64,000 nucleotides of DNA from Alistipes provencensis. GTDB taxonomy: Bacteria > Bacteroidota > Bacteroidia > Bacteroidales > Rikenellaceae. Shown here in pieces: positions 1 through 64,000 of this stretch. The position numbers were made by a program, and so were the translations under genes. The number at the start of each line of letters is the position of its first letter. Within the stretch, counting starts at the first letter, position 1. The notes under the pieces are model-generated. The model was given only the letters and a program-made list of their open reading frames with translations, searched no databases and had not been told where the DNA came from. Location: contig NZ_LT559262.1 of the NCBI RefSeq assembly GCF_900083545.1, forward strand, positions 3,212,324-3,276,323. The letters are read 5' to 3'.

Positions 1-545
1 AGCGCCGGGCTGAAATCGGCCCCCACGGGCGGGAGCTGGGCGCTGTCGCCGACCAACACCAGACGGCACCCGCGGCCGCTGCGGACATACTCCACCAAAT
101 CCGAGAGCAGCGAACCGCTCCCGAAGACCGCTCCGCCGCCCGACGAATCGGAGAGCATCGAAGCCTCGTCGACGATGAACACCGCGCCGCGCTCCTGATT
201 GAAATTGAGCGAGAATTTCGATTCGTAATCGGCGTTCGTGCGCTGGCGGTAGATGCGTTTGTGGATGGTAAAAGCCTTTTCCTGAGCGTATTGGGCCAGC
301 ACCTTGGCGGCCCGGCCCGTGGGCGCCAGCAGCACGGGTTTGATTCCCAAATCCTTAAGCGCTCCGACCAAAGCTCCGATAAGCGTCGTTTTTCCGGTGC
401 CAGCATAGCCGTTCAGCACGAAAATCCTCGAAAAATCGTCGTCTGCAAGATATTCGGACAACTTTTCTATGATTTTTTTTTGTCCGGGAGTTGTTTCGAA
501 ACAAATTTTAGCGTAAATTTGGGTCGCGATATGTGTGCTGAGCAT
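1..545 (-). CDS. RecD-like ATP-dependent DNA helicase (partial, C-terminus off the window)
   Basis: Partial gene read on the minus strand from an ATG at 545-543; the window edge cuts it after about 181 residues. The translation has a Walker A motif GYAGTGKTT (residues 46-54), a Walker B motif VFIVDEAS (about 123-130) and the superfamily-1 motif GDSAQLPPVG (about 168). This order is that of the RecD/AAA_30 helicases which unwind DNA in repair. A TAATTTTG box on the minus strand (573-566) fits a Bacteroidota -7 element just upstream of the start. The helicase family is certain; whether it is RecD2 or a short Bacteroidota-specific helicase cannot be told without the C-terminus. Confidence 0.88.
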   Translation of the reverse strand, partial: MLSTHIATQIYAKICFETTPGQKKIIEKLSEYLADDDFSRIFVLNGYAGTGKTTLIGALVGALKDLGIKPVLLAPTGRAAKVLAQYAQEKAFTIHKRIYRQRTNADYESKFSLNFNQERGAVFIVDEASMLSDSSGGGAVFGSGSLLSDLVEYVRSGRGCRLVLVGDSAQLPPVGADFSPA

Positions 546-593
546 GCGTCGGTTTTTAATTGGTGCAAAATTAATAACAAATATTTATTTAAA

Positions 594-1229
594 ATGAAAA
601 AACTCTTTCAAATCATTCTTGCCGTAGCTATCGTAGGCCTGATCTACGTTATCTACGTCCAGATCTCCACCCCGATTCGTTTCGACGATGAAATGAAGGC
701 GAAGAAGGCGCAGGTTATCGACCGCATCAAGGACATCCGCACCGCGCAGCGCGCCTTCAAGTCGAAGTACCAGCATTTCACCGGCAGCTTCGACTCGCTG
801 ACCGCCTTCGTACTTTCCGACACGCTCGAAATGGAGCGCAAGATCGTGGACGAGGACGACTCGGTGGCGATGGCCATGCTGAAGAAGTCGGGCAGGAAGA
901 ACATTGAGAAGTTCAAGGTAGCCGTGATCGACACCATTTTCGCCCCCAAGAAAGTGAGCCGTCAGGATGTCGAGAATCTCCGCTACATCCCCGGAACCGA
1001 TAACAAGGCACAGTTCATCATGGAAGCCGGCGTTATCACCACCGAATCCAAGGTCGTGATCCCGGTCGTGGAGTGCCGCGCTCCCTACAAGATGTTCCTC
1101 GACACGATCAACTACCGTCAGGAGGTCATCAACCTGATCGACGACGAGGAGAACAACTTCAACCGCTATGCCGGTGTCAAGTTCGGCTCGATGGAATCCG
1201 GAAACAATGAGGCCGGTAACTGGGAGTAA
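594..1229 (+). CDS. conserved membrane-anchored hypothetical protein
   Basis: 211-residue protein starting at ATG 594, directly after an AT-rich leader. The open frame extends further upstream to 261, but that part lies antisense to the helicase gene and is not coding. Residues 5-26 form one hydrophobic helix (LFQIILAVAIVGLIYVIY), followed by a charged soluble domain, so the protein is probably anchored in the inner membrane with the bulk in the periplasm. The arrangement resembles pseudopilin-like or type II secretion-like Bacteroidota proteins, but no family motif is clear. It is divergent from the helicase gene and just upstream of the DUF3822-like gene and rsmD. Function unknown. Confidence 0.8.
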   Translation: MKKLFQIILAVAIVGLIYVIYVQISTPIRFDDEMKAKKAQVIDRIKDIRTAQRAFKSKYQHFTGSFDSLTAFVLSDTLEMERKIVDEDDSVAMAMLKKSGRKNIEKFKVAVIDTIFAPKKVSRQDVENLRYIPGTDNKAQFIMEAGVITTESKVVIPVVECRAPYKMFLDTINYRQEVINLIDDEENNFNRYAGVKFGSMESGNNEAGNWE

Positions 1230-1251
1230 CACGCCGCAGGCAGGCAATACG

Positions 1252-1821
1252 GTGTCCATTCAGCGATCGTTGGATGGACACTCTTTTTCGGTCCCTGCAC
1301 TGTCGGACGTACCCGCGGGCCACGATCCCGTGCAGGTAGAGCTGCTGCTGCCCCGCACGATGCTCGTCCCCGCGGAGCTGTTCGACGAGGAGCACGCCGC
1401 AGAGCTGCTTGCGGCGAACGGTATGCCCCCGGCGGCGGACGAATGCGCCGTATGCTGCGGCCGGGAGGAGGATTATGCGGCCGTCGCGGCGATAAACCGC
1501 GAAGCCCTGCGGCTGGTACAGGCGAAACTGGGCAACCGGGCCCGCTTCACCACCCCGCTGCTCCGCACGCCGCGCAATGCGACCAAAACCGTATGGATGT
1601 GCCGCCGCGCAGAGCTGCTATATATAAAGGTATACGACGGCGGATCCCTGCAACTGGCCGAGGTGGTGCCCGCGGAGACGGATGCCGACCTCGCCTACTT
1701 CTTCGAGCGGCTGAACGGCTGTTTCCCGCTGGCGGAGTTCGAGCTGCGTATCACGGGCGATGCTCCCAAAGCGGCGCGCAAACTGCTGGGAAAACGTTTC
1801 AAACAGGCGATATGCGAATAG
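1252..1821 (+). CDS. DUF3822-like protein
   Basis: About 189 residues. The frame is open from an ATG at 1168, but that lies inside the preceding gene; the protein-like part begins at SIQRSLDGHSFSV, so a GTG start at 1252 is the best choice, 22 bases after the previous stop. The stop overlaps the rsmD start by 10 bp, indicating translational coupling. In Bacteroidota a DUF3822 protein usually sits directly upstream of rsmD, and the N-terminal SIQxSLDGxSF pattern agrees. The protein is shorter than most DUF3822 members I know of. Role unknown; the family assignment rests mostly on context. Confidence 0.6.
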   Translation: MSIQRSLDGHSFSVPALSDVPAGHDPVQVELLLPRTMLVPAELFDEEHAAELLAANGMPPAADECAVCCGREEDYAAVAAINREALRLVQAKLGNRARFTTPLLRTPRNATKTVWMCRRAELLYIKVYDGGSLQLAEVVPAETDADLAYFFERLNGCFPLAEFELRITGDAPKAARKLLGKRFKQAICE

Positions 1822-2348
1822 TAAGCGGAAAATACAAGGGCCGGGCGATCAATCCGCCCCGGAACCTGCGGGCGCGGCCGACGACCGATTTCGCCAAAGA
1901 GAACCTCTTCAACGTGCTGGGCAACATGGTGGATTTCGAGGAGTGCGACGTGCTCGACCTCTTCGCCGGCACGGGGTCGATCAGCTATGAATTCGCGTCA
2001 CGCGGGGCGCGGAGCGTCACCTCCGTGGAGATCAATGCCGTCCATTACAATTTCATCCGGCAGACTGCCGCGCAACTGGAGATCGAGAACCTATACCCGG
2101 TGAAAGCCAATGTGTTTCTCTACCTGAAAAGTTGTCCCAAACAGTTCGACCTCATTTTTTCGGACGCCCCCTACGATCTGGAGGGCAGCGAACAGGTCGT
2201 GAAACTGGTCCTCGAGGGAGACCTGCTTCGCCCGGGCGGCATTCTCGTCTTCGAACACTCGAAAAAAATGGATTTTTCGGCTTATCCCGAGTTCTGGCAA
2301 TTAAGGAGTTACGGCAGCGTGCAATTTTCTTTCTTCAAAAAGCCGTAA
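1812..2348 (+). CDS. rsmD: 16S rRNA (guanine966-N2)-methyltransferase RsmD
   Basis: 178 residues. RsmD methylates G966 of 16S rRNA in the assembling 30S subunit using S-adenosylmethionine. The N-terminus MRIVSGKYKGR, the RPTTDFAKENLFNVL stretch and the SAM-binding motif LDLFAGTGSIS (about residues 54-64) are diagnostic. The catalytic [DNS]PP[YF] motif reads DAPY here, so the first proline is alanine; the rest of the fold is intact. ATG 1812 lies inside the end of the upstream gene. It ends about 55 bases before tRNA-Asp. Confidence 0.92.
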   Translation: MRIVSGKYKGRAINPPRNLRARPTTDFAKENLFNVLGNMVDFEECDVLDLFAGTGSISYEFASRGARSVTSVEINAVHYNFIRQTAAQLEIENLYPVKANVFLYLKSCPKQFDLIFSDAPYDLEGSEQVVKLVLEGDLLRPGGILVFEHSKKMDFSAYPEFWQLRSYGSVQFSFFKKP

Positions 2349-2353
2349 AAGCA

Positions 2354-2384
2354 TTTGCCGATTTAAAAAAATCCATTATCTTTG
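2354..2384 (+). promoter_or_regulatory. promoter of tRNA-Asp (copy 1)
   Basis: A TTTG (2354-2357) and a TATCTTTG (2377-2384) are separated by 19 bases, matching the Bacteroidota sigma-ABfr consensus TTTG-N19-TAnnTTTG. The -7 box lies 20 bases before the mature tRNA. The 27 bases from the -7 box to the tRNA are identical to those before the second tRNA-Asp near 25362. Confidence 0.75.
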
Positions 2385-2403
2385 CACTCGCAATAACCGG
2401 AAT

Positions 2404-2477
2404 GGTGCGTTAGTTCAGCTGGTTAGAATACGTGCCTGTCACGCACGGGGTCAGGGGTTCGAGTCCCCTACGCACCG
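2404..2477 (+). tRNA. tRNA-Asp (GTC), copy 1; insertion target of the element
   Basis: A 74-nt cloverleaf: acceptor arm GGTGCGT paired with ACGCACC and discriminator G, anticodon loop CTGTCAC with anticodon GTC between CGTGC and GCACG, and T-arm AGGGG-TTCGAGT-CCCCT. The sequence is identical to the copy at 25362-25435. Its last 14 bases are the start of the 16-bp repeat that recurs at 21001-21016, so an integrative element is inserted here and has rebuilt the 3' end of the gene. Confidence 0.97.
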
Positions 2478-2479
2478 CA
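2464..2479 (+). repeat. left attachment repeat (attL) in tRNA-Asp
   Basis: TCCCCTACGCACCGCA: T-arm and acceptor 3' strand of tRNA-Asp plus two bases. Perfect match to 21001-21016. Identity stops at both ends of the 16 bp. Confidence 0.8.
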
Positions 2480-2501
2480 GAGTTCAGTGGAACAAAACAG
2501 C

Positions 2502-2544
2502 AAAGCCTTGTAAACGAATCGTTTATAAGGCTTTCTTGTTTTTA
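2502..2544 (+). terminator. terminator after tRNA-Asp (element-borne copy)
   Basis: A long hairpin AAAGCCTT-GTAAACG-AAT-CGTTTAT-AAGGCTTT followed by CTTGTTTTTATA. A near-identical hairpin lies at about 21049-21092 on the other side of the element, as expected if one copy came with the element and the other is the original host terminator. Confidence 0.75.
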
Positions 2545-2590
2545 TACATACGCAAGAAAGAGTTGTTTAAAGCAGTTTGGCCGTGGCCTA

Positions 2591-2629
2591 TTCGGTGTAC
2601 TTTTCAGGCACCGGAGAAAGTACACCGAA
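2591..2629. repeat. 13-bp inverted repeat upstream of integrase
   Basis: TTCGGTGTACTTT (2591-2603) and AAAGTACACCGAA (2617-2629) are perfect inverted repeats around a 13-base spacer. The left arm is part of a longer motif repeated near the right end at 20925-20943. A binding site for the integrase or excisionase, or a transcription terminator, are both possible. Confidence 0.6.
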
Positions 2630-2716
2630 CAGAGCGTTAGTTCATTGATTTGCAACGTATTTCATCTTGACAGAAGATGTTTATAAAACTAACTTTGCAA
2701 CGGTGAAAACAGCGCT

Positions 2717-3934
2717 ATGGAAAGAACAACATTCGGTATGACGTTCTATATTCGTAGAACGAAATTAGACAAGACCGGTAAGGCTCCGGTCTTCATGCGA
2801 ATTACGGTAAACGGACAACGGGCGGATGCGAGTATAAAATACCACATTCCGCTACGACTTTGGTGTACTGCAAAAGGACGGGCCGTAGAAAACAGCAAGG
2901 AAGGCAAGGAACTCAATCGCTTGTTGGATGCAATTTCTTTTAATATCACGCAGGTCAGAAGACAATTGGAGTCCGAAGGACAGGAGATATCAGCATCGGC
3001 CGTCCTACTCCGCTATCTGGGTAAGGATGCTCCTCAGCGACATTCATTAATAGAGGTATTTAAAGAGCATAATGAAAAATGCCGGGCGTTGTCCGGAATT
3101 GATTTTTCACCCACAACCGTCCAACGATACGACAGTCTTTTGCGTATTACACAAGAATTTTTAAACCGACAGGACGGGAAAACGGATTTTTATCTGGATG
3201 AGTTACCCGAACGGTTAGTAGAGGATTACGAATTCTACATGAAGATTCACCGGAAATGCGCTCATAATACAGTGATGAAGAATCTCAAAAACTTCAAAAA
3301 AATCATACGCATAGCCATGACAAACGGATGGTTGAAAAAAGATCCGTTCAGGGAAAAGCATATCCATATGGAAAAGGTCGAACGGGCTTTCTTGGAAAAA
3401 CACGAATTCCTGCAGGTGTTGAATAAACAGATCGACATTCCACGGATTGGTCAGATTCGGGATATCTTCTGTTTCTGCTGCCTGACAGGATTAGCCTTTG
3501 CGGATGTACAACAATTGAAGCCGGAACATATTGTCAAGGATATCAACGGAATGGAATGGATTCGAAAGGCGCGGCAGAAAACCAAAAACATGTGTAACAT
3601 TCCCTTGCTGGAGGAAGCTCGAAAGATTCTGAACCGCTACAAAGCACATCCCTATTGTCAGGCGCACAGCGTGCTTCTCCCCGTGTGCAGCAATCAGAAG
3701 ATGAATATGTATCTGAAGGAACTGGCGGACATATGCGGTATCCAAAAACACCTGTCAACACACACTGCACGCCACACATTCGCAACGCTGACTCTCGCCA
3801 GCGGCGCCACAATCGACAATGTGGCCAAAATGCTCGGACGTACCAATACCAACATGACAAGACATTACGCACGCATTTTGGACTCTTCGATCATGAGGGA
3901 CATGCAAATCGTAGCAAAAAATATCGCCATGTAG
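2717..3934 (+). CDS. tyrosine recombinase (integrase) of the element
   Basis: 405 residues, the normal length for Bacteroidota mobile-element integrases. It begins with an arm-type DNA-binding domain (MTFYIRRTKLDKTGKAPV), followed by a SAM-like core-binding domain (about 100-210) and a C-terminal catalytic domain. Visible catalytic elements are the beta-hairpin Lys in RQKTKN, HTARHTF and the nucleophilic Tyr in MTRHYARI. The first catalytic arginine position reads TGLAFADV, an alanine-type substitution known in the CTnDOT-like group. Placed 240 bp inside the tRNA-Asp insertion point, it should catalyse integration into and excision from the tRNA end. Confidence 0.95.
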   Translation: MERTTFGMTFYIRRTKLDKTGKAPVFMRITVNGQRADASIKYHIPLRLWCTAKGRAVENSKEGKELNRLLDAISFNITQVRRQLESEGQEISASAVLLRYLGKDAPQRHSLIEVFKEHNEKCRALSGIDFSPTTVQRYDSLLRITQEFLNRQDGKTDFYLDELPERLVEDYEFYMKIHRKCAHNTVMKNLKNFKKIIRIAMTNGWLKKDPFREKHIHMEKVERAFLEKHEFLQVLNKQIDIPRIGQIRDIFCFCCLTGLAFADVQQLKPEHIVKDINGMEWIRKARQKTKNMCNIPLLEEARKILNRYKAHPYCQAHSVLLPVCSNQKMNMYLKELADICGIQKHLSTHTARHTFATLTLASGATIDNVAKMLGRTNTNMTRHYARILDSSIMRDMQIVAKNIAM

Positions 3935-4053
3935 AAAGGTTACCGGCCATAGTAGGCCTGCACAGGACCAAACGAATCATTTTCAGAGGTTTATATTTCC
4001 TTTGTAGTTCACTCCGATAAGTCGGGGAATTGTTGAACCTCAAAACAAAAAAG

Positions 4054-4341
4054 ATGGAATGCAAACTGATTGAAGCTGCAGCCTTTGACGAATTGAAATC
4101 AATCGTCAATCGGCTGCATACCCAAGCAACTCGCCTGGCCGTTCATACCACACCCGGCACCCCGAATGGGTGGCTGACACAGGAAGAGCTATGTCGTATT
4201 TTGCATGTCACAAAACGGGCGTTGCAATACCTTCGGCAACAGCGTAAAATTCCCTATACAAGGCTCGGAAATAAGGTCTTTTTTCGAGAAGCGGATATAA
4301 AACGAATGCTCAAGTTAAACCTGATCAAACCCAAGCAATGA
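4054..4341 (+). CDS. helix-turn-helix (HTH_17, excisionase-like) protein 1
   Basis: 95 residues from ATG 4054; an in-frame upstream start at 4030 is possible, but 4054 follows an A-rich stretch typical of Bacteroidota initiation. The second half is a MerR/excisionase-type HTH: LTQEELCRILHVTKRALQYLRQQ followed by the wing IPYTRLGNKVFFREADIKRML. Such proteins bind attachment-site DNA and steer the integrase towards excision, or regulate element genes. Its stop overlaps the start of the next HTH gene (ATGA). The divergent first 40 residues look helical. Confidence 0.85.
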   Translation: MECKLIEAAAFDELKSIVNRLHTQATRLAVHTTPGTPNGWLTQEELCRILHVTKRALQYLRQQRKIPYTRLGNKVFFREADIKRMLKLNLIKPKQ

Positions 4342-4634
4342 TGAATGATTGGATTACCCGAAGCAGTCCGGAATACATGGAACTGCGAGAGAAAGCAATG
4401 GAAGCGCTCGAAAGAATCGACCATATGATGGATACCCTACCCTCCTGTCTCTGTACGGAAACCTATTTAACAGCAAATGAAGTCTGCACCATGCTTAGAT
4501 TGAGCAAGCGCTCGCTTCAGAATTATAGAGATGAGCGAGTGATCCCCTATACGACAATCGGAGGAAAGATTCTTTATCCACTGTCTGAAATAGTGAACAT
4601 ACTAAAAAAGAATCAGATCGAAACAATCCAGTAA
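4338..4634 (+). CDS. helix-turn-helix (HTH_17, excisionase-like) protein 2
   Basis: 98 residues, overlapping the previous gene by 4 bp, so the two are translationally coupled. It repeats the same architecture: a helical N-terminus (MELREKAMEALERIDHMM), then an HTH LTANEVCTMLRLSKRSLQNYRDE and wing VIPYTTIGGKILYPLSEIVNIL. Tandem HTH_17 proteins downstream of a tyrosine recombinase are standard in Bacteroides mobilisable and conjugative elements, where they take part in excision. A strong terminator follows directly. Which of the two is the true excisionase cannot be told from sequence. Confidence 0.85.
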   Translation: MMNDWITRSSPEYMELREKAMEALERIDHMMDTLPSCLCTETYLTANEVCTMLRLSKRSLQNYRDERVIPYTTIGGKILYPLSEIVNILKKNQIETIQ

Positions 4635-4673
4635 ACAAGGAGCAGCGAAAGCCTCGCTGCTCCTTGTCATTTA
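4635..4673 (+). terminator. rho-independent terminator after HTH pair
   Basis: Perfect 14-bp stem ACAAGGAGCAGCGA (4635-4648) with TCGCTGCTCCTTGT (4654-4667), a 5-base loop, then CATTTATTT. It closes the integrase/HTH region. Confidence 0.85.
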
Positions 4674-4813
4674 TTTACTGTCAAAATATTGTAGTTAAAT
4701 AGTTTTCAACGTATTTATCGGCAAAATAGGAGTGTCGCCTACTGTAGCTATCTTGCTGGCTGGGCCGGTAGCTCTTGGTATTTGATAGACTTGTTCACGG
4801 CAGGATAAATTCT

Positions 4814-4821
4814 TATCTTTG
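4814..4821 (+). promoter_or_regulatory. promoter -7 element of the abiH remnant
   Basis: TATCTTTG matches TAnnTTTG and lies 28 bases before the ATG at 4850. It is still intact although the gene is truncated. Confidence 0.55.
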
Positions 4822-4849
4822 TTATGCACCACAAAATGCAAAACAGACG

Positions 4850-5117
4850 ATGAACAGAATCATATTGATCGGAAACGGCTTCGATTTGGCACACGGGCTG
4901 CCGATGAGTTATGCGGATTTCATTCGGGGATACTATACTATTCAGAAATTAAAATTGCTGGAGGGTGAAAGCGAACTGAATGACGGTCTATGTTCTGTGA
5001 AAATCTCCAATCCAGAGGATCGAAAACTTATGGAGAAGTTTCGGTGGATGCTGAGTGATAATATGCTCCGATATGTAAACAATGTGGGAGAGATAACTCT
5101 GACGGAGCAATATAACC
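4850..5117 (+). pseudogene. 5' remnant of an AbiH-family abortive-infection gene
   Basis: Only the first 90 or so residues survive: MNRIILIGNGFDLAHGLPMSYADFI is the nucleotide-binding-like N-terminus typical of AbiH phage-defence proteins, which are usually several hundred residues long. The frame then runs through a terminator hairpin (5118-5146) and the antisense strand of another broken gene, ending at 5317; that tail is not AbiH. The promoter and start codon are intact, so a short peptide could be made, but defence activity is not expected. The junction near 5117 marks a deletion or rearrangement inside the element. Confidence 0.75.
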
Positions 5118-5146
5118 GGGGCTGCCCGAATAATTCGGACAGCCCT
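5118..5146 (-). terminator. terminator of broken paralogue A
   Basis: GGGGCTGCCCGAA (5118-5130) pairs imperfectly with TTCGGACAGCCCT (5134-5146). It is related to the perfect palindrome at 8497-8526 downstream of paralogue B. Confidence 0.55.
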
Positions 5147-5166
5147 CTCTTCATTAACGAGTCGCG

Positions 5167-5318
5167 TCACCTCACCCCGATGGGTGATTTCTCTCCCAAA
5201 CACAGATGCGTCAATAATTTCTCGCCATCTTTCCGACAAGCCGGTTGCTCTTTAAGTATACGGTTGAAAGTCTTGTCGAATGCATTCCGGAGTATTGAGC
5301 TATCCTCTGTTTTTTAGA
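5167..5318 (-). pseudogene. 3' remnant of an unknown-family gene (paralogue A)
   Basis: On the minus strand this stretch encodes about 47 residues (AFDKTFNRILKEQPACRKDGEKLL, then LGEKSPIGVR and a stop) that align with the C-terminus of the intact 141-residue protein at 8548-8973 (AFDKAFKRIHNKESACRIDAEKLL, then EEKSPAEVR). The 5' two thirds are missing. The shared region continues past the stop into a related terminator hairpin at 5118-5146, showing that gene and terminator were duplicated together. Confidence 0.75.
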
Positions 5319-5324
5319 AGATCG

Positions 5325-5774
5325 TTATCGTCGAATCAGGAAACGTATCAGTTTTATCAAGTTCCACAGGATCGTGAAAGGGGCTGTGAAAAAACCGATA
5401 ATCACGGAAAGGAGCAATTTGAGCACATAATAGATCGCCCAAGTCGTCAACTCACCCTGTACCAGACGCCATCCAACGACTGAATTCAAAAACTGCCAGC
5501 CGGAAACTATGGCCATCAACATATAACCGCTGGCTAATCTCCCGTCTGGAAATCCATCTCCTTCCATGAAATTCCATTTGTATCCCCCAATAAATAATCC
5601 GACATAGACAAGCAAATGAAAGATGGTTGAACCGGTAGCTTGGCTTTTTAATGTTTCACGGCATGCGGCACATAGAGGTTTTTGCTGGTTGTGTACGCAT
5701 TGCACACACAGTCCTTTTCCGCATTCCGTACATTGGGCGACTGCTGTTTGGGTAGGGTGATTTGCACAATTCAT
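5325..5774 (-). CDS. B-box-type zinc-finger membrane protein
   Basis: 149 residues. The first 40 residues carry a B-box-like pattern of paired cysteines and a histidine (CANHP, CTECGKGLCVQC, CAAC), as in small bacterial proteins with an N-terminal zinc finger. The rest is hydrophobic, with about three or four membrane segments (FHLLVYVGLFIGGY, SGYMLMAIVSGWQFL, IYYVLKLLLSVIIGF) and a basic tail RFLIRR. It stands alone on the minus strand inside the element with its stop close to the paralogue-A fragment. Function unknown; the zinc finger might sense or bind a partner at the membrane. Confidence 0.8.
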   Translation of the reverse strand: MNCANHPTQTAVAQCTECGKGLCVQCVHNQQKPLCAACRETLKSQATGSTIFHLLVYVGLFIGGYKWNFMEGDGFPDGRLASGYMLMAIVSGWQFLNSVVGWRLVQGELTTWAIYYVLKLLLSVIIGFFTAPFTILWNLIKLIRFLIRR

Positions 5775-5887
5775 AAATCAGGACGAATAGTTCCAGTACA
5801 AAAATAATCTTTTCAACAGAAAAAATACACTATTGCAAAAGAAAAACAGTACGATATTGCCCATTGCCCCGATCTGAAAATTTGAGG

Positions 5888-5970
5888 AAACGACCGATAT
5901 TTTTTATATTTGTAAGGATTGAATGCATTTTTAATGCATTTGGTTTCAGATATATAACATTCGGTCGTTT
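5888..5970. promoter_or_regulatory. promoter and inverted repeat upstream of the GNAT/IbrA/IbrB operon
   Basis: A -7 box TATATTTG lies at 5905-5912. It is enclosed by a 10-bp inverted repeat AAACGACCGA (5888-5897) and TCGGTCGTTT (5961-5970), and a smaller repeat ATGCATTTTTAATGCAT lies between. The arms flank the promoter and leader, so an operator for a dimeric repressor is a reasonable guess. Confidence 0.5.
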
Positions 5971-5985
5971 TATAACCTTTCGGAT

Positions 5986-6393
5986 ATGACAATCGAGAAA
6001 CTGGACGGCACTTCGCCCCGCCTTTATACACTCGTCGCTCCGCTGGTCATGCGGCGCAGCGTGCTACGCCAGAACAACAACTACCCATTCTGGACCTCGC
6101 GTGCGCACACATGGTTCGTCGCGTGGGAAGGCCAGACCGTCTTCGGGTTCATGCCCGTGGAGATCACCGACGGCGGAGTGGCCAAGATCAACAACTACTA
6201 CGTTTCGGGCGACGACCCGCAGCTGCTGTCGCGCTTCCTGCGCGAAATCATCCGATACTACCACCGCGACTATACGATACGTTCCGTGACGCTGCTCCGC
6301 CACGCCGAAGTATTCCGCACCGAGGGCTTCGTCCCCACGAAGGAGTGGACGCAGTATGTGACGATGCAATACGGGAAAAAACGGCAGCCATGA
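5986..6393 (+). CDS. GNAT-like small protein preceding IbrA
   Basis: 135 residues. The pattern of strands and helices, with FGFMPVEITDGGVAKINNYYVSGDD, then LLSRFLREIIRYY and EGFVPTKEWTQYVTMQY, resembles an acetyltransferase (GNAT) fold, although the acetyl-CoA loop is not clearly recognisable. Its stop overlaps the IbrA start (ATGA at 6390-6393). The three genes GNAT-like, IbrA and IbrB form one coupled operon with GC-rich codon use like the host chromosome. Substrate unknown. Confidence 0.75.
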   Translation: MTIEKLDGTSPRLYTLVAPLVMRRSVLRQNNNYPFWTSRAHTWFVAWEGQTVFGFMPVEITDGGVAKINNYYVSGDDPQLLSRFLREIIRYYHRDYTIRSVTLLRHAEVFRTEGFVPTKEWTQYVTMQYGKKRQP

Positions 6394-7706
6394 ACGTCTA
6401 CGAGCGGACACAGCAGCGGTTGAAAACGGTCTTCGACCTTTTCGACAACATCTACGTCTCCTTTTCCGGCGGCAAGGACAGCGGCGTGCTGCTCAACCTC
6501 TGCATCGACTACGTCCGGCATCACGGACTGCACCGCCGGATCGGGGTATTCCACATGGATTACGAAATCCAGTACCGCGACACGCTCGATTATGTGGACC
6601 GGACGCTGGCCGCGAACGCCGACATTCTCGATGTCTACCGGGTCTGCGTGCCGTTCAAGGTCCAGACCTGCACCTCGATGTTCCGGCAGTACTGGCGGCC
6701 GTGGGAGGAGTCGAAGCGGGACGTTTGGGTACGGGAGATGCCCGAAGGATCTCTCACGCGGCGCGACTTCCCGTTCTTCACTGACGAAATGTGGGACTAC
6801 GAATTCCAGAACCGCTTCGCCGAATGGCTCCACGCACGCAGCGGCGCGGCGCGCACATGCTGTCTGATCGGCATCCGCACGCAGGAGAGCTTCAACCGCT
6901 GGCGCACGATATACAGCGACCGCAACCACCACCGGTTCGGCGGAAAACGGTGGATACGGCAATGGGTCGGCGGCGGCATCTGCAACGCCTATCCGCTCTA
7001 CGACTGGCTGACGACCGATATCTGGACGGCGAACGGACGTTTCGGCTGGCCCTACAACCGGCTGTACGACCTTTTCTACCGGGCCGGCGTGCCGCTCGAC
7101 AGTCAGCGCGTGGCCAGTCCGTTCATCTCGCCGGCCATCGCCAGCCTGCACCTCTACAAAGCCATCGATCCGGACACATGGGGACGCATGGTCGGCCGGG
7201 TCGACGGAGCCAATTTCGCGGCGCTGTACGGCAGGACGGCGGCAGTCGGCTGGCAGTCGGTGCGTCTGCCGAAGGGAATGACGTGGGAGCGTTACATGCA
7301 CTTCCTGCTCTCGACCCTTCCGGGGCCGACGCGGCGCAACTATCTGGAAAAACTCTCCGTGAGCATCCGCTTCTGGCGCGAAAAGGGCGGATGTCTCTCC
7401 GAGGAGACCATCGCCAGACTGCAAAAGGCCGGCATCCGCATCGAAGTCGGCGACAGGAGCGCCTACCGCACCGACAAGCGTCCGGTGCGCATGGAGTATC
7501 TCGACGACACGGACCTGCCGGAATTCAGCCAGCTGCCCACGTTCAAGCGTATCTGCATCTGCATCCTGAAAAACGACCACGCCTGCAAATACATGGGTTT
7601 TTCGCCCAACAAAAGCGAAACGCAGCGCCGCAGGAAAATCATGGAAAAATATGAATCGCTATTACGAACATCCGACCGAGAAAAACTTCCGGAGCCCTGT
7701 CTATAA
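6390..7706 (+). CDS. ibrA: IbrA-like phosphoadenosine-phosphosulfate reductase family protein (DUF3440)
   Basis: 438 residues. The N-terminal half is a PP-loop ATP-pyrophosphatase domain with SFSGGKDS (residues 24-31), as in PAPS reductases and tRNA thiolases; the C-terminal half matches the DUF3440 arrangement of IbrA. IbrA and IbrB were described as co-acting regulators of immunoglobulin-binding genes in E. coli and are common on phages and integrative elements. The true start is ATG 6390; the same frame is open from 6111 but that part overlaps the GNAT-like gene. It overlaps the next gene by 56 bp. The biochemical reaction is unknown. Confidence 0.88.
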   Translation: MNVYERTQQRLKTVFDLFDNIYVSFSGGKDSGVLLNLCIDYVRHHGLHRRIGVFHMDYEIQYRDTLDYVDRTLAANADILDVYRVCVPFKVQTCTSMFRQYWRPWEESKRDVWVREMPEGSLTRRDFPFFTDEMWDYEFQNRFAEWLHARSGAARTCCLIGIRTQESFNRWRTIYSDRNHHRFGGKRWIRQWVGGGICNAYPLYDWLTTDIWTANGRFGWPYNRLYDLFYRAGVPLDSQRVASPFISPAIASLHLYKAIDPDTWGRMVGRVDGANFAALYGRTAAVGWQSVRLPKGMTWERYMHFLLSTLPGPTRRNYLEKLSVSIRFWREKGGCLSEETIARLQKAGIRIEVGDRSAYRTDKRPVRMEYLDDTDLPEFSQLPTFKRICICILKNDHACKYMGFSPNKSETQRRRKIMEKYESLLRTSDREKLPEPCL

Positions 7707-8214
7707 CGTCCGCGCCGTACCGGTGGAGAAGATCGTGGCGAACAGCTACAACCCCAACGTCGTGGCACCGCCCGAAATGAAACTGCTGGAACTGTCTATT
7801 TGGGAGGACGGCTACACGATGCCGTGCGTCTGCTATTACGACGCCGAAAGGGACCGTTACGAACTGGTGGACGGCTACCACCGCTATCTGGTGCTCAAAA
7901 CCTCGAAGCGCATCTACGAACGCGAACGAGGGCTGCTGCCCGTCACCGTGATCGAAAAGGACCTTTCGAACCGCATGGCCTCGACCATCCGCCACAACCG
8001 GGCGCGGGGGACGCACAATGTCGAGCTGATGAGCGAGATCGTCGCCGAACTGACCCGCGCCCGGATGTCCGACCAGTGGATCATGCGTCATATCGGCATG
8101 GACCGCGACGAGCTGCTGCGTTTGAAACAGATCACGGGCCTCGCCGAACTCTTCGCCGACAAGGAGTTCAGCATCGGAGATGCCGACGAGGACGTGTCCG
8201 AAACCGTGCCGTAA
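7651..8214 (+). CDS. ibrB: IbrB-like ParB-domain protein
   Basis: 187 residues. It begins with a ParB/Sulfiredoxin-type domain: VPVEKIVANSYNPN, then ELVDGYHRYLV, which stands in for the GxRRxxA nucleotide-binding box of ParB. A helical region with RHNRARGTHN and a likely HTH follows (AELTRARMSDQWIMRHIGMDRDELLRLKQITG). ParB-like domains bind CTP or ATP, and IbrB always travels with IbrA. Overlap with ibrA and shared codon use show a single transcription unit. Target genes are unknown. Confidence 0.87.
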   Translation: MNRYYEHPTEKNFRSPVYNVRAVPVEKIVANSYNPNVVAPPEMKLLELSIWEDGYTMPCVCYYDAERDRYELVDGYHRYLVLKTSKRIYERERGLLPVTVIEKDLSNRMASTIRHNRARGTHNVELMSEIVAELTRARMSDQWIMRHIGMDRDELLRLKQITGLAELFADKEFSIGDADEDVSETVP

Positions 8215-8547
8215 CCACCCGCTTACTCCGGAATCCCCGTTTCGGATCCAGCGGATGGGACTGATAGAACGTTTTCCCGAAGTCGATCCATGCAATGATC
8301 CGACCGTCTTGAGGGGGCATCAGCGTCAGCGGACGGTATTCGCGCTTCCTAAACTCACGATCTCCGATGACAAGGTACTTTTAGTGGAAATCATCGAGAA
8401 AAACGGAGCCCGGCATCAGACTACCGAAATAATGAGCCGAGAACTTTCGAATGCCAAGGTGTTATAATATAAAATAGACTGATCCGTGAAAACACCGGGG
8501 GCTGTCCGAAATTTCGGACAGCCCCCTCCCTTCATTAACGAGTCGCG
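8215..8547. other. no intact gene; degenerate spacer with a terminator
   Basis: The short open frame at 8180-8467 overlaps ibrB and has no recognisable family; its last 60 residues could be a remnant but I cannot identify it. The only clear structure is the palindrome at 8497-8526. Confidence 0.5.
8497..8526 (-). terminator. 30-bp perfect palindrome, terminator of paralogue B
   Basis: GGGGGCTGTCCGAAA (8497-8511) followed directly by its exact reverse complement (8512-8526). It lies just downstream of the minus-strand gene at 8548-8973. The T-tract on that strand is weak (GGTGTTTTC). Confidence 0.7.
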
Positions 8548-8973
8548 TCACCGCACCTCGGCGGGTGATTTCTCCTCTAAACAGATTATCAGATGCTTCA
8601 ATAACTTTTCAGCATCTATCCGGCAGGCCGATTCCTTGTTGTGTATACGCTTAAAAGCCTTGTCGAACGCATCCCAAAGTATCAGACTGAACCGGTCGGC
8701 TTCGACCGGTCCCATGTATTTGACCTCCATGGTCGGAAGCCACATCGAGAATTCGATGTTGACCGACTGCCGGAACAGTTCCAGCAATTCGTCGGACTCG
8801 TGGCGGTAGTCGAGAAACGTGTTTTCGCAAATCCCGAACTTGGGCCGAATGATTGAATGATAGATTTTCGCATGGGTTCTGCGATGGTCGCGCTTCTCGA
8901 AAAACCAGCGGTCGATCTTTTTGACGCTTACCACACGATAAGGGCGATAGGGATTCTCGTTATCCTTTTTCAT
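8548..8973 (-). CDS. unknown-function protein, paralogue B of a three-copy family
   Basis: 141 residues, soluble, no signal peptide or membrane segment. It shares with paralogue C (9561-9950) an N-terminal NPYRxV..KKIDxW and EKxDxRRTH, the block GxCENxxLDYRHxSDELLELFxQ, then IExxxWLxxM.VKxM and a C-terminal helix with LLKxL. The invariant His, Arg, Asp and Glu of RRTH, CEN and DYRH.SDE could form an active or metal site, but this is speculation. Paralogue A (5167-5318) is a fragment of the same family. I do not recognise a named domain. Expression is on the minus strand, with a strong palindrome as terminator. Confidence 0.75.
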   Translation of the reverse strand: MKKDNENPYRPYRVVSVKKIDRWFFEKRDHRRTHAKIYHSIIRPKFGICENTFLDYRHESDELLELFRQSVNIEFSMWLPTMEVKYMGPVEADRFSLILWDAFDKAFKRIHNKESACRIDAEKLLKHLIICLEEKSPAEVR

Positions 8974-9125
8974 AACTGTAAAGTTTTAAGCCGGATGACA
9001 TTATCCTTATCTTAAATTTACATAATTCCCCTATTCGAGATTTTCCGTATTGTCTCGAAGTTTGGAACCTAAGGCCGGCACCCGCACCTAAAGATCAGAG
9101 CTCGATAAAGTCGTACAGACATCCA

Positions 9126-9151
9126 CGAGTTGCTTTTTTATTAGCAACTCG
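9126..9151. repeat. 8-bp inverted repeat
   Basis: CGAGTTGC (9126-9133) and GCAACTCG (9144-9151) around a T/A-rich loop. It sits in the 281-bp gap between divergent genes 8548-8973 and 9255-9527 and could be an operator or a small terminator. Confidence 0.4.
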
Positions 9152-9254
9152 GAGTATCTGCTAAAATAAAATATTGGAATGGTTCCACATGTTCTTGCAA
9201 GGTCTCTGCGTTTCATCCATCTTTGCCGCACAAACTATAAAACAGCCCAAACGA

Positions 9255-9527
9255 ATGACGGTGAAACATTGCAATTTCAAAGTCGGAGAGGTATATCTTT
9301 TCCATACCGACGATCCCCGATGTCCGGATGCGGAATCCTTATGGGGTCTTTACGACAGACACGACGGGAACTCGATCCGACTGGAATCGTGCTCGACGGA
9401 CCAGAAGAACTTCTCGAAAGGTCGGCGTTTGCCGGCGCAATACCGGTTCTGCCGGCTTTCGACCCGCGGCGAATTACGCGATTATATGACCAACAGCATC
9501 TGCTCGGAAATGAGTAACTTTAATTAG
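9255..9527 (+). CDS. small hypothetical protein upstream of paralogue C
   Basis: 90 residues from ATG 9255. The frame is open from 9174, but CATCTTTG near 9218-9225 is a likely -7 box, which would put the longer start before the transcript. The sequence (FKVGEVYLFHTDD, WGLYDRHDGNSIRLESCS, LPAQYRFCRLSTRGELRDYM) looks like a compact beta-rich protein. It ends 33 bp before paralogue C and is probably co-transcribed with it. No family recognised. Confidence 0.6.
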   Translation: MTVKHCNFKVGEVYLFHTDDPRCPDAESLWGLYDRHDGNSIRLESCSTDQKNFSKGRRLPAQYRFCRLSTRGELRDYMTNSICSEMSNFN

Positions 9528-9560
9528 GATAATAGTGTCCTCATTAAAACTTATCGTACT

Positions 9561-9950
9561 ATGAGCAGGGATAATTATAATCCGTACCGGATAGTCGGGG
9601 CCAAAAAGATCGACGTATGGTATTATGAAGAAGGCGATATGCGCAGAACGCATCATAACGTCTACGAGTTAATCATTCTGCCGCTGTACGGAGTCTGTGA
9701 AAACAGTTATCTGGATTACAGGCATCACTCCGACGAACTGCTCGAGCTCTTCATCCAGCCGCCCTATATCGAAGTTCCGCTCTGGCTGATGGTGATGACA
9801 GTCAAGAAAATGCCGCCTCACGAAGCCAACCGTTTCTTCGAACTGCTCCGGACGAAGATGGATCGCATATTCAGAAAATCGTCACACCCTCTGACGGCCG
9901 AGCAGCTCCTCAAACTGCTCGTCGAAGCACTGGCAGAGTTCATGTATTAG
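9561..9950 (+). CDS. unknown-function protein, paralogue C of a three-copy family
   Basis: 129 residues, about 40 percent identical by eye to paralogue B over its full length, with the same core blocks NPYRIV, KKIDVW, RRTH, GVCENSYLDYRH and SDELLELF. It is shorter at the C-terminus. Its 3' flank GTGACGCGACTC matches the flanks of paralogues A and B, then diverges into its own terminator. It differs from B in orientation and in having a small partner gene upstream. Function unknown; three copies within 5 kb suggest local duplication or repeated acquisition. Confidence 0.78.
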   Translation: MSRDNYNPYRIVGAKKIDVWYYEEGDMRRTHHNVYELIILPLYGVCENSYLDYRHHSDELLELFIQPPYIEVPLWLMVMTVKKMPPHEANRFFELLRTKMDRIFRKSSHPLTAEQLLKLLVEALAEFMY

Positions 9951-9974
9951 AAGAGTGACGCGACTCATTGCCGG

Positions 9975-10006
9975 AGGGGAGGCCGTTATCGGTCTCCCCT
10001 CTTTTT
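9975..10006 (+). terminator. terminator of paralogue C
   Basis: AGGGGAGGCCG (9975-9985) and CGGTCTCCCCT (9990-10000), one mismatch, 4-base loop, then CTTTTTG. Confidence 0.75.
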
Positions 10007-10149
10007 GCATGAAGCCCATGCGGCCTTGCGCTCAGAGTCCGGGCTTCTGCATTTCCGCGACCGGCTCTATGATGCTTTCGTCGCAAGGGGCTCCGTAGTT
10101 GAACTTCGGCCTGACGGGCCACGCCGTCATCTCTTTTCGGGGTATACGG

Positions 10150-10398
10150 TCAGCAGAGCCGCGTGTCGAAAAGGATGCCGTCGCCCTGCTCCAGCTCCTC
10201 CTCGACCAGATAGTAATCCCGAACGCGGGCATAGTATGTCGCACCCGGATTCAGGATGAGGACTTCGTTCAGGTCGATGCGGTCACCGATATAGTCCGCG
10301 GCCGGCGAAGGGAATCCCGCCGGAATGCCCTCGCTGACGTAGGGCAGCGGTTCGACGGTTGTCGTCATGAGACCGTATATATCGAAATGCGTATTCAT
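10150..10398 (-). pseudogene. umuD: umuD-like pseudogene (DNA polymerase V autoprotease subunit)
   Basis: 82 residues starting at ATG 10398. The sequence PAGFPSPAADYIGDRIDLNEVLI is a near-textbook UmuD N-terminus, including the Ala-Gly autocleavage site before FPSP. Where the catalytic GDSM box is expected, the protein reads RDYYLVEE, so the nucleophilic serine is gone. The Lys half is missing because a stop follows FDTRLC. UmuD normally has about 140 residues. A downstream frame (ending near 10032) does not look like the rest of UmuD, so a deletion is likely. The inverted repeat TTCGTT-N9-AACGAA at 10556-10576 upstream could be an SOS-type operator. Confidence 0.75.
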
Positions 10399-10555
10399 CG
10401 GGCATAATTAAGGAGCAGGGGCATACGAGGGTGTCGGCACGCAATGCCGTCGGGCATCGTGTCGTCGTTTCGACAAATTGTTAAGCGGGGCTTTTGCCGG
10501 CTCTGCCGGCTGTGTAGTGTGAAATTGCGTCGTTTCCTCGGTACTCCCTGCGGAG

Positions 10556-10576
10556 TTCGTTCGCAATACAAACGAA
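10556..10576. promoter_or_regulatory. inverted repeat TTCGTT-N9-AACGAA, possible operator
   Basis: TTCGTT (10556-10561) and AACGAA (10571-10576) lie 158 bp upstream of the umuD pseudogene start. LexA-type sites are dyads, but the Bacteroidota consensus is not fixed, so this stays tentative. Confidence 0.3.
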
Positions 10577-10611
10577 AATATCGTGCCTTTGTTGTATCGG
10601 CAAACGTAGTC

Positions 10612-11190
10612 CGAAATCCCGGATACTGGACGCCGAGGGCGTCATGCCCCCGGAAGTGAAGAACATGGTGCAGGACTTCAAAGACCAGATCTTTCTTAAC
10701 CCGCGGCTGAAAAACACCGTCGGGCATATCCTCCTCTCTTTTTCACCCAAGGACGCTCCGCGCATGACCGACGCTCTGATGACGCAGATCGCGAAGGAGT
10801 ATATGCAGAAGATGGGTATCACCGATACACAGTATTTATTGGTGCGCCACCTCGACCAGCCCCATCCGCTCTGCCACCTAGTCTACAACAAGGTCGGAAA
10901 TGACGGACAGACCATTTCGGACAAGAATATCAAGCTCCACAACGCCAAGGTCCGCCGGGAGCTGACCGGGAAATACGGGCTATATCCCGCGCCGGGAAAG
11001 ACGACGTGCGGAGGGAGCGGCCATGCGAACCGGACAAGGCCAGATACGCAATCTACGATGCGATCAAACTGGACGGCAAATTATGGGAACAGGGTATCGG
11101 CATCCGCTATAAATATTGCGGAAATACTGACCTGAAACATGGTGTTCTGTTCTCGAAAAACGGCTTCGAGTTCTCCGGTTCGAAGATCTG
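10612..11190 (+). pseudogene. frameshifted MobB/relaxase pseudogene
   Basis: The first frame (from about 10612 to 11005) encodes a Bacteroides MobB-type relaxase core: VGHILLSFSPKDAPRMTD, DTQYLLVRHLDQPHPLCHLVYN, NGQTISDKN and LTGKYGLY. The motif that should read HxHCH reads HPLCH, so one metal-binding histidine is lost. Near 11006 the coding shifts frame and continues as EPDKARYAIYDAIK and GIRYKYCGNTDL to about 11190. The N-terminal tyrosine region and the C-terminus are absent. A working relaxase of this family nicks oriT to start transfer, so this copy cannot. Confidence 0.85.
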
Positions 11191-11263
11191 ACAAACATTG
11201 TCAGTAAGGTTTTCGAGGATTTAATGCCGAGCGTGTAGGTATGTCGATGCTCCTGCACGGGTA

Positions 11264-11569
11264 ATGTATTTTCCTGCAAGGCGCATTCATCTACCGAATT
11301 TCAGAAAACAATCGGCTGTTGGCCGTGAACGACCTGAAATACCGTTATGTAAAGATGTGCGGGGGGGGGTCGGAGAAAAGAAACTGACGGAATTGGAAGC
11401 AATATTCCGCGAAGACAAGCGCAAGGCCATCCGCGATACGATTCGTAATCGGGTCGAACGGTATGAAACGAGGGTGAAAATTCGGGCCGAACAGTTGGAA
11501 CAGGCAACCGTCAAGGAGCGCAAAGCGTATGAGCTACTCCAAGATGCAGAGCAATTGAGAAAAAAGTAA
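11264..11569 (+). pseudogene. charged helical remnant interrupted by a nine-G run
   Basis: The last 60 residues (EKKLTELEAIFREDKRK through to DAEQLRKK) form a strongly charged, probably coiled-coil stretch. Upstream, the protein-like sequence is in another frame (FIYRISENNRLL, AVNDLKYRYVKM), and the two frames meet at a run of nine G at 11361-11369. One base gained or lost in the run would join them. It could be a decayed gene or a slippage-controlled one. No family recognised. Confidence 0.35.
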
Positions 11570-11677
11570 TTATTCTTAAAAATCTCAAATCGGATAAGTA
11601 TGATTCATAACTGTAAAATGCCCAAAATACAGGATTGCATTTTTTTGTATCGAGGATACCGAATTAAAAAATATTTG

Positions 11678-11685
11678 TATATTTG
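11678..11685 (+). promoter_or_regulatory. promoter -7 element of the B12 locus
   Basis: TATATTTG matches TAnnTTTG and lies directly before the cobalamin riboswitch, giving a start of transcription near 11692. Confidence 0.65.
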
Positions 11686-11691
11686 CCGTCG

Positions 11692-11915
11692 CAAAGGTTT
11701 CCGAATCGCCGATTGCGCGATGAGGAATGAAAAGGGAATGCAGTGAGAATCTGCGACAATACCCGTTGCTGTGAGTTCCTGCCCCGGACATGGGGCGCAA
11801 AAGGTTTTACAATCTTTGCCACTGGCCGCAAGGCTGGGAAGGCGTAAAACCGGAACAAGTCAGAAGACCTGCCGATGCCTTTATAAGATTTGCAACCTGC
11901 GGGTGTACGGGTGAA
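11692..11915 (+). ncRNA. cobalamin riboswitch
   Basis: The leader shows the conserved cobalamin-riboswitch elements in order: GGGAATGCAGTGAGAATCTG and CGTTGCTGTGA, then GCCACTGG, GGGAAGGCG and the B12 box AAGTCAGAAGACCTGCC (11857-11873). It binds adenosyl- or methylcobalamin and lowers expression of B12-uptake genes when the vitamin is plentiful. The expression platform appears to be the terminator hairpin at 12015-12050, just ahead of the first gene at 12073. It controls the downstream lipoprotein and, by read-through, possibly the btuB/btuG genes. Confidence 0.93.
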
Positions 11916-12014
11916 AATCAAAACTGCGATTTCCCCTGCATCCGGCATTCCGGTCTAATACGAGGCTTCCGACAGCCTTGCCAAGGTGTAAATCCGTTTT
12001 GAATTTCTGTTGTG

Positions 12015-12050
12015 CCGTATCCCGAAAGGATACGGTTGATTTTTTATTTG
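12015..12050 (+). terminator. terminator hairpin, likely riboswitch expression platform
   Basis: CCGTATCC (12015-12022) pairs with GGATACGG (12028-12035), followed by TTGATTTTTTATTTG. It lies 23 bases before the start codon of the first B12-locus gene, so it can switch transcription off. Confidence 0.75.
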
Positions 12051-12072
12051 TCAAACTTAAAATACAACAGGA

Positions 12073-13683
12073 ATGAAAAAACTATTTACCCTTTTGGCAA
12101 TCGCCCTGTTCGGCGTTGCGATGTGGAGCTGCTCGTATGACGACGACGATTTGTGGAAGGCGGTCGATGACCTCGATTCGCGCATGGAAGCTATGGAGCA
12201 GGCCATGAAGAGTGCTAACACCGATATCTATGCACTCCAAAAACTGGTCGATGCTTTACAAAAGAATGTAACTGTGACCTCCGTCATCAAAAATAATGAC
12301 GGATACACAATTACATTCTCCAATGGTGAAACCGCCACGATCACCAACGGAAAAAATGGAATTGATGCTCCCGCTATCTCGGTGAAAAAAGATGGCGACG
12401 GCCTTTATTACTGGACGCTCGATGGCGATTTCATACTGGTCGACGGCGAAAAGATCAAGGCGCAGGGTGAGGACGGCGCCCCCGGACAGAATGCCGTGTC
12501 CCCGAAATTGCGTATCAATACCGAAACCAAGGAGTGGGAAATGTCGATCGACAATGGTACTACATGGACTTCGATGGGTGTCAGGGCTGAAGGAACGGAT
12601 GGCGATTCGATGTTCGAGTCGGTGGATACGGTCTCGACCCCCGGTATGGCGGTCTTTACGCTTGCCGACGGCGGAAAACTCGAAATTCCCATGCAAGGTG
12701 CGTTGAATCTCGCGATTTCCGCAAAGAGAGGCATATTCGTTTACGATGAGACGCAGACCTTTACGATCGAGAGCAAGGGTGTCGAACGGATGACATGGAC
12801 TAAACCCGACGGATGGAAAGTTTCGGTCGAAGGCAATGTACTGACGGTTGTAGCGCCGGCCAAAGCGAACAGCTATGCAGAAACGGAGGGTGTGATCGCC
12901 TTGATCGGAATGGCCGGGAATTTCTCGTGCATGGCAGAACTGACAGTAAGTGCGGCGGATACGCATAGCTATACAATTACCTTCGAGGGTAACGACTGGG
13001 CCAAATGGGTCGCCTGCAACTATAACCCCGGAAAATATTCAACGACACAATTAGGGAGTCCAGACGATTATGCCTGGGTCGATGAAACCACGCAGCTCAC
13101 TACTGGCCGTCCTACCGGCTTCATGAACGGATGGGGCTATCCTTGGTTCGTATGCTCCTATAATTCCAATTCGCTGGATCAGAGTAAATATGGCAATTAT
13201 TTATACGATCTGTATGTGTACAATCCCGACGGAGTAGAGGATAGTATGACAGGCGGAGGCCGCAATGGTTCCGATAATTTCCTGACGACATTCGGCTATT
13301 TGGATTTTGACTTTCCTTACGGTGATGGACGTCCCATTCTCGAATTTGCCGACAATAAAGCACGGACGATCCGAAGCCTGTACGTCAATTCGACCTGCTA
13401 TTTCTACTCGGTTGCTACCTCCGGCAACGGACTGTCGCCCGAACTGACCAAAGACGTAACCTTCTACGCTACGGGGTTCGATGCCGACGGCAACGAAATC
13501 AAAACCATTACGATGATTTTCGCTACGCCCGAAGCCATCACGAAAACATGGACGAAATGGGATCTTTCCGAACTGGGGCCGATCGTTTCGCTTCGGCTGA
13601 ACCAGGCTGGCGGCGCCGATAACGGTTACGGTTACTCGCTGCCTGCGTATTATGCAGTGGATGACATTACCGTCGAGTGGTAG
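12073..13683 (+). CDS. DUF4988-DUF4465 surface lipoprotein of the B12 locus
   Basis: 536 residues. A lipoprotein signal peptide ends at AMWSC (Cys about 20), then an acidic tether SYDDDD. Residues 25-110 are a coiled-coil DUF4988-type module (DLDSRMEAMEQAMK to TITNGKNG), 120-180 a glycine-rich stalk (GEDGAPGQNAV), then an Ig-like region, and from about 297 a DUF4465 domain (YTITFEGNDWAKW to YYAVDDITVEW). DUF4465 proteins recur in Bacteroidota B12-uptake loci, and the riboswitch upstream supports a role in cobalamin capture at the cell surface. Start ATG 12073 is clear. Confidence 0.85.
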   Translation: MKKLFTLLAIALFGVAMWSCSYDDDDLWKAVDDLDSRMEAMEQAMKSANTDIYALQKLVDALQKNVTVTSVIKNNDGYTITFSNGETATITNGKNGIDAPAISVKKDGDGLYYWTLDGDFILVDGEKIKAQGEDGAPGQNAVSPKLRINTETKEWEMSIDNGTTWTSMGVRAEGTDGDSMFESVDTVSTPGMAVFTLADGGKLEIPMQGALNLAISAKRGIFVYDETQTFTIESKGVERMTWTKPDGWKVSVEGNVLTVVAPAKANSYAETEGVIALIGMAGNFSCMAELTVSAADTHSYTITFEGNDWAKWVACNYNPGKYSTTQLGSPDDYAWVDETTQLTTGRPTGFMNGWGYPWFVCSYNSNSLDQSKYGNYLYDLYVYNPDGVEDSMTGGGRNGSDNFLTTFGYLDFDFPYGDGRPILEFADNKARTIRSLYVNSTCYFYSVATSGNGLSPELTKDVTFYATGFDADGNEIKTITMIFATPEAITKTWTKWDLSELGPIVSLRLNQAGGADNGYGYSLPAYYAVDDITVEW

Positions 13684-13695
13684 CGTCGCTGCTGC

Positions 13696-13842
13696 GTCAT
13701 CGACTGGCAGAAATGGGATCTTTCCGAACTCGGAAAAGTCAGCCGCATCGAATTCAACGTCACAGGCGACAGCGATAACGGTTATGGGTTCAGCCAGCCG
13801 GCATATTTTGCGTGGGACGATCTGGCGGTGAGGTTCGAATAA
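13696..13842 (+). pseudogene. duplicate DUF4465 C-terminal tail after the stop codon
   Basis: Directly downstream of the TAG at 13681, in the same reading frame, 48 codons encode VIDWQKWDLSELGKVSRIEF, then SDNGYGFSQPAYFAWDDLAVRFE and a TAA. This parallels the end of the preceding protein (TWTKWDLSELGPIVSLRLNQ, DNGYGYSLPAYYAVDDITVEW). It has no start of its own. It is either the remnant of a second DUF4465 gene whose front was replaced by recombination, or a tandem C-terminal duplication separated by one stop codon. Confidence 0.8.
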
Positions 13843-13867
13843 CCGGCCCTCATTTGCGACAACACCC

Positions 13868-13903
13868 GGAGTGCCGGGGTAAGAAAATCCCGGCACTCCT
13901 TAA
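13868..13903 (+). terminator. terminator between DUF4465 gene and btuB
   Basis: Perfect 11-bp stem GGAGTGCCGGG (13868-13878) and CCCGGCACTCC (13889-13899), then TTAATT. It is weak in T residues and may allow read-through into btuB. Confidence 0.65.
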
Positions 13904-13923
13904 TTAACAAGCGCTATCACGAA

Positions 13924-15981
13924 GTGAAAAGAATATCGGTAATTTCAGTACTGTACATCTTTCTCGCCTTCGGCACTACCAATGCTCAAGAGGCCGAAAA
14001 AGGTCAAATCCCGGATTCGGTCCGGGTTTTGGCCATTGACGAGGTGACGGTGCTCGGAAAGCAGAACAAGGCTATTGTCCCGGCACAGATCCTCTCCGGC
14101 GAGAAGCTGCAAAGGCTCAACTCACACTCCGTATCGGATGCGTTGCGCTATTTTTCCGGTGTGCAGATAAAGGACTACGGAGGTATCGGGGGATTGAAAA
14201 CCGTTAACATCCGTAGTATGGGCAGCCAGCATGTGGGGGTATTCTACGACGGCATACAGATCGGCAATGCTCAGAACGGGACGGTGGACCTCGGTAAATT
14301 CTCGCTCGACAACATGGAATTGGTATCCGTTTATAACGGCCAGAAAAGCGACATATTCCAGTCCGCACGCGATTTCGCCTCGGCAAGTGCGGTATATATG
14401 GTGACGCGCAGACCTGTTTTCGAGAGCGGACGCAGAAACCGTTTCAATGTGAAACTCAAAGGCGGTTCCTTCGACCTTATCGACGTTTCCGCCCTTTGGG
14501 AGCACCGGATCAGCGAAAACCTTTCGTCGTCGGCCAATATCGAATACCTGAACACTTCCGGCAAATACAAATTTCGCTACCATAAGGACGGCGGCTATGA
14601 CACCACCGAAGTCAGGCGCAACGGGGATGTCTGGTTTCTTCGCGCCGAGGCTGCTCTTTTCGGCAAGGTAAAGCGCGGAGAATGGCAGGCGAAGGGATAT
14701 TTCTACAATTCCGAGCGGGGCTATCCCGGTGCAGCCGTAAAAAAGGATTACGGTATTTCATTGCTGAACGAAGACCGGCAGAAAGACCGTAATTTTTTCT
14801 TTCAGGGCTCCTTGCGGCAAGAGGTGACGGATTTCTACAGCTATAAAATCCAAGCCAAATACGCCAACGACTATATGAATTACGTCATGCCGCCTGAAAG
14901 TACCGTACAACCGATGGATAATCACTATTGGCAGCAGGAGGTCTATGTTACGGCAGCCAATCTGTTCGCTTTCACCCCGTGGTGGACAGCGAATTTGTCT
15001 ACGGATTTCCAATGGAACAAACTCGATGCGGACGGCACCGATATGTTCAATGCGCATTTCATCGAACCGAGGCGCTATACGTTGCTGGGAGCCATAGCCA
15101 CATCGGTCAACCTCAAACGATTCAGCGTGCAAGCCAGCCTGCTTTACACATATGTACATGACCGGAGCGCTCGGAGGATGGAAACCGCGCCTGATAAAAA
15201 CGTATTCTCTCCCACGGTAGTCGCATCGTACCGTCCGTTTGAAAAGATCGGTCTTGACATAAGAGCCTTTTATAAAGAGATATTCCGGATGCCAACTTTC
15301 AACGACCTCTATTATGTGCAATTGGGCAACCGGCTTCTGAAGCCGGAATACGCCACCCAATACAATGTGGGGGTTGCCTACTCCAAACAATTCGGCAAAG
15401 GAGTGCTGTCGTCGCTCAATCTTACGGTGGATGCCTATTACAACGAGGTAAAAGACAAGATAATCGCCACCCCGACCTCCAACCAGCTCGTCTGGACGAT
15501 GGTCAACCTCGGATATGTGGAGATACGCGGCGTGGATGTGACGCTCAATCCCTGTTTCAATATAGGCGGCGTGGCATTGGATGCCCGGTTGAGTTATACC
15601 TATCAGAAGGCGCAAGACTTCACCAAGGAGAAAGATGAAGGTTGGGAGGAAACCGTTATGGACGGATACGGCGACCAGATACCCTACATTCCGTGGCACA
15701 GCGGCTCCGCGATTCTCAACGCCTCCTATCGAAAGTGGGATTTTAACTACAGTTTTATCTACACGGGCGAGCGGTATATGCTCGGAAACAATACTCCGGC
15801 CAATTATATCCAGCCGTGGTACACGCACGACATGTCGCTGTCGCGGAATTTTCCATTCAAACACGCTCAGCTTCGTATCACCGCGGAGGTGAATAACATT
15901 TTCAACCAGCAATACGAAGTGGTTAAATGGTATCCCATGCCGGGAACCAATTTCAAGATTATTCTAAGTCTTACATTATGA
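13924..15981 (+). CDS. btuB: BtuB-type TonB-dependent cobalamin receptor
   Basis: 685 residues from a GTG start at 13924. A signal peptide ends near TTNAQE, a TonB-box-like DEVTVLG follows at about residue 40, then the plug domain (SDALRYFSGVQIKDYGGIGG, NIRSMGSQHVGVFYDGIQI) and a beta-barrel with MPTFNDLYY and a C-terminal FKIILSLTL. BtuB-type receptors import cobalamin across the outer membrane with TonB energy. Placement after a cobalamin riboswitch and before a BtuG-type lipoprotein supports that substrate. The stop overlaps the next start. Confidence 0.9.
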   Translation: MKRISVISVLYIFLAFGTTNAQEAEKGQIPDSVRVLAIDEVTVLGKQNKAIVPAQILSGEKLQRLNSHSVSDALRYFSGVQIKDYGGIGGLKTVNIRSMGSQHVGVFYDGIQIGNAQNGTVDLGKFSLDNMELVSVYNGQKSDIFQSARDFASASAVYMVTRRPVFESGRRNRFNVKLKGGSFDLIDVSALWEHRISENLSSSANIEYLNTSGKYKFRYHKDGGYDTTEVRRNGDVWFLRAEAALFGKVKRGEWQAKGYFYNSERGYPGAAVKKDYGISLLNEDRQKDRNFFFQGSLRQEVTDFYSYKIQAKYANDYMNYVMPPESTVQPMDNHYWQQEVYVTAANLFAFTPWWTANLSTDFQWNKLDADGTDMFNAHFIEPRRYTLLGAIATSVNLKRFSVQASLLYTYVHDRSARRMETAPDKNVFSPTVVASYRPFEKIGLDIRAFYKEIFRMPTFNDLYYVQLGNRLLKPEYATQYNVGVAYSKQFGKGVLSSLNLTVDAYYNEVKDKIIATPTSNQLVWTMVNLGYVEIRGVDVTLNPCFNIGGVALDARLSYTYQKAQDFTKEKDEGWEETVMDGYGDQIPYIPWHSGSAILNASYRKWDFNYSFIYTGERYMLGNNTPANYIQPWYTHDMSLSRNFPFKHAQLRITAEVNNIFNQQYEVVKWYPMPGTNFKIILSLTL

Positions 15982-17153
15982 TGAAAGGGTTTTATTTAAA
16001 ATGGCTTGCAGTCTCCATCGGCGTTCTCACACTTGCGGCTTCCTGCCGCAAGGATGACCCGGTGTTGCCCTCCGAGCCGACCTTGGTGAATCCGTGGGAA
16101 CAGGTTACTGGCGATATATACGGATTTTTTCTGCTCAACGAAGGCAATATGGGAACGAATCAGGCTTCGCTCGACTATTACGACTATGAGACAGGCGTCT
16201 ACACGCGAAATATTTACGGCGAACGCAACCCGTATGAAGTAAAAGACCTCGGCGACGTGGGAAACGACATTCAAATCTACGGCGACAAACTCTGGGCGGT
16301 TATCAATTGTTCCAATTACGTCGAGGTGATGGATGTCAATACAGCCAAACATATCACCAAAATAGCGATTCCCAATTGCCGTTACCTCGCATTCAAAGGC
16401 AAATACGCCTATGTGAGCGCCTACGCAGGTCCCGTGCAGATAGCCCCGGACGCCCGGATCGGGTATGTAGCAAAAATCGATACGGCAAGTCTTCAGGTCG
16501 TCGATGAGTGCATCGTAGGTTATCAGCCCGAAGAGATGGCCATTGTGGGCGATAAACTCTATGTCGCCAATTCCGGCGGTTACCGTGTTCCGAATTACGA
16601 CCGTACCGTGTCGGTTATCGACCTGAAAACTTTTACGGAAGAGAAAAAAATAGACGTCGCTATCAACCTTCACCGGATACAGCCGGACAATTACGGCAAC
16701 CTGTATGTTTCTTCCCGCGGAGACTATTATGAAATACCTTCCAAAACATTCATAATCGACACCTCGACGGACGAGGTTGCATACGAGTTCGAAGACCTGC
16801 CCAACACACATATGACCCTGTGTCGGGATTCGCTGTTCCTGTACAGTACCGAATGGAGTTATATAACGAACGATTGGACGGTATCCTATGCCATCGTAAA
16901 CACGCGCACACGGGAGATCGTTACGCGCAACTTTATCAAAGACGGCACTGAAAAGCGGATCCAGACACCTTACGGAATTGCCGTTAACCCAAACACCGGA
17001 GAGTTTCTGGTTACCGACGCCAAAGACTACGTCCGTGCCGGCACCCTGCACTGCTTCGGGCCGGACGGCATACGAAAATGGTCGATAAGCACCGGGAATA
17101 TACCGGCACATATCGTATTCACCCGTAAAAAATTACAACCTCTGGAAGAGTAA
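15978..17153 (+). CDS. btuG: BtuG-like beta-propeller lipoprotein (DUF5074/YncE type)
   Basis: 391 residues starting at ATG 15978, overlapping the btuB stop (ATGATG leaves 15981 as an alternative). A lipobox LAASC puts the lipid anchor near Cys 23. The body has repeated YncE-like blades, for example LWAVINCSNYVEVMDVNTAKH, LYVANSGGYRV and NPNTGEFLVTDAKDY. In Bacteroides, BtuG is a surface beta-propeller that binds cobalamin very tightly and hands it to BtuB as its lid; gene order and length agree. Cobalamin specificity is inferred from that comparison. Confidence 0.85.
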   Translation: MMKGFYLKWLAVSIGVLTLAASCRKDDPVLPSEPTLVNPWEQVTGDIYGFFLLNEGNMGTNQASLDYYDYETGVYTRNIYGERNPYEVKDLGDVGNDIQIYGDKLWAVINCSNYVEVMDVNTAKHITKIAIPNCRYLAFKGKYAYVSAYAGPVQIAPDARIGYVAKIDTASLQVVDECIVGYQPEEMAIVGDKLYVANSGGYRVPNYDRTVSVIDLKTFTEEKKIDVAINLHRIQPDNYGNLYVSSRGDYYEIPSKTFIIDTSTDEVAYEFEDLPNTHMTLCRDSLFLYSTEWSYITNDWTVSYAIVNTRTREIVTRNFIKDGTEKRIQTPYGIAVNPNTGEFLVTDAKDYVRAGTLHCFGPDGIRKWSISTGNIPAHIVFTRKKLQPLEE

Positions 17154-17169
17154 CTTAACACACTTGAAT

Positions 17170-18744
17170 ATGAAAAAAAATTACGCGCGAATCGTTTTAC
17201 TGCTTCTGTCGGCGTTACTTCCGGTCGGATTTCTTGCCGGGTGCAGCGACGCTGATAACGGAGACGGCAGTTATCTCCTGAAAAAGGAAGATATCTCCGT
17301 AAACCGGCCCGACGGGGGATTTAAGGCTCTGGTCAACCAGCCTTTCCGGATCGAAGTGAAAAGCGTTTCGGATGAGGGCGTTTCCTATGAATGGTCTCTC
17401 GGCGATTCGAAAATAGCCGATTCGAAGAATCTGGAATACACCTTCACTTCGTTGGGAACATTCACCCTGACGCTGCATGTCAGCCAGGGAACGACCGTCT
17501 TCGACTATGATTTCGAGGTCATAGTAACCACCGATTATGTACTCAAACAGGAAGATATAACCGTCGAAGAGCCGGAAGGCGGATTCAGGGCCAAGGTCGA
17601 CCAACTGTTTCGGATAGAAGTAAGCAGCGTGTCCGACGACGGTGTTTCTTACTTATGGTTCGAGGATGAGGAGCCTGTCTCTCAAACCAAGAATCTCGAG
17701 CACATGTTTTCACATGGCGGCGCTATCGGTTTGACATTAACAGTATCGCAAGGGGATATCTCCTTTAATTATTATTTCACTGTTTTTGTCGAATACGCTC
17801 CTATCGACCCGCCTGCGGAAGGGGCGAATCCCTACATCACCAAGGTCTTCGACTACATGCCGGCAGTCGGACAATTTACCAATACGCTGCCGCTGTACGA
17901 GGAGGGGGATACGCAGGAGACAATGAATCAGAAAGTGCTGGACGCCATCGGCAATAACAAACGCGGAATGATCACCCTCGGCGGATTCGGCGGCTATGTA
18001 ACGGTCGGTTTCGACCATACAATCCAGAATGTCGAAGGATTGCGCGACTTCCGGGTTTTAGGCAATGCCTTTTATGCAAATGCCAATCCCAATCCGGATG
18101 CTCCAGAGGGCGGAAGCTGTGAGCCCGGGGTAATCATGGTGGCCTATGATCCCGACAATCTCGGGCCGGACAACGTACAATGGTATGAAATACAAGGTAG
18201 CGCCCACGCAGATCCTACCAAGGAACCGTGGTATGAAATGGCGAAGATCAATGGTAACGATGTAAACATTTACTTCGATTACCGGATAACCTATTACCGC
18301 CCTGACCGAGAACCGGCATCGAGAGACGAATGGGATACTTATATAAAATGGGAGGATAATCAGGGAAATTCCGGCTACAAAGTGAAAAATCAGTACCATT
18401 CACAACCGTATTATCCGCTTTGGGCCGGAAATACGCTGACGTTTACAGGTACATGTCTGCCCCAGAATGCCATTGACGAGAGCGGTTCGGGCACCTATTT
18501 CGTTCTTTACAAATTCCGCTACGGCTATGCGGACAATGAAATCAACAGCTATGACGATTCGTCGATCGATATAAGCTGGGCTGTCGATGCGAGCGGAAAC
18601 AGCGTCAACCTGCCGGGAGTCGATTATATAAAAATATACACCGGAGTCAACCAGGAGAACGGTTGGCTTGGGGAATGTTCGACCGAAATAATGGGGGTTG
18701 AAGACCTGCATTTGCTCAAAGAGGAAATACACACAAGGCGATAA
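17170..18744 (+). CDS. PKD-like surface lipoprotein of the B12 locus
   Basis: 524 residues from ATG 17170 (a TTG six bases upstream is also open). The lipobox LAGC gives an anchor at about Cys 25. Two tandem PKD-like domains follow (DISVNRPDGGFKALVNQPFRI and DITVEEPEGGFRAKVDQLFRI, each with VSYxW and FTLTLxVSQG), then a C-terminal domain of about 310 residues (TLGGFGGYVTVGFDHTIQNV, DFRVLGNAF). The C-terminal arrangement is that of cell-surface proteins found in Bacteroidota B12 loci; it may be an accessory cobalamin-binding protein, but this is inference. It starts 16 bp after btuG. Confidence 0.8.
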   Translation: MKKNYARIVLLLLSALLPVGFLAGCSDADNGDGSYLLKKEDISVNRPDGGFKALVNQPFRIEVKSVSDEGVSYEWSLGDSKIADSKNLEYTFTSLGTFTLTLHVSQGTTVFDYDFEVIVTTDYVLKQEDITVEEPEGGFRAKVDQLFRIEVSSVSDDGVSYLWFEDEEPVSQTKNLEHMFSHGGAIGLTLTVSQGDISFNYYFTVFVEYAPIDPPAEGANPYITKVFDYMPAVGQFTNTLPLYEEGDTQETMNQKVLDAIGNNKRGMITLGGFGGYVTVGFDHTIQNVEGLRDFRVLGNAFYANANPNPDAPEGGSCEPGVIMVAYDPDNLGPDNVQWYEIQGSAHADPTKEPWYEMAKINGNDVNIYFDYRITYYRPDREPASRDEWDTYIKWEDNQGNSGYKVKNQYHSQPYYPLWAGNTLTFTGTCLPQNAIDESGSGTYFVLYKFRYGYADNEINSYDDSSIDISWAVDASGNSVNLPGVDYIKIYTGVNQENGWLGECSTEIMGVEDLHLLKEEIHTRR

Positions 18745-19094
18745 AGACCGAAATAATAGGCAATTCAGGTTTTCTGAATTTCGAAAACTCATTTCGATTT
18801 ACAAATAGTCAATCGGCGGCGGGTCCTTTGATCGCGGTGAACCATTGCAAACATTCCTGCATTTAAATCCCGCCGCCGTTCTTTTATAGCAGCAATTCGA
18901 GAGCGGAGTCTTTAGAGATTGGTAAAAAGTTGTCTGCCATACAACGATTTATCTCTGACTCTCGAGTTGTTGCTATTTTTTGGAGAGAGTGGGCAGAATG
19001 GGGAAAATGCGGGGAAAACAGACAAAATAATAATCGCTTAATTCGCTATTATCAGCAAATTAAGCGACCTTTTCTGTACCCGGAGTCGGAATAA
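18745..19094. other. non-coding stretch with two hairpins
   Basis: No gene seen. A 9-bp stem GGCGGCGGG (about 18815) and CCCGCCGCC (about 18861) followed by GTTCTTTTAT may terminate the B12 locus, although its loop is nearly 40 bases. A second hairpin TCGCTTAATT (19034-19043) and AATTAAGCGA (19058-19067) follows. Confidence 0.5.
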
Positions 19095-19145
19095 GACGAC
19101 GTGTGACGGGGGGGGGTAGCAGCGTGAACCGGACAAGACCGGATA
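19095..19145 (+). pseudogene. second relaxase (MobB-like) fragment with a nine-G run
   Basis: AAGACGACGTG and GAACCGGACAAG with a following CGGATACG match the relaxase pseudogene at 10996-11050 in order, including the EPDK codons. Between them is a run of nine G (19108-19116). Only about 50 bp are recognisable. Confidence 0.45.
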
Positions 19146-19206
19146 CGGACAACGAAATTATCGCAGGGGAGGGGCAGGTGACACGATTGCTCGAAAAACT
19201 GCAACG

Positions 19207-19402
19207 GTATACGGCGAGTGGACCAACGCCACCGGCCGGTACAAATCCGCTGCCGCCGCCGCAACACGCTGGGCGAGATCGCCTACGACACGACGGCCTA
19301 CCGACAGAACGGCGATATCCACGCCACGCGCATGGAGGCCGGGCTTCACGGAAAACCGGCCGACGGACAATGGACCGTGCGTGCGACGGACGAGCGTTCA
19401 CC
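19207..19402 (+). pseudogene. fragment of a second BtuB-like receptor
   Basis: With one frameshift near 19260, this encodes VYGEWTNATGRYKSA then AYDTTAYRQNGDIHATRMEA and GLHGKPADGQWTVRA. It aligns with the intact BtuB of this element (YLNTSGKYKF, GYDTTEVRRNGDVWFLRAEA, ALFGKVKRGEWQAKG). It is a 65-residue scrap of a barrel region, so a second receptor was once here or was brought in by recombination. Confidence 0.55.
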
Positions 19403-19735
19403 TATATCTGAAACTGTTTTTATCGCCCGAAGGGAACCTGCACGCGCGCTGAGGAAGAACCCTGCCGTCATCCCGATTTGGTAAGACCGTCGCCCGAAGC
19501 GTGTGGATTCGACATCGTACGCACGGCCTCCGAACTGTTCGGCATCGAACTGAAATGGGGCAAGGAGGGACTGCTGATATGAATCGTTCAACGCAGGGGT
19601 CAGGATCGTACACTCCGCATCGGGTTGTCCGAGGAAGCATTTGATCTTTACGGATGCCTCCACGCCGTCACGGGCGTAGGTTTTGAAGCGGTAGGCGTAG
19701 CCCGCCACCGCAATCTCGAATTTCGTGGTTTTCAT
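19346..19735 (-). CDS. small hypothetical protein, probably truncated
   Basis: 129 residues from ATG 19735. The first 95 residues (MKTTKFEIAVAGYAYRFKTY, EASVKIKCFLGQPDAECTIL, SYQQSLLAPFQFDAEQFGG) look like a genuine compact protein of the kind found in Bacteroidota conjugative elements. The last 30 residues run antisense over the btuB fragment and are probably not native, so the 3' end was likely replaced. The frame is open further upstream to 20023 without protein-like sequence. Function unknown. Confidence 0.45.
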   Translation of the reverse strand: MKTTKFEIAVAGYAYRFKTYARDGVEASVKIKCFLGQPDAECTILTPALNDSYQQSLLAPFQFDAEQFGGRAYDVESTRFGRRSYQIGMTAGFFLSARAGSLRAIKTVSDIGERSSVARTVHCPSAGFP

Positions 19736-20041
19736 CTTCGAAATCTGTTTTGGTTTGACATACCGCCGGTACACCCGCTTTTTTGAATAGGGGTTCGCCG
19801 GCTTCGGGGCGGGATTTTCAGTGGCAGGTGCAGCCTGCAGGCGCAATTTTGCGTGCGATACGACCCGAAGGGTGGAGATCGTGCGAAAAATTACGACAAG
19901 GGCGTAAGCGCCTGACACTATCTTGCCCCGGGCCGGCGACCTCAAAAATAATTTTGAATAGCTCTTAACATGACCAAAACAAAAATTGCCCGTAACTGTA
20001 GTTCGGGCAATCCTAAAAACCATGAAAACAGCACAGGTCGT
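19736..20041. other. no gene; terminator only
   Basis: I see no coding signal in either strand of this 306-bp gap beyond the hairpin at 19985-20011, which ends the minus-strand HTH pair. Confidence 0.5.
19985..20011 (-). terminator. terminator of the right-end HTH pair
   Basis: ATTGCCCG (19985-19992) and CGGGCAAT (20004-20011). On the minus strand it is followed by TTTTTGTTTTGG. Confidence 0.75.
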
Positions 20042-20386
20042 TTATCGGATAATAACACGAGGGGCCTTGCGTAAAGCGTTCTGCAAATTTCGCTGATTGA
20101 GCTTCAGACACAACGCCAGCAGATCATAGGCATTGTAAAGGAACTGTTTCCGATAAATTTTAGGACGAATCAGTCGTTGATGCCTGCATGATATAAGTGT
20201 TTCGGATGAGATGCCAAGAACCTCACAGGCGGCTCGGGCCGAAAGATACATGGGATATCTGCTCTGACTACACAGATATTCAAACAGCAGGACACTTTTA
20301 CTCAACATGAAGTTCGTTTTGACAAGGCTTTCCAGTTTTTCAGGAGCCACCAGTACATAAGTCTGGGCATTTTTCGGATTATCCAT
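20042..20386 (-). CDS. helix-turn-helix protein (right-end pair, second gene)
   Basis: 114 residues. After a helical N-terminus (VLVAPEKLESLVKTNFMLSKSVLLFEYLC) comes an HTH MYLSARAACEVLGISSETLISCRHQ and a wing RLIRPKIYRKQFLYNAYDLLALCL. This is the excisionase/HTH_17 type found in Bacteroidota mobile elements. It follows the other HTH gene by 9 bp on the minus strand. Together they mirror the HTH pair at the integrase end, but sequence similarity between the pairs is low. Confidence 0.8.
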   Translation of the reverse strand: MDNPKNAQTYVLVAPEKLESLVKTNFMLSKSVLLFEYLCSQSRYPMYLSARAACEVLGISSETLISCRHQRLIRPKIYRKQFLYNAYDLLALCLKLNQRNLQNALRKAPRVIIR

Positions 20387-20395
20387 AATTGATCT

Positions 20396-20701
20396 TTATT
20401 GATTCGAGTCTTTCAGGTCTTCGAGTTTCCCCTGTTTGCGCATTTTACGAATAAACTCCTGCACTTCGGAGAGCAGATACATTCTGCGATGCCCGAAATT
20501 AAAGCCGACAAGCCGGCTTTGTTCCCTATAGCGCCGAACCTGACGCTCACTCTGATGCAGAATCTGACAAACTTCCGAAAAATCCAACATCGGATCACCG
20601 TCAAGCATACTGCGATGTTCTTTCAGATAACGCACATCTTCCAAAATCTCCAAAACGATTGTCAGAATACGAGAAATGCTGTCTCCAGATTGATTTTCCA
20701 T
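20396..20701 (-). CDS. helix-turn-helix (HTH_17) protein (right-end pair, first gene)
   Basis: 101 residues from ATG 20701; a TTG at 20728 gives a longer frame but CAAAGATG at 20727-20734 (minus-strand CATCTTTG) looks like the -7 box, so the shorter start is better. A helical N-terminus (ISRILTIVLEILEDVRYLKEH) is followed by LDFSEVCQILHQSERQVRRYREQ and the wing LVGFNFGHRRMYLLSEVQEFIRKM. Likely a regulator or directionality factor of the element. It lies 300 bp inside the right end. Confidence 0.82.
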   Translation of the reverse strand: MENQSGDSISRILTIVLEILEDVRYLKEHRSMLDGDPMLDFSEVCQILHQSERQVRRYREQSRLVGFNFGHRRMYLLSEVQEFIRKMRKQGKLEDLKDSNQ

Positions 20702-20924
20702 AAATGCGAATATTAGTTTACAGCGCAAAGATGGGATGAAAGCATCACCCGATTATCAATGTTTGAATCAATTATATTTTCACACAAAGTTCCTCTACCA
20801 GAAACTTATGCCATATATGAGCAAGAAAACTCATACAATTTACTCTTGCTCAGAAAATTGTATTTTCAAATTATATTCCGTATCTTTGTATTCAGATTCA
20901 AGGGCAATACGATGCAAAATGGCT

Positions 20925-20943
20925 GTGGCCGATTCGGTGTACT
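20925..20943 (+). repeat. right subterminal repeat
   Basis: GTGGCCGATTCGGTGTACT matches GTGGCCTATTCGGTGTACT at 2583-2601 in 18 of 19 positions, in direct orientation. Probable arm-type site for integrase or excisionase. Confidence 0.7.
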
Positions 20944-21000
20944 AAATTTTGCGACTGTATAATTCCATTGATAACCAACGGTGTCCGGGAAATGTTCGGT

Positions 21001-21016
21001 TCCCCTACGCACCGCA
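21001..21016 (+). repeat. right attachment repeat (attR), tRNA-Asp 3' fragment
   Basis: TCCCCTACGCACCGCA, identical to the end of tRNA-Asp at 2464-2479, but preceded by unrelated sequence, so it is only a tRNA fragment. Confidence 0.8.
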
Positions 21017-21048
21017 AGAGGCCGACCAAAAGTTGAGCCAAGTGAAGC

Positions 21049-21092
21049 AAAAGCCTTGTAGACGAATCGTTTATAAGGCTTTCTTGTTTTTA
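21049..21092 (+). terminator. original tRNA-Asp terminator, now at the right end
   Basis: Hairpin AAAGCCTTGTAGACG and CGTTTATAAGGCTTT followed by CTTGTTTTTATA, one base different from the copy at 2502-2544. Confidence 0.7.
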
Positions 21093-21349
21093 TACATCCA
21101 CAAGAGGAGAAGTTGTCGGAAAAGGCATGCAAGCACAATTATAGACAGATTCAATACTACTGCACCGTTTCATTAAAACTCTTTATACCAAATAATAAGC
21201 AACCGATCGGAATCGTTAAGGAAAATGGCAACACCAAAATTTTCAAATCGGCAAATCATCAAATTCCATATCGAAGAATAACACAGTACACCTCCCCGGC
21301 ACGGACACAAGTTTAGATTATATTCATATCAAATGTTTATTTATTTTTT

Positions 21350-22507
21350 ATGATTATGAGAACAAATTGTTTTTTCCTTTTCGCCGTTTTAGCAGGGATT
21401 ATTTCCGGAGGCAGACTTTCAGCAAACGACTCCATTCCTGAAAGTGGGCACGTCATGCTCTACACCCCGTACACAAAAATTGCCGTATCACCGGGAACAT
21501 CCGTAAATTACGACATCGAGTTAATCAACAATTCCGGGACGCTGGTCGATGAGAAACTATCGCTCGAGGGACTTTCCACGGCATGGAAACATGAATTCAA
21601 ATCGGGCGGCTGGAACCTGCGGCAGCTTTCGGTCCTGCCGAACGACAAGAAAAGTTTCAACCTGAGTGTCAGCGTCCCGCTCAAAGTGAACAGAGGCAGC
21701 TATGCCTTCACCGTTCTCGCCGGGGAAACGAAGCTGCCGTTACACATCGTCGTATCGCAGCAGGGCACTTACCAGACGGAGCTCACTACGGAGCAGCCCA
21801 ATATGCAGGGCAACACCAAATCGTCGTTTACATTCAATGCGACCCTCAAAAACCAGACGGCGGACCAGCAGTCCTATGCTCTGATCGCCGACGCCCCGAG
21901 AGGCTGGAACGTGATCTTCAAGCCGAACTACAAACAGGCGACCTCGACCCAGATCGCAGCGAATTCCAGTGAGAACCTCACAATCGAGATCACGCCTCCG
22001 GCCAATGCAGAGGCGGGGGCTTATCATATTCCGGTACGGGCGGCATCGGGCTCGACCTCGGCCGAATTACAGCTCGAGATCGTCATTACCGGGTCTTTCC
22101 AAATGGAACTTACCACACCGCAGGGTTTGCTGAGCTCCGACATCACGGCGGGAGATACCAAACGGCTCGAACTGGTAATCCGCAATACGGGATCGTCCAC
22201 ATTGAAAGACATCGACCTGACGGCCGGCAAACCGGCCAACTGGGAGGTGACTTTCGAACCCTCGAAAATCGATTCGCTGCGTGCCGGCGCCGTTGCCAAC
22301 GCGACGGCCATAATGAAGGCTTCCGGAAAGGCGCTGCCCGGAGATTATGTCACGACGATCAAGGCATCGACTCCCGAAGTGAACGCGTCCGCCCAGTTCC
22401 GGATTTCCGTGAGGACCCCGATGTTATGGGGATGGGTCGGAGTGCTGATCACCCTCACCGCAATAGGCATCGTAATCTGGCTGTTCCGTAAATACGGAAG
22501 GAGGTAA
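21350..22507 (+). CDS. NEW3-domain membrane-anchored protein of an ABC system
   Basis: 385 residues from ATG 21350 (21356 is an alternative). Signal peptide (FLFAVLAGIISGGRLSA), then three tandem Ig-like NEW3/alpha-galactosidase-type repeats recognisable by WKHEFKSGGWNLRQLSVLPNDKKSF, GWNVIFKPNYKQ and NWEVTFEPSKIDSLRAGA, then a C-terminal transmembrane helix (LWGWVGVLITLTAIGIVIWLF) and basic tail KYGRR. Such proteins accompany an ABC-2 type ATPase and permease in Bacteroidota and Firmicutes. Its last codons contain the ribosome binding site of the next gene. Probably an extracytoplasmic partner of the exporter. Confidence 0.87.
   Translation: MIMRTNCFFLFAVLAGIISGGRLSANDSIPESGHVMLYTPYTKIAVSPGTSVNYDIELINNSGTLVDEKLSLEGLSTAWKHEFKSGGWNLRQLSVLPNDKKSFNLSVSVPLKVNRGSYAFTVLAGETKLPLHIVVSQQGTYQTELTTEQPNMQGNTKSSFTFNATLKNQTADQQSYALIADAPRGWNVIFKPNYKQATSTQIAANSSENLTIEITPPANAEAGAYHIPVRAASGSTSAELQLEIVITGSFQMELTTPQGLLSSDITAGDTKRLELVIRNTGSSTLKDIDLTAGKPANWEVTFEPSKIDSLRAGAVANATAIMKASGKALPGDYVTTIKASTPEVNASAQFRISVRTPMLWGWVGVLITLTAIGIVIWLFRKYGRR
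22498..22505 (+). promoter_or_regulatory. strong Shine-Dalgarno of the ABC ATPase gene
   Basis: AAGGAGGT, a perfect anti-16S match four bases before ATG 22510. Unusual here, because almost no other gene in the window has one. Confidence 0.8.
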
Positions 22508-22509
22508 CC

Positions 22510-23253
22510 ATGAGCGAACCGGTAATTGTTCTTACGGAACTGACCAAGCAATACGGGACGTCCATAGTCGTCGACCACATCGACATGAGCGTTCAGCGAG
22601 GTGAAATATTCGGATTGCTGGGACCCAACGGCGCCGGAAAGTCTACGACCATCCTAATGATGCTGGGGCTGACCGAGCCGACTTCGGGGCATGTGGAGAT
22701 CTGCGGTATCGACTCGACGACGCACCCCATCGAGGTAAAGCGGAAAATCGGTTACCTCCCGGAGGACGTCGGCTTTTACGATGACATGACGGGGCTGGAA
22801 AACCTGCTTTTTACGGCACGCCTGAACGGAATCCCGGCGTCGGACGCCGCTGTCAGGGCGGAAAAACTGCTGGACCGCGTGGGACTCGGAACGCAACGGA
22901 AAAAGAAGGCGGGCAAATATTCCCGCGGCATGAGGCAGCGTCTGGGGCTGGCGGACGTCCTTATCAAGAATCCGGAAATCATTATTCTGGACGAACCGAC
23001 CTCGGGAATAGATCCGGCAGGCGTGCAGGAGTTCATCGACATGATCCACACATTGAGCCGGGAAGAGAATCTGACGATTCTGTTCTCATCCCACAATCTG
23101 GACCAAGTGCAAAAGGTATGCGACAGAGTCGCCCTGTTCGACCGCGGAAAACTGTTATCGCTGATCGATATCGGGGAGTTAAGACGATGCGACCGGGATT
23201 TGGCGGATACCTATAACCGGCTTATGACGAAAGGAGGTGCTGAAAATGCGTAA
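22510..23253 (+). CDS. ABC transporter ATP-binding protein
   Basis: 247 residues. Walker A GPNGAGKST (about 38-46), Q-loop region, signature YSRGMRQRLGLA, Walker B IIILDEPTSGIDP and the H-switch SSHNLDQ show a complete nucleotide-binding domain of the ABC-2/drug-exporter class. It couples ATP hydrolysis to the permease encoded downstream. The gene is 3 bp after the NEW3 gene and overlaps the permease start by 8 bp. Substrate unknown; this three-gene organisation is common for exporters of lipids, peptides or antibiotics. Confidence 0.93.
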   Translation: MSEPVIVLTELTKQYGTSIVVDHIDMSVQRGEIFGLLGPNGAGKSTTILMMLGLTEPTSGHVEICGIDSTTHPIEVKRKIGYLPEDVGFYDDMTGLENLLFTARLNGIPASDAAVRAEKLLDRVGLGTQRKKKAGKYSRGMRQRLGLADVLIKNPEIIILDEPTSGIDPAGVQEFIDMIHTLSREENLTILFSSHNLDQVQKVCDRVALFDRGKLLSLIDIGELRRCDRDLADTYNRLMTKGGAENA

Positions 23254-24202
23254 GGAGAACCATGCCTTTTGGGTTATCGTGAACAAGGAGATTTCCGACC
23301 ATGTGAAAAGCTGGCGATTCATCATCCTTGTCTCGATCATCGCCCTCACCTGTCTCGGGTCCCTGTACACGGCTCTCTCGAACATAGGGGCCGCCATCAA
23401 ACCGGACGATCCCGACGGAGGGTTTCTTTTCCTGAAATTGTTCACGGCTTCCGACGGAACGCTCCCGTCGTTCGTGATGTTCGTCAGCTTTCTCGGACCT
23501 TTGCTGGGCATCGCGCTCGGCTTCGACGCCGTCAATTCCGAACAGAACAAGGGAACGTTAAGCCGCTTGCTGTCTCAGCCGATTTACCGGGACAATATCA
23601 TCAACGCCAAATTTTTCGCGGCGCTTATCGTCGTCAGCATTCTGTTTTTCGTTCTGGGACTGCTCGTCATGGGCTGCGGATTGGTCGCCATCGGAATTCC
23701 GCCGACCGCCGATGAATTTCTGCGAATCATTCTCTTCATCGTCGTCAGCATTTTCTATGTGGCCTTCTGGCTGAATCTGGCGATCCTGTTTTCCCTGTGT
23801 TTCCGGCAAGCGACCACTTCGGCTCTGGCGGCGATAGCGGTCTGGATATTCTTCACGGTTTTCTATGCCATGATCGTCAATGTCGTAGCCAATGCGCTGA
23901 GCCCTTCGCCGATGGCCTCACAGTCGCAGATCATCGGTTACCAGAGATTTATTCTCGCGCTGATGCGACTGGCTCCCAGCGAACTCTACGGGGATGCCGT
24001 GACGACCCTGCTGATGCCTTCGGTCAGAAGTCTCGGGCCTCTGACCATGATGGAGGTACAGGGAGCCATTCCCAGCCCGCTCCCGCTGGGACAGAGCCTG
24101 TTGATCGTATGGAGACAGCTCACGGGGTTAATAGCCGCCACGACGATCTGTTTCGCCGGTTCATATGTGTTGTTCATGCGGCGGGAAATCCGGTCCAGAT
24201 AA
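23246..24202 (+). CDS. ABC-2 type permease
   Basis: 318 residues from ATG 23246, preceded by a perfect ribosome site AAGGAGGTG at 23231-23239; a GTG at 23237 lies within that site and is rejected. About six hydrophobic segments (FIILVSIIALTCLGSLY, VMFVSFLGPLLGIALGFD, LIVVSILFFVLGLLVMG, IILFIVVSIFYVAFWLNLAILF, LAAIAVWIFFTVFYAMIV, LTGLIAATTICFAGSYVLF) and the motif NKGTLSRLLSQPIYRD typical of ABC-2 permeases after the second helix. It forms the membrane part of the exporter with the upstream ATPase. Confidence 0.92.
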   Translation: MRKENHAFWVIVNKEISDHVKSWRFIILVSIIALTCLGSLYTALSNIGAAIKPDDPDGGFLFLKLFTASDGTLPSFVMFVSFLGPLLGIALGFDAVNSEQNKGTLSRLLSQPIYRDNIINAKFFAALIVVSILFFVLGLLVMGCGLVAIGIPPTADEFLRIILFIVVSIFYVAFWLNLAILFSLCFRQATTSALAAIAVWIFFTVFYAMIVNVVANALSPSPMASQSQIIGYQRFILALMRLAPSELYGDAVTTLLMPSVRSLGPLTMMEVQGAIPSPLPLGQSLLIVWRQLTGLIAATTICFAGSYVLFMRREIRSR

Positions 24203-24230
24203 AAGGTGAATCAAACGAAATAGCTGCTGA

Positions 24231-24265
24231 AAACGGAATGGCTTTGAGCCGTTCCGTTTTTTGTT
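24231..24265 (+). terminator. terminator of the ABC operon
   Basis: AAACGGAATGGC (24231-24242) and GCCGTTCCGTTT (24248-24259), then TTTTG. The hairpin and the next 90 bases have a homologous copy after tRNA-Asp at 25445. Confidence 0.85.
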
Positions 24266-24351
24266 TCAGGGCATCGGACCACGGCAGCCGGATTCCGCAC
24301 ACTTTGGATTTTAGGAAAAAATACCCTATTTTCGTAAAAATTACCATTCTC

Positions 24352-25293
24352 ATGAAACGACTGTCCCGTCTCCTGCTGCTCCTCGGCCTGTGCATCCTTT
24401 GCAGCGATGCGTTCGCCCGGAAATTCCCCAACTACCCGATCCCCCAGCGTCCCGATACGCTGCGCATCCTCGGCATCGGCAACAGCTTCACCGAGGACGG
24501 CACGGAGTACCTGCCCGACCTGCTTGAGGCGGCCGGAATCGGGAACGTCATTCTGGGCCGCATCACCCTCGGAGGCTGCTCGCTGGAGCGGCACTGTCAG
24601 GAATACGCTGCCGACACGGATTATTATACCTACTGCAAATCGACGCACAACCGCTGGGAAACCGTCCTGAAAAAGGCCCGTCTGCGGGACGGCATCGCCG
24701 ACGAACGGTGGGATATCGTCATCATCCAGCAGGTCTCCGGAAAGGCCGGCCTGTTCCTGACCTACGAGCCGTGGCTCGGACACTTGGTCGAGATCGTGCG
24801 GCTGCACTGCCCCAACGCCGGAGCCTGCATCGGCTGGCAGCAGACATGGGCTTATGCGCCCGACTCGAACCACGGGGATTTCAGCCGCTACGACCGCAAC
24901 CAGCAGTTGATGTATGAAGGGATCGTCGCGGCGGTGAAGCAGTTGAGGGACGAAACCTCCATCGAGGTCGTCATACCGACGGGGACGGCGATCCAGAACC
25001 TACGCGGCACGCAACCGGCCGATGCGCCGGAGGTCACCCGCGACGGCTTCCACCTCAATTTCAAGACCGGGCGTTACACCGCAGCCAGCACTTGGTTCGA
25101 GACGCTCGTAGCTCCGGCCCTGCGCACGACCGTCGCCGAAAACGAATGCCGCCTGCGGGGAACTCCCCACGAACTGACCGGGGAGGAAGCGGCCATTTGC
25201 CGACAGGCCGCCCAGAGGGCCTGCATCCGCAACTATTCGGCATGGACGGAAAACAAGGCCGACGAAATACGGGGCTTCGGCACGGCAAACTAA
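24352..25293 (+). CDS. DUF4886 (SGNH-hydrolase-like) secreted protein
   Basis: 313 residues from ATG 24352; the frame is open far upstream but that part is antisense or non-coding. Signal peptide LLLLLGLCILCSDAFA, then the SGNH block I ILGIGNSFTEDGT (about 43-55) and near the C-terminus DGFHLN, which supplies the catalytic Asp-His pair. Such DUF4886 proteins are periplasmic or secreted esterases in Bacteroidota, often acting on acylated sugars. It has its own terminator-promoter unit and a palindromic terminator directly after the stop. Substrate unknown. Confidence 0.87.
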   Translation: MKRLSRLLLLLGLCILCSDAFARKFPNYPIPQRPDTLRILGIGNSFTEDGTEYLPDLLEAAGIGNVILGRITLGGCSLERHCQEYAADTDYYTYCKSTHNRWETVLKKARLRDGIADERWDIVIIQQVSGKAGLFLTYEPWLGHLVEIVRLHCPNAGACIGWQQTWAYAPDSNHGDFSRYDRNQQLMYEGIVAAVKQLRDETSIEVVIPTGTAIQNLRGTQPADAPEVTRDGFHLNFKTGRYTAASTWFETLVAPALRTTVAENECRLRGTPHELTGEEAAICRQAAQRACIRNYSAWTENKADEIRGFGTAN

Positions 25294-25302
25294 AAAAATA
25301 TG

Positions 25303-25342
25303 CCGCAAATATTTGCGGTTTTCAGAAAAAACGGTATCTTTG
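25303..25342 (+). promoter_or_regulatory. palindromic terminator merged with promoter of tRNA-Asp (copy 2)
   Basis: CCGCAAATATTTGCGG (25303-25318) is a perfect 16-bp palindrome after the DUF4886 stop. Its right half contains the -33 TTTG (25312-25315), 19 bases before TATCTTTG (25335-25342), so terminator and promoter overlap. Confidence 0.7.
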
Positions 25343-25361
25343 CACTCGCAATAACCGGAAT

Positions 25362-25435
25362 GGTGCGTTAGTTCAGCTGGTTAGAATACGTGCCTGTCAC
25401 GCACGGGGTCAGGGGTTCGAGTCCCCTACGCACCG
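25362..25435 (+). tRNA. tRNA-Asp (GTC), copy 2
   Basis: 74 nt, identical to the tRNA at 2404-2477, with an intact cloverleaf and anticodon GTC. No element is inserted here. It could act as an alternative target for the integrase. Confidence 0.97.
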
Positions 25436-25444
25436 CTGAAAACG

Positions 25445-25481
25445 AAAACGGAATGGCTTCGATGCCGTTCCGTTTTTTGTT
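25445..25481 (+). terminator. terminator after tRNA-Asp copy 2
   Basis: AAAACGGAATGGC (25445-25457) and GCCGTTCCGTTTT (25464-25476), one G-T pair, followed by TTTG. Homologous to the terminator at 24231. Confidence 0.85.
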
Positions 25482-25562
25482 TCAGGGAATCTTCGCGCCA
25501 GCGGATTCCCGCACATTTTGAATTTTCCGAAAAACTCCGTATTTTCGTGAGAAACGACCAGC

Positions 25563-26726
25563 ATGAAACCGAACCCGCCTGTTGAACTGACGAACGAGCA
25601 ACGATCGTATTTAGGACTTGCCTCCGTAGAAGAGTCTTGGGAGCTGGTCTCTTTCGAGGGAATGTATCTCTATTATGACAAAGATACGATTCGCAAAAAG
25701 ATCGTGGCGACGGAAGATTCCTATTATGAAGCCGAGCTGTGCGAACACACCGCAGATAACCGGACAATCCTTCTGCCTAAAACCGAGCGGGGCAAACCCA
25801 AGAAAATGAACTATACGGCCTCCCTGTCATTCAGTCCTTTCGGGGTATACTTCTATTTCGGTGCAAACGACGTGACGATAGCCAACTATACCACACAGAC
25901 TACATTTTTTCACGATGCCAATGCTGCCGGCATCGATCTGAAAGAGTGGATAAACGACTGGATCGGCAACTCCACGCCAAAGGACATAGAAGAAATACAA
26001 GCATTCAGGAACGCGAAGCGGCAGCACGTCAAATATCGGGAGGGCGATTTTTTCGCGTTCAGGATAGGACGTCGCGAATGGGGGTTCGGGCGGATCGTGC
26101 TGGACATCGTGTCGCGTCACGAGGCGTTGAAACGGGGAAAGAACCACGGACTGCTCAATCTGATGGGTAAGTCGTTGCTCATCATGCTGTACCGCAAGCG
26201 CGCAACCTCTTATGCGGATATCGACACCGATCAGCTTTCGCAATGCGATACATTGCCCGTGCAAGCCATCATGGACAACCGCTTTTACTACGGAGAATAT
26301 CCGATCATCGGACATAAACCCGTATCGCCCGAAGAGTGGGAACCGATCATTTCATACGGACAAAGCATCAACCATGAAGATAAAAATACGGTCTATCTCC
26401 AATACGGACTGATATACCGGGAAACGACCGTCGACCGGTACGATAAATACCTGATCTGCCGAAATCCCGATTGTCCGTCCGGATACGACATAAATCCCTA
26501 CCGCATGGAACGTATCGGATTCGGGATAGACAACTACGATAATATCAGGGAGCTGATCGACAAAGGCCCTGCCGCACTTGCCGCACCCGCCGGAAAAAGA
26601 CACGATCCGGATTTGCGTTCGCCGGGAAACAAGGCTGTCAAACACGAAATATTCACGCATTTCGGATTGGATGCATCCAAAAGCTATGCGGAGAATCTGA
26701 AGATTTGTTCCGCTGCCGATGCCTGA
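25563..26726 (+). CDS. Imm26-like immunity-type protein
   Basis: 387 residues, cytoplasmic. The central part YREGDFFAFRIGRREWGFGRIV (about 158-179) matches the GDxFAxxL..GxGFGRI pattern of the Imm26 family of polymorphic-toxin immunity proteins. The N-terminal 150 residues (beta-rich, LYYDKDTIRKKIVA) and the C-terminal region are not recognised. No toxin gene is visible next to it, so it may be an orphan immunity gene. It follows tRNA-Asp after a terminator and a TATTTTCG promoter box. Confidence 0.6.
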   Translation: MKPNPPVELTNEQRSYLGLASVEESWELVSFEGMYLYYDKDTIRKKIVATEDSYYEAELCEHTADNRTILLPKTERGKPKKMNYTASLSFSPFGVYFYFGANDVTIANYTTQTTFFHDANAAGIDLKEWINDWIGNSTPKDIEEIQAFRNAKRQHVKYREGDFFAFRIGRREWGFGRIVLDIVSRHEALKRGKNHGLLNLMGKSLLIMLYRKRATSYADIDTDQLSQCDTLPVQAIMDNRFYYGEYPIIGHKPVSPEEWEPIISYGQSINHEDKNTVYLQYGLIYRETTVDRYDKYLICRNPDCPSGYDINPYRMERIGFGIDNYDNIRELIDKGPAALAAPAGKRHDPDLRSPGNKAVKHEIFTHFGLDASKSYAENLKICSAADA

Positions 26727-26759
26727 AACCTTTGACCCCCATTTTGCGTATTACATATT

Positions 26760-27923
26760 ATGACGAACTACGATTTCGATGAACTGATCCCGCGGCGGGG
26801 CACACACTCCGTGAAATGGGACGAACAACCCGCACCCGACATGCTGCCGATGTGGGTCGCGGATATGGATTTCCGGACGGCACCGACCGTCGTCGAGGCG
26901 CTTCGCCGCAGGGTCGAGCACGGCATTTTCGGCTATGCTAAGGTTCCGGAGAGTTACTATACGGCGATCACCGGGTGGTTCTCCCGGCGTCACGGCTGGG
27001 CCCCCGAACGCGAATGGATACTCCCCACGACGGGTGTGATTCCGGCCCTGTCGGCCATTCTCCGGGCCCTGACCCGCCCGGGCGACAAGGTGCTGATGCA
27101 AACTCCCGTCTACAACCATTTTTTCATCTCCGTCGCCAACAGCGGCTGTGAGGCCGCCGAATGCGAGCTGATCTACCGCGACAACACCTACACGATCGAT
27201 TTCGACGCATTGGAACGCGCAGCGGCCGATCCGGGCGTGACGCTGATGCTCCTCTGCAATCCCCACAACCCCGCAGGGCGCGTCTGGACGCCCGAAGAAC
27301 TGCGGCGCATCGGCGAGATCTGCCTGCGCAACGACGTCTTCGTCGTCGCCGACGAGATCCATTGCGAACTCATCATGCCCGGCTTCCGCTACACGCCTTT
27401 CGCCTCGCTTTCGGAGGAGTTCGCCCGGCACTCCGTCACCTGCACCTCCCCCAGCAAGGCTTTCAACCTCGCGGGACTGCAGGTCGCCAACATCTTCGCC
27501 GCGGATACCGCGATCCGGGAGCGCATCGAAGAGGCGCTCCACCGGAACGAAACGGGCGAAATCAGCCCCTTTGCCATCGACGCCCTCACGGCGGCTTACG
27601 ACGAAGGCGCCGAGTGGCTCGACGCACTCAACGGCTACCTCCACGAAAACTACCTTTTCCTGCGGGACTTCCTCGCCCGGGAACTGCCGCAATACCCCGT
27701 ACTGCCCCTCGAAGGAACTTATCTGGCGTGGATCGACTGCCGCGCCACGGGCATGACCTCGGAGGCGCTTGCCGACCGGCTGCTCACGGAGGGACGGCTC
27801 TTCATCAACCCCGGGTCGATCTACGGCCCGGCGGGCGAGGGATTCATCCGCCTGAACATCGCCTGCCCGCGGACACTGCTGATCGACGGACTCGAACGAC
27901 TGAAAAAAGTACTGACCCGATAA
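26760..27923 (+). CDS. MalY/PatB-family PLP-dependent C-S lyase
   Basis: 387 residues, standard length for the family. It begins MTNYDFDELIPRRGTHSVKWD with MWVADMDF and GIFGYAKVPESYY, typical of MalY/PatB; the PLP lysine is Lys233 in TSPSKAFNLAGLQ, with VADEIHCEL supplying the conserved Asp. The enzyme cleaves cystathionine or cysteine to release ammonia, pyruvate and a thiol; some members also act as aminotransferases. It lies 34 bp after the Imm26-like gene and 1 bp before the endonuclease/phosphatase gene, so the latter is probably co-transcribed. Confidence 0.92.
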   Translation: MTNYDFDELIPRRGTHSVKWDEQPAPDMLPMWVADMDFRTAPTVVEALRRRVEHGIFGYAKVPESYYTAITGWFSRRHGWAPEREWILPTTGVIPALSAILRALTRPGDKVLMQTPVYNHFFISVANSGCEAAECELIYRDNTYTIDFDALERAAADPGVTLMLLCNPHNPAGRVWTPEELRRIGEICLRNDVFVVADEIHCELIMPGFRYTPFASLSEEFARHSVTCTSPSKAFNLAGLQVANIFAADTAIRERIEEALHRNETGEISPFAIDALTAAYDEGAEWLDALNGYLHENYLFLRDFLARELPQYPVLPLEGTYLAWIDCRATGMTSEALADRLLTEGRLFINPGSIYGPAGEGFIRLNIACPRTLLIDGLERLKKVLTR

Positions 27924-27924
27924 T

Positions 27925-28761
27925 ATGAAAAAAACCGCACTTCTGCTGCTCCTCGCAGCTATGTTTTCCATGCCGGTATTCGCCGGCGACGGCCCGCAGC
28001 CGATCAAACTCATCTCCTACAACCTGCGCAACAGCGGCGCCAAAGACGGCGACAACAGTTGGTCGAAACGGCGTCCGGCCACGCCGCAGATGATCCGTCA
28101 GGAGGCCCCCGACGTATTCGGCGTGCAGGAGGGGCTGATCGACCAACTGCAATACATCGACACCGAATGCCCGCAGTACGCCCGCGTCGGCGTGGGGCGC
28201 GACGACGGAGCCGAAGGCGGCGAGATCATGGCCGTTTACTACCTCCGCGACCGCTTCGAACTGGTGGACAGCGGTACGCTGTGGCTCAGCGAGACGCCCG
28301 CGAAGGTCTCGCGCGGCTGGGACGGCGCCTGCAACCGCACCATGACGTGGGTAGAACTGCGCGACAAGGCTTCGGGCAAGGAGTTCTTCTATTTCAACAC
28401 TCACCTCGATCACCGCGGCAAGGTTGCCCGCGAAGAGTCGATCAAACTCATCGTCAGCGAAATACAGCGCATCGCGGGACAGAAAGCCCCGGCGGTTCTG
28501 GGCGGGGATTTCAACACTCCGGTCGACAGCCCGATCTTCAAACCGCTGACCAAACACATGAAGTCGGTCCGGGACAAGGCTCCGGAAACCGACCGCAAAG
28601 GGACTTTCAACGGATTCGGCTCGGCTCCCGACACGATCGTGATCGACCACCTCTACTACCGGGGCAAGCTCAAATGCCTGACTTTCGCCACGCTCGACGG
28701 CAACTACGGGGCTCCGTTCATTTCGGACCACTACCCGATCGCCATGACCTTCACGCTGTAA
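27925..28761 (+). CDS. secreted endonuclease/exonuclease/phosphatase-family protein
   Basis: 278 residues. Signal peptide ALLLLLAAMFSMPVFA, then the EEP fold with KLISYNLRNSG, DVFGVQEGL (metal-binding Glu), FNTHLDHRG, GGDFNT (Asp/Asn) and the C-terminal SDHYP (catalytic His). These secreted Bacteroidota enzymes hydrolyse phosphodiester or phosphoester bonds; the substrate is unknown. It starts 1 bp after the MalY/PatB stop. A bidirectional terminator follows. Confidence 0.92.
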   Translation: MKKTALLLLLAAMFSMPVFAGDGPQPIKLISYNLRNSGAKDGDNSWSKRRPATPQMIRQEAPDVFGVQEGLIDQLQYIDTECPQYARVGVGRDDGAEGGEIMAVYYLRDRFELVDSGTLWLSETPAKVSRGWDGACNRTMTWVELRDKASGKEFFYFNTHLDHRGKVAREESIKLIVSEIQRIAGQKAPAVLGGDFNTPVDSPIFKPLTKHMKSVRDKAPETDRKGTFNGFGSAPDTIVIDHLYYRGKLKCLTFATLDGNYGAPFISDHYPIAMTFTL

Positions 28762-28769
28762 AATAAAAA

Positions 28770-28800
28770 AATCCCGGAGCCCTGAACTCCGGGATTTTCC
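28770..28800. terminator. bidirectional terminator
   Basis: AATCCCGGAG (28770-28779) and CTCCGGGATT (28787-28796), with A-rich and T-rich flanks on either side. It separates convergent genes. Confidence 0.85.
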
Positions 28801-28810
28801 ATATTTCAGG

Positions 28811-29689
28811 TCATTGCCGCCGGCTGCGCAGGACGACCATCGTCACCGCCGCGACGATCAGCAGGATGCCACCCGCCCCCTGCGCCGTGAAAGGTTCGGC
28901 AAAGACGCATACGCCGATCACCACGGCCGTCAGCGGCTCCATGGCGCCGAAAATCGAGGTCAGCGTCGGCCCGATGCTCTTGATGGCCTGCACCAGCGCC
29001 ATGTTCGACACGGCGGTCGCGGGCAGGGCGATGCCGAGGATGCAGAGCCATGTATGGGGATCGGTTTCGAGACGGATGCCGCCCGTGAAACACCCGCCGA
29101 CGATGAAGAACAGCGTCCCGAAAGCCATCACATAGCAGGTCAGCACCGTAGAGTCGATCTCCACGGCCCGGCTCTTGCGCACGCCCACGATGTAGCCGCC
29201 GTAGGCGACGACCGACACCACCGACGACACGATGCCCAACGTCGTGTCCCCGCGCGTGAATCCGGCGTTGCCCTGCGAGAGCAGCACGGCTCCGACGATC
29301 GACAGTCCGATGGCGGCAAAGGTCCACACCGAGCCGCGTTCGCGGAAGAAGCACATCATCACCAGCGCCACGACCAGCGGATACATGAAATGGATCGTCG
29401 AAGCCACCCCGCTGGCGATGTTCTGGTAGGCGATCACCAGACTCAGCGACGTGGTGGCCCGGAACAAACTCAGCAGGAACACCGTGCCCAGTTCGCGCCT
29501 GCCGAGACGGAAATCGCACCCCGCCATCAGCCCGTAGGCGACCAGACAGAGCGACGCCACGCCCCAGCGATAAGTCAGCACCTCGAATGACGAATACCCC
29601 ACGCCGATCAGCAGCAGGGTGAACAGCGGAGCCAGTCCGAAAGTCGACGACGAGAGGGCCGCCCAGAGAATTCCTTTGACGCGATTCAT
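28811..29689 (-). CDS. EamA/DMT-family transporter
   Basis: 292 residues from ATG 29689; a longer frame to 29815 exists but begins with non-protein-like sequence. Ten hydrophobic segments in two EamA repeats (for example GILWAALSSSTFGLAPLF, IHFMYPLVVALVMMCFF and later GIALPATAVSNMALVQ, SIFGAMEPLTAVVIGV) make it a drug/metabolite-transporter permease, usually an exporter of amino acids or nucleotide sugars. It stands alone, convergent with the phosphatase gene. Substrate not predictable. Confidence 0.92.
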   Translation of the reverse strand: MNRVKGILWAALSSSTFGLAPLFTLLLIGVGYSSFEVLTYRWGVASLCLVAYGLMAGCDFRLGRRELGTVFLLSLFRATTSLSLVIAYQNIASGVASTIHFMYPLVVALVMMCFFRERGSVWTFAAIGLSIVGAVLLSQGNAGFTRGDTTLGIVSSVVSVVAYGGYIVGVRKSRAVEIDSTVLTCYVMAFGTLFFIVGGCFTGGIRLETDPHTWLCILGIALPATAVSNMALVQAIKSIGPTLTSIFGAMEPLTAVVIGVCVFAEPFTAQGAGGILLIVAAVTMVVLRSRRQ

Positions 29690-29880
29690 ACGATTCCGAT
29701 TACGACCGCAAAAGTAAACAATATATCCGCATTCCGCACCGCCGGAGGGCAGAAAAGGGGCAGAAAAGCAGTCTCCGGGGCTGTTTTTGCGCACAGCCTG
29801 CCCCGTCCGGTGCATCCCGACGAAAATGTTTGGCCGAGCGGATTTTTATGTTACTTTTGTATAATCAAATCCGCACACGC

Positions 29881-30729
29881 ATGAAATGGTACGCCAAATA
29901 CCTCCCCGTCTATGAAAAGCCTTTTGCCGAAGCCCCCGCGGCAGCCGTCGCCGAGGTCCGCGCGAAGCTGGCCGAACGGCAGTCGGACAAACCGCTGGTG
30001 ACGGTCTCCGTCATCGCCTACAACGAGGAGCGGCGCCTGCTGGCCTGCCTCTGGTCGCTCGCCGAACAGCAATGCCGCTACCCGATGGAGATCATCGGCA
30101 CGGACAACATGTCGAAAGACCGCACGGCTGAGATTTTCGAGACGGTCGGCCTGCCGTGGAAGCGCGAGACGACACCCGGATGCGGCCATGCACGCCTCTG
30201 CGGGCTGGGCCGCGCCCGCGGCAAGTACCATATCAACATCGACGCCGACACGATGTACCCGCCGCGCTATGTCGAGACGATGGTCGACGCGCTGGAACGC
30301 CGGGGCGTCGTGGCCGTCAGCTCGCTCTGGAGCTACATTCCCGACGCCTCGCATTCGGCATTCGGGCTCTGGTTCTACGAACTGGCCCGCGACACGCACC
30401 TGTGGCTCCAGTCATTCAAGCGGCCCGAGCTGAGCGTCCGCGGACTGGTCTTCGCCTACAATACGGAACTGGCCCGCAAGGTGGGCATCCGCACCGACAT
30501 CATCCGCGGCGAGGACGGCTCGCTGGCCCTCGGACTGAAACCCTACGGCCGCATCGCCTTCGTCCGCAAACGCCGGGCGCGCGCCGTGACGGGTTACGGC
30601 ACGGTTTCGAAGGACGGGTCGCTGATGGACAGCTTTCGTGTGCGGGCTGTCAAAGCCCTGAAAGGTCTCGGCGGGATATTCTCCAAAAAATCGGAATACA
30701 AGGACGAAGAGGACAACCTGTTGAAATGA
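29881..30729 (+). CDS. family 2 glycosyltransferase
   Basis: 282 residues from ATG 29881. A GT-A fold is visible: VTVSVIAYNEERRLLACLWSL at the start of the nucleotide-binding domain, IIGTDNMSKDRTAEI, and the metal-binding DxD as NIDADTMYPPRYVE. The C-terminus RAVTGYGTVSKDGSLMD is soluble, with no membrane helix. It probably transfers a sugar in cell-surface glycan synthesis. A TACTTTTG box lies at about 29850, upstream of the start. It stands alone between two terminators. Confidence 0.9.
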   Translation: MKWYAKYLPVYEKPFAEAPAAAVAEVRAKLAERQSDKPLVTVSVIAYNEERRLLACLWSLAEQQCRYPMEIIGTDNMSKDRTAEIFETVGLPWKRETTPGCGHARLCGLGRARGKYHINIDADTMYPPRYVETMVDALERRGVVAVSSLWSYIPDASHSAFGLWFYELARDTHLWLQSFKRPELSVRGLVFAYNTELARKVGIRTDIIRGEDGSLALGLKPYGRIAFVRKRRARAVTGYGTVSKDGSLMDSFRVRAVKALKGLGGIFSKKSEYKDEEDNLLK

Positions 30730-30764
30730 AAACTCCCGGCCGCATGGCCGGGAGTTTTCATTTT
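30728..30764. terminator. bidirectional terminator
   Basis: Perfect 14-bp stem GAAAACTCCCGGCC (30728-30741) and GGCCGGGAGTTTTC (30746-30759) with loop GCAT. Serves the glycosyltransferase and msrBA. Confidence 0.9.
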
Positions 30765-31671
30765 AGAAACGCTTGGTGTAAGCGTGGCAATAAGGCTGCG
30801 TGCCTTTGCGGTCGTAATAGTCCTGATGATACCCCTCGGCGGGCCAGAAAGTCGTGGCCTGTGTAACCTCGGTCACGACATCGTAGCCCTTCGCGCGCAG
30901 TTCGGCAATCAGCTTTTCGGCCGTCTCGCGCTGGGCAGGCGTGGTGTAAAAGACCTCGGAACGGTACTGGTCGCCGATGTCGGGACCCTGCCGGTCGACC
31001 TGCGTGGGGTCGTGAATCTCGAAAAACAGCCGTGCCAGCCGCTCGTAGGAGACCTTCGCGGGGTCGAACGTCACGCGCACCGCCTCGGCATGCCCCGTGC
31101 GGTGGCTGCACACCTCCTCGTAGGTGGGATTCTCGGTGTGGCCGCCGATGTAGCCCGACTCGACGTCCAATACCCCCGGCTCCTTCGAAAGCAGGTGCTC
31201 CACACCCCAGAAACAGCCTCCGGCGAAAATCGCCGTCTCGGTCTGCTCCTTTTTGGCCTCGGGCACGAACTCCAGCGAGAGGGAGTTGACGCAGTGGCGC
31301 GTATTCTTGGGCGTAAAACCCTCGCCCGCAAATACATGGCCCAGATGACCGCCGCACTTGGCACAAGTGATCTCCGTGCGCCGCCCGTCAGCATCCACCG
31401 TGCGTTTCACGGCCCCGGGAATCTCGTCGTCGAAACTCGGCCAGCCGCATCCGGCATCGAACTTGTCCGCCGAGCGGTACAACGGCGCCCCGCACTGGCG
31501 GCAGACGTAAGTCCCCGGCTCCTTGTGTTTGTAATAGCGACCCGTAAAGGGCGCCTCGGTGCCCTTGTCGACGATCACCCGCTTCTCTTCCGGTGTCAAC
31601 GGTTTCATATTTTGTGCATTTACGGCCCCGCACAATGCGAGGCAAATTATCAACCACCTGTTTCTCATCAT
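30763..31671 (-). CDS. msrBA: periplasmic methionine sulfoxide reductase MsrB-MsrA fusion
   Basis: 302 residues with a signal peptide (WLIICLALCGAVNAQ). Residues 25-135 form MsrB: zinc cysteines 57, 60, 103 and 106 and catalytic Cys127 in RHCVNSLSLEF. Residues 146-302 form MsrA with catalytic Cys153 in GGCFWG. The MsrB-MsrA order is the reverse of the MsrA-MsrB order seen in some bacteria. It repairs both stereoisomers of methionine sulfoxide in exported proteins. It lies 7 bp after hutI, probably at the end of the hut transcript, and a strong terminator follows. Confidence 0.94.
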   Translation of the reverse strand: MMRNRWLIICLALCGAVNAQNMKPLTPEEKRVIVDKGTEAPFTGRYYKHKEPGTYVCRQCGAPLYRSADKFDAGCGWPSFDDEIPGAVKRTVDADGRRTEITCAKCGGHLGHVFAGEGFTPKNTRHCVNSLSLEFVPEAKKEQTETAIFAGGCFWGVEHLLSKEPGVLDVESGYIGGHTENPTYEEVCSHRTGHAEAVRVTFDPAKVSYERLARLFFEIHDPTQVDRQGPDIGDQYRSEVFYTTPAQRETAEKLIAELRAKGYDVVTEVTQATTFWPAEGYHQDYYDRKGTQPYCHAYTKRF

Positions 31672-31678
31672 CCAAAAA

Positions 31679-32926
31679 CTAAGCCTGAACAGGAAACTCG
31701 CTTCCCTTTAAGAAAACGCGCCGGATAAGGGGCGTCTGGTAGGCATAGGAGAAGAACTCGACCGACGGCATCGGATTCGTGATGAAGAAGTTGGCCACTT
31801 TACCTAAAGTGATGCTTCCGTAGTCGCGGCTCAGCCCCATGGCATAGGCTCCGTTGAGCGTCGCGGCGTTGATGGCCTCCGCGGGGGTCATCTTCATGCG
31901 TATCGAGGCCAGCGAAACGACCATGCGCATGTTGCCCGAGGGCGACGACCCGGGATTGTAGTCCGAAGCCAGCGCCACGCCCAGCCCCGCGCCGATCATC
32001 TCCCGGGCCGGGGGATAGCTCATGCCGAGGAAAAACGCCGCACCGGGCAGCAGCGTCGGCATGGTCACCGCGCCGTGCAGGGCCTCGATCTCCTCGGCCC
32101 CCATGCGTTCGAGGTGGTCGACCGAAAGGGCGTCGTGCTCCACCCCCACCTGCACGCCACCCGAGACGGCCAGTTCGTTGGCGTGGATTTTCCCCCGCAG
32201 GCCCAACCTGCGCCCGGCCCGGAGGATGCGGGCCGTCTCTTCGACGGTGAAAAAGCCCTCGTCGCAGAAGACGTCGACGAAATCGGCCAGCCCTTCGGCC
32301 GCCACGGCCGGCAGCATCTCGTTGCAGATCAGGTCGACATACTCCCCCTGCCGTCCCCGGTAGGCCCGGGCCACGGCGTGCGCCCCGAGGAACGTGGCGC
32401 GCACCTCCAGCGGTGACGTTTCGCGGATGCGGCGAATAACGCGCAGCATCTTCAGCTCGTCTTGGGTCGAGAGCCCGTAGCCGCTCTTGATTTCCACGCA
32501 CCCCGTCCCCATCGCCGCGATCTCGCGCACGCGCTCCATCGCCTGCGCATAGAGGTCGTCCTCGGAGGTTTCGTGCAGCAGGTCGGCGGAATTGAGGATT
32601 CCCCCGCCCCGCCGGGCGATCTCTTCGTAGGAGAGGCCGTTGATCTTGTCCAGAAACTCCTGTTCGCGGCTCCCGGCATAGACCAGATGGGTGTGCGAGT
32701 CGCAGAACGACGGAAAGAGCATGCCCCCTTCGGCATCGACCACCCGGTCGGCGGCGATCTCGCCCAGCTCGTCCATGCGTCCGTAAGCCGCGAAACGGTC
32801 GTTGTCGACCAGCAGCCACGCATCGTCGAAGCATTCCAGCCGGTCCATTTCCGCACCGCAGACCCGGAGGCGGCCCGTCGATTCGATGCCGACGATGCGG
32901 CCGATATTCTTCACCAGCAGTTTCAT
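31679..32926 (-). CDS. hutI: imidazolonepropionase HutI
   Basis: 415 residues from ATG 32926, overlapping the hutH stop by 4 bp. An amidohydrolase with the metal motif FPSFCDSHTHLVYAGSRE, GCVEIKSGYGLS, GKIHANELA, VDHLE and ASDYNPGSSP. It opens imidazolone-5-propionate to N-formimino-L-glutamate, the third step of histidine degradation. The intermediate then goes to FtcD. Minus-strand operon with hutH. Confidence 0.96.
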   Translation of the reverse strand: MKLLVKNIGRIVGIESTGRLRVCGAEMDRLECFDDAWLLVDNDRFAAYGRMDELGEIAADRVVDAEGGMLFPSFCDSHTHLVYAGSREQEFLDKINGLSYEEIARRGGGILNSADLLHETSEDDLYAQAMERVREIAAMGTGCVEIKSGYGLSTQDELKMLRVIRRIRETSPLEVRATFLGAHAVARAYRGRQGEYVDLICNEMLPAVAAEGLADFVDVFCDEGFFTVEETARILRAGRRLGLRGKIHANELAVSGGVQVGVEHDALSVDHLERMGAEEIEALHGAVTMPTLLPGAAFFLGMSYPPAREMIGAGLGVALASDYNPGSSPSGNMRMVVSLASIRMKMTPAEAINAATLNGAYAMGLSRDYGSITLGKVANFFITNPMPSVEFFSYAYQTPLIRRVFLKGSEFPVQA

Positions 32927-34404
32927 AGCGTATGCAGGAATTGGATCGAGGCTTCGATATGGGGATACATCACCTCGTCGTTGTCGATGAATGGCACCCG
33001 CTGCCGGTAGTCGGCCAGCAGGCGTTCCAGCGCAGGCGACGTGTGCGCCGGGCGGCGGAACTCGATGGCCTGCGCGGCGTTGAACAGCTCGATGGCCAGC
33101 ACCCGCTCGGTGTTGCACACCACGCGCCAAAGCTTCGTAGCGGCGTTGGAGCCCATGCTCACATGGTCCTCCTGCCCCTGCGACGAAGGGATCGAGTCGA
33201 CCGACGCGGGCATGCAGAGCCCCTTGGACTGGCTCACGATCGACGCGGCGGTATATTGCGGAATCATGAAGCCGCTGTTCAGCCCGGGATTGGCCACAAG
33301 GAATTTCGGCAGTTCGCGGGCCCCCGAAATCAACTTATAGGTGCGGCGTTCCGAGATGTTGCCCAGCTCGGCCAGAGCTATTGCCAGAAAATCCATCGCC
33401 AAGGCGATCGGCTGGCCGTGGAAATTACCCGCCGAAACGACCATATCCTCCTCGGGAAAGACCGTCGGATTGTCGGTCGTGGAGTTGATCTCGGTGGTCA
33501 GCACGCTCTCCACATAGTCGATGGTGTCTTTCGACGCCCCGTGCACCTGCGGCATGCAGCGGAACGAATAAGGGTCCTGCACATGCTTTTTCGGGCGGAC
33601 GATCAGTTCACTGCCCTCCAGCAGGCCGCGGATGGCGCGGGCCGTGGCCAACTGTCCCCGGTGGGCACGGATGAGGTGCACCTCGTCGCAGAAAGGCTCG
33701 ATGCGCCCGTCGAAGGCGTCCAGCGCCAGCGCCCCGATGCGGTCGGCCCACTCGCTCAGCCGGCGGGCCCGGATCAGCGACCAGACGCCGTAGGCGCTCA
33801 TGAACTGCGTGCCGTTCAGCAGGGCAAGTCCCTCTTTCGACTGCAGCCGGATCGGCTCCAACCCCACCTCGGCCAGCACGTCGGCCGCGGGACGGACCTC
33901 CCCGTTGTACTCCACCTCCCCGAGCCCCAGCAGCGGCAGGCTCATGTGGGCCAGCGGCGCAAGGTCGCCCGAAGCGCCCAGCGATCCCTGCTGGTAGACC
34001 ACGGGCAGGATGTCGCGGTTGAAAAACTCCACGAGACGTTCGACCGTCGCCAACTGCACGCCCGAATGGCCGTAGGAAAGCGACTGGATTTTCAGCAGCA
34101 GGATCAGCCGCACGATCTCCGACGGCACGCGCTCCCCGGTGCCGCAGGCGTGCGACATCACAAGGTTCTGCTGCAGCCGCGACAGCTCGTCGCGCCCCAC
34201 CGAGATGTCGCACAGCGACCCGAAACCGGTGGTGATGCCGTAAATAGGTCGCTCGGGGTTCTCCATCTTGCGGTCGAGGTACTCGCGGCAGCGGACGATG
34301 CGCGCCCGGGCATCGTCGCTCAGCACGAGCGGCAGGCGGTGTTCAAGGATTTCGCGGACACGATCTATCGAAAGATGATCCGCCGTGATATGGTGATGTT
34401 CCAT
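32923..34404 (-). CDS. hutH: histidine ammonia-lyase HutH
   Basis: 493 residues, normal family length. The MIO prosthetic group forms from Ala144-Ser145-Gly146 within GSLGASGDLAPLAHM. Other HutH marks are YGITTGFG, the SMGSNAATKL region and QGQEDHVSMG. It removes ammonia from histidine to give urocanate. Its stop overlaps the hutI start. A 174-bp spacer with hairpins separates it from hutU upstream. Confidence 0.97.
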   Translation of the reverse strand: MEHHHITADHLSIDRVREILEHRLPLVLSDDARARIVRCREYLDRKMENPERPIYGITTGFGSLCDISVGRDELSRLQQNLVMSHACGTGERVPSEIVRLILLLKIQSLSYGHSGVQLATVERLVEFFNRDILPVVYQQGSLGASGDLAPLAHMSLPLLGLGEVEYNGEVRPAADVLAEVGLEPIRLQSKEGLALLNGTQFMSAYGVWSLIRARRLSEWADRIGALALDAFDGRIEPFCDEVHLIRAHRGQLATARAIRGLLEGSELIVRPKKHVQDPYSFRCMPQVHGASKDTIDYVESVLTTEINSTTDNPTVFPEEDMVVSAGNFHGQPIALAMDFLAIALAELGNISERRTYKLISGARELPKFLVANPGLNSGFMIPQYTAASIVSQSKGLCMPASVDSIPSSQGQEDHVSMGSNAATKLWRVVCNTERVLAIELFNAAQAIEFRRPAHTSPALERLLADYRQRVPFIDNDEVMYPHIEASIQFLHTL

Positions 34405-34578
34405 TTGAAATAACAGAATTTAATCAGGTAACTATGATCATTTTATACCTACCGCTTATCATCCCGGAGGGCCGTTGCTCGCCGCCTGCGGCGGCGTATC
34501 CAAATCTGACCCCACCCCGCCCCTCCCTCAGGGAGGGAGATGGCGTACGCTCAGGAGGGTTGGTATAATTAATTGCGT
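34405..34578. repeat. REP-like hairpin cluster between hutU and hutH
   Basis: Two GC-rich hairpins lie side by side: GCCGCC-TGC-GGCGGC (34481-34495) and CCCTCCC-TCA-GGGAGGG (34521-34537). The outer arms TATACCTACC (34445-34454) and GGTTGGTATA (34559-34568) are roughly complementary. No open frame. It may be an extragenic palindrome that adjusts mRNA stability between hutU and hutH, or a small non-autonomous repeat. Confidence 0.5.
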
Positions 34579-36600
34579 TTAATTATTATCGTTCAGTGCA
34601 TTGAGAATGACATCGTCGTCGGCGAAATTGGGCAGCGTCACGCGCAGTCCCGGCGTGCGCTCCATCTCGCGGCGGATGGCCTCGACTGCCCCTTCGTTGC
34701 GGGCCCAACTCCGGCGGGCGATACCGTTGTTGACGTCCCACAGCAGCATTTCGCGGATGCGGCGGTCGGCATCTTCCGAACCGTCGATCACCATGCCGAA
34801 GCCGCCGTTGATGACCTCGCCCCAGCCCACGCCGCCGCCGTTGTGGATCGAGACCCATGTAGCACCACGGAAGGCGTCGCCGATGACGTTCTGCACGGCC
34901 ATGTCCGCCGTGAGGTTCGAACCGTCGTAGATGTTCGAGGTCTCGCGGTACGGCGAGTCGGTGCCCGAAACGTCGTGGTGGTCGCGTCCCAGCACCACGG
35001 GAGCCGTGATACGGCCCTCGGCAATGGCACGGTTGAAAGCCTCGGCGATCTTCGTGCGGCCCTCGCAGTCGGCATAGAGGATGCGGGCCTGCGAACCCAC
35101 GACGAGTTTGTTGCGTCCGGCCTCCCGAATCCAGTGAATGTTGTCGTCCAACTGGCCCCGGATATCGTCGGGAGCCGTTTTCCGAATCTCTTCCAGCACT
35201 TCGGCGGCCAGCCGGTCGGTCGTTTCGAGGTCCTCGGGACGCCCCGAGGTGCAGACCCAGCGGAAAGGCCCGAAGCCGTAGTCGAAGAACATCGGCCCCA
35301 TGATGTCCTGCACATAGGAGGGATAGCGGAAGCGTCCGCCCTCGCCCGTCACCGCCGCCCCGGCACGCGAGGCTTCCAGCAGGAATGCGTTGCCATAGTC
35401 GAAGAAATACATTCCCCTGTCCGTCAGCTTATTGATGGCGTCGACCTGCCGCCGCAGCGACTCCTGCACGCATTCGCGGAAACGCCCGGGCTCCTCGGCC
35501 ATCATCTTGTTCGACGCCTCGTAGCTCAGCCCCACGGGGTAATAACCGCCTGCCCACGGATTGTGCAGCGAGGTCTGGTCCGAACCCAGATCGACCGCGA
35601 TCTCCTCCGCGGCCAGCCGCTCCCAGAGGTCCACGACGTTGCCCACATAGGCCAGCGACACGACTTCCTTCGCCTTGACAGCCTGACGGATACGCGGTAT
35701 CAGTTCATCCAGCGCTTCATGCAGTTCGTCGACCCACCCCTGCTCGTAGCGTTTCTGCGCCGCCTTGGGGTTGATTTCGGCGACGACCGACACCACGCCC
35801 GAGATATTGCCCGCCTTGGGCTGGGCGCCCGACATGCCGCCGAGACCCGAGGTGACGAACAGCATGCCGCGCGTGTCGGTGCGCCCCGCCGTGAAGCGCT
35901 TGCGCGCAGCGTTCATCACCGTGATCGTCGTACCGTGGACGATGCCCTGCGGCCCGATGTACATATACGACCCGGCGGTCATCTGCCCGTACTGCGACAC
36001 CCCGAGGGCGTTGAGCCGCTCCCAGTCGTCGGGCTTCGAGTAATTGGGAATCACCATGCCGTTCGTCACCACCACGCGCGGAGCGTCGGGGTGCGACGGG
36101 AACAGCCCCAGCGGGTGCCCCGAGTACATCACCAGCGTCTGGTGATCGGTCATTTCCGAGAGGTACTGCATGGCCAGCCGGTACTGCGCCCAGTTCTGGA
36201 ACACGGCGCCGTTGCCGCCGTAGGTGATCAGTTCGTGGGGATGCTGCGCCACCCTCGGGTCGAGGTTGTTCTGAATCATCATCATCACGGCCGCCGCCTG
36301 CCGGCAGCGGGCCGGATATTCGTCGATCGGCCGCGCATACATCTCGTAGTCGGGACGCAGGCGGTACATATAGATACGCCCGTAGCGGCGCAGCTCCTCG
36401 GCGAACTCCTTCGCCAGCGCGGCGTGGTGCTTGGCGGGAAAGTAGCGCAGGGCGTTTTTCAGCGCCAGCGCCTTCTCGGCCTCCGTGAGTATCTCCTTGC
36501 GCTTGGGCGCATGGTTGATCTGTTTGTCATAAGGTTTCGCGGCGGGCAGCCGGTCGGGAATACCCGCGCGAATGTCGTTCTGAAACTCTTCGCGTGTCAT
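34579..36600 (-). CDS. hutU: urocanate hydratase HutU
   Basis: 673 residues from ATG 36600, starting 2 bases after the ftcD stop. This is the longer urocanase type found in Bacteroidota. Recognisable are TYGGNGAVFQNWAQY, MYSGHPLGLFPSH, the NAD-binding region VTSGLGGMSGAQPKA and the C-terminal NGGGVGWGEVINGGFGM. It hydrates urocanate to imidazolone-5-propionate. It is the second gene in the ftcD-hutU-hutH-hutI-msrBA order. Confidence 0.97.
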   Translation of the reverse strand: MTREEFQNDIRAGIPDRLPAAKPYDKQINHAPKRKEILTEAEKALALKNALRYFPAKHHAALAKEFAEELRRYGRIYMYRLRPDYEMYARPIDEYPARCRQAAAVMMMIQNNLDPRVAQHPHELITYGGNGAVFQNWAQYRLAMQYLSEMTDHQTLVMYSGHPLGLFPSHPDAPRVVVTNGMVIPNYSKPDDWERLNALGVSQYGQMTAGSYMYIGPQGIVHGTTITVMNAARKRFTAGRTDTRGMLFVTSGLGGMSGAQPKAGNISGVVSVVAEINPKAAQKRYEQGWVDELHEALDELIPRIRQAVKAKEVVSLAYVGNVVDLWERLAAEEIAVDLGSDQTSLHNPWAGGYYPVGLSYEASNKMMAEEPGRFRECVQESLRRQVDAINKLTDRGMYFFDYGNAFLLEASRAGAAVTGEGGRFRYPSYVQDIMGPMFFDYGFGPFRWVCTSGRPEDLETTDRLAAEVLEEIRKTAPDDIRGQLDDNIHWIREAGRNKLVVGSQARILYADCEGRTKIAEAFNRAIAEGRITAPVVLGRDHHDVSGTDSPYRETSNIYDGSNLTADMAVQNVIGDAFRGATWVSIHNGGGVGWGEVINGGFGMVIDGSEDADRRIREMLLWDVNNGIARRSWARNEGAVEAIRREMERTPGLRVTLPNFADDDVILNALNDNN

Positions 36601-36601
36601 G

Positions 36602-38302
36602 CTATCCGATTTTAGATTCGACGATCGCCAGCACCTCCGCTTCGAGGCGCACGGCTTCGGCGGCCAGCGCATTCGCCTCGGCGACGAGCGCATCGGCCTT
36701 CGCACGGTCTTTCAATCCCGCGGCGTTGATCTTCACATTGAGACAGGCCCCCAGCACCGCGCTGCGGGCCGCCAAAGCGCCCACACCCGCGTCGGAGACC
36801 GAATTGGGATTGCCCTCCGAGGCCATGGCGCGCACGATCGCAAAGACCCGCGACGCGGCCTTCATCGTCCGCAGGGGCACCTCCGTGGCATAGAGCGTCG
36901 CCTCCTGCAAGGCTGCGCTGCGGGCCGCCTTCTCCTCGTCGGTGGACTTGGGCATGGCAAAGACCGCCATGATGCGGTTGAACGCCGCGGTGTCCTCGTC
37001 CACAAGGCGCAGGAGTTCGCTCAGAACGGCCTGCCCCTGCCCGGCCCAGTCGGAAAACTTCTCCCAGCGGTCGTCCCACCCCGCCTTGTGCGACGAGAGG
37101 TTGGCGACCATCGTCCCCAGAGCCGCCCCCAGCGCACCCATGTAGGCCGCGATCGAGCCGCCGCCCGGAGCGGGCGATTCGCTCGCCGTCTCCTCGGCGA
37201 ACGCCTTGCAGGTCATGTCGATAAGCCGCTTCTGTTGAACCTCTGCTTCAAGCAGGTATTCGATCACCTTTTCGGCAGGGTTGAACGGTTTCAGGTCGTC
37301 CAATCCCATCGACTTGACGGCGATGCGGACGATCTCCTCCTCGGCGATACCCGTCGAACGATGCTGTTTGCGGAGATAGTATTTGCCCGCCTCGACAAGC
37401 GCCCGCTTCGGGACCAGCCCCACGATTTCGGTGCCCGTGACGCGCACGCCGCGGGCGTCGGCCTTGCGGCACACCTCGTCGAAAGCAACATGCAGAGGCG
37501 TTACGGACAGGTCGGTGATGTTCATCGAGACCTGAGCGATGCCGTACTCTTCGATGAACCAGCCGATAGCCTTCGTGGCCTTCAATGTGCCGGGCTGCAT
37601 CAGGGGGTTTCCGGCGGCGTCTTTGAGCGGCTTGCCCACGGGCGAACCGCCCTCGCGCACGGGGCGCCCTTTCTCGCGCACGTCGAACGCAATGGCGTTG
37701 GCGCGGCGCGTGGAGGTGGTGTTCAGGTTGAAATTCACGGCGATCAGGAAGTCGCGGGCCCCGACGGTCGTGGCGCCCGTGCGGGCGACGCCCTCGTCGA
37801 AAGGCCGGGCCCCGAAGTCGGGTGCCGACTCCTTGCGTGCCAGTTTTTCGGGCAGGGCCTCATACTCCCCGGCGCGGCACACGGCGAGGTTTTTCCGTTC
37901 GGGGACAAAGGCGGCGGCCTCGTAACAGTAGGTCGGGATGCGCAGTTCGGCGGCGATCCGCTCGGCCAGCCTGCGGGCCAGCGCCGCGCACTCTTCGAGC
38001 GTGACGCCGGCGATCGGGATCAGCGGCAGCACGTCGGTGGCCCCCATGCGGGGATGCGCGCCCTTGTGACGGCGCATGTCGATCAGTTCGGCGGCCCGCC
38101 TGACCCCTGCGAAAGCGGCCTCGACGACCGCTTCGGGTTCGCCGACGAAGGTGACGACCGTGCGGTTGGTCGCCTCGCCGGGGTCCACATCGAGCAGTTT
38201 CACGCCGCCGGACGCCTCGATGGCCGCGGTAATCTGTCCGATCACGTTTTTATCGCATCCCTCACTGAAATTGGGGACGCATTCGATGATTCGGTTTGTC
38301 AT
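36602..38302 (-). CDS. ftcD: glutamate formimidoyltransferase / formimidoyl-THF cyclodeaminase FtcD
   Basis: 566 residues. Residues 1-330 are the formiminotransferase: IIECVPNFSEG at the start and catalytic His83 in HKGAHPRMGA. Residues 350-566 are the cyclodeaminase (SESPAPGGGSIAAYMGALGAAL, helical). The enzyme moves the formimino group of N-formimino-glutamate to tetrahydrofolate and closes it to methenyl-THF with loss of ammonia. It replaces HutG/HutF and returns glutamate. A TACCTTTG box on the minus strand (38340-38333) is the probable promoter of the whole hut operon. Confidence 0.96.
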   Translation of the reverse strand: MTNRIIECVPNFSEGCDKNVIGQITAAIEASGGVKLLDVDPGEATNRTVVTFVGEPEAVVEAAFAGVRRAAELIDMRRHKGAHPRMGATDVLPLIPIAGVTLEECAALARRLAERIAAELRIPTYCYEAAAFVPERKNLAVCRAGEYEALPEKLARKESAPDFGARPFDEGVARTGATTVGARDFLIAVNFNLNTTSTRRANAIAFDVREKGRPVREGGSPVGKPLKDAAGNPLMQPGTLKATKAIGWFIEEYGIAQVSMNITDLSVTPLHVAFDEVCRKADARGVRVTGTEIVGLVPKRALVEAGKYYLRKQHRSTGIAEEEIVRIAVKSMGLDDLKPFNPAEKVIEYLLEAEVQQKRLIDMTCKAFAEETASESPAPGGGSIAAYMGALGAALGTMVANLSSHKAGWDDRWEKFSDWAGQGQAVLSELLRLVDEDTAAFNRIMAVFAMPKSTDEEKAARSAALQEATLYATEVPLRTMKAASRVFAIVRAMASEGNPNSVSDAGVGALAARSAVLGACLNVKINAAGLKDRAKADALVAEANALAAEAVRLEAEVLAIVESKIG

Positions 38303-38332
38303 AGAATCGTTGCTTTGGAGTTCTTATACTTC

Positions 38333-38340
38333 AAAGGTAA
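38333..38340 (-). promoter_or_regulatory. promoter -7 element of the hut operon
   Basis: TACCTTTG on the minus strand, 31 bases before the ftcD start codon. Confidence 0.6.
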
Positions 38341-38400
38341 CAAACATTCCGAAATTTTCCGAAAGAACTGTAACAAAAACGACCCACTTCTCCAAAAAAC

Positions 38401-38432
38401 AGAAAGGGCCGGTGCACGATGCACCGGACCCC
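38401..38432 (-). terminator. terminator of the TonB receptor gene
   Basis: CCGGTGCA (38409-38416) and TGCACCGG (38420-38427), extended by GGG/CCC with one bulge; the minus-strand continuation is TTTCTGTTTTTTGG. Confidence 0.75.
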
Positions 38433-38466
38433 GATTGCAGCCGGAAGGGCTATGCCCCGGGAGGAA

Positions 38467-40449
38467 TTACCTGCCGATGGTCAGCACCACCCCGCCCGTA
38501 CACCAGAATCCCGGCAGGCGAAGGCCGCCGATGTCGCAGTAGCGGGCGTCGGTGATGTTCGTGGCATCGACATAGAGACGGCAGGCGCCTTTTTCCCACG
38601 ACAGACGTCCGTCGAGCAGGAAATAGGGTTCGTAGTCGCGCACCTCGCTGACGGAGGAGTCGCCCGGCCGGGGATAGTCGGCATAACTGCCGTTGCGGTC
38701 GTAGACCGAACCGGTCAGCGCCAGCGACATCCGCCGCAGGAAACACACCTCGACGGCCAAGGCCGCCTTGTGGCGCATGAAATCCATGGCGCTTTTGGCC
38801 ACGACATCCGCATTCCGGTCGGTCGTGATGTAGCCGTAAGAGAGCGTCACGCGACGCAGGAAGCCCTCCGGAACCGCATAGCCGCCCGCGAGTTCAATAC
38901 CGTAGGTGTCGAGACGGCTCGACTGTTCCGAATGCCACTTGCCGTCCATGTCCTCGCGCCAAACCCAGTCGATGATGTCGCGTCCGGCACGGTAGTAAGC
39001 CTGTGCCGATACGTTCCAGCAACGCTTTAGGTAATCCGTGCCAAGGCGATATGTCACAGCGTGTTCCGGTGTAAGATCGAGGTTGTTGATCTGGGCCGGG
39101 GAGGTGTAGTACAAGTCCGTGAAGGTCGGCAGGCGCATCGACTGCCACGCTCCGGCCCCGACATGCAGGCCCTCGGCGGGTGTCCACCCGGCCGAGAGGC
39201 TCCACAGCGCCGACGTACCGTAGGGTGTGAGGCTGACGCCTGCCGAAGCCGCCGCGTCGAAACGCCGCCACTGCTTCGCGTGCCGCAGCCAGAGGTTGCC
39301 CGTATGGCGCGCCTTGGCGTGGGTGTAGTGCCCCTCGGGAACCGCGAGCTTCTCGCCCAGATTCGTGCTGTAAATGTGGTTGAAGGCCCAGTCGCCGCCC
39401 GCGGAGGTCACGCCCGCCGCCCAACGGCAGTCGGCCCAGAGCTTCGCTCCGGCGTTGTCCGTATTGTGGCGGTTCATCGCCGTGCCGCGGGTCCAGTCGT
39501 AGCGGTCGAAATTCTTGCGGTAGCTCGCGGCAGCCCCCAGCGAGAAGCGGCCCGCGGTTTTCAGCCACCGCAGCGAGGCCAGCGCCGTCGAGGTATGCTC
39601 CCACTGGTCGGGATTGTAGGCCGCATAGAAGCCGTTGGAGCCGAAATCGCGGTCCTGCCACCCGGCCTGCAGGTCGAAGAACCCGGCCCGCCCGCCGTCG
39701 CAGGTCGCACGCACGAAGGCGTTGTAATTGGAGAAATCGGTGTTGTGCCGGTAGCCGTCGCTGCGGCGGTACGAGACCGCGCCGAGCACCGAGAAGCGGC
39801 CCGCACTCACCGCACCCGAAAGATTCGTATAGGCATAGCCATACTGACCGCCCGAGCCTTCGAAGCGCAGGTACGCGGGCCGCAGCGGCGCGGTGCGGAC
39901 ATTCACAGCCCCGGCATAGGCGCCGACGCCCGGCACGCCGTCGATCAGTTCGACGGACGAAATGCAATCGAGATCGACGGGCAGCGCGTGGGACTGGTGC
40001 CCGGTGCGGGCATCGGTGAAATCGATGCCGTTGAGAAGGACCATGGTCTGGTCGAAAGAGCCTCCCCGGATGAAGATGTCGGCCTGCGCACCCTTGCCTC
40101 CGCGTTCGCGGACATCGACCGAAGGCGCGAGGCGCAGGGCGGCTTCCAGCGTCTGGAGAGGCGCCGGGGCCTGAGCTTTCCGGTCGAAAAGCGGGGTGTG
40201 CGACTGGGCGTTGCGCGCGGGAGCCATCTGGCTCCCGGTGATGCCTACCTCCCGGATCCTCAAGGTCTTGAGGACAGCGGACGTGTCGGCATTCTGCGCG
40301 GACGCACCTTGCGTCGCAAGCAGCAGGATCGACATCCCGGCAGAGAGAACCCCGATGGTTACATAGCGGCGGAGGCTCGCAAAGACCGACCAGCCCTTGC
40401 GGTTCCAGCGCTTGAAGCAGGGGTACTGCTTTGCTTGGATGTTTTCCAT
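38467..40449 (-). CDS. TonB-dependent receptor with extended N-terminus
   Basis: 660 residues from ATG 40449. The first 50 residues (QYPCFKRWNRKGWSVFASLRR, then IGVLSAGMSILLLATQGASAQ) match a conserved long signal region seen in BtuB-like Bacteroidota receptors. Plug domain: TLEAALRLAPSVDVRERG, ADIFIRGGSFDQTMVLLNGIDF and DGVPGVGAYAGAVNV. Barrel with LPTFTDLYY and C-terminus FWCTGGVVLTIGR. The BtuB-like features suggest a corrinoid or other small cofactor, but no riboswitch is present and no transport partner is adjacent, so substrate is open. Confidence 0.9.
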   Translation of the reverse strand: MENIQAKQYPCFKRWNRKGWSVFASLRRYVTIGVLSAGMSILLLATQGASAQNADTSAVLKTLRIREVGITGSQMAPARNAQSHTPLFDRKAQAPAPLQTLEAALRLAPSVDVRERGGKGAQADIFIRGGSFDQTMVLLNGIDFTDARTGHQSHALPVDLDCISSVELIDGVPGVGAYAGAVNVRTAPLRPAYLRFEGSGGQYGYAYTNLSGAVSAGRFSVLGAVSYRRSDGYRHNTDFSNYNAFVRATCDGGRAGFFDLQAGWQDRDFGSNGFYAAYNPDQWEHTSTALASLRWLKTAGRFSLGAAASYRKNFDRYDWTRGTAMNRHNTDNAGAKLWADCRWAAGVTSAGGDWAFNHIYSTNLGEKLAVPEGHYTHAKARHTGNLWLRHAKQWRRFDAAASAGVSLTPYGTSALWSLSAGWTPAEGLHVGAGAWQSMRLPTFTDLYYTSPAQINNLDLTPEHAVTYRLGTDYLKRCWNVSAQAYYRAGRDIIDWVWREDMDGKWHSEQSSRLDTYGIELAGGYAVPEGFLRRVTLSYGYITTDRNADVVAKSAMDFMRHKAALAVEVCFLRRMSLALTGSVYDRNGSYADYPRPGDSSVSEVRDYEPYFLLDGRLSWEKGACRLYVDATNITDARYCDIGGLRLPGFWCTGGVVLTIGR

Positions 40450-40533
40450 GTGTTTGAAATTTGGGTTAATAAAAAGAACGGCGGTCCGAACCGGCCCGGC
40501 TGCACACTCCGGATTCAAACCGCCGCAAAGGTA
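40450..40533 (-). promoter_or_regulatory. promoter and hairpin leader of the TonB receptor
   Basis: A TACCTTTG box on the minus strand (40533-40526) begins a leader of about 70 nt which contains a GGCGGT and ACCGCC stem followed by GTTCTTTTTATT, 24 bases before the start codon. The hairpin with T-tract looks like an attenuator. A related GGCGGY...CCGCCGTTCTTTT element lies at about 18815-18880. Confidence 0.55.
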
Positions 40534-40586
40534 CAAAAAAACGGGCCGTAAAGACCCGCTTTGAGAAATTGCGTCCGAGGCACAGG

Positions 40587-41687
40587 TTATTTTCCGAATT
40601 TCCGGAGCCACTCGGGATACTTTTTCAGCACCTTGCCGCCCCACGTCCCGTACCACGAATAGCCCACACGCCGTTCGGCGGGGACTTCGCGCAGGTCGTA
40701 GACCTTCACGCCCTCGCGCGTGGCGAAAAAGGGCCGGTTGTCGGACAGCTCGCTGTAACGCGGCCAGATCGGAGCGGCTTCGGGGTCATCGACCAGAATC
40801 CGGTCTTTCTTGATCTTCGGGTCCTCGGCAAGCCCCCCGGGCACCGAAACGGTCTCGACCTTCTTGCCCGTGATTTTCGTATGGTCGAACCACGCAGCGG
40901 CGGCTTTGACGGCCTCGACGACCTCGGGCGAGGGCTTCTTAATGCGCATCAGCAGCATCACGATGTCGGCACTCTCGGAGGCCGACAGCGCCGGGAGTTC
41001 GTAGGCGCGGGCCTTGACGGGCTGGAGGGTCTCGTGGTCGTACTGCTGGGCCCAGACGGTCTTCACGCCGTCCTGCACCCACTGGGTCTTGAGGATCAGT
41101 TCGATGCCCCGGTCCCACGACGCCCGGATGCGAGATTTCAGGCCGTCGTCGACCCATGCATAGCGGGATTTTCCCGTCAGCACCTCCTGCCAAGTCGAGA
41201 GCACGCCGTAGATGATGCCGTCGTTGAAGGTCACGGCATCGGCGTCCCAGCCCCGCCAGCCGCCGTTGGGATATTGCGTCGCAAGCATATACTCCATGCC
41301 CCGGCGGGCGGAGGTGCTGTAAACGCTGTCGCCGGTCAGCTCGAAGACATTCGAAAGGTACTCCACCTGCGTATAGACATTGGCGTTGTCGAGCGTCGAG
41401 AGCCGGTGGCGCGGCTTGAGCGAGGCTTTCACCGAATCGGGGTCGAGTTTGGCCGTGACATCGAGGTTTTTGGGCCAGCCGCCGTCGGCGTTCTGGTAGG
41501 CCACGATGTTGTCGGCGATCTCGCGGAACTGGTCGGGCTTATAGCGTTCGTAAGTCTGTTTGCCGTGCTCCTTGTTCCAGTGGTTCACGGCATCGGCGAA
41601 ACGTTTGGACGAAACCTGCGGCTGCGACTGGGCAGCGGCGGAAAAGGCCGCAATACCGAGTGTTAAAGCTATGATTGTCTTTTTCAT
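40587..41687 (-). CDS. PL10-family pectate lyase
   Basis: 366 residues. Signal peptide IIALTLGIAAFSAAAQ, then IADNIVAYQNADGGWPKNLD, STLDNANVYTQVEYLSNVFE, YPNGGWRGWD and a C-terminal RYSELSDNRPFFATREGVKVYD with ERRVGYSWYGTWG, all typical of family 10 pectate lyases (alpha/alpha toroid). It cleaves polygalacturonate by beta-elimination in the periplasm or outside. It follows cysteate synthase by 20 bp. A short stem with a T-run after the stop (about 40535-40560) is its terminator. No other pectin genes are adjacent. Confidence 0.92.
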   Translation of the reverse strand: MKKTIIALTLGIAAFSAAAQSQPQVSSKRFADAVNHWNKEHGKQTYERYKPDQFREIADNIVAYQNADGGWPKNLDVTAKLDPDSVKASLKPRHRLSTLDNANVYTQVEYLSNVFELTGDSVYSTSARRGMEYMLATQYPNGGWRGWDADAVTFNDGIIYGVLSTWQEVLTGKSRYAWVDDGLKSRIRASWDRGIELILKTQWVQDGVKTVWAQQYDHETLQPVKARAYELPALSASESADIVMLLMRIKKPSPEVVEAVKAAAAWFDHTKITGKKVETVSVPGGLAEDPKIKKDRILVDDPEAAPIWPRYSELSDNRPFFATREGVKVYDLREVPAERRVGYSWYGTWGGKVLKKYPEWLRKFGK

Positions 41688-41707
41688 AAGCCCAATTATT
41701 TAAAGTA

Positions 41708-43000
41708 TCAGTTGAACAGCGCCTCGACCGTCTCCACCACGTTCGCGGGATCGGGGTCGAGCGGAAAGACGTGGCTCGGCTTGAGGTACCAGAGCTCTTT
41801 GCCCTCCTTGAAATGCTCCTCGCCGCCGCCCGTGATGTTGAGCATGACGGTGGCGTCCTTCTCGATCTTTCCGGCGTTCACGGCGTTGATGAGCGACGCC
41901 GTGGCGACGCCGGCCGCCGAATAGATGTCGACGCCCTCGAGGTCGTGGAAAAGTTTGCGGGCCTTGCGGGCCATGGCGTTCGTGGCCACGAAGAAATCGC
42001 CTCCGGTGGCTTTCAGCGCGTCGTAGAGCCCGCCGGCGATGGCATAGGGCGGATGACGGTTCGACAGCACCTTGGCGTCGATGATCTCCGCATCGCGGCG
42101 CGCCTTGTCGGCGTCGTAAGGCAGCATCTTGCGCGAACCGGCCCGCCAAGCGTCGTACATCGGGACGAACGGGGCGTTCTGCGACACCATGATCTTCATG
42201 GTGTTCGAGCCGAAGCGTCCGTCCTCGATGAGACGCATATTGGCCTCCCAAGCAGCGATGGCGCCCGTGCCGCTGCCCACGGCCTGAAAATAGTAGTCGG
42301 GAATGCGGCCGATGGTCGTCACGGCCGAGAGGACCGTGCAGGCCATGCCGTCGCGGCGCGCGATGTTCTTGGCACCGCCCTCGGCATAGAAGCCCGGGCC
42401 TTTCAGCGCCAGATCGCTCAGGTAGATGGCGTCGAAATAGTCGCCGCCCTTATCGCACGCGATGAGTTTCACGCAAGGGTTCAGCGGCTGGTCGAACCAC
42501 AGTGCGTCGATATTGTCGAAGGGAACCGACAGCAGCAGTTTGATGTTGTTGTCGGAGCAGACCTTGGCGAAGGCGCGGGCCGTATTTCCGGCCGAAGCCA
42601 CGACCAGCACGCGCTGTTCGTCGGCAGCGGCGCGGCCGCAGACCGAGTAGGCTTCGGTCTCCTTGAACGAGCAGGTGGTCATCGTGGCGCCGATGGCCGG
42701 ATAGTAGCCGTTGAAGGTGATCCAGAGGTTTTTCAGTCCGAGGTACTCGGCCAGCCCCTTGCTCTTGTAGGTCACGGGGGCCGACGAACCTTTGAGGATA
42801 CGCCGCACGGGCATCCAGTCCGCGAAGCGGTAGAGGCCCCAGTCGGCGGGTTTCACGTCGAGCTGCTTGCTGGCGTATTTGGCGCGGATGAGCGACGGCT
42901 CCTTATACTGCGGGTCGGTGAGCATCCACCCGGTATCTTCGAACTGGCGCCCCGTGGCGACACACTCCAAAGTGTAGGAAGTAGGTGTAAAATCTTTCAT
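41708..43000 (-). CDS. cysteate synthase (threonine-synthase paralogue)
   Basis: 430 residues. PLP fold-type II enzyme with Lys113 in TTCSFKETEA, the phosphate loop ASAGNTARAF and the C-terminal ITGGGEEH. The text VTYKSKGLAEYLGLKNLWITFNGYYP, with the family-specific N-terminus lacking the usual threonine-synthase extension, fits the cysteate-synthase group, first described in Methanosarcina, which condenses phosphoserine with sulfite to make L-cysteate. In Alistipes, cysteate feeds sulfonolipid synthesis. An ordinary threonine synthase is the alternative. It lies between nspC and the pectate lyase gene with 19-20 bp gaps. Confidence 0.78.
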   Translation of the reverse strand: MKDFTPTSYTLECVATGRQFEDTGWMLTDPQYKEPSLIRAKYASKQLDVKPADWGLYRFADWMPVRRILKGSSAPVTYKSKGLAEYLGLKNLWITFNGYYPAIGATMTTCSFKETEAYSVCGRAAADEQRVLVVASAGNTARAFAKVCSDNNIKLLLSVPFDNIDALWFDQPLNPCVKLIACDKGGDYFDAIYLSDLALKGPGFYAEGGAKNIARRDGMACTVLSAVTTIGRIPDYYFQAVGSGTGAIAAWEANMRLIEDGRFGSNTMKIMVSQNAPFVPMYDAWRAGSRKMLPYDADKARRDAEIIDAKVLSNRHPPYAIAGGLYDALKATGGDFFVATNAMARKARKLFHDLEGVDIYSAAGVATASLINAVNAGKIEKDATVMLNITGGGEEHFKEGKELWYLKPSHVFPLDPDPANVVETVEALFN

Positions 43001-43019
43001 TTATCTGTGTTTGTATTGT

Positions 43020-44159
43020 TTACGACATGCGGTTCCTGAAATCTTCGTAGCCGAACTCGCGGATAATGTCCGTGCGGCCGTCGCGGCGGGCGATGACGAT
43101 CGCGGGGTGCTGGACGCCGTTGAACATCGTGGTCTTGACCATCGTGTAGTGGATCATATCTTCGAAAACGACGCGCTCCCCCACTTTCAGGTCGTGGTCG
43201 AAGGCCCAGTCGCCGTAGAAGTCGCCCGCAAGACAGCTCGTGCCGCCCATGCGCCAGCGTTTTTCGCCCTCGGCGGGATCGTGCGCCCCGATGATGGCGG
43301 GTTTATAGGGCATTTCAAGGCAGTCGGGCATGTGGCAGGCGAACGACACGTCGAGCATCGCCGTATGCACCCCGCCATTCTCGACGACGTCCTCGACGGT
43401 CGAAACCAGATAGCCCGTGCGCCATGTGAAGGCGCTGCCGGGTTCGAGGATCAGCCGCAGGTGCGGATGCCGGGCCCTGAAACCCTTCAGCAGGGCGATC
43501 AGCGCGTCGCAGTCGTACCACGAGGCGGTCATCAGGTGGCCGCCCCCCATGTTGAGCCATTTGATCCGGTCGAGGTATTGTCCGAAATGCCGCTCGACGG
43601 CCTCCAGCGCTTTTTGCAGGTGTTCCGGGCGCGACTCGCAGAGGACGTGGAAATGGAGTCCCTCGACGCCGTCGGGAAGGCCGCCGTGCGCCGCCAGTTG
43701 TTCCGCCGTGACACCCAACCGGGAGCCGGGAACGCAGGGGTTGTAGAGGTCGGTCTCGACGGGCGAATACTGCGGATTGATCCGCAGGCCGCACGAGAGG
43801 CCGCTGATGAGCGCCCGTTGGCCGAAGCGTTGGAACTGGGAGACGGAATTGAAGGTGATATGGTCGCTGCAACGCAGTATCTCGTCGATATTGCGGTCCG
43901 TATAGGTCGGGGCATAGGTGTGGGCGGGCTTTCCGAACTCCTCGAAGACGAGGCGCGCCTCGGCAGCAGAACTTGCAGTCGCTCCGTCGGAGTGCTGCGC
44001 CAGCTCGGGGAAAATACTCCACATGGCGCATGCCTTCAGGGCCACGATAATTTCGGCGCCCGATTCCCGGCGCACGCGGTCGACAGCAGCCAGATTCCGG
44101 TCCAGCAGTTCCTCGTCGAGAACGTAGCACGGCGAAGGCAGTTTCAGAAAGTCAATCAT
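43020..44159 (-). CDS. nspC: carboxynorspermidine decarboxylase NspC
   Basis: 379 residues from ATG 44159; the frame is open to 44387, but a TATTTTTG promoter box on the minus strand (44194-44187) lies just upstream of this start. A fold-type III PLP decarboxylase with Lys42 in VALKACAMW, HVLCESRPEH, NMGGGHLMT, EPGSAFTW and CLAGDFYGDWAF. It decarboxylates carboxy(nor)spermidine to (nor)spermidine, the last step in the alternative polyamine route of many Bacteroidota. Its partner dehydrogenase is 238 bp upstream. Confidence 0.95.
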   Translation of the reverse strand: MIDFLKLPSPCYVLDEELLDRNLAAVDRVRRESGAEIIVALKACAMWSIFPELAQHSDGATASSAAEARLVFEEFGKPAHTYAPTYTDRNIDEILRCSDHITFNSVSQFQRFGQRALISGLSCGLRINPQYSPVETDLYNPCVPGSRLGVTAEQLAAHGGLPDGVEGLHFHVLCESRPEHLQKALEAVERHFGQYLDRIKWLNMGGGHLMTASWYDCDALIALLKGFRARHPHLRLILEPGSAFTWRTGYLVSTVEDVVENGGVHTAMLDVSFACHMPDCLEMPYKPAIIGAHDPAEGEKRWRMGGTSCLAGDFYGDWAFDHDLKVGERVVFEDMIHYTMVKTTMFNGVQHPAIVIARRDGRTDIIREFGYEDFRNRMS

Positions 44160-44186
44160 CGAATCGTTTTTAGCTAAAAACAGTTG

Positions 44187-44194
44187 CAAAAATA
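44187..44194 (-). promoter_or_regulatory. promoter -7 element of nspC
   Basis: TATTTTTG on the minus strand, 28 bases before the nspC ATG, with a TTTTC/GGAGG region upstream. The gap 44195-44397 is otherwise without a gene. Confidence 0.6.
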
Positions 44195-44397
44195 GCAAAA
44201 ACCTCCTGAAAACCATGCTGCGCGGCGTCGGTTTTCGGGAAAATACGCATTTATACTTAGCAGGATGCAGTGCCGAGTTTTCGATCAGTACGGTGCAGAT
44301 GTCGTACATCGTGAAAACCCCCGGACGGGTAGTACTCAGGTACGTCCCATTCGGGGATTTGAGGGATGTGCGGCAGGCGCGCCGCAATCATCGAAAC

Positions 44398-45588
44398 CTA
44401 CACTTCGAGGTTCACGTCGAACAGCTCATGCCACGGCAGTCCCTGCTCGCCCAGCTCGGCGAGGAACGGATCGGGATCGAACTCCTCGACGTTGAACACC
44501 CCGGCGCCGCGCCACAGCCCCTTGGCCCACATCGAGGCGCCCAGCGCTGCGGGAACGCCCGTCGTGAACGACACGGCCTGCGTGCCGGTCTGACGGAAAG
44601 CCTCCTCGTGGTCGCAGTTGTTATAGATATAGTAGGTACGCTCCTTGCCGTCCTTGACGCCCTTGATGCGGCAGCCGATCGAGGTCTGACCGTGGTAGTT
44701 GGCGCCCAGCGACTTGGGGTCGGGAAGAACCGCCTTCAGGAACTGAATGGGGACGATCTCGACACCGTTATAAATAATCGGGTCGATACGCGCCATGCCG
44801 ATGTTCTGGATCACGCGCAGGTGTGTCAGGTACTCCTGTCCGAAGGTCATCCAGAAACGCGCCCGCCTGATCGTGGGATAGTTCTTGACGAGCGATTCCA
44901 GCTCCTCGTGGTAGATGACATACGATTCGCGCTCGCCGATGCCCGGATAGTTGAGCGGCCGGTGAATCTCGTGCGGCTCGGTCACGACCCACTCTCCGTT
45001 CTCGTAGTAACGCCCCTTCTGGGTCACCTCGCGGATGTTGATCTCGGGGTTGAAGTTCGTGGCGAAAGCCATGCCGTGATTGCCGGCATTGCAGTCGACG
45101 ATGTCGAGGTAGTGGATCTCGTCGAAATGGTGCTTGGCGGCATAGGCCGTGAAGATGGCCGTCACGCCCGGATCGAAGCCGCAGCCGAGGATTGCCGTGA
45201 GGCCCGCGGCCTTGAAACGGTCCTGATAGGCCCACTGCCACGAGTATTCGAAATGCGCCTCATCCTTGGGTTCGTAGTTGGCCGTGTCGAGGTAGTTGCA
45301 GCCGCACTCGAGGCAAGCGTCCATGATCGTGAGGTCCTGATACGGCAGCGCGACGTTGACTACGATGTCGGGACGGAACGCGCGGAAGAGTTCGCAGAGC
45401 TGCGGCACGTTGTCGGCATCGACCTCGGCGGTCTTCACCCGGTTGCCGCCGATGGCGGCCGCCACGGCATCGCATTTGGATTTGGTGCGGCTGGCCAGCA
45501 TCACATCCGTGAACACGGGATTGGCGGCGATCTTCTGGGTCACCACGGTGCCGACGCCTCCCGCACCGATAATCAGCGCTTTACACAT
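44398..45588 (-). CDS. carboxynorspermidine synthase (saccharopine-dehydrogenase family)
   Basis: 396 residues. Rossmann motif GAGGVG (residues 8-13) at the N-terminus, LDTANYEPKDEAHFEYSWQ, LGCGFDPGVTAIFTAY and C-terminal HEEAFRQTGTQAVSFTTGVPAALGA, as in saccharopine dehydrogenase family members that act as carboxy(nor)spermidine dehydrogenase. It reduces the Schiff base of aspartate semialdehyde with putrescine or diaminopropane using NADPH, giving the NspC substrate. Promoter box TATTTTTG on the minus strand at 45638-45631, with a TTTG 19 bases further upstream. Confidence 0.93.
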   Translation of the reverse strand: MCKALIIGAGGVGTVVTQKIAANPVFTDVMLASRTKSKCDAVAAAIGGNRVKTAEVDADNVPQLCELFRAFRPDIVVNVALPYQDLTIMDACLECGCNYLDTANYEPKDEAHFEYSWQWAYQDRFKAAGLTAILGCGFDPGVTAIFTAYAAKHHFDEIHYLDIVDCNAGNHGMAFATNFNPEINIREVTQKGRYYENGEWVVTEPHEIHRPLNYPGIGERESYVIYHEELESLVKNYPTIRRARFWMTFGQEYLTHLRVIQNIGMARIDPIIYNGVEIVPIQFLKAVLPDPKSLGANYHGQTSIGCRIKGVKDGKERTYYIYNNCDHEEAFRQTGTQAVSFTTGVPAALGASMWAKGLWRGAGVFNVEEFDPDPFLAELGEQGLPWHELFDVNLEV

Positions 45589-45761
45589 AGAGTTATTGGA
45601 TTTTTAAAGTTAATTTCACGTTAACGCCTACAAAAATATCTTTTTATTTCGGCAAATCAAAATCGGCGCCGCATTTTTCACGGCCCGGTGCGACGAAAAC
45701 GGAAAATGCGGGTTTTGCGCAATTTTTGCGGGCGGGGTGTTGTAAATTAAAAATAATTCCG

Positions 45762-45769
45762 TACATTTG
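45762..45769 (+). promoter_or_regulatory. promoter -7 element of tRNA-Lys
   Basis: TACATTTG, with a TTG near 45740 as -33 element; mature tRNA starts at 45808. Confidence 0.6.
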
Positions 45770-45807
45770 CACCACCAAAACGGAAGCGATTCCCAATTGG
45801 CAGCGGA

Positions 45808-45880
45808 GATCTCCTAGCTCAGCTGGTAGAGCACAACACTTTTAATGTTGGGGTCGTGGGTTCGAGCCCCACGGGGATCA
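45808..45880 (+). tRNA. tRNA-Lys (TTT)
   Basis: 73 nt: acceptor GATCTCC paired with GGGGATC and discriminator A, anticodon arm CAACA-CTTTTAA-TGTTG with anticodon TTT, T-arm GTGGG-TTCGAGC-CCCAC. A CCA follows directly at 45881-45883 and may be encoded. Confidence 0.97.
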
Positions 45881-45882
45881 CC

Positions 45883-45911
45883 AAAAGGAAGGTTAAGACC
45901 TTCCTTTTTTT
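45883..45911 (+). terminator. terminator of tRNA-Lys
   Basis: AAAAGGAAGG (45883-45892) and CCTTCCTTTT (45899-45908), then TTT. Its T-run also supplies the TTTG of the nitroreductase promoter (TATCTTTG at 45933-45940). Confidence 0.8.
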
Positions 45912-45966
45912 GTCTATATAGCCGGTTTGCGTTATCTTTGCAGACGACAGATCAAAAAACCGAAAC

Positions 45967-46608
45967 ATGGCAGACAACTATCTGGAACGGAAAATGGAGG
46001 AATACCGGGCCCGGACGGCATCGTCCTCCGCAGGGCGCAGGCCCTTGGTGACGCTGAGCCGGCTGCTGCTGAAAAACCGCAGCCACCGCGGTTACGATGC
46101 GAATTTCATCGTCCGCGAGGACCAGCTCCGGCGCATCATCGCAGTAAACGCCAAAATCCCCTCGGCGCGGAATCAGCAGGTGCTGCGGTTCCGGCCCGTG
46201 CTGGCCGATGAAGCGCAGAAAGTGTTGCCGCACATCCGCCTCGGAGGGGCCCTGCCCCACCTGCATCTGCCCCTGCCGGGCACCGAACCCAATGCCTTCA
46301 TCATCATCTGTTCGACCGCAGCGGAAGACCGTTACGTCGACATCGACCTCGGCATCTCGGCCCAGAGCATGCTGCTGCAGGCGGCGGAGATCGGGCTGAA
46401 CGGCATCTGCATCGGGGCTTTCGACCGGGAGCGCATCCGGCAGGAGTTCGGTTTGGAATCGGAACCGCTGCTGATCCTCGCCATCGGCCGGGGCATCGAA
46501 AAGATCGAACTGGTGCCGATCGGTGCGGACGGCGACCGCGCCTACTACCGCGAGAACGGCACGCATTACGTCCCCAAGGTCCGCCCGGAGGAGCTGACGA
46601 TCAAGTGA
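45967..46608 (+). CDS. nitroreductase-family flavoprotein
   Basis: 213 residues. The FMN-binding region LLKNRSHRGYDANFIVREDQLRRII, PSARNQQVLRF and LGISAQSMLLQAAEIGLNGICIGAFD are those of the nitroreductase family, which use FMN and NAD(P)H to reduce nitro groups, quinones or flavins. The N-terminal 35 residues are an extra charged extension. Its stop overlaps the start of the AraC-type regulator gene (TGATG), so the two are coupled, and copA follows shortly. Physiological substrate unknown. Confidence 0.9.
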   Translation: MADNYLERKMEEYRARTASSSAGRRPLVTLSRLLLKNRSHRGYDANFIVREDQLRRIIAVNAKIPSARNQQVLRFRPVLADEAQKVLPHIRLGGALPHLHLPLPGTEPNAFIIICSTAAEDRYVDIDLGISAQSMLLQAAEIGLNGICIGAFDRERIRQEFGLESEPLLILAIGRGIEKIELVPIGADGDRAYYRENGTHYVPKVRPEELTIK

Positions 46609-47180
46609 TGGAAACGCCCGAAACCATATATATCCGCAACATGGTGTGCGACCGCTGCCGGATGGTCGTGCGGGAGCTGTTCGCCGAGCTGGGAATCGAA
46701 ACCCGCTCGGTCGAGCTGGGCGTGGTGCGCACGGCGGGCCCCGTCGGGAATGAGGTGCGGAAACGGCTGGGCGAACGGCTGCAGGCATTGGGGTTCGAAC
46801 TCCTCGACGAGCCGAGGCAACAGATCGTCGAGCAGGTAAAGACCGAAATCATCCGGCTGGTGCACCGCGACAACGGGGCCCTGCGGGTCAACCTCTCCGA
46901 CTGGCTGACCGAAGCCACGCACCACGAATACAGCCAGATCAGCAAACTCTTCTCCGAGACGACCGGGACGACCGTCGAAAAGTATTTCATCGCCCAGAAG
47001 ACCGAGCGGGTGAAGGAATTGCTGGCCTACGGCGAGCTGTCGCTCGGCGAGATAGCCGACCTGATGAACTATTCGAGCGCCGCCCACCTCAGCGCGCAGT
47101 TCAAAAGCCAGACGGGGATGACCCCTACCCGCTTCCGCGAACAGGCCGAGGGGCGCCGGAAACCCCTCGACAAGGTATAA
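46608..47180 (+). CDS. AraC-type regulator with N-terminal metal-site-like domain
   Basis: 190 residues from ATG 46608 (a GTG three bases earlier is also open). The N-terminal 60 residues, IYIRNMVCDRCRMVVRELFAELG, resemble a small HMA-like domain with a CxxC pair. The C-terminal 100 residues are an AraC/XylS DNA-binding domain (FSETTGTTVEKYFIAQKTERVKELLA, SLGEIADLMNYSSAAHLSAQFKSQTGMTPTRFR). Position directly upstream of a copper-type P-ATPase gene suggests a metal-responsive activator; the metal is inferred. Confidence 0.88.
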   Translation: METPETIYIRNMVCDRCRMVVRELFAELGIETRSVELGVVRTAGPVGNEVRKRLGERLQALGFELLDEPRQQIVEQVKTEIIRLVHRDNGALRVNLSDWLTEATHHEYSQISKLFSETTGTTVEKYFIAQKTERVKELLAYGELSLGEIADLMNYSSAAHLSAQFKSQTGMTPTRFREQAEGRRKPLDKV

Positions 47181-47220
47181 CGGCGGAATTTTGTAAATCT
47201 ATTCCATAATTCTGTAACAG

Positions 47221-47247
47221 CCCCGCGGCCCCGCGGCGTTATCTTTG
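47221..47247 (+). promoter_or_regulatory. copA promoter with tandem CCCCGCGG repeat
   Basis: TATCTTTG (47240-47247) is the -7 box, 25 bases before the ATG. CCCCGCGG occurs twice in tandem just upstream (47221-47228 and 47229-47236), a possible site for the AraC-type regulator. Confidence 0.55.
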
Positions 47248-47271
47248 CAACGAAGCAAAAAAGGTAACGAC

Positions 47272-49722
47272 ATGGCAACGAATCATACCGTCAAACAGAC
47301 CTTCCCGGTCGCCGACATGAGTTGTGCGGCGTGCGCGGCGAAGGTGGACAAGGTCCTGAACAACGTCCCGGGCGTGAGCCGGGCCGCGGTGAATTTCGCG
47401 GCGGCGACCGCTTTGGTGGAGTACGACGAGGCGCAATGCTCGCCCGCCGCGCTGCGGGAAGCCGTGCGGCAGGCCGGGTACGACCTGATCGTCGGGGCCG
47501 GGGATGCCGCCCGAGAGGCCGAAAAGGCCGCCGGAGAACGCTACCGCACGCTGAAACGCCGCACGGCGTGGGCCATCGCCCTGTCGGTGCCGGTAGTCGT
47601 CGTGGGGATGTTCGGGATGGGGATGCCCTATGCCAACGAGTTCATGTGGCTGTTGTCGACGCCGGTGGTCTTCGTGCTGGGGCGCGATTTCTTCATCAAC
47701 GCATGGCGGCAGCTCCGCCACGGTTCAGCCAACATGGACACGCTGGTGGCCGGAAGCACTGGAGTGGCCTATCTTTTCAGCGTGGCGAACATGCTCTTTC
47801 CCGGATTCTGGGAGGCCCGGGGCATCCATCCCCACGTCTATTTCGAGGCGGCGAGCGTCATCATCGCCTTTATCCTGCTGGGGCGCCTGCTCGAAGCCCG
47901 CGCCCGCGACCACACCTCGGAGGCCATCCGCAAACTGATGGGGCTCCAGCCCGCGACCGTAATCCGCATCGGCGCGGACGGGCAGCAACACGAAACCGCG
48001 GTCGGCGAGGTACGGCCCGGCGACCTGCTGCTGGCACGTCCCGGCGAACGGATCGCCGTGGACGGAACCGTCGCCGAAGGCAGTTCCTATGTCGATGAAA
48101 GCATGCTCACCGGAGAACCCGTGCCGGCGGCCAAAGGGCCCGGGGACGCGGTGTTCGCCGGGACGGTCAACCAGCGGGGAAGTTTCCGCTTCACGGCCGC
48201 GAAGGTCGGCGGCGAAACCCTGTTGGCGCAGATCATCCGGCTGGTGCAGGAGGCGCAGGGCAGCAAAGCCCCGGTGCAGAAACTCGTGGACCGCATCGCG
48301 GGCATCTTCGTGCCCGTAATCATCGGCATCGCCCTCGCGGCGTTCGCGGCGTGGATGCTGTTCGATCCGGAGAACGGATTTTCGCACGGCCTGCTGGCGC
48401 TGGTCACGGTGCTCATCATCGCCTGCCCCTGCGCTCTGGGGCTGGCGACGCCCACGGCCATCATGGCCGGAATCGGCAAAGGAGCCGAGAACGGCATTCT
48501 GATAAAGGATGCCGAGAGTCTCGAAACAGCCGTGAAAGTGGATGTCGTGGTGCTGGACAAGACCGGGACGCTGACCGAAGGGCGTCCCGAGGTGACGGAC
48601 CTCGTATGGGCCGGGGGCGACGACACGCACCGGAACACACTCTGCGCCCTCGAAAAACTGTCGGAACATCCGCTGGCCGAGGCTGTCGCCACGCATCTCG
48701 GCGCATGCGCCCCGGTGGCGGTCGAGGGGTTCGAGAGCATCACCGGGCGGGGCGTGAGCGGCACGGTCGGTGGCATCAGTTATTATGCCGGGAACGAAGC
48801 CTTGATGCACGAACACGGCATCGCCATCGACGACGAACTCCGCACGGTAGCGGAACGGATGGCCGGGGAAGCCAAAACCGTCATCCGGTTCGCCGACGGG
48901 GAGCGGACACTGGCCGTGGCGGGGATTACCGACCGGCTGAAAGAGCATTCGGCGGAGGCTGTCCGGGAGTTGCGCGAACAGGGCATCACGGTCTGGATGC
49001 TGACCGGCGACGGCGAGGCGGCGGCCCGCGAAGCGGCCCGCAGGGCGGGCATCGACAACTACCGCGCAGGGGTGCTCCCCCACCGGAAGGCCGAATTCAT
49101 CGAAGCGCTTCAGGCCGAAGGTCATACGGTGGCCATGGCGGGCGACGGCATCAACGACAGCGCGGCGCTGGCCCGTGCCGACCTCGGAATCGCCATGGGG
49201 CGCGGCAGCGACATTGCGATGGAGGCCGCCCCGGTGACGATCATTTCGTCGGAGCTCACGAAGATCGCCGAGGCCATCCGCCTCTCGCGGCTCACGGTGC
49301 GCACCATTCGGCAGAACCTCTTCTGGGCGTTCATCTACAACCTGATCGGCGTACCCGTGGCGGCCGGAGCGCTCTATCCGCTGCTGGGGGTCCAGCTCGA
49401 CCCCATGATCGCGGGGGCGGCGATGGCGATGAGCAGCGTCAGCGTGGTGGCCAACAGCCTGCGCCTGAAACGCGCGAAACTGCACAAGGAAAAAACCAGT
49501 AAAAAACAACGGATTATGAAAAAGTATCAAGTGGAAGGCATGATGTGCAACCATTGCCGCATGCATGTGGAAAAAGCGCTCAACAGTCTGGAAGGCGTAT
49601 CGGCGTCGGTGACGCTCGACCCGCCGGTGGCATCGGTCGAGTTCGCGGGCCGCGTGTACTCCGACGAGGAGTTGCAGCGGGCCGTAGCCGAAGCCGGGGA
49701 ATACCGGCTGACAGCCCTGTAA
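47272..49722 (+). CDS. copA: copper-type P1B-ATPase with C-terminal CopZ-like domain
   Basis: 816 residues from ATG 47272. N-terminal HMA domain with Cys18 and Cys21 (MSCAAC), eight membrane helices, actuator TGEP, membrane metal site Cys385-Pro-Cys387, phosphorylated Asp429 in DKTGT, SEHPLAEA and GDGINDS. Residues 749-816 form a second HMA domain with Cys759 and Cys762 (MMCNHC), placed after the last helix where CopA proteins usually end. That tail begins with a Met (ATG 49516) preceded by an A-rich stretch. It exports Cu(I) or a similar soft metal across the inner membrane. Confidence 0.95.
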   Translation: MATNHTVKQTFPVADMSCAACAAKVDKVLNNVPGVSRAAVNFAAATALVEYDEAQCSPAALREAVRQAGYDLIVGAGDAAREAEKAAGERYRTLKRRTAWAIALSVPVVVVGMFGMGMPYANEFMWLLSTPVVFVLGRDFFINAWRQLRHGSANMDTLVAGSTGVAYLFSVANMLFPGFWEARGIHPHVYFEAASVIIAFILLGRLLEARARDHTSEAIRKLMGLQPATVIRIGADGQQHETAVGEVRPGDLLLARPGERIAVDGTVAEGSSYVDESMLTGEPVPAAKGPGDAVFAGTVNQRGSFRFTAAKVGGETLLAQIIRLVQEAQGSKAPVQKLVDRIAGIFVPVIIGIALAAFAAWMLFDPENGFSHGLLALVTVLIIACPCALGLATPTAIMAGIGKGAENGILIKDAESLETAVKVDVVVLDKTGTLTEGRPEVTDLVWAGGDDTHRNTLCALEKLSEHPLAEAVATHLGACAPVAVEGFESITGRGVSGTVGGISYYAGNEALMHEHGIAIDDELRTVAERMAGEAKTVIRFADGERTLAVAGITDRLKEHSAEAVRELREQGITVWMLTGDGEAAAREAARRAGIDNYRAGVLPHRKAEFIEALQAEGHTVAMAGDGINDSAALARADLGIAMGRGSDIAMEAAPVTIISSELTKIAEAIRLSRLTVRTIRQNLFWAFIYNLIGVPVAAGALYPLLGVQLDPMIAGAAMAMSSVSVVANSLRLKRAKLHKEKTSKKQRIMKKYQVEGMMCNHCRMHVEKALNSLEGVSASVTLDPPVASVEFAGRVYSDEELQRAVAEAGEYRLTAL
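49516..49722 (+). other. CopZ-like chaperone domain fused to CopA, possible internal start
   Basis: 68 residues MKKYQVEGMMCNHCRMHVEKA onward form a complete stand-alone-length HMA metallochaperone. The preceding 13 codons (KLHKEKTSKKQRI) read like a former intergenic region opened into the frame. Independent translation from 49516 would give a free chaperone. Confidence 0.5.
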
Positions 49723-49776
49723 GGCACTCCGAGAACGAATGACGGCGCAAAGGTGCGGAAATCCCGAAATTTTCCG

Positions 49777-49784
49777 TATCTTCG
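49777..49784 (+). promoter_or_regulatory. promoter -7 element of the ABC-F gene
   Basis: TATCTTCG, a one-base variant of TAnnTTTG, 136 bases before the ABC-F start. Confidence 0.45.
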
Positions 49785-49807
49785 CGCCATCACCAATAAT
49801 TACTGCG

Positions 49808-49825
49808 ATGAGAATACAACAATAA
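49808..49825 (+). CDS. possible five-codon leader peptide MRIQQ
   Basis: ATG-AGA-ATA-CAA-CAA-TAA in the leader of the ABC-F gene, about 17 bases after the predicted transcription start, followed by small hairpins (GTCGG/CCGAC and CGGTT/AACCG) before the main start. Antibiotic-resistance ABC-F genes are often controlled by such leaders. The ORF is so short that chance is a serious alternative. Confidence 0.3.
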   Translation: MRIQQ

Positions 49826-49919
49826 ACGGGTCGGATTCAGTCAGACCGACGCCGTATCCGCTCGGAACGAAACATCGGTTTAACCGGTCTTCACGCAAGA
49901 CCCCCATTTATTGTGTATC

Positions 49920-51503
49920 ATGCATATCATCGTCAGTGATCTCACCTATCACTATACCAACCGGCAGTCGCTGTTCGAAGCGATCCGATTTTCCGTGCCG
50001 CCGGGCGGAAAGGCAGCCATCGTCGGCAGCAACGGAACGGGAAAATCCACGCTCCTGAAACTGCTGGCCGGACGGCTCGCACCCGTGTCGGGCAGCATCG
50101 CCTGCGCCGCACGCCCCTATTATGTCCCCCAACAGCCCGATCTGGCCGGAACGAGCGTCGCCGAGGCGCTGGGTGCGGCCGGAAAACTCGCGGCACTGCA
50201 CGCCATTTGCGCCGGAAGCACCGACCCGGCCCATTACGACGCGCTGGGCGACGACTGGGAAATCGAATCGAAATGCCGCGCCGCGCTCGACGGTTGGGGC
50301 CTCCGCCATGTCGCGCCGGACGCCCCGGCCGACGCCCTGAGCGGCGGGGAGAAAACCAAACTCCTCCTTGCGGGAGCAACGCTCCGCCAGCCGGAAATCC
50401 TGCTGCTGGACGAGCCGACCAACCATCTCGACGAAGCGGGACGGCGGCAGCTCTATGCCTTCGTCCGCGACACGCGGGCTACCGTAGTAGTCGTGAGCCA
50501 CGACATCACGCTTTTGAACCTGCTGGAAACGATCTACGAGCTCTCGCCGCTGGGACTGAAACGCTACGGCGGAAATTACGATTTCTACCGTCAGCAGAAA
50601 CAAATTGAACGACAGGCCATCGAACAGCACCTCGACGCGGCGCAGACCGCCCTGAAACAAGCCCGCAGGCGGGCGCAGGAGGTCCGCGAACGGCAGGAGA
50701 AGCGTGCGGCGCAGGGCGAGAAGAAGAAGGACCAGTCACCGCGCATCCTGCGCAAAGGATTGAAGGACAGCGGTGAGCGGACCGCCTCGCGGCTCCGGGA
50801 CCAGCATGCCGCGCTCATCGGCCGCGACAGCGAAAAGATCGCCGAATTGCGTGCCCTACAGCAGCGCGAATGCCTGCTGCGGATCGATTTCGACGATGCG
50901 CAGCTCCACAACGGCAAGTTGCTGGCGGAGGCCCGGGGCGTGAATTTCGCCTATCCCGGGGGCGCGCCGCTCTGGGGTGCGCCCCTCGACACGGCGATCC
51001 GCAGCGGGGAGCGCATCCGTCTGCGGGGTGGCAACGGAACGGGGAAAACCACCCTCGTAAAGCTATTGACCGGGGAGCTGGAACCCACCGAAGGGGAGAT
51101 TCGCCGGAGCGAATTTTCGCACGTCTGTCTCGATCAGGAGTACAGCCGTCTCGACACCCCAGCGACGGTGCTGGAAACCGCGCAGGCATGCAACCGCAGC
51201 CATCTGGAGGAACACGAGCTGAAGATGCGGCTCCACCGGGCGCTGTTTCCGGCAGCGGCGTGGGACAAAGCGTGCGACACGCTCAGCGGCGGCGAACGGA
51301 TGCGGCTGAGTCTCTGCTGTCTGATGATCGAAAATCAGGTGCCCGACCTCTTCATCCTCGACGAGCCGACGAACAACCTCGACCTGCAAAGCCTCGGCAT
51401 CCTGACCGACACGATCCGCAACTACCGGGGGACCCTGCTGCTGATCTCCCACGACAGCCGTTTCGCCGAGGACGTCGGCATCACGCGGACGATCTCGCTG
51501 TAA
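49920..51503 (+). CDS. ABC-F family ATPase
   Basis: 527 residues from ATG 49920 (a TTG at 49911 is also open). Two nucleotide-binding domains without membrane segments: Walker A GSNGTGKST and GGNGTGKTT, signatures LSGGEKTK and LSGGERMR, Walker B ILLLDEPTNHLD and LFILDEPTNNLD. They are joined by a charged helical linker (RRAQEVRERQEKRAAQGEKKKDQ), the P-site tRNA-interaction motif. ABC-F proteins act on ribosomes, either as translation factors or by displacing antibiotics. It stands alone with a leader of about 130 nt. Which subgroup it belongs to is not clear from sequence alone. Confidence 0.93.
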   Translation: MHIIVSDLTYHYTNRQSLFEAIRFSVPPGGKAAIVGSNGTGKSTLLKLLAGRLAPVSGSIACAARPYYVPQQPDLAGTSVAEALGAAGKLAALHAICAGSTDPAHYDALGDDWEIESKCRAALDGWGLRHVAPDAPADALSGGEKTKLLLAGATLRQPEILLLDEPTNHLDEAGRRQLYAFVRDTRATVVVVSHDITLLNLLETIYELSPLGLKRYGGNYDFYRQQKQIERQAIEQHLDAAQTALKQARRRAQEVRERQEKRAAQGEKKKDQSPRILRKGLKDSGERTASRLRDQHAALIGRDSEKIAELRALQQRECLLRIDFDDAQLHNGKLLAEARGVNFAYPGGAPLWGAPLDTAIRSGERIRLRGGNGTGKTTLVKLLTGELEPTEGEIRRSEFSHVCLDQEYSRLDTPATVLETAQACNRSHLEEHELKMRLHRALFPAAAWDKACDTLSGGERMRLSLCCLMIENQVPDLFILDEPTNNLDLQSLGILTDTIRNYRGTLLLISHDSRFAEDVGITRTISL

Positions 51504-51506
51504 ACG

Positions 51507-51538
51507 AATCGGGGCCGGCATGACCGGCCCCGATTGTC
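51507..51538. terminator. bidirectional terminator
   Basis: Perfect 12-bp stem AATCGGGGCCGG (51507-51518) and CCGGCCCCGATT (51524-51535), loop CATGA. Serves the convergent ABC-F and nucleotidyltransferase genes. Confidence 0.85.
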
Positions 51539-52630
51539 TTATGCGGAGATGGATTTCGGACGTTTCAGATGCGCCCTCACGGAGTTCACGAAAGCCCCGG
51601 CCAGTCCCTCGTCGTAGACGATCCGGTGCTTCCAGCGGTTGGCCCACCAGCGGCGGGTCTTGAACCACATATTAGGCAGCAGTCCGGTCGGCTTCGGGGC
51701 CGAAAATTCGGGCGAGAGAATCTCGTTCAGCACCCGCTCCTTCAGTTTCGGATCGACGGCAAACGGCGGCAGCAGCGAGGGATCGAGCCCCAGCTCTTCG
51801 GTGCAGATGGCGTTCAGGCACTCCAGAAAACGGTCCATGTTGGCCTCGCGGGCCAGCTCATGGAGTTCTTCCCAGTCGATCTTGCCGGCGTTGCGCTCGA
51901 TGAAGACATACCAGTCCAGCACATGCCGCAGTCCGATGTTGATGGCGGCGAAATGCACCGCGGCATGGCGCAGCAGGAACAGCGCGTTGAAAGGCACCGA
52001 AGGCAGGTCGACCGGCACGTCCCCGAGTTCGACAGACTCCCCGGGCTGCGCCGCGAAGCGTTTGAGCGGCTGCTCGATCCGGCGGTTGGAACTGTGGGTC
52101 TCGTTGTTGACCAGATCGTAATGGTTCTCGACCATAATGCCGTCGAAAAGGAAAGTCGTGTGGTGCTCCTTGTCCTCGTCGACCCGTAGGCCCAGTTCGC
52201 GGGTCACCACCCGGTCGGCCTCGGGCTGGCGCCCGTACAACCAGATGTCGATGTCCCCGAACGGACGGTGCGACGGCACGGGGTACGAAAGGCTCAGCCC
52301 GTAACCCTTGAGGAGCATCATCGGGAAACCGTGTTTGTGGTAGAAAGTCGCGAGGCGCGTGAGGGCCGCTTCGTGACGGCGGTAGCGTTTCTCGATCTGC
52401 TCGACGTTGAAAGCCCACTCCAGCAGCAGTGGACGCGGCGGCCACAGCTCCTCGGGCAGCATCTGCAACCCGTCCCATGCCACCGCCAGCACGCCCTGCA
52501 CCGACGAGCGGCGGTAAATCTCGCGCCAGCACGCCTCGTCGCAGTGCGCAAAGAGCGCCGTGTCTCCCATCGTCCCGTGCAGCGCCGCCCGCAGCAGGGC
52601 GAACAATCCGTTCGTCGCCGTATCCTTCAT
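51539..52630 (-). CDS. nucleotidyltransferase-like protein (NTP_transf_5)
   Basis: 363 residues from ATG 52630. The centre has [28 protein letters not shown], where GxDxDxW-type acidic residues (DIDIW) form the metal site of a pol-beta-like nucleotidyltransferase, as in the NTP_transf_5 family of Bacteroidota glycan clusters. A helical N-terminus and [22 protein letters not shown] complete the family pattern. It is divergent from rfbA, suggesting a link to surface-polysaccharide synthesis, but its substrate is unknown. Confidence 0.85.
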
Positions 52631-52771
52631 AGTCAAAAAAAATTGTTGGTCAAAGATAGCGATACTTTACAAAAAATCAGGCCCGGGATACCGGAAATTC
52701 GCAAAAAAGCCGTACCTTCGACTGAAATTCTCCCCTCGGGGACCCGCAGGGAGGGATCAATACGCAACGAT

Positions 52772-53653
52772 ATGAAAGGCATTGTCTTGGCGGGAGGCTC
52801 GGGAACGCGTCTCTATCCGATAACCAAAGGGGTCAGCAAACAACTGCTCCCGATCTACGACAAACCGATGGTCTACTATCCGCTGTCGGCGCTGATGCTC
52901 GCCGGCATCCGCGACATACTCGTCATCTCGACCCCCGCCGACCTGCCGGCCTTCCGCCGCCTGCTGGGCGACGGCTCGGACTACGGCGTGCGGTTCTCCT
53001 ATGCCGAGCAGCCCTCGCCCGACGGACTGGCGCAGGCGTTCCTGATCGGCGAGGAGTTCATCGGCGACGATTCAGTATGTCTGGTGCTGGGCGACAACAT
53101 CTTCCACGGCTCGGGATTCACGGGGATGCTCCGCGAAGCGGTCCGGACGGCCGAAGAGGAGCGGAAAGCGACCATCTTCGGCTACCGCGTCGAGGACCCC
53201 GAACGTTACGGCGTGGCGGAGTTCGACGCTGCGGGCAACTGCCTCTCGATCGAGGAGAAGCCCGCGCATCCGAAATCCAACTACGCTGTCGTGGGGCTCT
53301 ACTTCTACCCCAACAAAGTGGTCCGGGTGGCCCGATCGATCAAACCCTCGGCACGGGGCGAGCTGGAGATCACCTCGGTGAACCAGACATTCCTCGGCGA
53401 CGGGGAGTTGAAGGTGCAGACCCTCCAGCGGGGTTTCGCGTGGCTCGACACGGGTACGCACGACTCGCTGGCCGAAGCCTCGATCTTCGTGGAGGTAATC
53501 GAGAAGCGGCAGGGGCTCAAGATCGCCTGCCTCGAAGGCATCGCCTACCGCAACGGCTGGATCACGGCCGACAAGGTCCGCGAACTGGCCGGGCCGATGC
53601 TCAGGAACCAGTACGGGCAGTATCTGCTCAAACTCATCGACGAACACAAATGA
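52772..53653 (+). CDS. rfbA: glucose-1-phosphate thymidylyltransferase RfbA
   Basis: 293 residues from ATG 52772; the longer frame to 52268 is antisense to the previous gene. The nucleotide-binding signature [26 protein letters not shown] is complete, followed by LGDNIFHG and YGVAEFD. It makes dTDP-glucose from dTTP and glucose-1-phosphate, the first step to dTDP-L-rhamnose. It begins an overlapping four-gene operon rfbA-C-D-B. Promoter box TACCTTCG near 52710. Confidence 0.97.
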
Positions 53654-54213
53654 AAATAGACCGAACCGACATCGACGAGGTGCTGATCCTCGAACCCGAC
53701 CTGTTCGGCGACGCCCGTGGCTATTTCTTCGAGAGCTTCTCCCGGCAGCGTTTCGAGGAGGTTGCGGGGCCCGTGGATTTCGTGCAAGACAACGAATCGA
53801 AATCGCGCTACGGCGTAGTCCGGGGACTTCATTTCCAGCACGGGGCCGCCGCGCAGGCCAAGCTGGTGCGCGTGGTCACGGGCACGGTGCTCGACGTCGC
53901 GGTGGACATCCGCCGCGGATCGCCCACCTTCGGACGCCACGTCGCCGTGGAGCTCTCGGGCGAAAATCACCGTCAGTTGTTCATCCCCCGCGGATTCGCC
54001 CACGGATTCGCCGTGCTGAGCGACGAGGCCGTGTTCCAGTACAAATGCGACAACTACTACGCCCCCGCGAGCGAGGGCGGCATCGCGTGGGACGACCCCG
54101 CGCTCGCGATCGACTGGCGGATTCCGGCCGGGGCCATCCTCCTCTCGGAGAAGGACCGCCACCGTCCGACGCTGGCCGAAGCGGGAAAACTGTTTGAATA
54201 CCGAAAACCATGA
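53650..54213 (+). CDS. rfbC: dTDP-4-dehydrorhamnose 3,5-epimerase RfbC
   Basis: 187 residues, overlapping rfbA by 4 bp. Cupin fold with [27 protein letters not shown] carrying the catalytic His, [10 protein letters not shown] and YKCDNYY with the catalytic Tyr. It epimerises C3 and C5 of dTDP-4-keto-6-deoxyglucose. Third enzyme of the rhamnose pathway but second gene in this operon; the stop overlaps rfbD. Confidence 0.97.
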
Positions 54214-55070
54214 ACATATTAGTCACGGGCGCCAACGGGCAGTTGGGCCGCGAAATGCAGCGTCTGGGCGCCGTATCGCCCAACAATTACATCTTCACCG
54301 ACGTGGCGGAACTCGACGTCACCGACGCCGGGGCCGTCCTGCGGGCCGCGGAGCAGACCCGCGCCGAAGCGATCGTCAACTGCGCGGCCTACACCAACGT
54401 GGAGCGCGCCGAGGAGGACGAGACGACGGCCGACCGCCTGAACCGCCTCGCCCCCGCGAACCTCGCGGCGGCGGCAGCGGCCACGGGAGCCACGCTGATC
54501 CACATTTCGACCGACTATGTTTTCGACGGCACAGCCCACCTGCCCTACGCCGAGCAGGCCCCGACGGCGCCGCTGGGCGTCTACGGCCGCACGAAACTCG
54601 CCGGGGAACAGGCCGTCGAGGCGTCGGGATGCAACTACCTGATCCTGCGCACGGCATGGCTTTATTCGGCGTTCGGGAACAATTTCCTGAAAACGATGCT
54701 GCGGCTGACGGCCGAACGGGAGTCGCTCAGCGTGGTCTTCGACCAGATCGGCACCCCGACCTATGCCGGAGACCTCGCGCTGGGGATATTCTCGGTGATC
54801 GAGGGCGGACAGTTCCGCGGCCACGAGGGGCTTTACCACTTCTCGGACGAGGGTGTATGCTCGTGGTACGACTTCGCCGTGGAGATCGCGGCGGCGGCCG
54901 GGCACGACAAGTGCCGCATCGCGCCGTGCCACACGGCCGAATATCCATCCAAGGCCCCCCGCCCGGCCTACTCGGTGCTCGACAAAAGCAAATTCAAAAC
55001 GACGTTCGGCATCGAGATTCCCCACTGGCGGGAGTCGATGCTCTACTGTCTGAAAACGATGCAAGCATGA
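54210..55070 (+). CDS. rfbD: dTDP-4-dehydrorhamnose reductase RfbD
   Basis: 286 residues. Short-chain dehydrogenase of the RmlD type: [16 protein letters not shown] at the N-terminus, STDYVFDG, and the catalytic YGRTKLAGE (YxxxK). It performs the final reduction to dTDP-L-rhamnose with NAD(P)H. Overlaps both neighbours by 4 bp, so all four rfb genes are translationally coupled. Confidence 0.97.
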   Translation: MNILVTGANGQLGREMQRLGAVSPNNYIFTDVAELDVTDAGAVLRAAEQTRAEAIVNCAAYTNVERAEEDETTADRLNRLAPANLAAAAAATGATLIHISTDYVFDGTAHLPYAEQAPTAPLGVYGRTKLAGEQAVEASGCNYLILRTAWLYSAFGNNFLKTMLRLTAERESLSVVFDQIGTPTYAGDLALGIFSVIEGGQFRGHEGLYHFSDEGVCSWYDFAVEIAAAAGHDKCRIAPCHTAEYPSKAPRPAYSVLDKSKFKTTFGIEIPHWRESMLYCLKTMQA

Positions 55071-56125
55071 AACGCACAATCCTCATAACCGGCGGCGCCG
55101 GGTTCATCGGCTCGCACGTCGTGCGGCTGTTCGTCACGAAATACCCCGACTACCGGATCGTCAACCTCGACAAGCTGACCTATGCGGGCAACCTCGCCAA
55201 CCTCCGCGACATCGAGAACGCACCCAACTACACCTTCGTGCGGGGCGACATCTGCGACTACGAGGCCATGCGCGCGCTGTTCGCGGAATACGCCGTCGAC
55301 GGGGTGATCCACCTCGCGGCCGAGAGCCATGTGGACCGTTCGATCCGCGATCCGTTCACCTTCGCACGGACCAACGTCATGGGGACACTCACGCTCCTGC
55401 AGGCCGCGAAAGAGGCTTGGGGAGGCGCATGGGAGGGTAAACGTTTCTACCACATCTCGACCGACGAGGTTTACGGGGCCCTGCCGTTAGGCGGCGGGCT
55501 CTTCACCGAGGAGACGCGCTACGATCCCCACAGCCCCTATTCGGCGTCGAAAGCGTCGTCGGACCACTTCGTCAGGGCGTTCCACGACACCTACGGGATG
55601 CCCGCAGTGGTGACCAACTGTTCGAACAACTACGGGCCCTACCAGTTTCCCGAAAAGCTCATACCGCTCTTTATCAACAACATCCGCCACGGCAGACCGC
55701 TGCCGGTCTACGGCCGGGGCGAGAACGTCCGCGACTGGCTCTACGTCGAGGACCACGCCCGGGCCATCGACGCGATATTCCACCGGGGCCGCAACGGCGA
55801 GACCTACAACATCGGGGGATTCAACGAGTGGCGCAACATTGACCTGATACGGGTCGTCATCCGGGTCACCGACCGCCTGCTGGGCCGTCCCGAGGGGGCT
55901 TCGGAGAAGCTCGTGACCTACGTCACCGACCGCGCGGGGCACGACCTGCGCTACGCCATCGACTCGCGCAAGCTCAAGGAGGAACTCGGGTGGGAACCTT
56001 CGCTGCAATTCGAAGAGGGCATCGAAAAGACCGTCCGCTGGTATCTCGACAACCAGCAGTGGATGGACGACATCACCTCCGGAGAGTACGAGAAGTATTA
56101 CGAAGAGACATACGCCGGGCGGTAG
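55067..56125 (+). CDS. rfbB: dTDP-glucose 4,6-dehydratase RfbB
   Basis: 352 residues from ATG 55067. Extended SDR with TGGAGFIGSHVVR, LTYAGNLANL, HLAAESHVDRSI, STDEVYGAL and YSASKASSDH (YxxxK). It dehydrates dTDP-glucose to dTDP-4-keto-6-deoxyglucose, the second step. Last gene of the rfb operon; the convergent ybaK gene ends only 10 bp further on. Confidence 0.97.
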   Translation: MKRTILITGGAGFIGSHVVRLFVTKYPDYRIVNLDKLTYAGNLANLRDIENAPNYTFVRGDICDYEAMRALFAEYAVDGVIHLAAESHVDRSIRDPFTFARTNVMGTLTLLQAAKEAWGGAWEGKRFYHISTDEVYGALPLGGGLFTEETRYDPHSPYSASKASSDHFVRAFHDTYGMPAVVTNCSNNYGPYQFPEKLIPLFINNIRHGRPLPVYGRGENVRDWLYVEDHARAIDAIFHRGRNGETYNIGGFNEWRNIDLIRVVIRVTDRLLGRPEGASEKLVTYVTDRAGHDLRYAIDSRKLKEELGWEPSLQFEEGIEKTVRWYLDNQQWMDDITSGEYEKYYEETYAGR

Positions 56126-56135
56126 CCGGCGCTTT

Positions 56136-56627
56136 TTACGCAGGGCGGCTGATCTCGGCGAACGTCGCCCGCACATAGGCCGCCAGATCGGAGGGGGCGA
56201 GCTTGAGCTGCAGGCCGCGGACTCCGGCGCTGATATAGATAAAGGGATGTTCGGAGGCCGATGCGTGGATGTAGGTCGGAAAGGCTTTCTTCATGCCGAT
56301 CGGCGAACAGCCCCCGCGGATGTAGCCCGTCACGGGCAGCAGCTCCTTCATCGGAATCAGATCGGCCTTCTTGTTGCCCGAGACCTTTGCCGCGGCTTTC
56401 AGGTCGACCTCGTGGTCGCCCGGCACGACGCAGACGAAACAGCCCGTGCGGTCGCCGCAAAGTACGAGGGTCTTGAAGACGCAGGCGATCTCCTCGCCGA
56501 GTTGTTCGGCGACGTGCGTGGCGGCGAGGTGCTCCTCATCCACCTGATAAGGGATCAGTTCATAGGCGATCTTCGCGCGGTCGAGCAGCCGCGCGGCATT
56601 TGTCTTTTCCACTTTCCGATGTGCCAT
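56136..56627 (-). CDS. ybaK: Cys-tRNA(Pro)/aminoacyl-tRNA deacylase YbaK
   Basis: 163 residues from ATG 56627 (an upstream frame to 56669 is not protein-like). The YbaK fold is shown by KTNAARLLDRAKIAYELIPY, ACVFKTLVLCGDRTGCFVCVVPGDHEVDLKAAAK, and GYIRGGCSPIGMKKAFPTYI. The enzyme clears Cys-tRNA(Pro) mischarged by prolyl-tRNA synthetase. Divergent from the DUF5686 gene. Full length. Confidence 0.95.
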   Translation of the reverse strand: MAHRKVEKTNAARLLDRAKIAYELIPYQVDEEHLAATHVAEQLGEEIACVFKTLVLCGDRTGCFVCVVPGDHEVDLKAAAKVSGNKKADLIPMKELLPVTGYIRGGCSPIGMKKAFPTYIHASASEHPFIYISAGVRGLQLKLAPSDLAAYVRATFAEISRPA

Positions 56628-56694
56628 ATTGTTCCTTTTATCGGCTAATCTGCCGCAAAGGTAATTCAAATTCCCCCGATCTGTACATTTTTGC

Positions 56695-56702
56695 TACATT
56701 TG
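56695..56702 (+). promoter_or_regulatory. promoter -7 element directly before the DUF5686 gene
   Basis: TACATTTG ends 8 bases before ATG 56710, which would put the transcription start at or next to the start codon. Confidence 0.55.
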
Positions 56703-56709
56703 TCGCAAT

Positions 56710-59202
56710 ATGATGCCAAGAACGATCATCGTATTCCTGCTCGGGATACTCTGGGCGGCAGGCGCCCCGGCACAAACCACGCGTGTCCGGGGTCAGGTGA
56801 CCGATGCCGCCAGCGGAACGCCCCTGCAATTCGTCAGCGTCGTATTCCCCGGCACCACGACGGGCATCATCACCGACGAACAGGGCATCTACGCCCTCGA
56901 AACCCGCGACACGGTGAGCCGCGTGCAGGCCTCGATGGTCGGTTACGCCACGCTGACCCGGCCGGTGACGCCCGGAGTGTTCAACCATGTGGATTTCGCC
57001 CTCGAAGCCGTGGAGTTCAGCATCGGGCAGGTGGTCATCACCCCCGGCGAGAACCCCGCGCACCCGATCCTCGACGGCGTAATCCGCAACAAGCCGCAGA
57101 ACGACCCCGACCGCTACGACTCGTACCGATGCCGCACCTATACCAAAATGGAACTCGACCTGACGAACATCAAGCCGCAGTTCCGGAGCAGGCGGCTCCA
57201 ACGCAATTTCGGCTTCGTGTTCGACTATGTCGACACCTCGGCGCTCACGGGTCAGGCCTACCTGCCGGCGATGATCTCCGAATCGACGGCCGACCTCTAC
57301 CGCAGCCGCCGTCCGGAGTTCAAGCGCGAGGTGATCCGCGCCAGCCGCGTCTCGGGCGTCGAGGACAGTTTCGCCGTGGCCCAGTTCACGGGCGGCATGC
57401 ACGGCGACGTGAATTTCTACGACAACTTCATCGACATCTTCAACGTGCGTTTCGCCAGCCCGCTGGCCGACGGAGGCCGCGCGTTCTACAACTATTACTT
57501 GGTGGACAGCATCACGCTCGGAGGCCGCAAGACCTATAAAATCCGCTTCCACCCCAAGCGCCTCACGACCCCGGTGCTCGACGGCGAGGTCAACATCGAC
57601 TCGGCGACCTACGCCCTGCAATCGGCGTCGGCGCGCATGCCCAAGGGTGTTAACGTCAACTGGATCAAGCATATGATGCTCGAGAACGAAAACCGGCAGA
57701 CCGCCGACGGCAGTTGGTTCCGCAGCCGCGACCGCGTGTCGGCGGAGTTTTCGATCTCGGAGGCCGATTCGTCGAAGCTCACCTCGTTCATCGGCACGCG
57801 CGAGGTGGCTTACAGCGACGTGCGAATCGGCGAACCCATTCCCGACGAGGTGCTGCGCATGGACAACAACGTCGTGGTCCGCGACGAGCAGCCCGCCCGG
57901 CACGACGAAGCCTACTGGGAGCAGATACGTCCCTACTCGCTGAGCGAGAAGGAGAAAGGCATCTACTCGATGGTCGACTCGGTGCAGCATGTACCGCTCT
58001 ACCGCAACATCTACACGTTCATCAACACGGTGATCGTCGGCTACTGGAACACGAAATACATCGGCATCGGCCCCTACTACAAACTCGCCAGCTTCAACAA
58101 ACTCGAGGGTTTCCGCATGCAGTTGGGCGGACGCACCACCACCCATGTCAGCCGCACGGTGCGCGTCGGGGGCTATGTGGCCTACGGCACGCGCGACGAG
58201 GACGTGAAGGGCGGCGGCAGCGTCGAACTGGCCTTCAACCGCCGGCTGACCCACAAGCTGACGCTCTCGGCCCGGCACGACGTGATGCAGTTGGGAGCCG
58301 GACAGAACGCCCTGACGGAGAGCAACATCCTCTCGTCGATCCTCTCGCGCGGCGACCAGCGGCTCTCGATGGTCAACCGCGGCGAAGCGGTCTACGAACA
58401 CGAGTGGTGCCACGGCGTGAGTTCGTTCGCCGGAGCGCGCATGCAGCGCATCTTCGCCAACCGCTATGTCCCGATGCTGAGGCCCGACGGCACGCCGGTC
58501 AACTCGGTGTCGGACGTCGCCATGAGCGTCGGCCTGCGCCTCTCGAAGAACGAGACGGTCTACCGCATGCCTTTCGACAAGCAGTCGATGGGCTCGGTCT
58601 ACCCCATCCTGACACTCGGATTCACGGCCGGAATACGCGACGCCCTGTCGGGCAGCCACGAGTACTACCGCCTCGACGCCGGCATCCGCTACAAGCCCGA
58701 ACTGCCGCCCGTGGGCTATTCGGACATCACGGTGCAGGGCGGCCGCGTCTTCGGCAAAGTCCCCTACCTGCTGCTCAAACTCCACGAGGGCAACGGCACC
58801 TATTTCTACGATCCCTACGCCTTTTCGTGCATGAATTTCTACGAATTCGCCTCGGACGCTTGGGTGGCGTGGTTCTGGGAGCACCATTTCAACGGCATCC
58901 TGCTGGGGCGTCTGCCGCTCATCAAAAAGCTCAAATGGCGCGAGGTACTGGTCTGCAAGGGGGTCTGGGGCACGCTGTCGCGCGAGAACAACGGCTCGCT
59001 GGCCGGAACGCAGGCCGACCTGCTGTTCCCCGTGGGCATGACCTCGGTGTCGGACCCTTATGTCGAGATGGGATTCGGCGTGGAGAACATCTTCAAACTC
59101 TTCCGCGTGGACTGCATCTGGCGGCTCACGCACCGAGACCCCACGCCCGGGCAGGACATGCAGAATTTCGCCGTCAATCTCAGCCTGCGGCTCAAATTCT
59201 GA
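56710..59202 (+). CDS. DUF5686 outer-membrane protein with carboxypeptidase-like regulatory domain
   Basis: 830 residues. Signal peptide TIIVFLLGILWAAGAPAQ, an N-terminal CarboxypepD_reg-like beta-sandwich (TRVRGQVTDAASGTPLQFVSVVFPGTTTGI, about 24-100), then the DUF5686 region and a beta-barrel ending FAVNLSLRLKF. The C-terminal phenylalanine fits insertion into the outer membrane. The function of DUF5686 is unknown; links to surface-structure assembly have been proposed. It stands alone, 80 bases before the HAD gene on the same strand. The ATG at 56713 is an alternative start. Confidence 0.9.
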   Translation: MMPRTIIVFLLGILWAAGAPAQTTRVRGQVTDAASGTPLQFVSVVFPGTTTGIITDEQGIYALETRDTVSRVQASMVGYATLTRPVTPGVFNHVDFALEAVEFSIGQVVITPGENPAHPILDGVIRNKPQNDPDRYDSYRCRTYTKMELDLTNIKPQFRSRRLQRNFGFVFDYVDTSALTGQAYLPAMISESTADLYRSRRPEFKREVIRASRVSGVEDSFAVAQFTGGMHGDVNFYDNFIDIFNVRFASPLADGGRAFYNYYLVDSITLGGRKTYKIRFHPKRLTTPVLDGEVNIDSATYALQSASARMPKGVNVNWIKHMMLENENRQTADGSWFRSRDRVSAEFSISEADSSKLTSFIGTREVAYSDVRIGEPIPDEVLRMDNNVVVRDEQPARHDEAYWEQIRPYSLSEKEKGIYSMVDSVQHVPLYRNIYTFINTVIVGYWNTKYIGIGPYYKLASFNKLEGFRMQLGGRTTTHVSRTVRVGGYVAYGTRDEDVKGGGSVELAFNRRLTHKLTLSARHDVMQLGAGQNALTESNILSSILSRGDQRLSMVNRGEAVYEHEWCHGVSSFAGARMQRIFANRYVPMLRPDGTPVNSVSDVAMSVGLRLSKNETVYRMPFDKQSMGSVYPILTLGFTAGIRDALSGSHEYYRLDAGIRYKPELPPVGYSDITVQGGRVFGKVPYLLLKLHEGNGTYFYDPYAFSCMNFYEFASDAWVAWFWEHHFNGILLGRLPLIKKLKWREVLVCKGVWGTLSRENNGSLAGTQADLLFPVGMTSVSDPYVEMGFGVENIFKLFRVDCIWRLTHRDPTPGQDMQNFAVNLSLRLKF

Positions 59203-59252
59203 TCTCCTCCCGCGGAGGTGTCGGGGATTTTGACTACCTTTACGCTGTCAAA

Positions 59253-59924
59253 ATGAAAACAACAATGAAAAAAGCGGCCCTGTTCGACATGGACGGCACG
59301 CTGGTGGACAACTCCCCGGTGCACGTCCGTGCCTTCGAGCTATTTTGCGCCCGTTACGGCGTCAGCGACTGGAAAGAGAAACTGGCCGATAGTTTCGGCA
59401 TGGGCAACGACGACATCATGCGCGCCGTCATGCCCGAGGAGATCATCCGCGAAAAGGGCATCGCGGCGCTGGCCGACGAAAAAGAGGCCATCTACCGCGA
59501 GATATACGCCCCCGACATCCACCCCGTCGAGGGGCTCGTCGAACTACTCGAACGGCTCCGCGCAGCGGGTGTCCGCTGTGCCGTGGGGACATCGGGTCCC
59601 ATGGCCAACATGGATTTCGTGCTCGAAAAGTGCGCCATAGGCCCCTACTTCGACGCGAAGGTCTCGGGCGACATGGTCACGCGCTGCAAACCCGATCCGG
59701 AGATCTATCTCACGGCCGCCGCCGCGCTGGGCGTCGCGCCCGCCGACTGCGTGGTCTTCGAGGATGCCAAAGCGGGTCTGGAAGCCGCCCGCCGGGCCGG
59801 AGCGGGCCGCATCGTGGCCCTGACGACCACCCTGCCGCGCGAGGTGCTGGAGCGCGAAACCCCGGCCGATGTGATCGTCAACAACTTCGCCGAGCTGACC
59901 GATCCCGACGCCCTGCTGGCATAA
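59253..59924 (+). CDS. HAD-superfamily phosphatase (beta-phosphoglucomutase-like)
   Basis: 223 residues from ATG 59253 (59265 also possible). HAD motif I FDMDGTLVDNSPVH with nucleophilic Asp, motif II GTSGP, and motif III/IV CKPDPEIYLTAA with VFEDAKAGLEAA. This cap arrangement is that of beta-phosphoglucomutase and sugar-phosphate phosphatases. A TACCTTTA box lies about 20 bases upstream and a strong palindromic terminator downstream. Substrate unknown. Confidence 0.93.
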   Translation: MKTTMKKAALFDMDGTLVDNSPVHVRAFELFCARYGVSDWKEKLADSFGMGNDDIMRAVMPEEIIREKGIAALADEKEAIYREIYAPDIHPVEGLVELLERLRAAGVRCAVGTSGPMANMDFVLEKCAIGPYFDAKVSGDMVTRCKPDPEIYLTAAAALGVAPADCVVFEDAKAGLEAARRAGAGRIVALTTTLPREVLERETPADVIVNNFAELTDPDALLA

Positions 59925-59944
59925 CCGATCGAAACAAACAACCG

Positions 59945-59973
59945 AAAAGGCCGGGAATTCCCGGCCTTTTTCC
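59945..59973 (+). terminator. palindromic terminator
   Basis: AAAAGGCCGGGAA and TTCCCGGCCTTTT form a perfect 26-bp palindrome (59945-59970), followed by TT. Confidence 0.85.
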
Positions 59974-60032
59974 GTTTTTCCGGATATTATCCGGAAAATT
60001 TGCTATTTTTGCGCGGTTTAATTCCGACTGTT

Positions 60033-60398
60033 ATGTTCAAAGGCATCGCCACCATCCTGCTGCTCGTCGTCTCCAACGCCTTCATGACGCTGGCGTGGTA
60101 CGGGCACATCGCTTTCAAATCCCGGCTCGAACGCTTCGGAATAATGGCCATCGTCCTGCTGAGCTGGGGCATCGCGCTGTTCGAATACTGTTTTCAGGTC
60201 CCCGCCAACCGCATCGGAAGCGCCGAATTCGGCGGTCCGTTCTCGATCTGGGAGCTGAAAGTGATTCAGGAGGTCGTGTCGCTCTCGGTCTTCACCGTCT
60301 TTGCACTCGTCTTCATGAAATCCGACACCCTGCGCTGGAACCACCTCGCGGGATTCCTCTGCCTGATCTTAGCCGTCTATTTCATTTTCCGCAAATAA
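60033..60398 (+). CDS. DUF486 small membrane protein
   Basis: 121 residues from ATG 60033, with a TATTTTTG box at 60004-60011. Four hydrophobic segments ([69 protein letters not shown]) and the pattern FKSRLERFG and VPANRIGS are typical of DUF486, a family in the DMT-transporter clan. Role unknown. Its last 30 bases overlap the convergent acetyltransferase gene. Confidence 0.92.
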
Positions 60399-61019
60399 CG
60401 CCAGTTCGTCGGCCCGCCCGCCGCGGATCAGCGGCAGGGCCCGGCGAATCCTCTCCGCAGGCCACTCCCACCACTTTATTCTCAGCAGGCTTTCGACCGT
60501 TGCCGGGTCGAACCGGTATTTGATGACCTTGGCCGGGACTCCGCCGACGATGGCATAGGGAGGCACGTCGCGCGTCACGACGGCCCGCGAAGCGACGATC
60601 GCCCCGTCACCGATCCTCACACCCGCCATCACGACCGCTTCATAGCCGATCCACACATCGCTGCCGACGACGATGTCGCCCCGGTTGTCCCACGCCGTGG
60701 CCACCTCCGACTTGTCGATGCCCCACTCCCCGCCCCAGAAGATCGGGAACGGATAGGTCGACAACGATGAGAGCGTGTGGTTGGCGCTGTTGAAGAGAAA
60801 CCGTGCGCCGCAGGCCAGCGAGCAGAATTTCCCGATGACCAGCCGGTCGCCGTTCACCGGATAGTGGTACAGCACGTTGTTGCGCTCGAAATCGACGGGG
60901 TCGGTAACGAAATCGTTGTAGATCGTCCACTCGCCGACCTCGATATTGGGGTTCGTGACGACCTCTTTCAGATAGACCGTCTGGCGGTCCCCCTCGCGGG
61001 GATAGATTTTATTTTTCAT
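60369..61019 (-). CDS. Vat/CatB-type xenobiotic acetyltransferase
   Basis: 216 residues. A left-handed beta-helix O-acetyltransferase: [29 protein letters not shown] (catalytic His in NSANHTL), [44 protein letters not shown] and [22 protein letters not shown]. It belongs with the streptogramin A (Vat) and chloramphenicol (CatB) acetyltransferases; many chromosomal members have no proven resistance. Start overlaps the stop of the MFS pump, so both are one operon; its 3' end overlaps DUF486. Confidence 0.93.
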
Positions 61020-62253
61020 TTCGTTTCAATTCGATATTCGGCAAAAAGCCCGTGATGACGCCCAGCAGGGGCAGCAGCGTGCTGACCCGGAAGATGAACT
61101 CGATGCTCGTCCGGTCGGCCAGCCATCCGAAGAAGGCCGAGCCGAGGCCGCCCAGTCCGAACATCAGCCCGAAGAAGACCCCGGCGATCATACCGACCTT
61201 GCCGGGCATCAGGTCGGTGGCGTAGACCAGAATGGCCGAGAAAGCCGACGAGATGACCAGTCCGATGATGACGGCCAGCACGATGGTCCAGACCAGACCG
61301 GCATAGGGAAGCATCAGCGTGAAGGGCGCCGCGCCGAGAATCGAGCCCCAGATCACATATTTGCGCCCGATACGGTCGCCGACCGGTCCGCCGATGAGCG
61401 TTCCCGCCGCCGAAGCCGCAAGGAAGGCGAAAAGGCAGTACTGCGCCCCCTGCACCGACATCGAAAATTTATCCATCAGGAAAAAGGTGAAATAGTTGGT
61501 CATCGAGGCGATGTAGAAATACTTCGAGAAGACCAGCACGCCCAGAATGACGAGCGCATTCCGGATCGTCCGTTTCGACAGCCCGGGCCCCGCGGCGCTC
61601 GCTGCGACGGCCGATTTGCGGGCCGAGAGGGCCAGTTGCCGTTTGTACCAGTTCCCGATCTTCACGAGGATGAAGATGGCCAGCAGTGCGGCCAGCGCGA
61701 ACCACCCGATCGAGCCTTGTCCGAACGGAATCACGATCAGCGCGGCCAGCAGAGGTCCCATGGCGCTTCCGGCGTTGCCGCCGACCTGAAAGATCGACTG
61801 CGCCAACCCTTTGCGGCCTCCCGAGGCGAGCTGCGCCACCCGCGAGGATTCGGGATGGAAGACCGACGAGCCGCAGCCGATCAGCCCCACCGACACGAGG
61901 ATAAGCGAGAATCCGGGAGCGACAGCGAGCGCCAGCAGTCCGCACAGCGTGAAGCACATCCCCACGGCCAGCGAATAGGGCCGCGGATGGAGGTCGGCCA
62001 GCCGTCCGGCGACGGGTTGCAGGAGCGACGAGGTCATCTGGAAGACCAGCGTGATGAGGCCGATCTGGGCGAACGTGAAGCCGAACTTCTCCTTGAGAAG
62101 CGGATAGACCGCCGGAATGACCGACTGCATCATGTCGTTGAGCAGATGCGTGGCGCAGACCATCAGCAGGATCGGATAGACCGTCCGGCCCGGCCGGCTC
62201 ATTTCTCCCGGTCCTTCCGCCATATCTGGTACGAGTTTACGAAGTTTTGCCAT
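61009..62253 (-). CDS. MFS transporter, fosmidomycin-resistance (Fsr) type
   Basis: 414 residues from ATG 62253 (62223 and 62202 are alternative in-frame starts). About twelve membrane segments with the MFS loop motif [17 protein letters not shown] and [15 protein letters not shown], and the Fsr-type start [21 protein letters not shown]. These are proton-driven effluxers. Coupling with the acetyltransferase gene suggests a two-gene drug-tolerance operon. The regulator is not visible. Confidence 0.92.
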
Positions 62254-62364
62254 ACAGCTATGATCAAAATCAGGCAAATGTTTATTGAAATATTTCCCGA
62301 AAATAAATTTTCAAATATACGAATAAATCCATACGAAACCAATGAAGAATCGTAGTCTATGTTT

Positions 62365-62541
62365 CTAATGTTCTTGAGCGGGAGACTTCGCAAGCCGGCA
62401 GCCCAACTGCGCCGGCACGGAATTGATGAAAAGGTCCTGTTTTTCCAACGCCTCGGCCAGCGGACAACTGGGGCCGGCGTCCTCGTCCCGGATGTCCGTA
62501 TAAAAAATACGTTCCGTGATGACTTTCAGGCGGCCAAGCGC
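62365..62541 (-). pseudogene. C-terminal fragment of a PRTRC-system ThiF protein
   Basis: On the minus strand: RLKVITERIFYTDIRDEDAG then CPLAEALEKQDLFINSV and PAQLGC, followed by about ten unrelated residues and a stop at 62365. The SLAEALxxQDLFxN pattern is typical of the ThiF/E1-like protein of PRTRC modules carried by Bacteroidota mobile elements. Only about 50 residues remain. Confidence 0.65.
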
Positions 62542-62583
62542 AGTTTTATTATAAAATAATTATTATCTTTGCGTAACGTAAAA

Positions 62584-63511
62584 ATGATAATTACGACGCC
62601 GCGAATCAACCCCTTTGCAATCATTCGTATTTGCACTGAGTAAAAACATTCTCGAGAGCCTGAAGCCCCGCGGCAAACGGGCTTTGGAAACGTTTCTGAA
62701 ATGTATCCATTCCCTACAGGCCGGGATTTCGTTCGATATGGCCGGCAATCCCTCGTTCAACGTACAGCTCGGAGATATTCAGTATACGGAGACCACCCTC
62801 GATGAGATTTTCAAATACCTGACAGCGGCAGACAAGCCCTGTATTGTTGCCATCGACGAATTCCAGCAGATAGCGGCCTACCCCGAAAAGAATGTAGAGG
62901 CCTTGTTGCGCACTTATGTACAGCGCTGCCCCAACGTGCATTTTATCTTTGCCGGGAGTCAGCGGCACACGATGGGTAAGATATTTACGAGCGCTTCACG
63001 GCCGTTTTATCAGAGTGTTTCGATGATGCATCTGGAGAGCATCGGCTTGGAGGAATATACCCGGTTTGCCCGGCAGCATTTCGAAAAGGCGGGTAAGGAG
63101 ATTGAGAGCGCCGTCGTGAGAACGATATACGAACGATTCAACGGCATCACATGGTATATCCAGAAAATGCTCAACAGCCTCTATGCCATGACACCGCAGG
63201 GAGGCGTTTGCTCTGTGGCGATGATCGACGACGCACTGCGCAGCATCGTCGACTCCATGAAATATGCCTATACGGAAACCCTGTTCCGGATGCCGGAGCG
63301 ACAGAAAGAGCTGCTTATCGCCATCAGCAAGGCTGGTGACGCGGAGTCGCTCACATCGGAGGCATTTCTCCAGAAATACCGTCTTTCGTCCGCAAGTTCC
63401 GTACAATCCGCAACCAAAGGACTTCTGGAAAAGGATTACATCACCCATGAACAGGGGAAATACCGCATTTACGACCAGTTCTTCGGCGTATGGCTGAATG
63501 AGAATTATTAG
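62584..63511 (+). pseudogene. AAA-family ATPase gene with internal deletion (P-loop lost)
   Basis: Promoter TATCTTTG (62563-62570) and start ATG 62584 are intact and give MIITTPRINPF, the usual N-terminus of Bacteroidota AAA ATPases of the NPFxxGNxxxxxYFCDR type. Right after, the sequence jumps, out of frame, to the second half of the same kind of protein: QSFVFALSKNILESLKPRG, then CIVAIDEFQQIAAY (Walker B), FIFAGSQRHTMGKIF (sensor) and a C-terminal winged helix to 63511. The Walker A region (about 60-80 codons) is missing. The remaining open frame starts with TTG 62615. No ATPase activity expected. Confidence 0.82.
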
Positions 63512-63689
63512 AAACAGTTCGCCGAGCGGAGTATTTGAAAAATTGAGGCAACGATTTAGCAACCGTGCGAATTTCAGCGTATTGCGTTGCTATGCTGTCA
63601 AATAACTCTTTCTTGAATACAAAAGAATACACAAAACAGACACGAACAAAAATCATTGCTCGTGTTTGTTTAACGATATAAACGACAGC

Positions 63690-63880
63690 TTAAAAGAAAT
63701 TTCCGAATACAAGTCCCGAAATGGCAGCCATAATGATAACCAAAGCTACATAAACATCGGCACTTCGGTCAGGGAGGCAAAATACATGAACGCTCCCGTG
63801 AAACTTGCGAAGAAGCTGGATAGCAGCGAATTTCCACCGACCGCCCACTCAATCCACTTATTAGGGATAACTCCGGCACT
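63690..63880 (-). pseudogene. C-terminal fragment of a YraQ-like permease, frameshifted
   Basis: IPNKWIEWAVGGNSLLSSFF, then ASFTGAFMYFASLTEVPM reads in one frame and VALVIIMAAISGLVFGNFF with a TAA at 63690-63692 in the next. It matches the last part of permeases of the YraQ/DUF318 type, often linked with metal or arsenic export. The frameshift near 63753 and missing N-terminus make it non-functional. Confidence 0.7.
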
Positions 63881-63999
63881 GCAAAGGGGTTGAACGGCAG
63901 ACGCCCGTCGTTCCTCGCTATGGAAACGATGTGTTTCAGCACAATCATGTAGCCCCAAACGGTATTGGTGCGGCATTTCTTCTCCGTGCGCAGGAAATA
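63881..63999 (-). pseudogene. tyrosine-recombinase fragment at the window edge
   Basis: YFLRTEKKCRTNTVWGYMIV then LKHIVSIARNDGRLPFNPFA is the core-binding domain of a Bacteroidota integrase. It continues beyond 64000 on its N-terminal side. On the other side it stops at NPFA and runs directly into the permease fragment, so the catalytic domain is lost. Confidence 0.75.
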
Positions 64000-64000
64000 C

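Follow-up and report, generated by a model that had tools for sequence, protein, structure and literature searches.

The window analysed here is a stretch of 64,000 nucleotides from Alistipes provencensis, in which two identical 98-bp repeats with tRNA-Asp are likely the attachment sites of a 23-kb island. Two intact related genes, B and C, are best read as accessory cargo of this island, and an AbiH gene near them is truncated, that is, the remnant of a phage-defence gene. The features are as follows.

2381..2478, plus strand: left copy of the 98-bp direct repeat with tRNA-Asp, a likely attachment site for the island
5118..5295, minus strand: A, a remnant made up of the 3' end of a B-like gene, its 3' flank and a terminator stem
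5119..5145, minus strand: terminator-like stem 3' of A, 12 pairs
5159..5170, minus strand: GTGACGCGACTC, inside remnant A
8497..8526, minus strand: terminator-like stem 3' of B, 13 pairs
8540..8551, minus strand: GTGACGCGACTC, overlapping the stop codon of B
8548..8973, minus strand: B, intact long-form member, 141 aa, divergent from X and C
8974..9254: intergenic region between B and the divergent X-C pair, the presumable place of any operator common to both
9255..9527, plus strand: X, 90-aa orphan gene directly upstream of C, with a 33-bp gap
9561..9950, plus strand: C, intact long-form member, 129 aa
9955..9966, plus strand: GTGACGCGACTC, just past the stop codon of C
9973..10002, plus strand: terminator-like stem 3' of C, 13 pairs
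25339..25436, plus strand: right 98-bp repeat with tRNA-Asp, identical to the left one

The initial annotation, made from the sequence alone, had described three copies of an unrecognised protein family with common blocks. B and C are indeed paralogues, about half identical (66 of 134 residues, 125 bits, E 8e-43 by BLASTP), and have the blocks RRTH, G(I/V)CEN and LDYRHxSDELLELF in common. The third copy is real only as a fragment, and had been placed at 5167-5318. It matches B at 146 of 186 nucleotides (E 4e-41 by blastn) in a stretch that runs through the final third of the gene and the stop region into the terminator stem, while at the protein level the match is a 48-residue stretch only (E 0.02). 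From the extents of these matches, A is a remnant, and the locus thus holds two intact copies and one remnant. The conserved 3' flank was found as claimed: GTGACGCGACTC occurs at all three sites, adjoining or overlapping the stop codon in C and B, and is followed in each case by a terminator-like stem of 12-13 pairs; the region holds 12 such sites in all, where 6.0 were expected from shuffles. In the whole 3.8-Mb genome this motif has four sites, compared with one for the reversed-pattern control and an expectation of about 0.7 from the base composition of the window. At the fourth, the motif shares bases with the stop codon of the other X gene of the genome, as it does in B.

Homologues also exist outside this locus, a point on which the initial annotation had made the family depend: in the bacterial family, 12 of the 268 genomes carry them, own genome included and long and short forms pooled. 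The order-level search with family alignment A2 gave 29 of 393 genomes at E 0.01, several of them weak rows with internal stops, and the count relied on here is 12 genomes besides the own one at E 1e-6 or better. At the phylum level, four of 395 genomes were matched, of which only the own is convincing (the others at E 0.006-0.007). With C alone as query, there was no match in genome contigs or viral contigs, nor by tblastn in plasmids and phages, in collections that may leave out the own or very near genomes; the long-form alignment likewise had no match in viral contigs. The 15-row family alignment is too diverse for a pattern search. In six pairs of the family dN/dS is 0.17-0.31, which indicates purifying selection; dS exceeds 1.3 in five of these pairs, and the sixth has dS 0.99 and dN/dS 0.22.

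The view that no known domain can be assigned was upheld, since profile searches yielded no curated domain or family above cut-off in the libraries searched. One member matched a PHROG of unknown function at E 0.002. Weak colinear matches to the first half of DUF6058 (PF19531) were found for five of 30 family members with an E limit of 1 (the best at 0.0014), and the best member scanned singly, a phage protein, scored 18.5 bits across positions 8-55 of the 126 in the profile. This score is below the cut-off of 25 bits and B and C themselves have no match, so membership was rejected and the resemblance is a lead only. A defence role, which the initial annotation had raised, received no direct support: the best PADLOC match of the family was at E 0.18 (one of 15 members), X had none at E 0.01, and the AbiH gene is truncated. 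B and C belong to a real, undescribed small-protein family, which looks DNA-binding.

Structure prediction, proposed at the outset, gave a model of C but no significant PDB fold match. In the AlphaFold2 model, residues 11-60 have pLDDT 90-92, and the helices 31-43 and 47-55 are spaced as in a helix-turn-helix, so that the N-terminal half of the family is predicted to be of this type; the C-terminal half of the long form has five sequences behind it. Foldseek against PDB gave a best E of 2.5. By VIA, helix-turn-helix proteins scored Z 2.3-2.6 and were surpassed by unrelated helical proteins, with Z values of up to 4.0, and no helix-turn-helix family of Pfam was above cut-off, the best such models being at E 0.064 and 0.085 with one member each. 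The conserved polar residues had been thought functional. The dN/dS values agree with constraint, but the N-terminal blocks lie inside the predicted helix-turn-helix, which a gene of Mu-like phages also encodes, and therefore need not mark an active site.

This phage gene encodes a short form of 60-90 aa, which lacks the C-terminal half of B and C and is homologous to their N-terminal half (18-31% identity to the long form). It is unannotated, and in the neighbourhoods inspected no X was seen next to it. Short-form relatives were found in 75 IMG/VR contig stretches, 74 of which carry at least one MuA-, MuB-, GemA-, MuF- or portal-like gene, as well as in the prophages L060 and L061; tblastn of one short form matched two unannotated phage records. 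For 44 of the 48 distinct short-form proteins, the genes upstream are of early type and share the strand of the short form, and those downstream are of late type and lie on the other strand, with a median gap of 146 bp.

The small gene X had been suggested as a constant partner, and it is a real partner of long-form genes. X lies directly upstream of six of the 10 long-form genes, with a decayed X at a seventh, while B and the genes at L053 and L058 stand alone. Within the bacterial family, X occurs in 48 of the 268 genomes, mostly alone and in multiple copies per genome; among the 393 genomes sampled from the order it was found in the own genome only, which holds a second X gene at another locus. 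Searches of X members against Pfam and the sequences of PDB gave no match, the X alignment has none in viral contigs, and tblastn of one relative in phages gave none. The model of X (mean pLDDT 65.5, from two sequences only) is a small beta barrel with a C-terminal helix, for which VIA put Sm/Lsm barrels at the top (Z 5.5, rmsd 2.8, 61 residues aligned; Z below 8 may reflect a common arrangement) and Foldseek gave a best E of 0.47. ARAGORN found tRNAs in nine of 57 loci, and in an empty-site comparison of the X locus of genome G128, the right flank alone was matched in two relatives, besides a widespread tRNA-like stretch.

Upstream of many X relatives there is an RNA of about 150 nt with five covarying helices, which lie 20-36 nt before the start codons of X genes, and probably with two pseudoknots. 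It also precedes AraC-type, YpsA-like and other small unrelated genes, and is thus not X-specific; models R2 and R3 found it in two of the 75 short-form stretches, both Mu-like phage contigs. The RNA is present at one of six X-C pairs versus 13 of 25 lone X genes (Fisher p 0.18). The models had no match in the window, where X lacks this RNA. R2 matched the second X locus of the genome at E 5.7e-6 in a smaller search, but the genome search with this model, at E 0.01, did not have the own genome among its matches. Rfam scans at gathering thresholds of L192, L057 and five other loci returned tRNAs only, and an E-value scan of L097, L105, L202, L198 and L101 listed no match at the RNA coordinates.

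Based on these observations, we consider it about an even chance that B and C, as cargo of the island, work as small phage-related regulators that bind DNA at specific sequences, with an interplay between X and C. They would have the N-terminal helix-turn-helix in common with the short protein that ends the early genes of Mu-like phages, and the additional helical C-terminal half of the long form would probably serve self-association or the holding of a partner. X, a small barrel-like protein, would be transcribed together with C and would probably either modify the action of C or be under its control, and B would probably act on the intergenic region shared with X-C.

An unlikely alternative is that X-C resembles a toxin-antitoxin pair, with X as the toxin, C as a DNA-binding antitoxin repressing the operon, and lone X genes restrained by the RNA or by another copy. 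The fixed order and short gaps of the two small genes at six loci, the barrel with C-terminal helix predicted for X and its several copies per genome are consistent with this, but X mostly occurs alone, as do some long forms, X has no match in Pfam, PDB sequences or PADLOC, and the RNA is not specific to X, its counts at pairs and lone genes giving the Fisher p of 0.18 stated above. Slightly less probable is a broader picture, in which the window would contain a reduced version of an undescribed Rikenellaceae accessory system with three exchangeable parts: the double-pseudoknot leader RNA, the small protein behind it (usually X, in other places AraC-type, YpsA-like or other proteins) and a DNA-binding protein of the C family, which Mu-like phages also have. 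The leader RNA would sense a signal, which may come from phages, and thereby govern the expression of the small protein, and C would act on phage or island promoters. We give still less credence to superinfection immunity, whereby host long forms on the island compete for the short-form operator of Mu-like phages. The homology to a positionally fixed phage protein and the nearby defence-gene remnant speak for it, whereas the role of the phage protein is itself deduced from position, PADLOC gave no match, and shared operators are uncertain because of the low identity between long and phage forms. Quite improbable, finally, is that the family binds RNA like ribosomal protein bL20 and acts with an Sm-like X on structured leader RNAs, since bL20, although the family profile matches it better than any other PDB sequence (E 0.016), was rejected because this match is marginal and short, and the Sm/Lsm likeness and the RNA ahead of many X genes are offset by the low-confidence X model and the RNA-free X of the window.

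The analysis adds two protein families (B/C and X) new to the searched libraries, links the former with a gene that Mu-like phages carry, unannotated, at a fixed position, and reveals a covarying, probably pseudoknotted RNA without Rfam match ahead of several unrelated small genes. In the open-access literature covered, where PMC12135933 (on a hankyphage) and PMC2864571 also turned up, no title or abstract opening among those met describes the B/C family, X or the RNA, which is no proof of their absence from print. If the short form is an activator leading from early to later genes, the lytic switch of these Mu-like phages becomes testable, and the host long forms would be candidates that may interfere with it.

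Compared with type II toxin-antitoxin operons, X and C likewise form a pair of small neighbouring genes in which one product has a predicted DNA-binding domain, but both are often found alone and carry no known toxin or antitoxin domain (by Pfam, none in X members and none above cut-off in C members). The RNA resembles the structured leader RNAs of Rfam in its covarying helices ahead of start codons, and differs in having no family match, in preceding unrelated genes and in being absent from the window. The Mor/C activators of Mu-like phages (Pfam PF08765) compare in gene position with the phage short form and not with B or C. A search for homology to Mor found none: hhalign of family alignment A7 with Mu Mor gave a probability of 0.1%, and a Pfam scan of 30 family members at E 1 gave no Mor model. 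As to the Mor fold, the C model had no significant fold match, and a family absent from the listing may still fit. The later genes of Mu keep the same direction, whereas in the short-form phages the late genes face the short form. The likeness lies in position and kind: the positive regulator of the Mu middle operon is the gene after GemA, and the short form, likewise a small predicted helix-turn-helix protein, closes the early genes and follows a GemA-like gene.

The genes B, C and X and the remnant A are located between two identical 98-bp repeats, and this 23-kb interval is likely an integrative island. The main features are as follows.

2381-2478: direct repeat, 98 bp, with tRNA-Asp, identical to the right copy
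4030-4341: HTH_17/excisionase-type gene (domain match)
4850-5317: truncated AbiH gene, with remnant A directly behind
8548-8973, minus strand: B, intact ORF of 141 aa
9255-9527, plus strand: X, small gene directly upstream of C
9561-9950, plus strand: C, intact ORF of 129 aa
25339-25436: direct repeat, 98 bp, with tRNA-Asp, identical to the left copy

The island also contains a relaxase fragment (domain match) and an ORF at 2717-3934, which, read by eye, we take to be a tyrosine recombinase. The decayed phage-defence gene noticed in the initial annotation is the AbiH gene, which matches profile positions 1-57 of 260, about the first quarter. Three ORFs stand in a row at 5986-8214: one that belongs to no family, a DUF3440/PAPS-reductase gene (PF11922, PF01507; PADLOC lists BrxP weakly for it, at E 1e-4) and one with a weak ParB_N-like match. 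This arrangement resembles IbrA/IbrB pairs.

B and C are identical at 66 of 134 aligned positions (E 8e-43) and share the conserved blocks described initially. Of the three copies proposed, B and C are intact, while A is a DNA remnant in which the final third of a B-like gene and its 3' flank survive (146/186 nt identical, E 4e-41; E 0.02 when compared as protein). The shared 3' flank was recovered at all three: GTGACGCGACTC is present at A, B and C, each time with a terminator-like stem (12-13 pairs) behind it, and the region has 12 such stem sites in total versus 6.0 expected. This 12-mer occurs at 4 sites in the whole 3.8-Mb Alistipes genome, compared with one for the reversed control and about 0.7 expected from the window composition. 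Besides the three at A, B and C, there is one that lies across the stop codon of the other X gene in this genome. The dN/dS ratios of six B/C-family pairs are 0.17-0.31, with dS above 1.3 in most of them (closest pair: dS 0.99, ratio 0.22). For the two X pairs, saturation leaves no usable ratio.

No known domain could be assigned to 15 B/C-family members, in agreement with the initial reading, since the best E values were 0.047 in Pfam, 0.021 in NCBIfam and 0.18 in PADLOC; the best PHROGs match (E 0.002) is a family without known function. Homologues of C do exist beyond this locus, namely in 12 of 268 Rikenellaceae genomes (own genome included, long and short forms pooled). In the search of the order Bacteroidales, 29 of 393 genomes match at E 0.01, and 12 besides the own genome at 1e-6 or better. 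Ten long-form genes were counted: B, C, L058 (own genome, near 1585 kb), L051 (G166), L052 and L053 (G170), L054 (G132), L055 and L056 (G192) and L057 (G163); an eleventh (L250, in G128), found later, is left out of the counts. The short relatives, of 60-90 aa, correspond to the N-terminal half only. Two different short members stand in tandem in L059 (G248:C216), at 2334-2633 and 2777-3037.

That B and C are regulators is the explanation we prefer, with about an even chance of being right. A toxin-antitoxin pair formed by X and C is a weaker reading, since each of the two genes is so frequently seen without the other. At six loci (C, L051, L054, L055, L056 and L057), the gene immediately before the family gene is X, and a decayed X with one internal TGA precedes L052 (E 8e-4). 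No X was found adjoining B, L053 or L058, and X alone is commoner than the X-C pair. The pairing is thus recurrent without being obligate. X matches occur in 48 of 268 Rikenellaceae genomes at E 0.01, with up to nine per genome; among the 393 order genomes only the own genome matches (E 0.001). In the neighbourhoods inspected, lone X genes are surrounded by ordinary chromosomal genes.

The short-form alignment search gave 75 IMG/VR contig stretches, near-copies among them, and 74 contain one or more genes that are MuA-, MuB-, GemA-, MuF- or portal-like. The reference genes were taken from prophage L061, in which AAA_22 (the MuB-like gene), DUF3164, Phage_tail_S, Phage_Mu_F and Portal_Mu are above the Pfam cut-off. 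The matches to MuA, the MuB C-terminal domain and GemA do not reach it and depend on gene order. Ten phage short forms scanned singly were below every Pfam cut-off. For 44 of 48 distinct short-form proteins, the gene comes after early-type genes on its own strand, and the late-type genes downstream of it run the opposite way (median gap 146 bp). An anti-phage role of the family would draw on its kinship to this phage protein, and what that protein does is itself deduced from where its gene lies.

Many X relatives outside the window are preceded by a structured RNA of about 150 nt, which has five covarying helices and probably forms two pseudoknots. Folding of the 300 nt ahead of X gave z <= -5 in 7 of 31 loci (60 shuffles each). 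A covariance model built from four loci matches upstream of X at ten further distinct loci (E 1.8e-17 to 1.3e-4), the remaining rows being the same places again or antisense. In alignments fitted to the structure, and hence biased in its favour, 26 of 31 pairs changed on both sides among 14 sequences (93.6% of cells pair, versus 71.5% in shuffles and 31-40% in slid controls) and 29 of 31 among 44 sequences (93.5%, versus 64.6% and 34-41%). For helices P0 and P4, which would form the pseudoknots, 92.0% of cells pair versus 87.4% in shuffles (reached by 0/500) and 30-55% in slides. Six of their pairs changed on both sides, equalled in 71/500 shuffles, and the count of additional pair types was equalled in 461/500; it is therefore complementarity, more than covariation, that speaks for the pseudoknots.

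Rfam has no match at the RNA sites. The RNA occurs at 44 places in 26 of 268 Rikenellaceae genomes (E 0.01, stricter filters), and the aligned set consists of 44 matches in 43 loci (L090, L098, L107, L192, L206-L235 and others), of which 41 are among these places and three are additional. An X start codon lies 20-36 nt downstream in 18 of the 44, and at G218:C19 there is also an X, in a different frame. AraC-type genes come after four (one Pfam-confirmed, three by resemblance). Of the rest, three precede a membrane-anchored protein that looks HTH-like to us (one scanned, without Pfam support), one a YpsA-like gene, and 17 other ORFs or none. In L227 (G193:C35), model matches stand in tandem at 1072-1224 and 1501-1655, the second preceding a YpsA-like gene. 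Among X loci L085-L114, the RNA was detected in 14 of 30 with E no higher than 1e-3; it accompanies 1/6 X-C pairs versus 13/25 lone X, a difference that is not significant (Fisher p 0.18). One RNA in G128 is preceded by a C-family gene (E 7.9e-21). In G170, an ORF of 85 aa that follows one RNA resembles the C-terminal half of a C protein over 34 residues (pairwise E 2e-8). Model R3 matches two of the 75 phage stretches (E 8e-4 in 947 kb; L188 11924-12085, L189 8674-8828), in both cases past the short-form gene, among accessory sequence. The window has no match with R2 at E 10, nor with R1 and R3 at E 1. RNA binding by the B/C family is improbable.

The AF2 model of C (30 alignment rows, five spanning the C-terminal half) is all helical, with mean pLDDT 83.1, pTM 0.58 and pLDDT 90-92 for residues 11-60. 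Helices 31-43 and 47-55 have helix-turn-helix spacing. Foldseek gave no significant match, and VIA gave Z 2.3-2.6 for TetR-/LysR-type DNA-binding domains, not above unrelated helical proteins. The X model (two alignment rows, mean pLDDT 65.5) has five main strands and a helix, with Sm/Lsm barrels closest (Z up to 5.5). As hypotheses from these models, C might be a helix-turn-helix protein and X might be Sm/Lsm-like.

In Mu, the gene that comes after GemA positively regulates the middle operon, and the phage short form has a position like that of Mor. A sequence relationship to Mor was sought and not found, so the B/C family is not filed under it. The libraries that we searched contain neither of the two protein families nor the RNA. 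Small accessory regulators that sit with a partner on an island are, as a general kind, already known.
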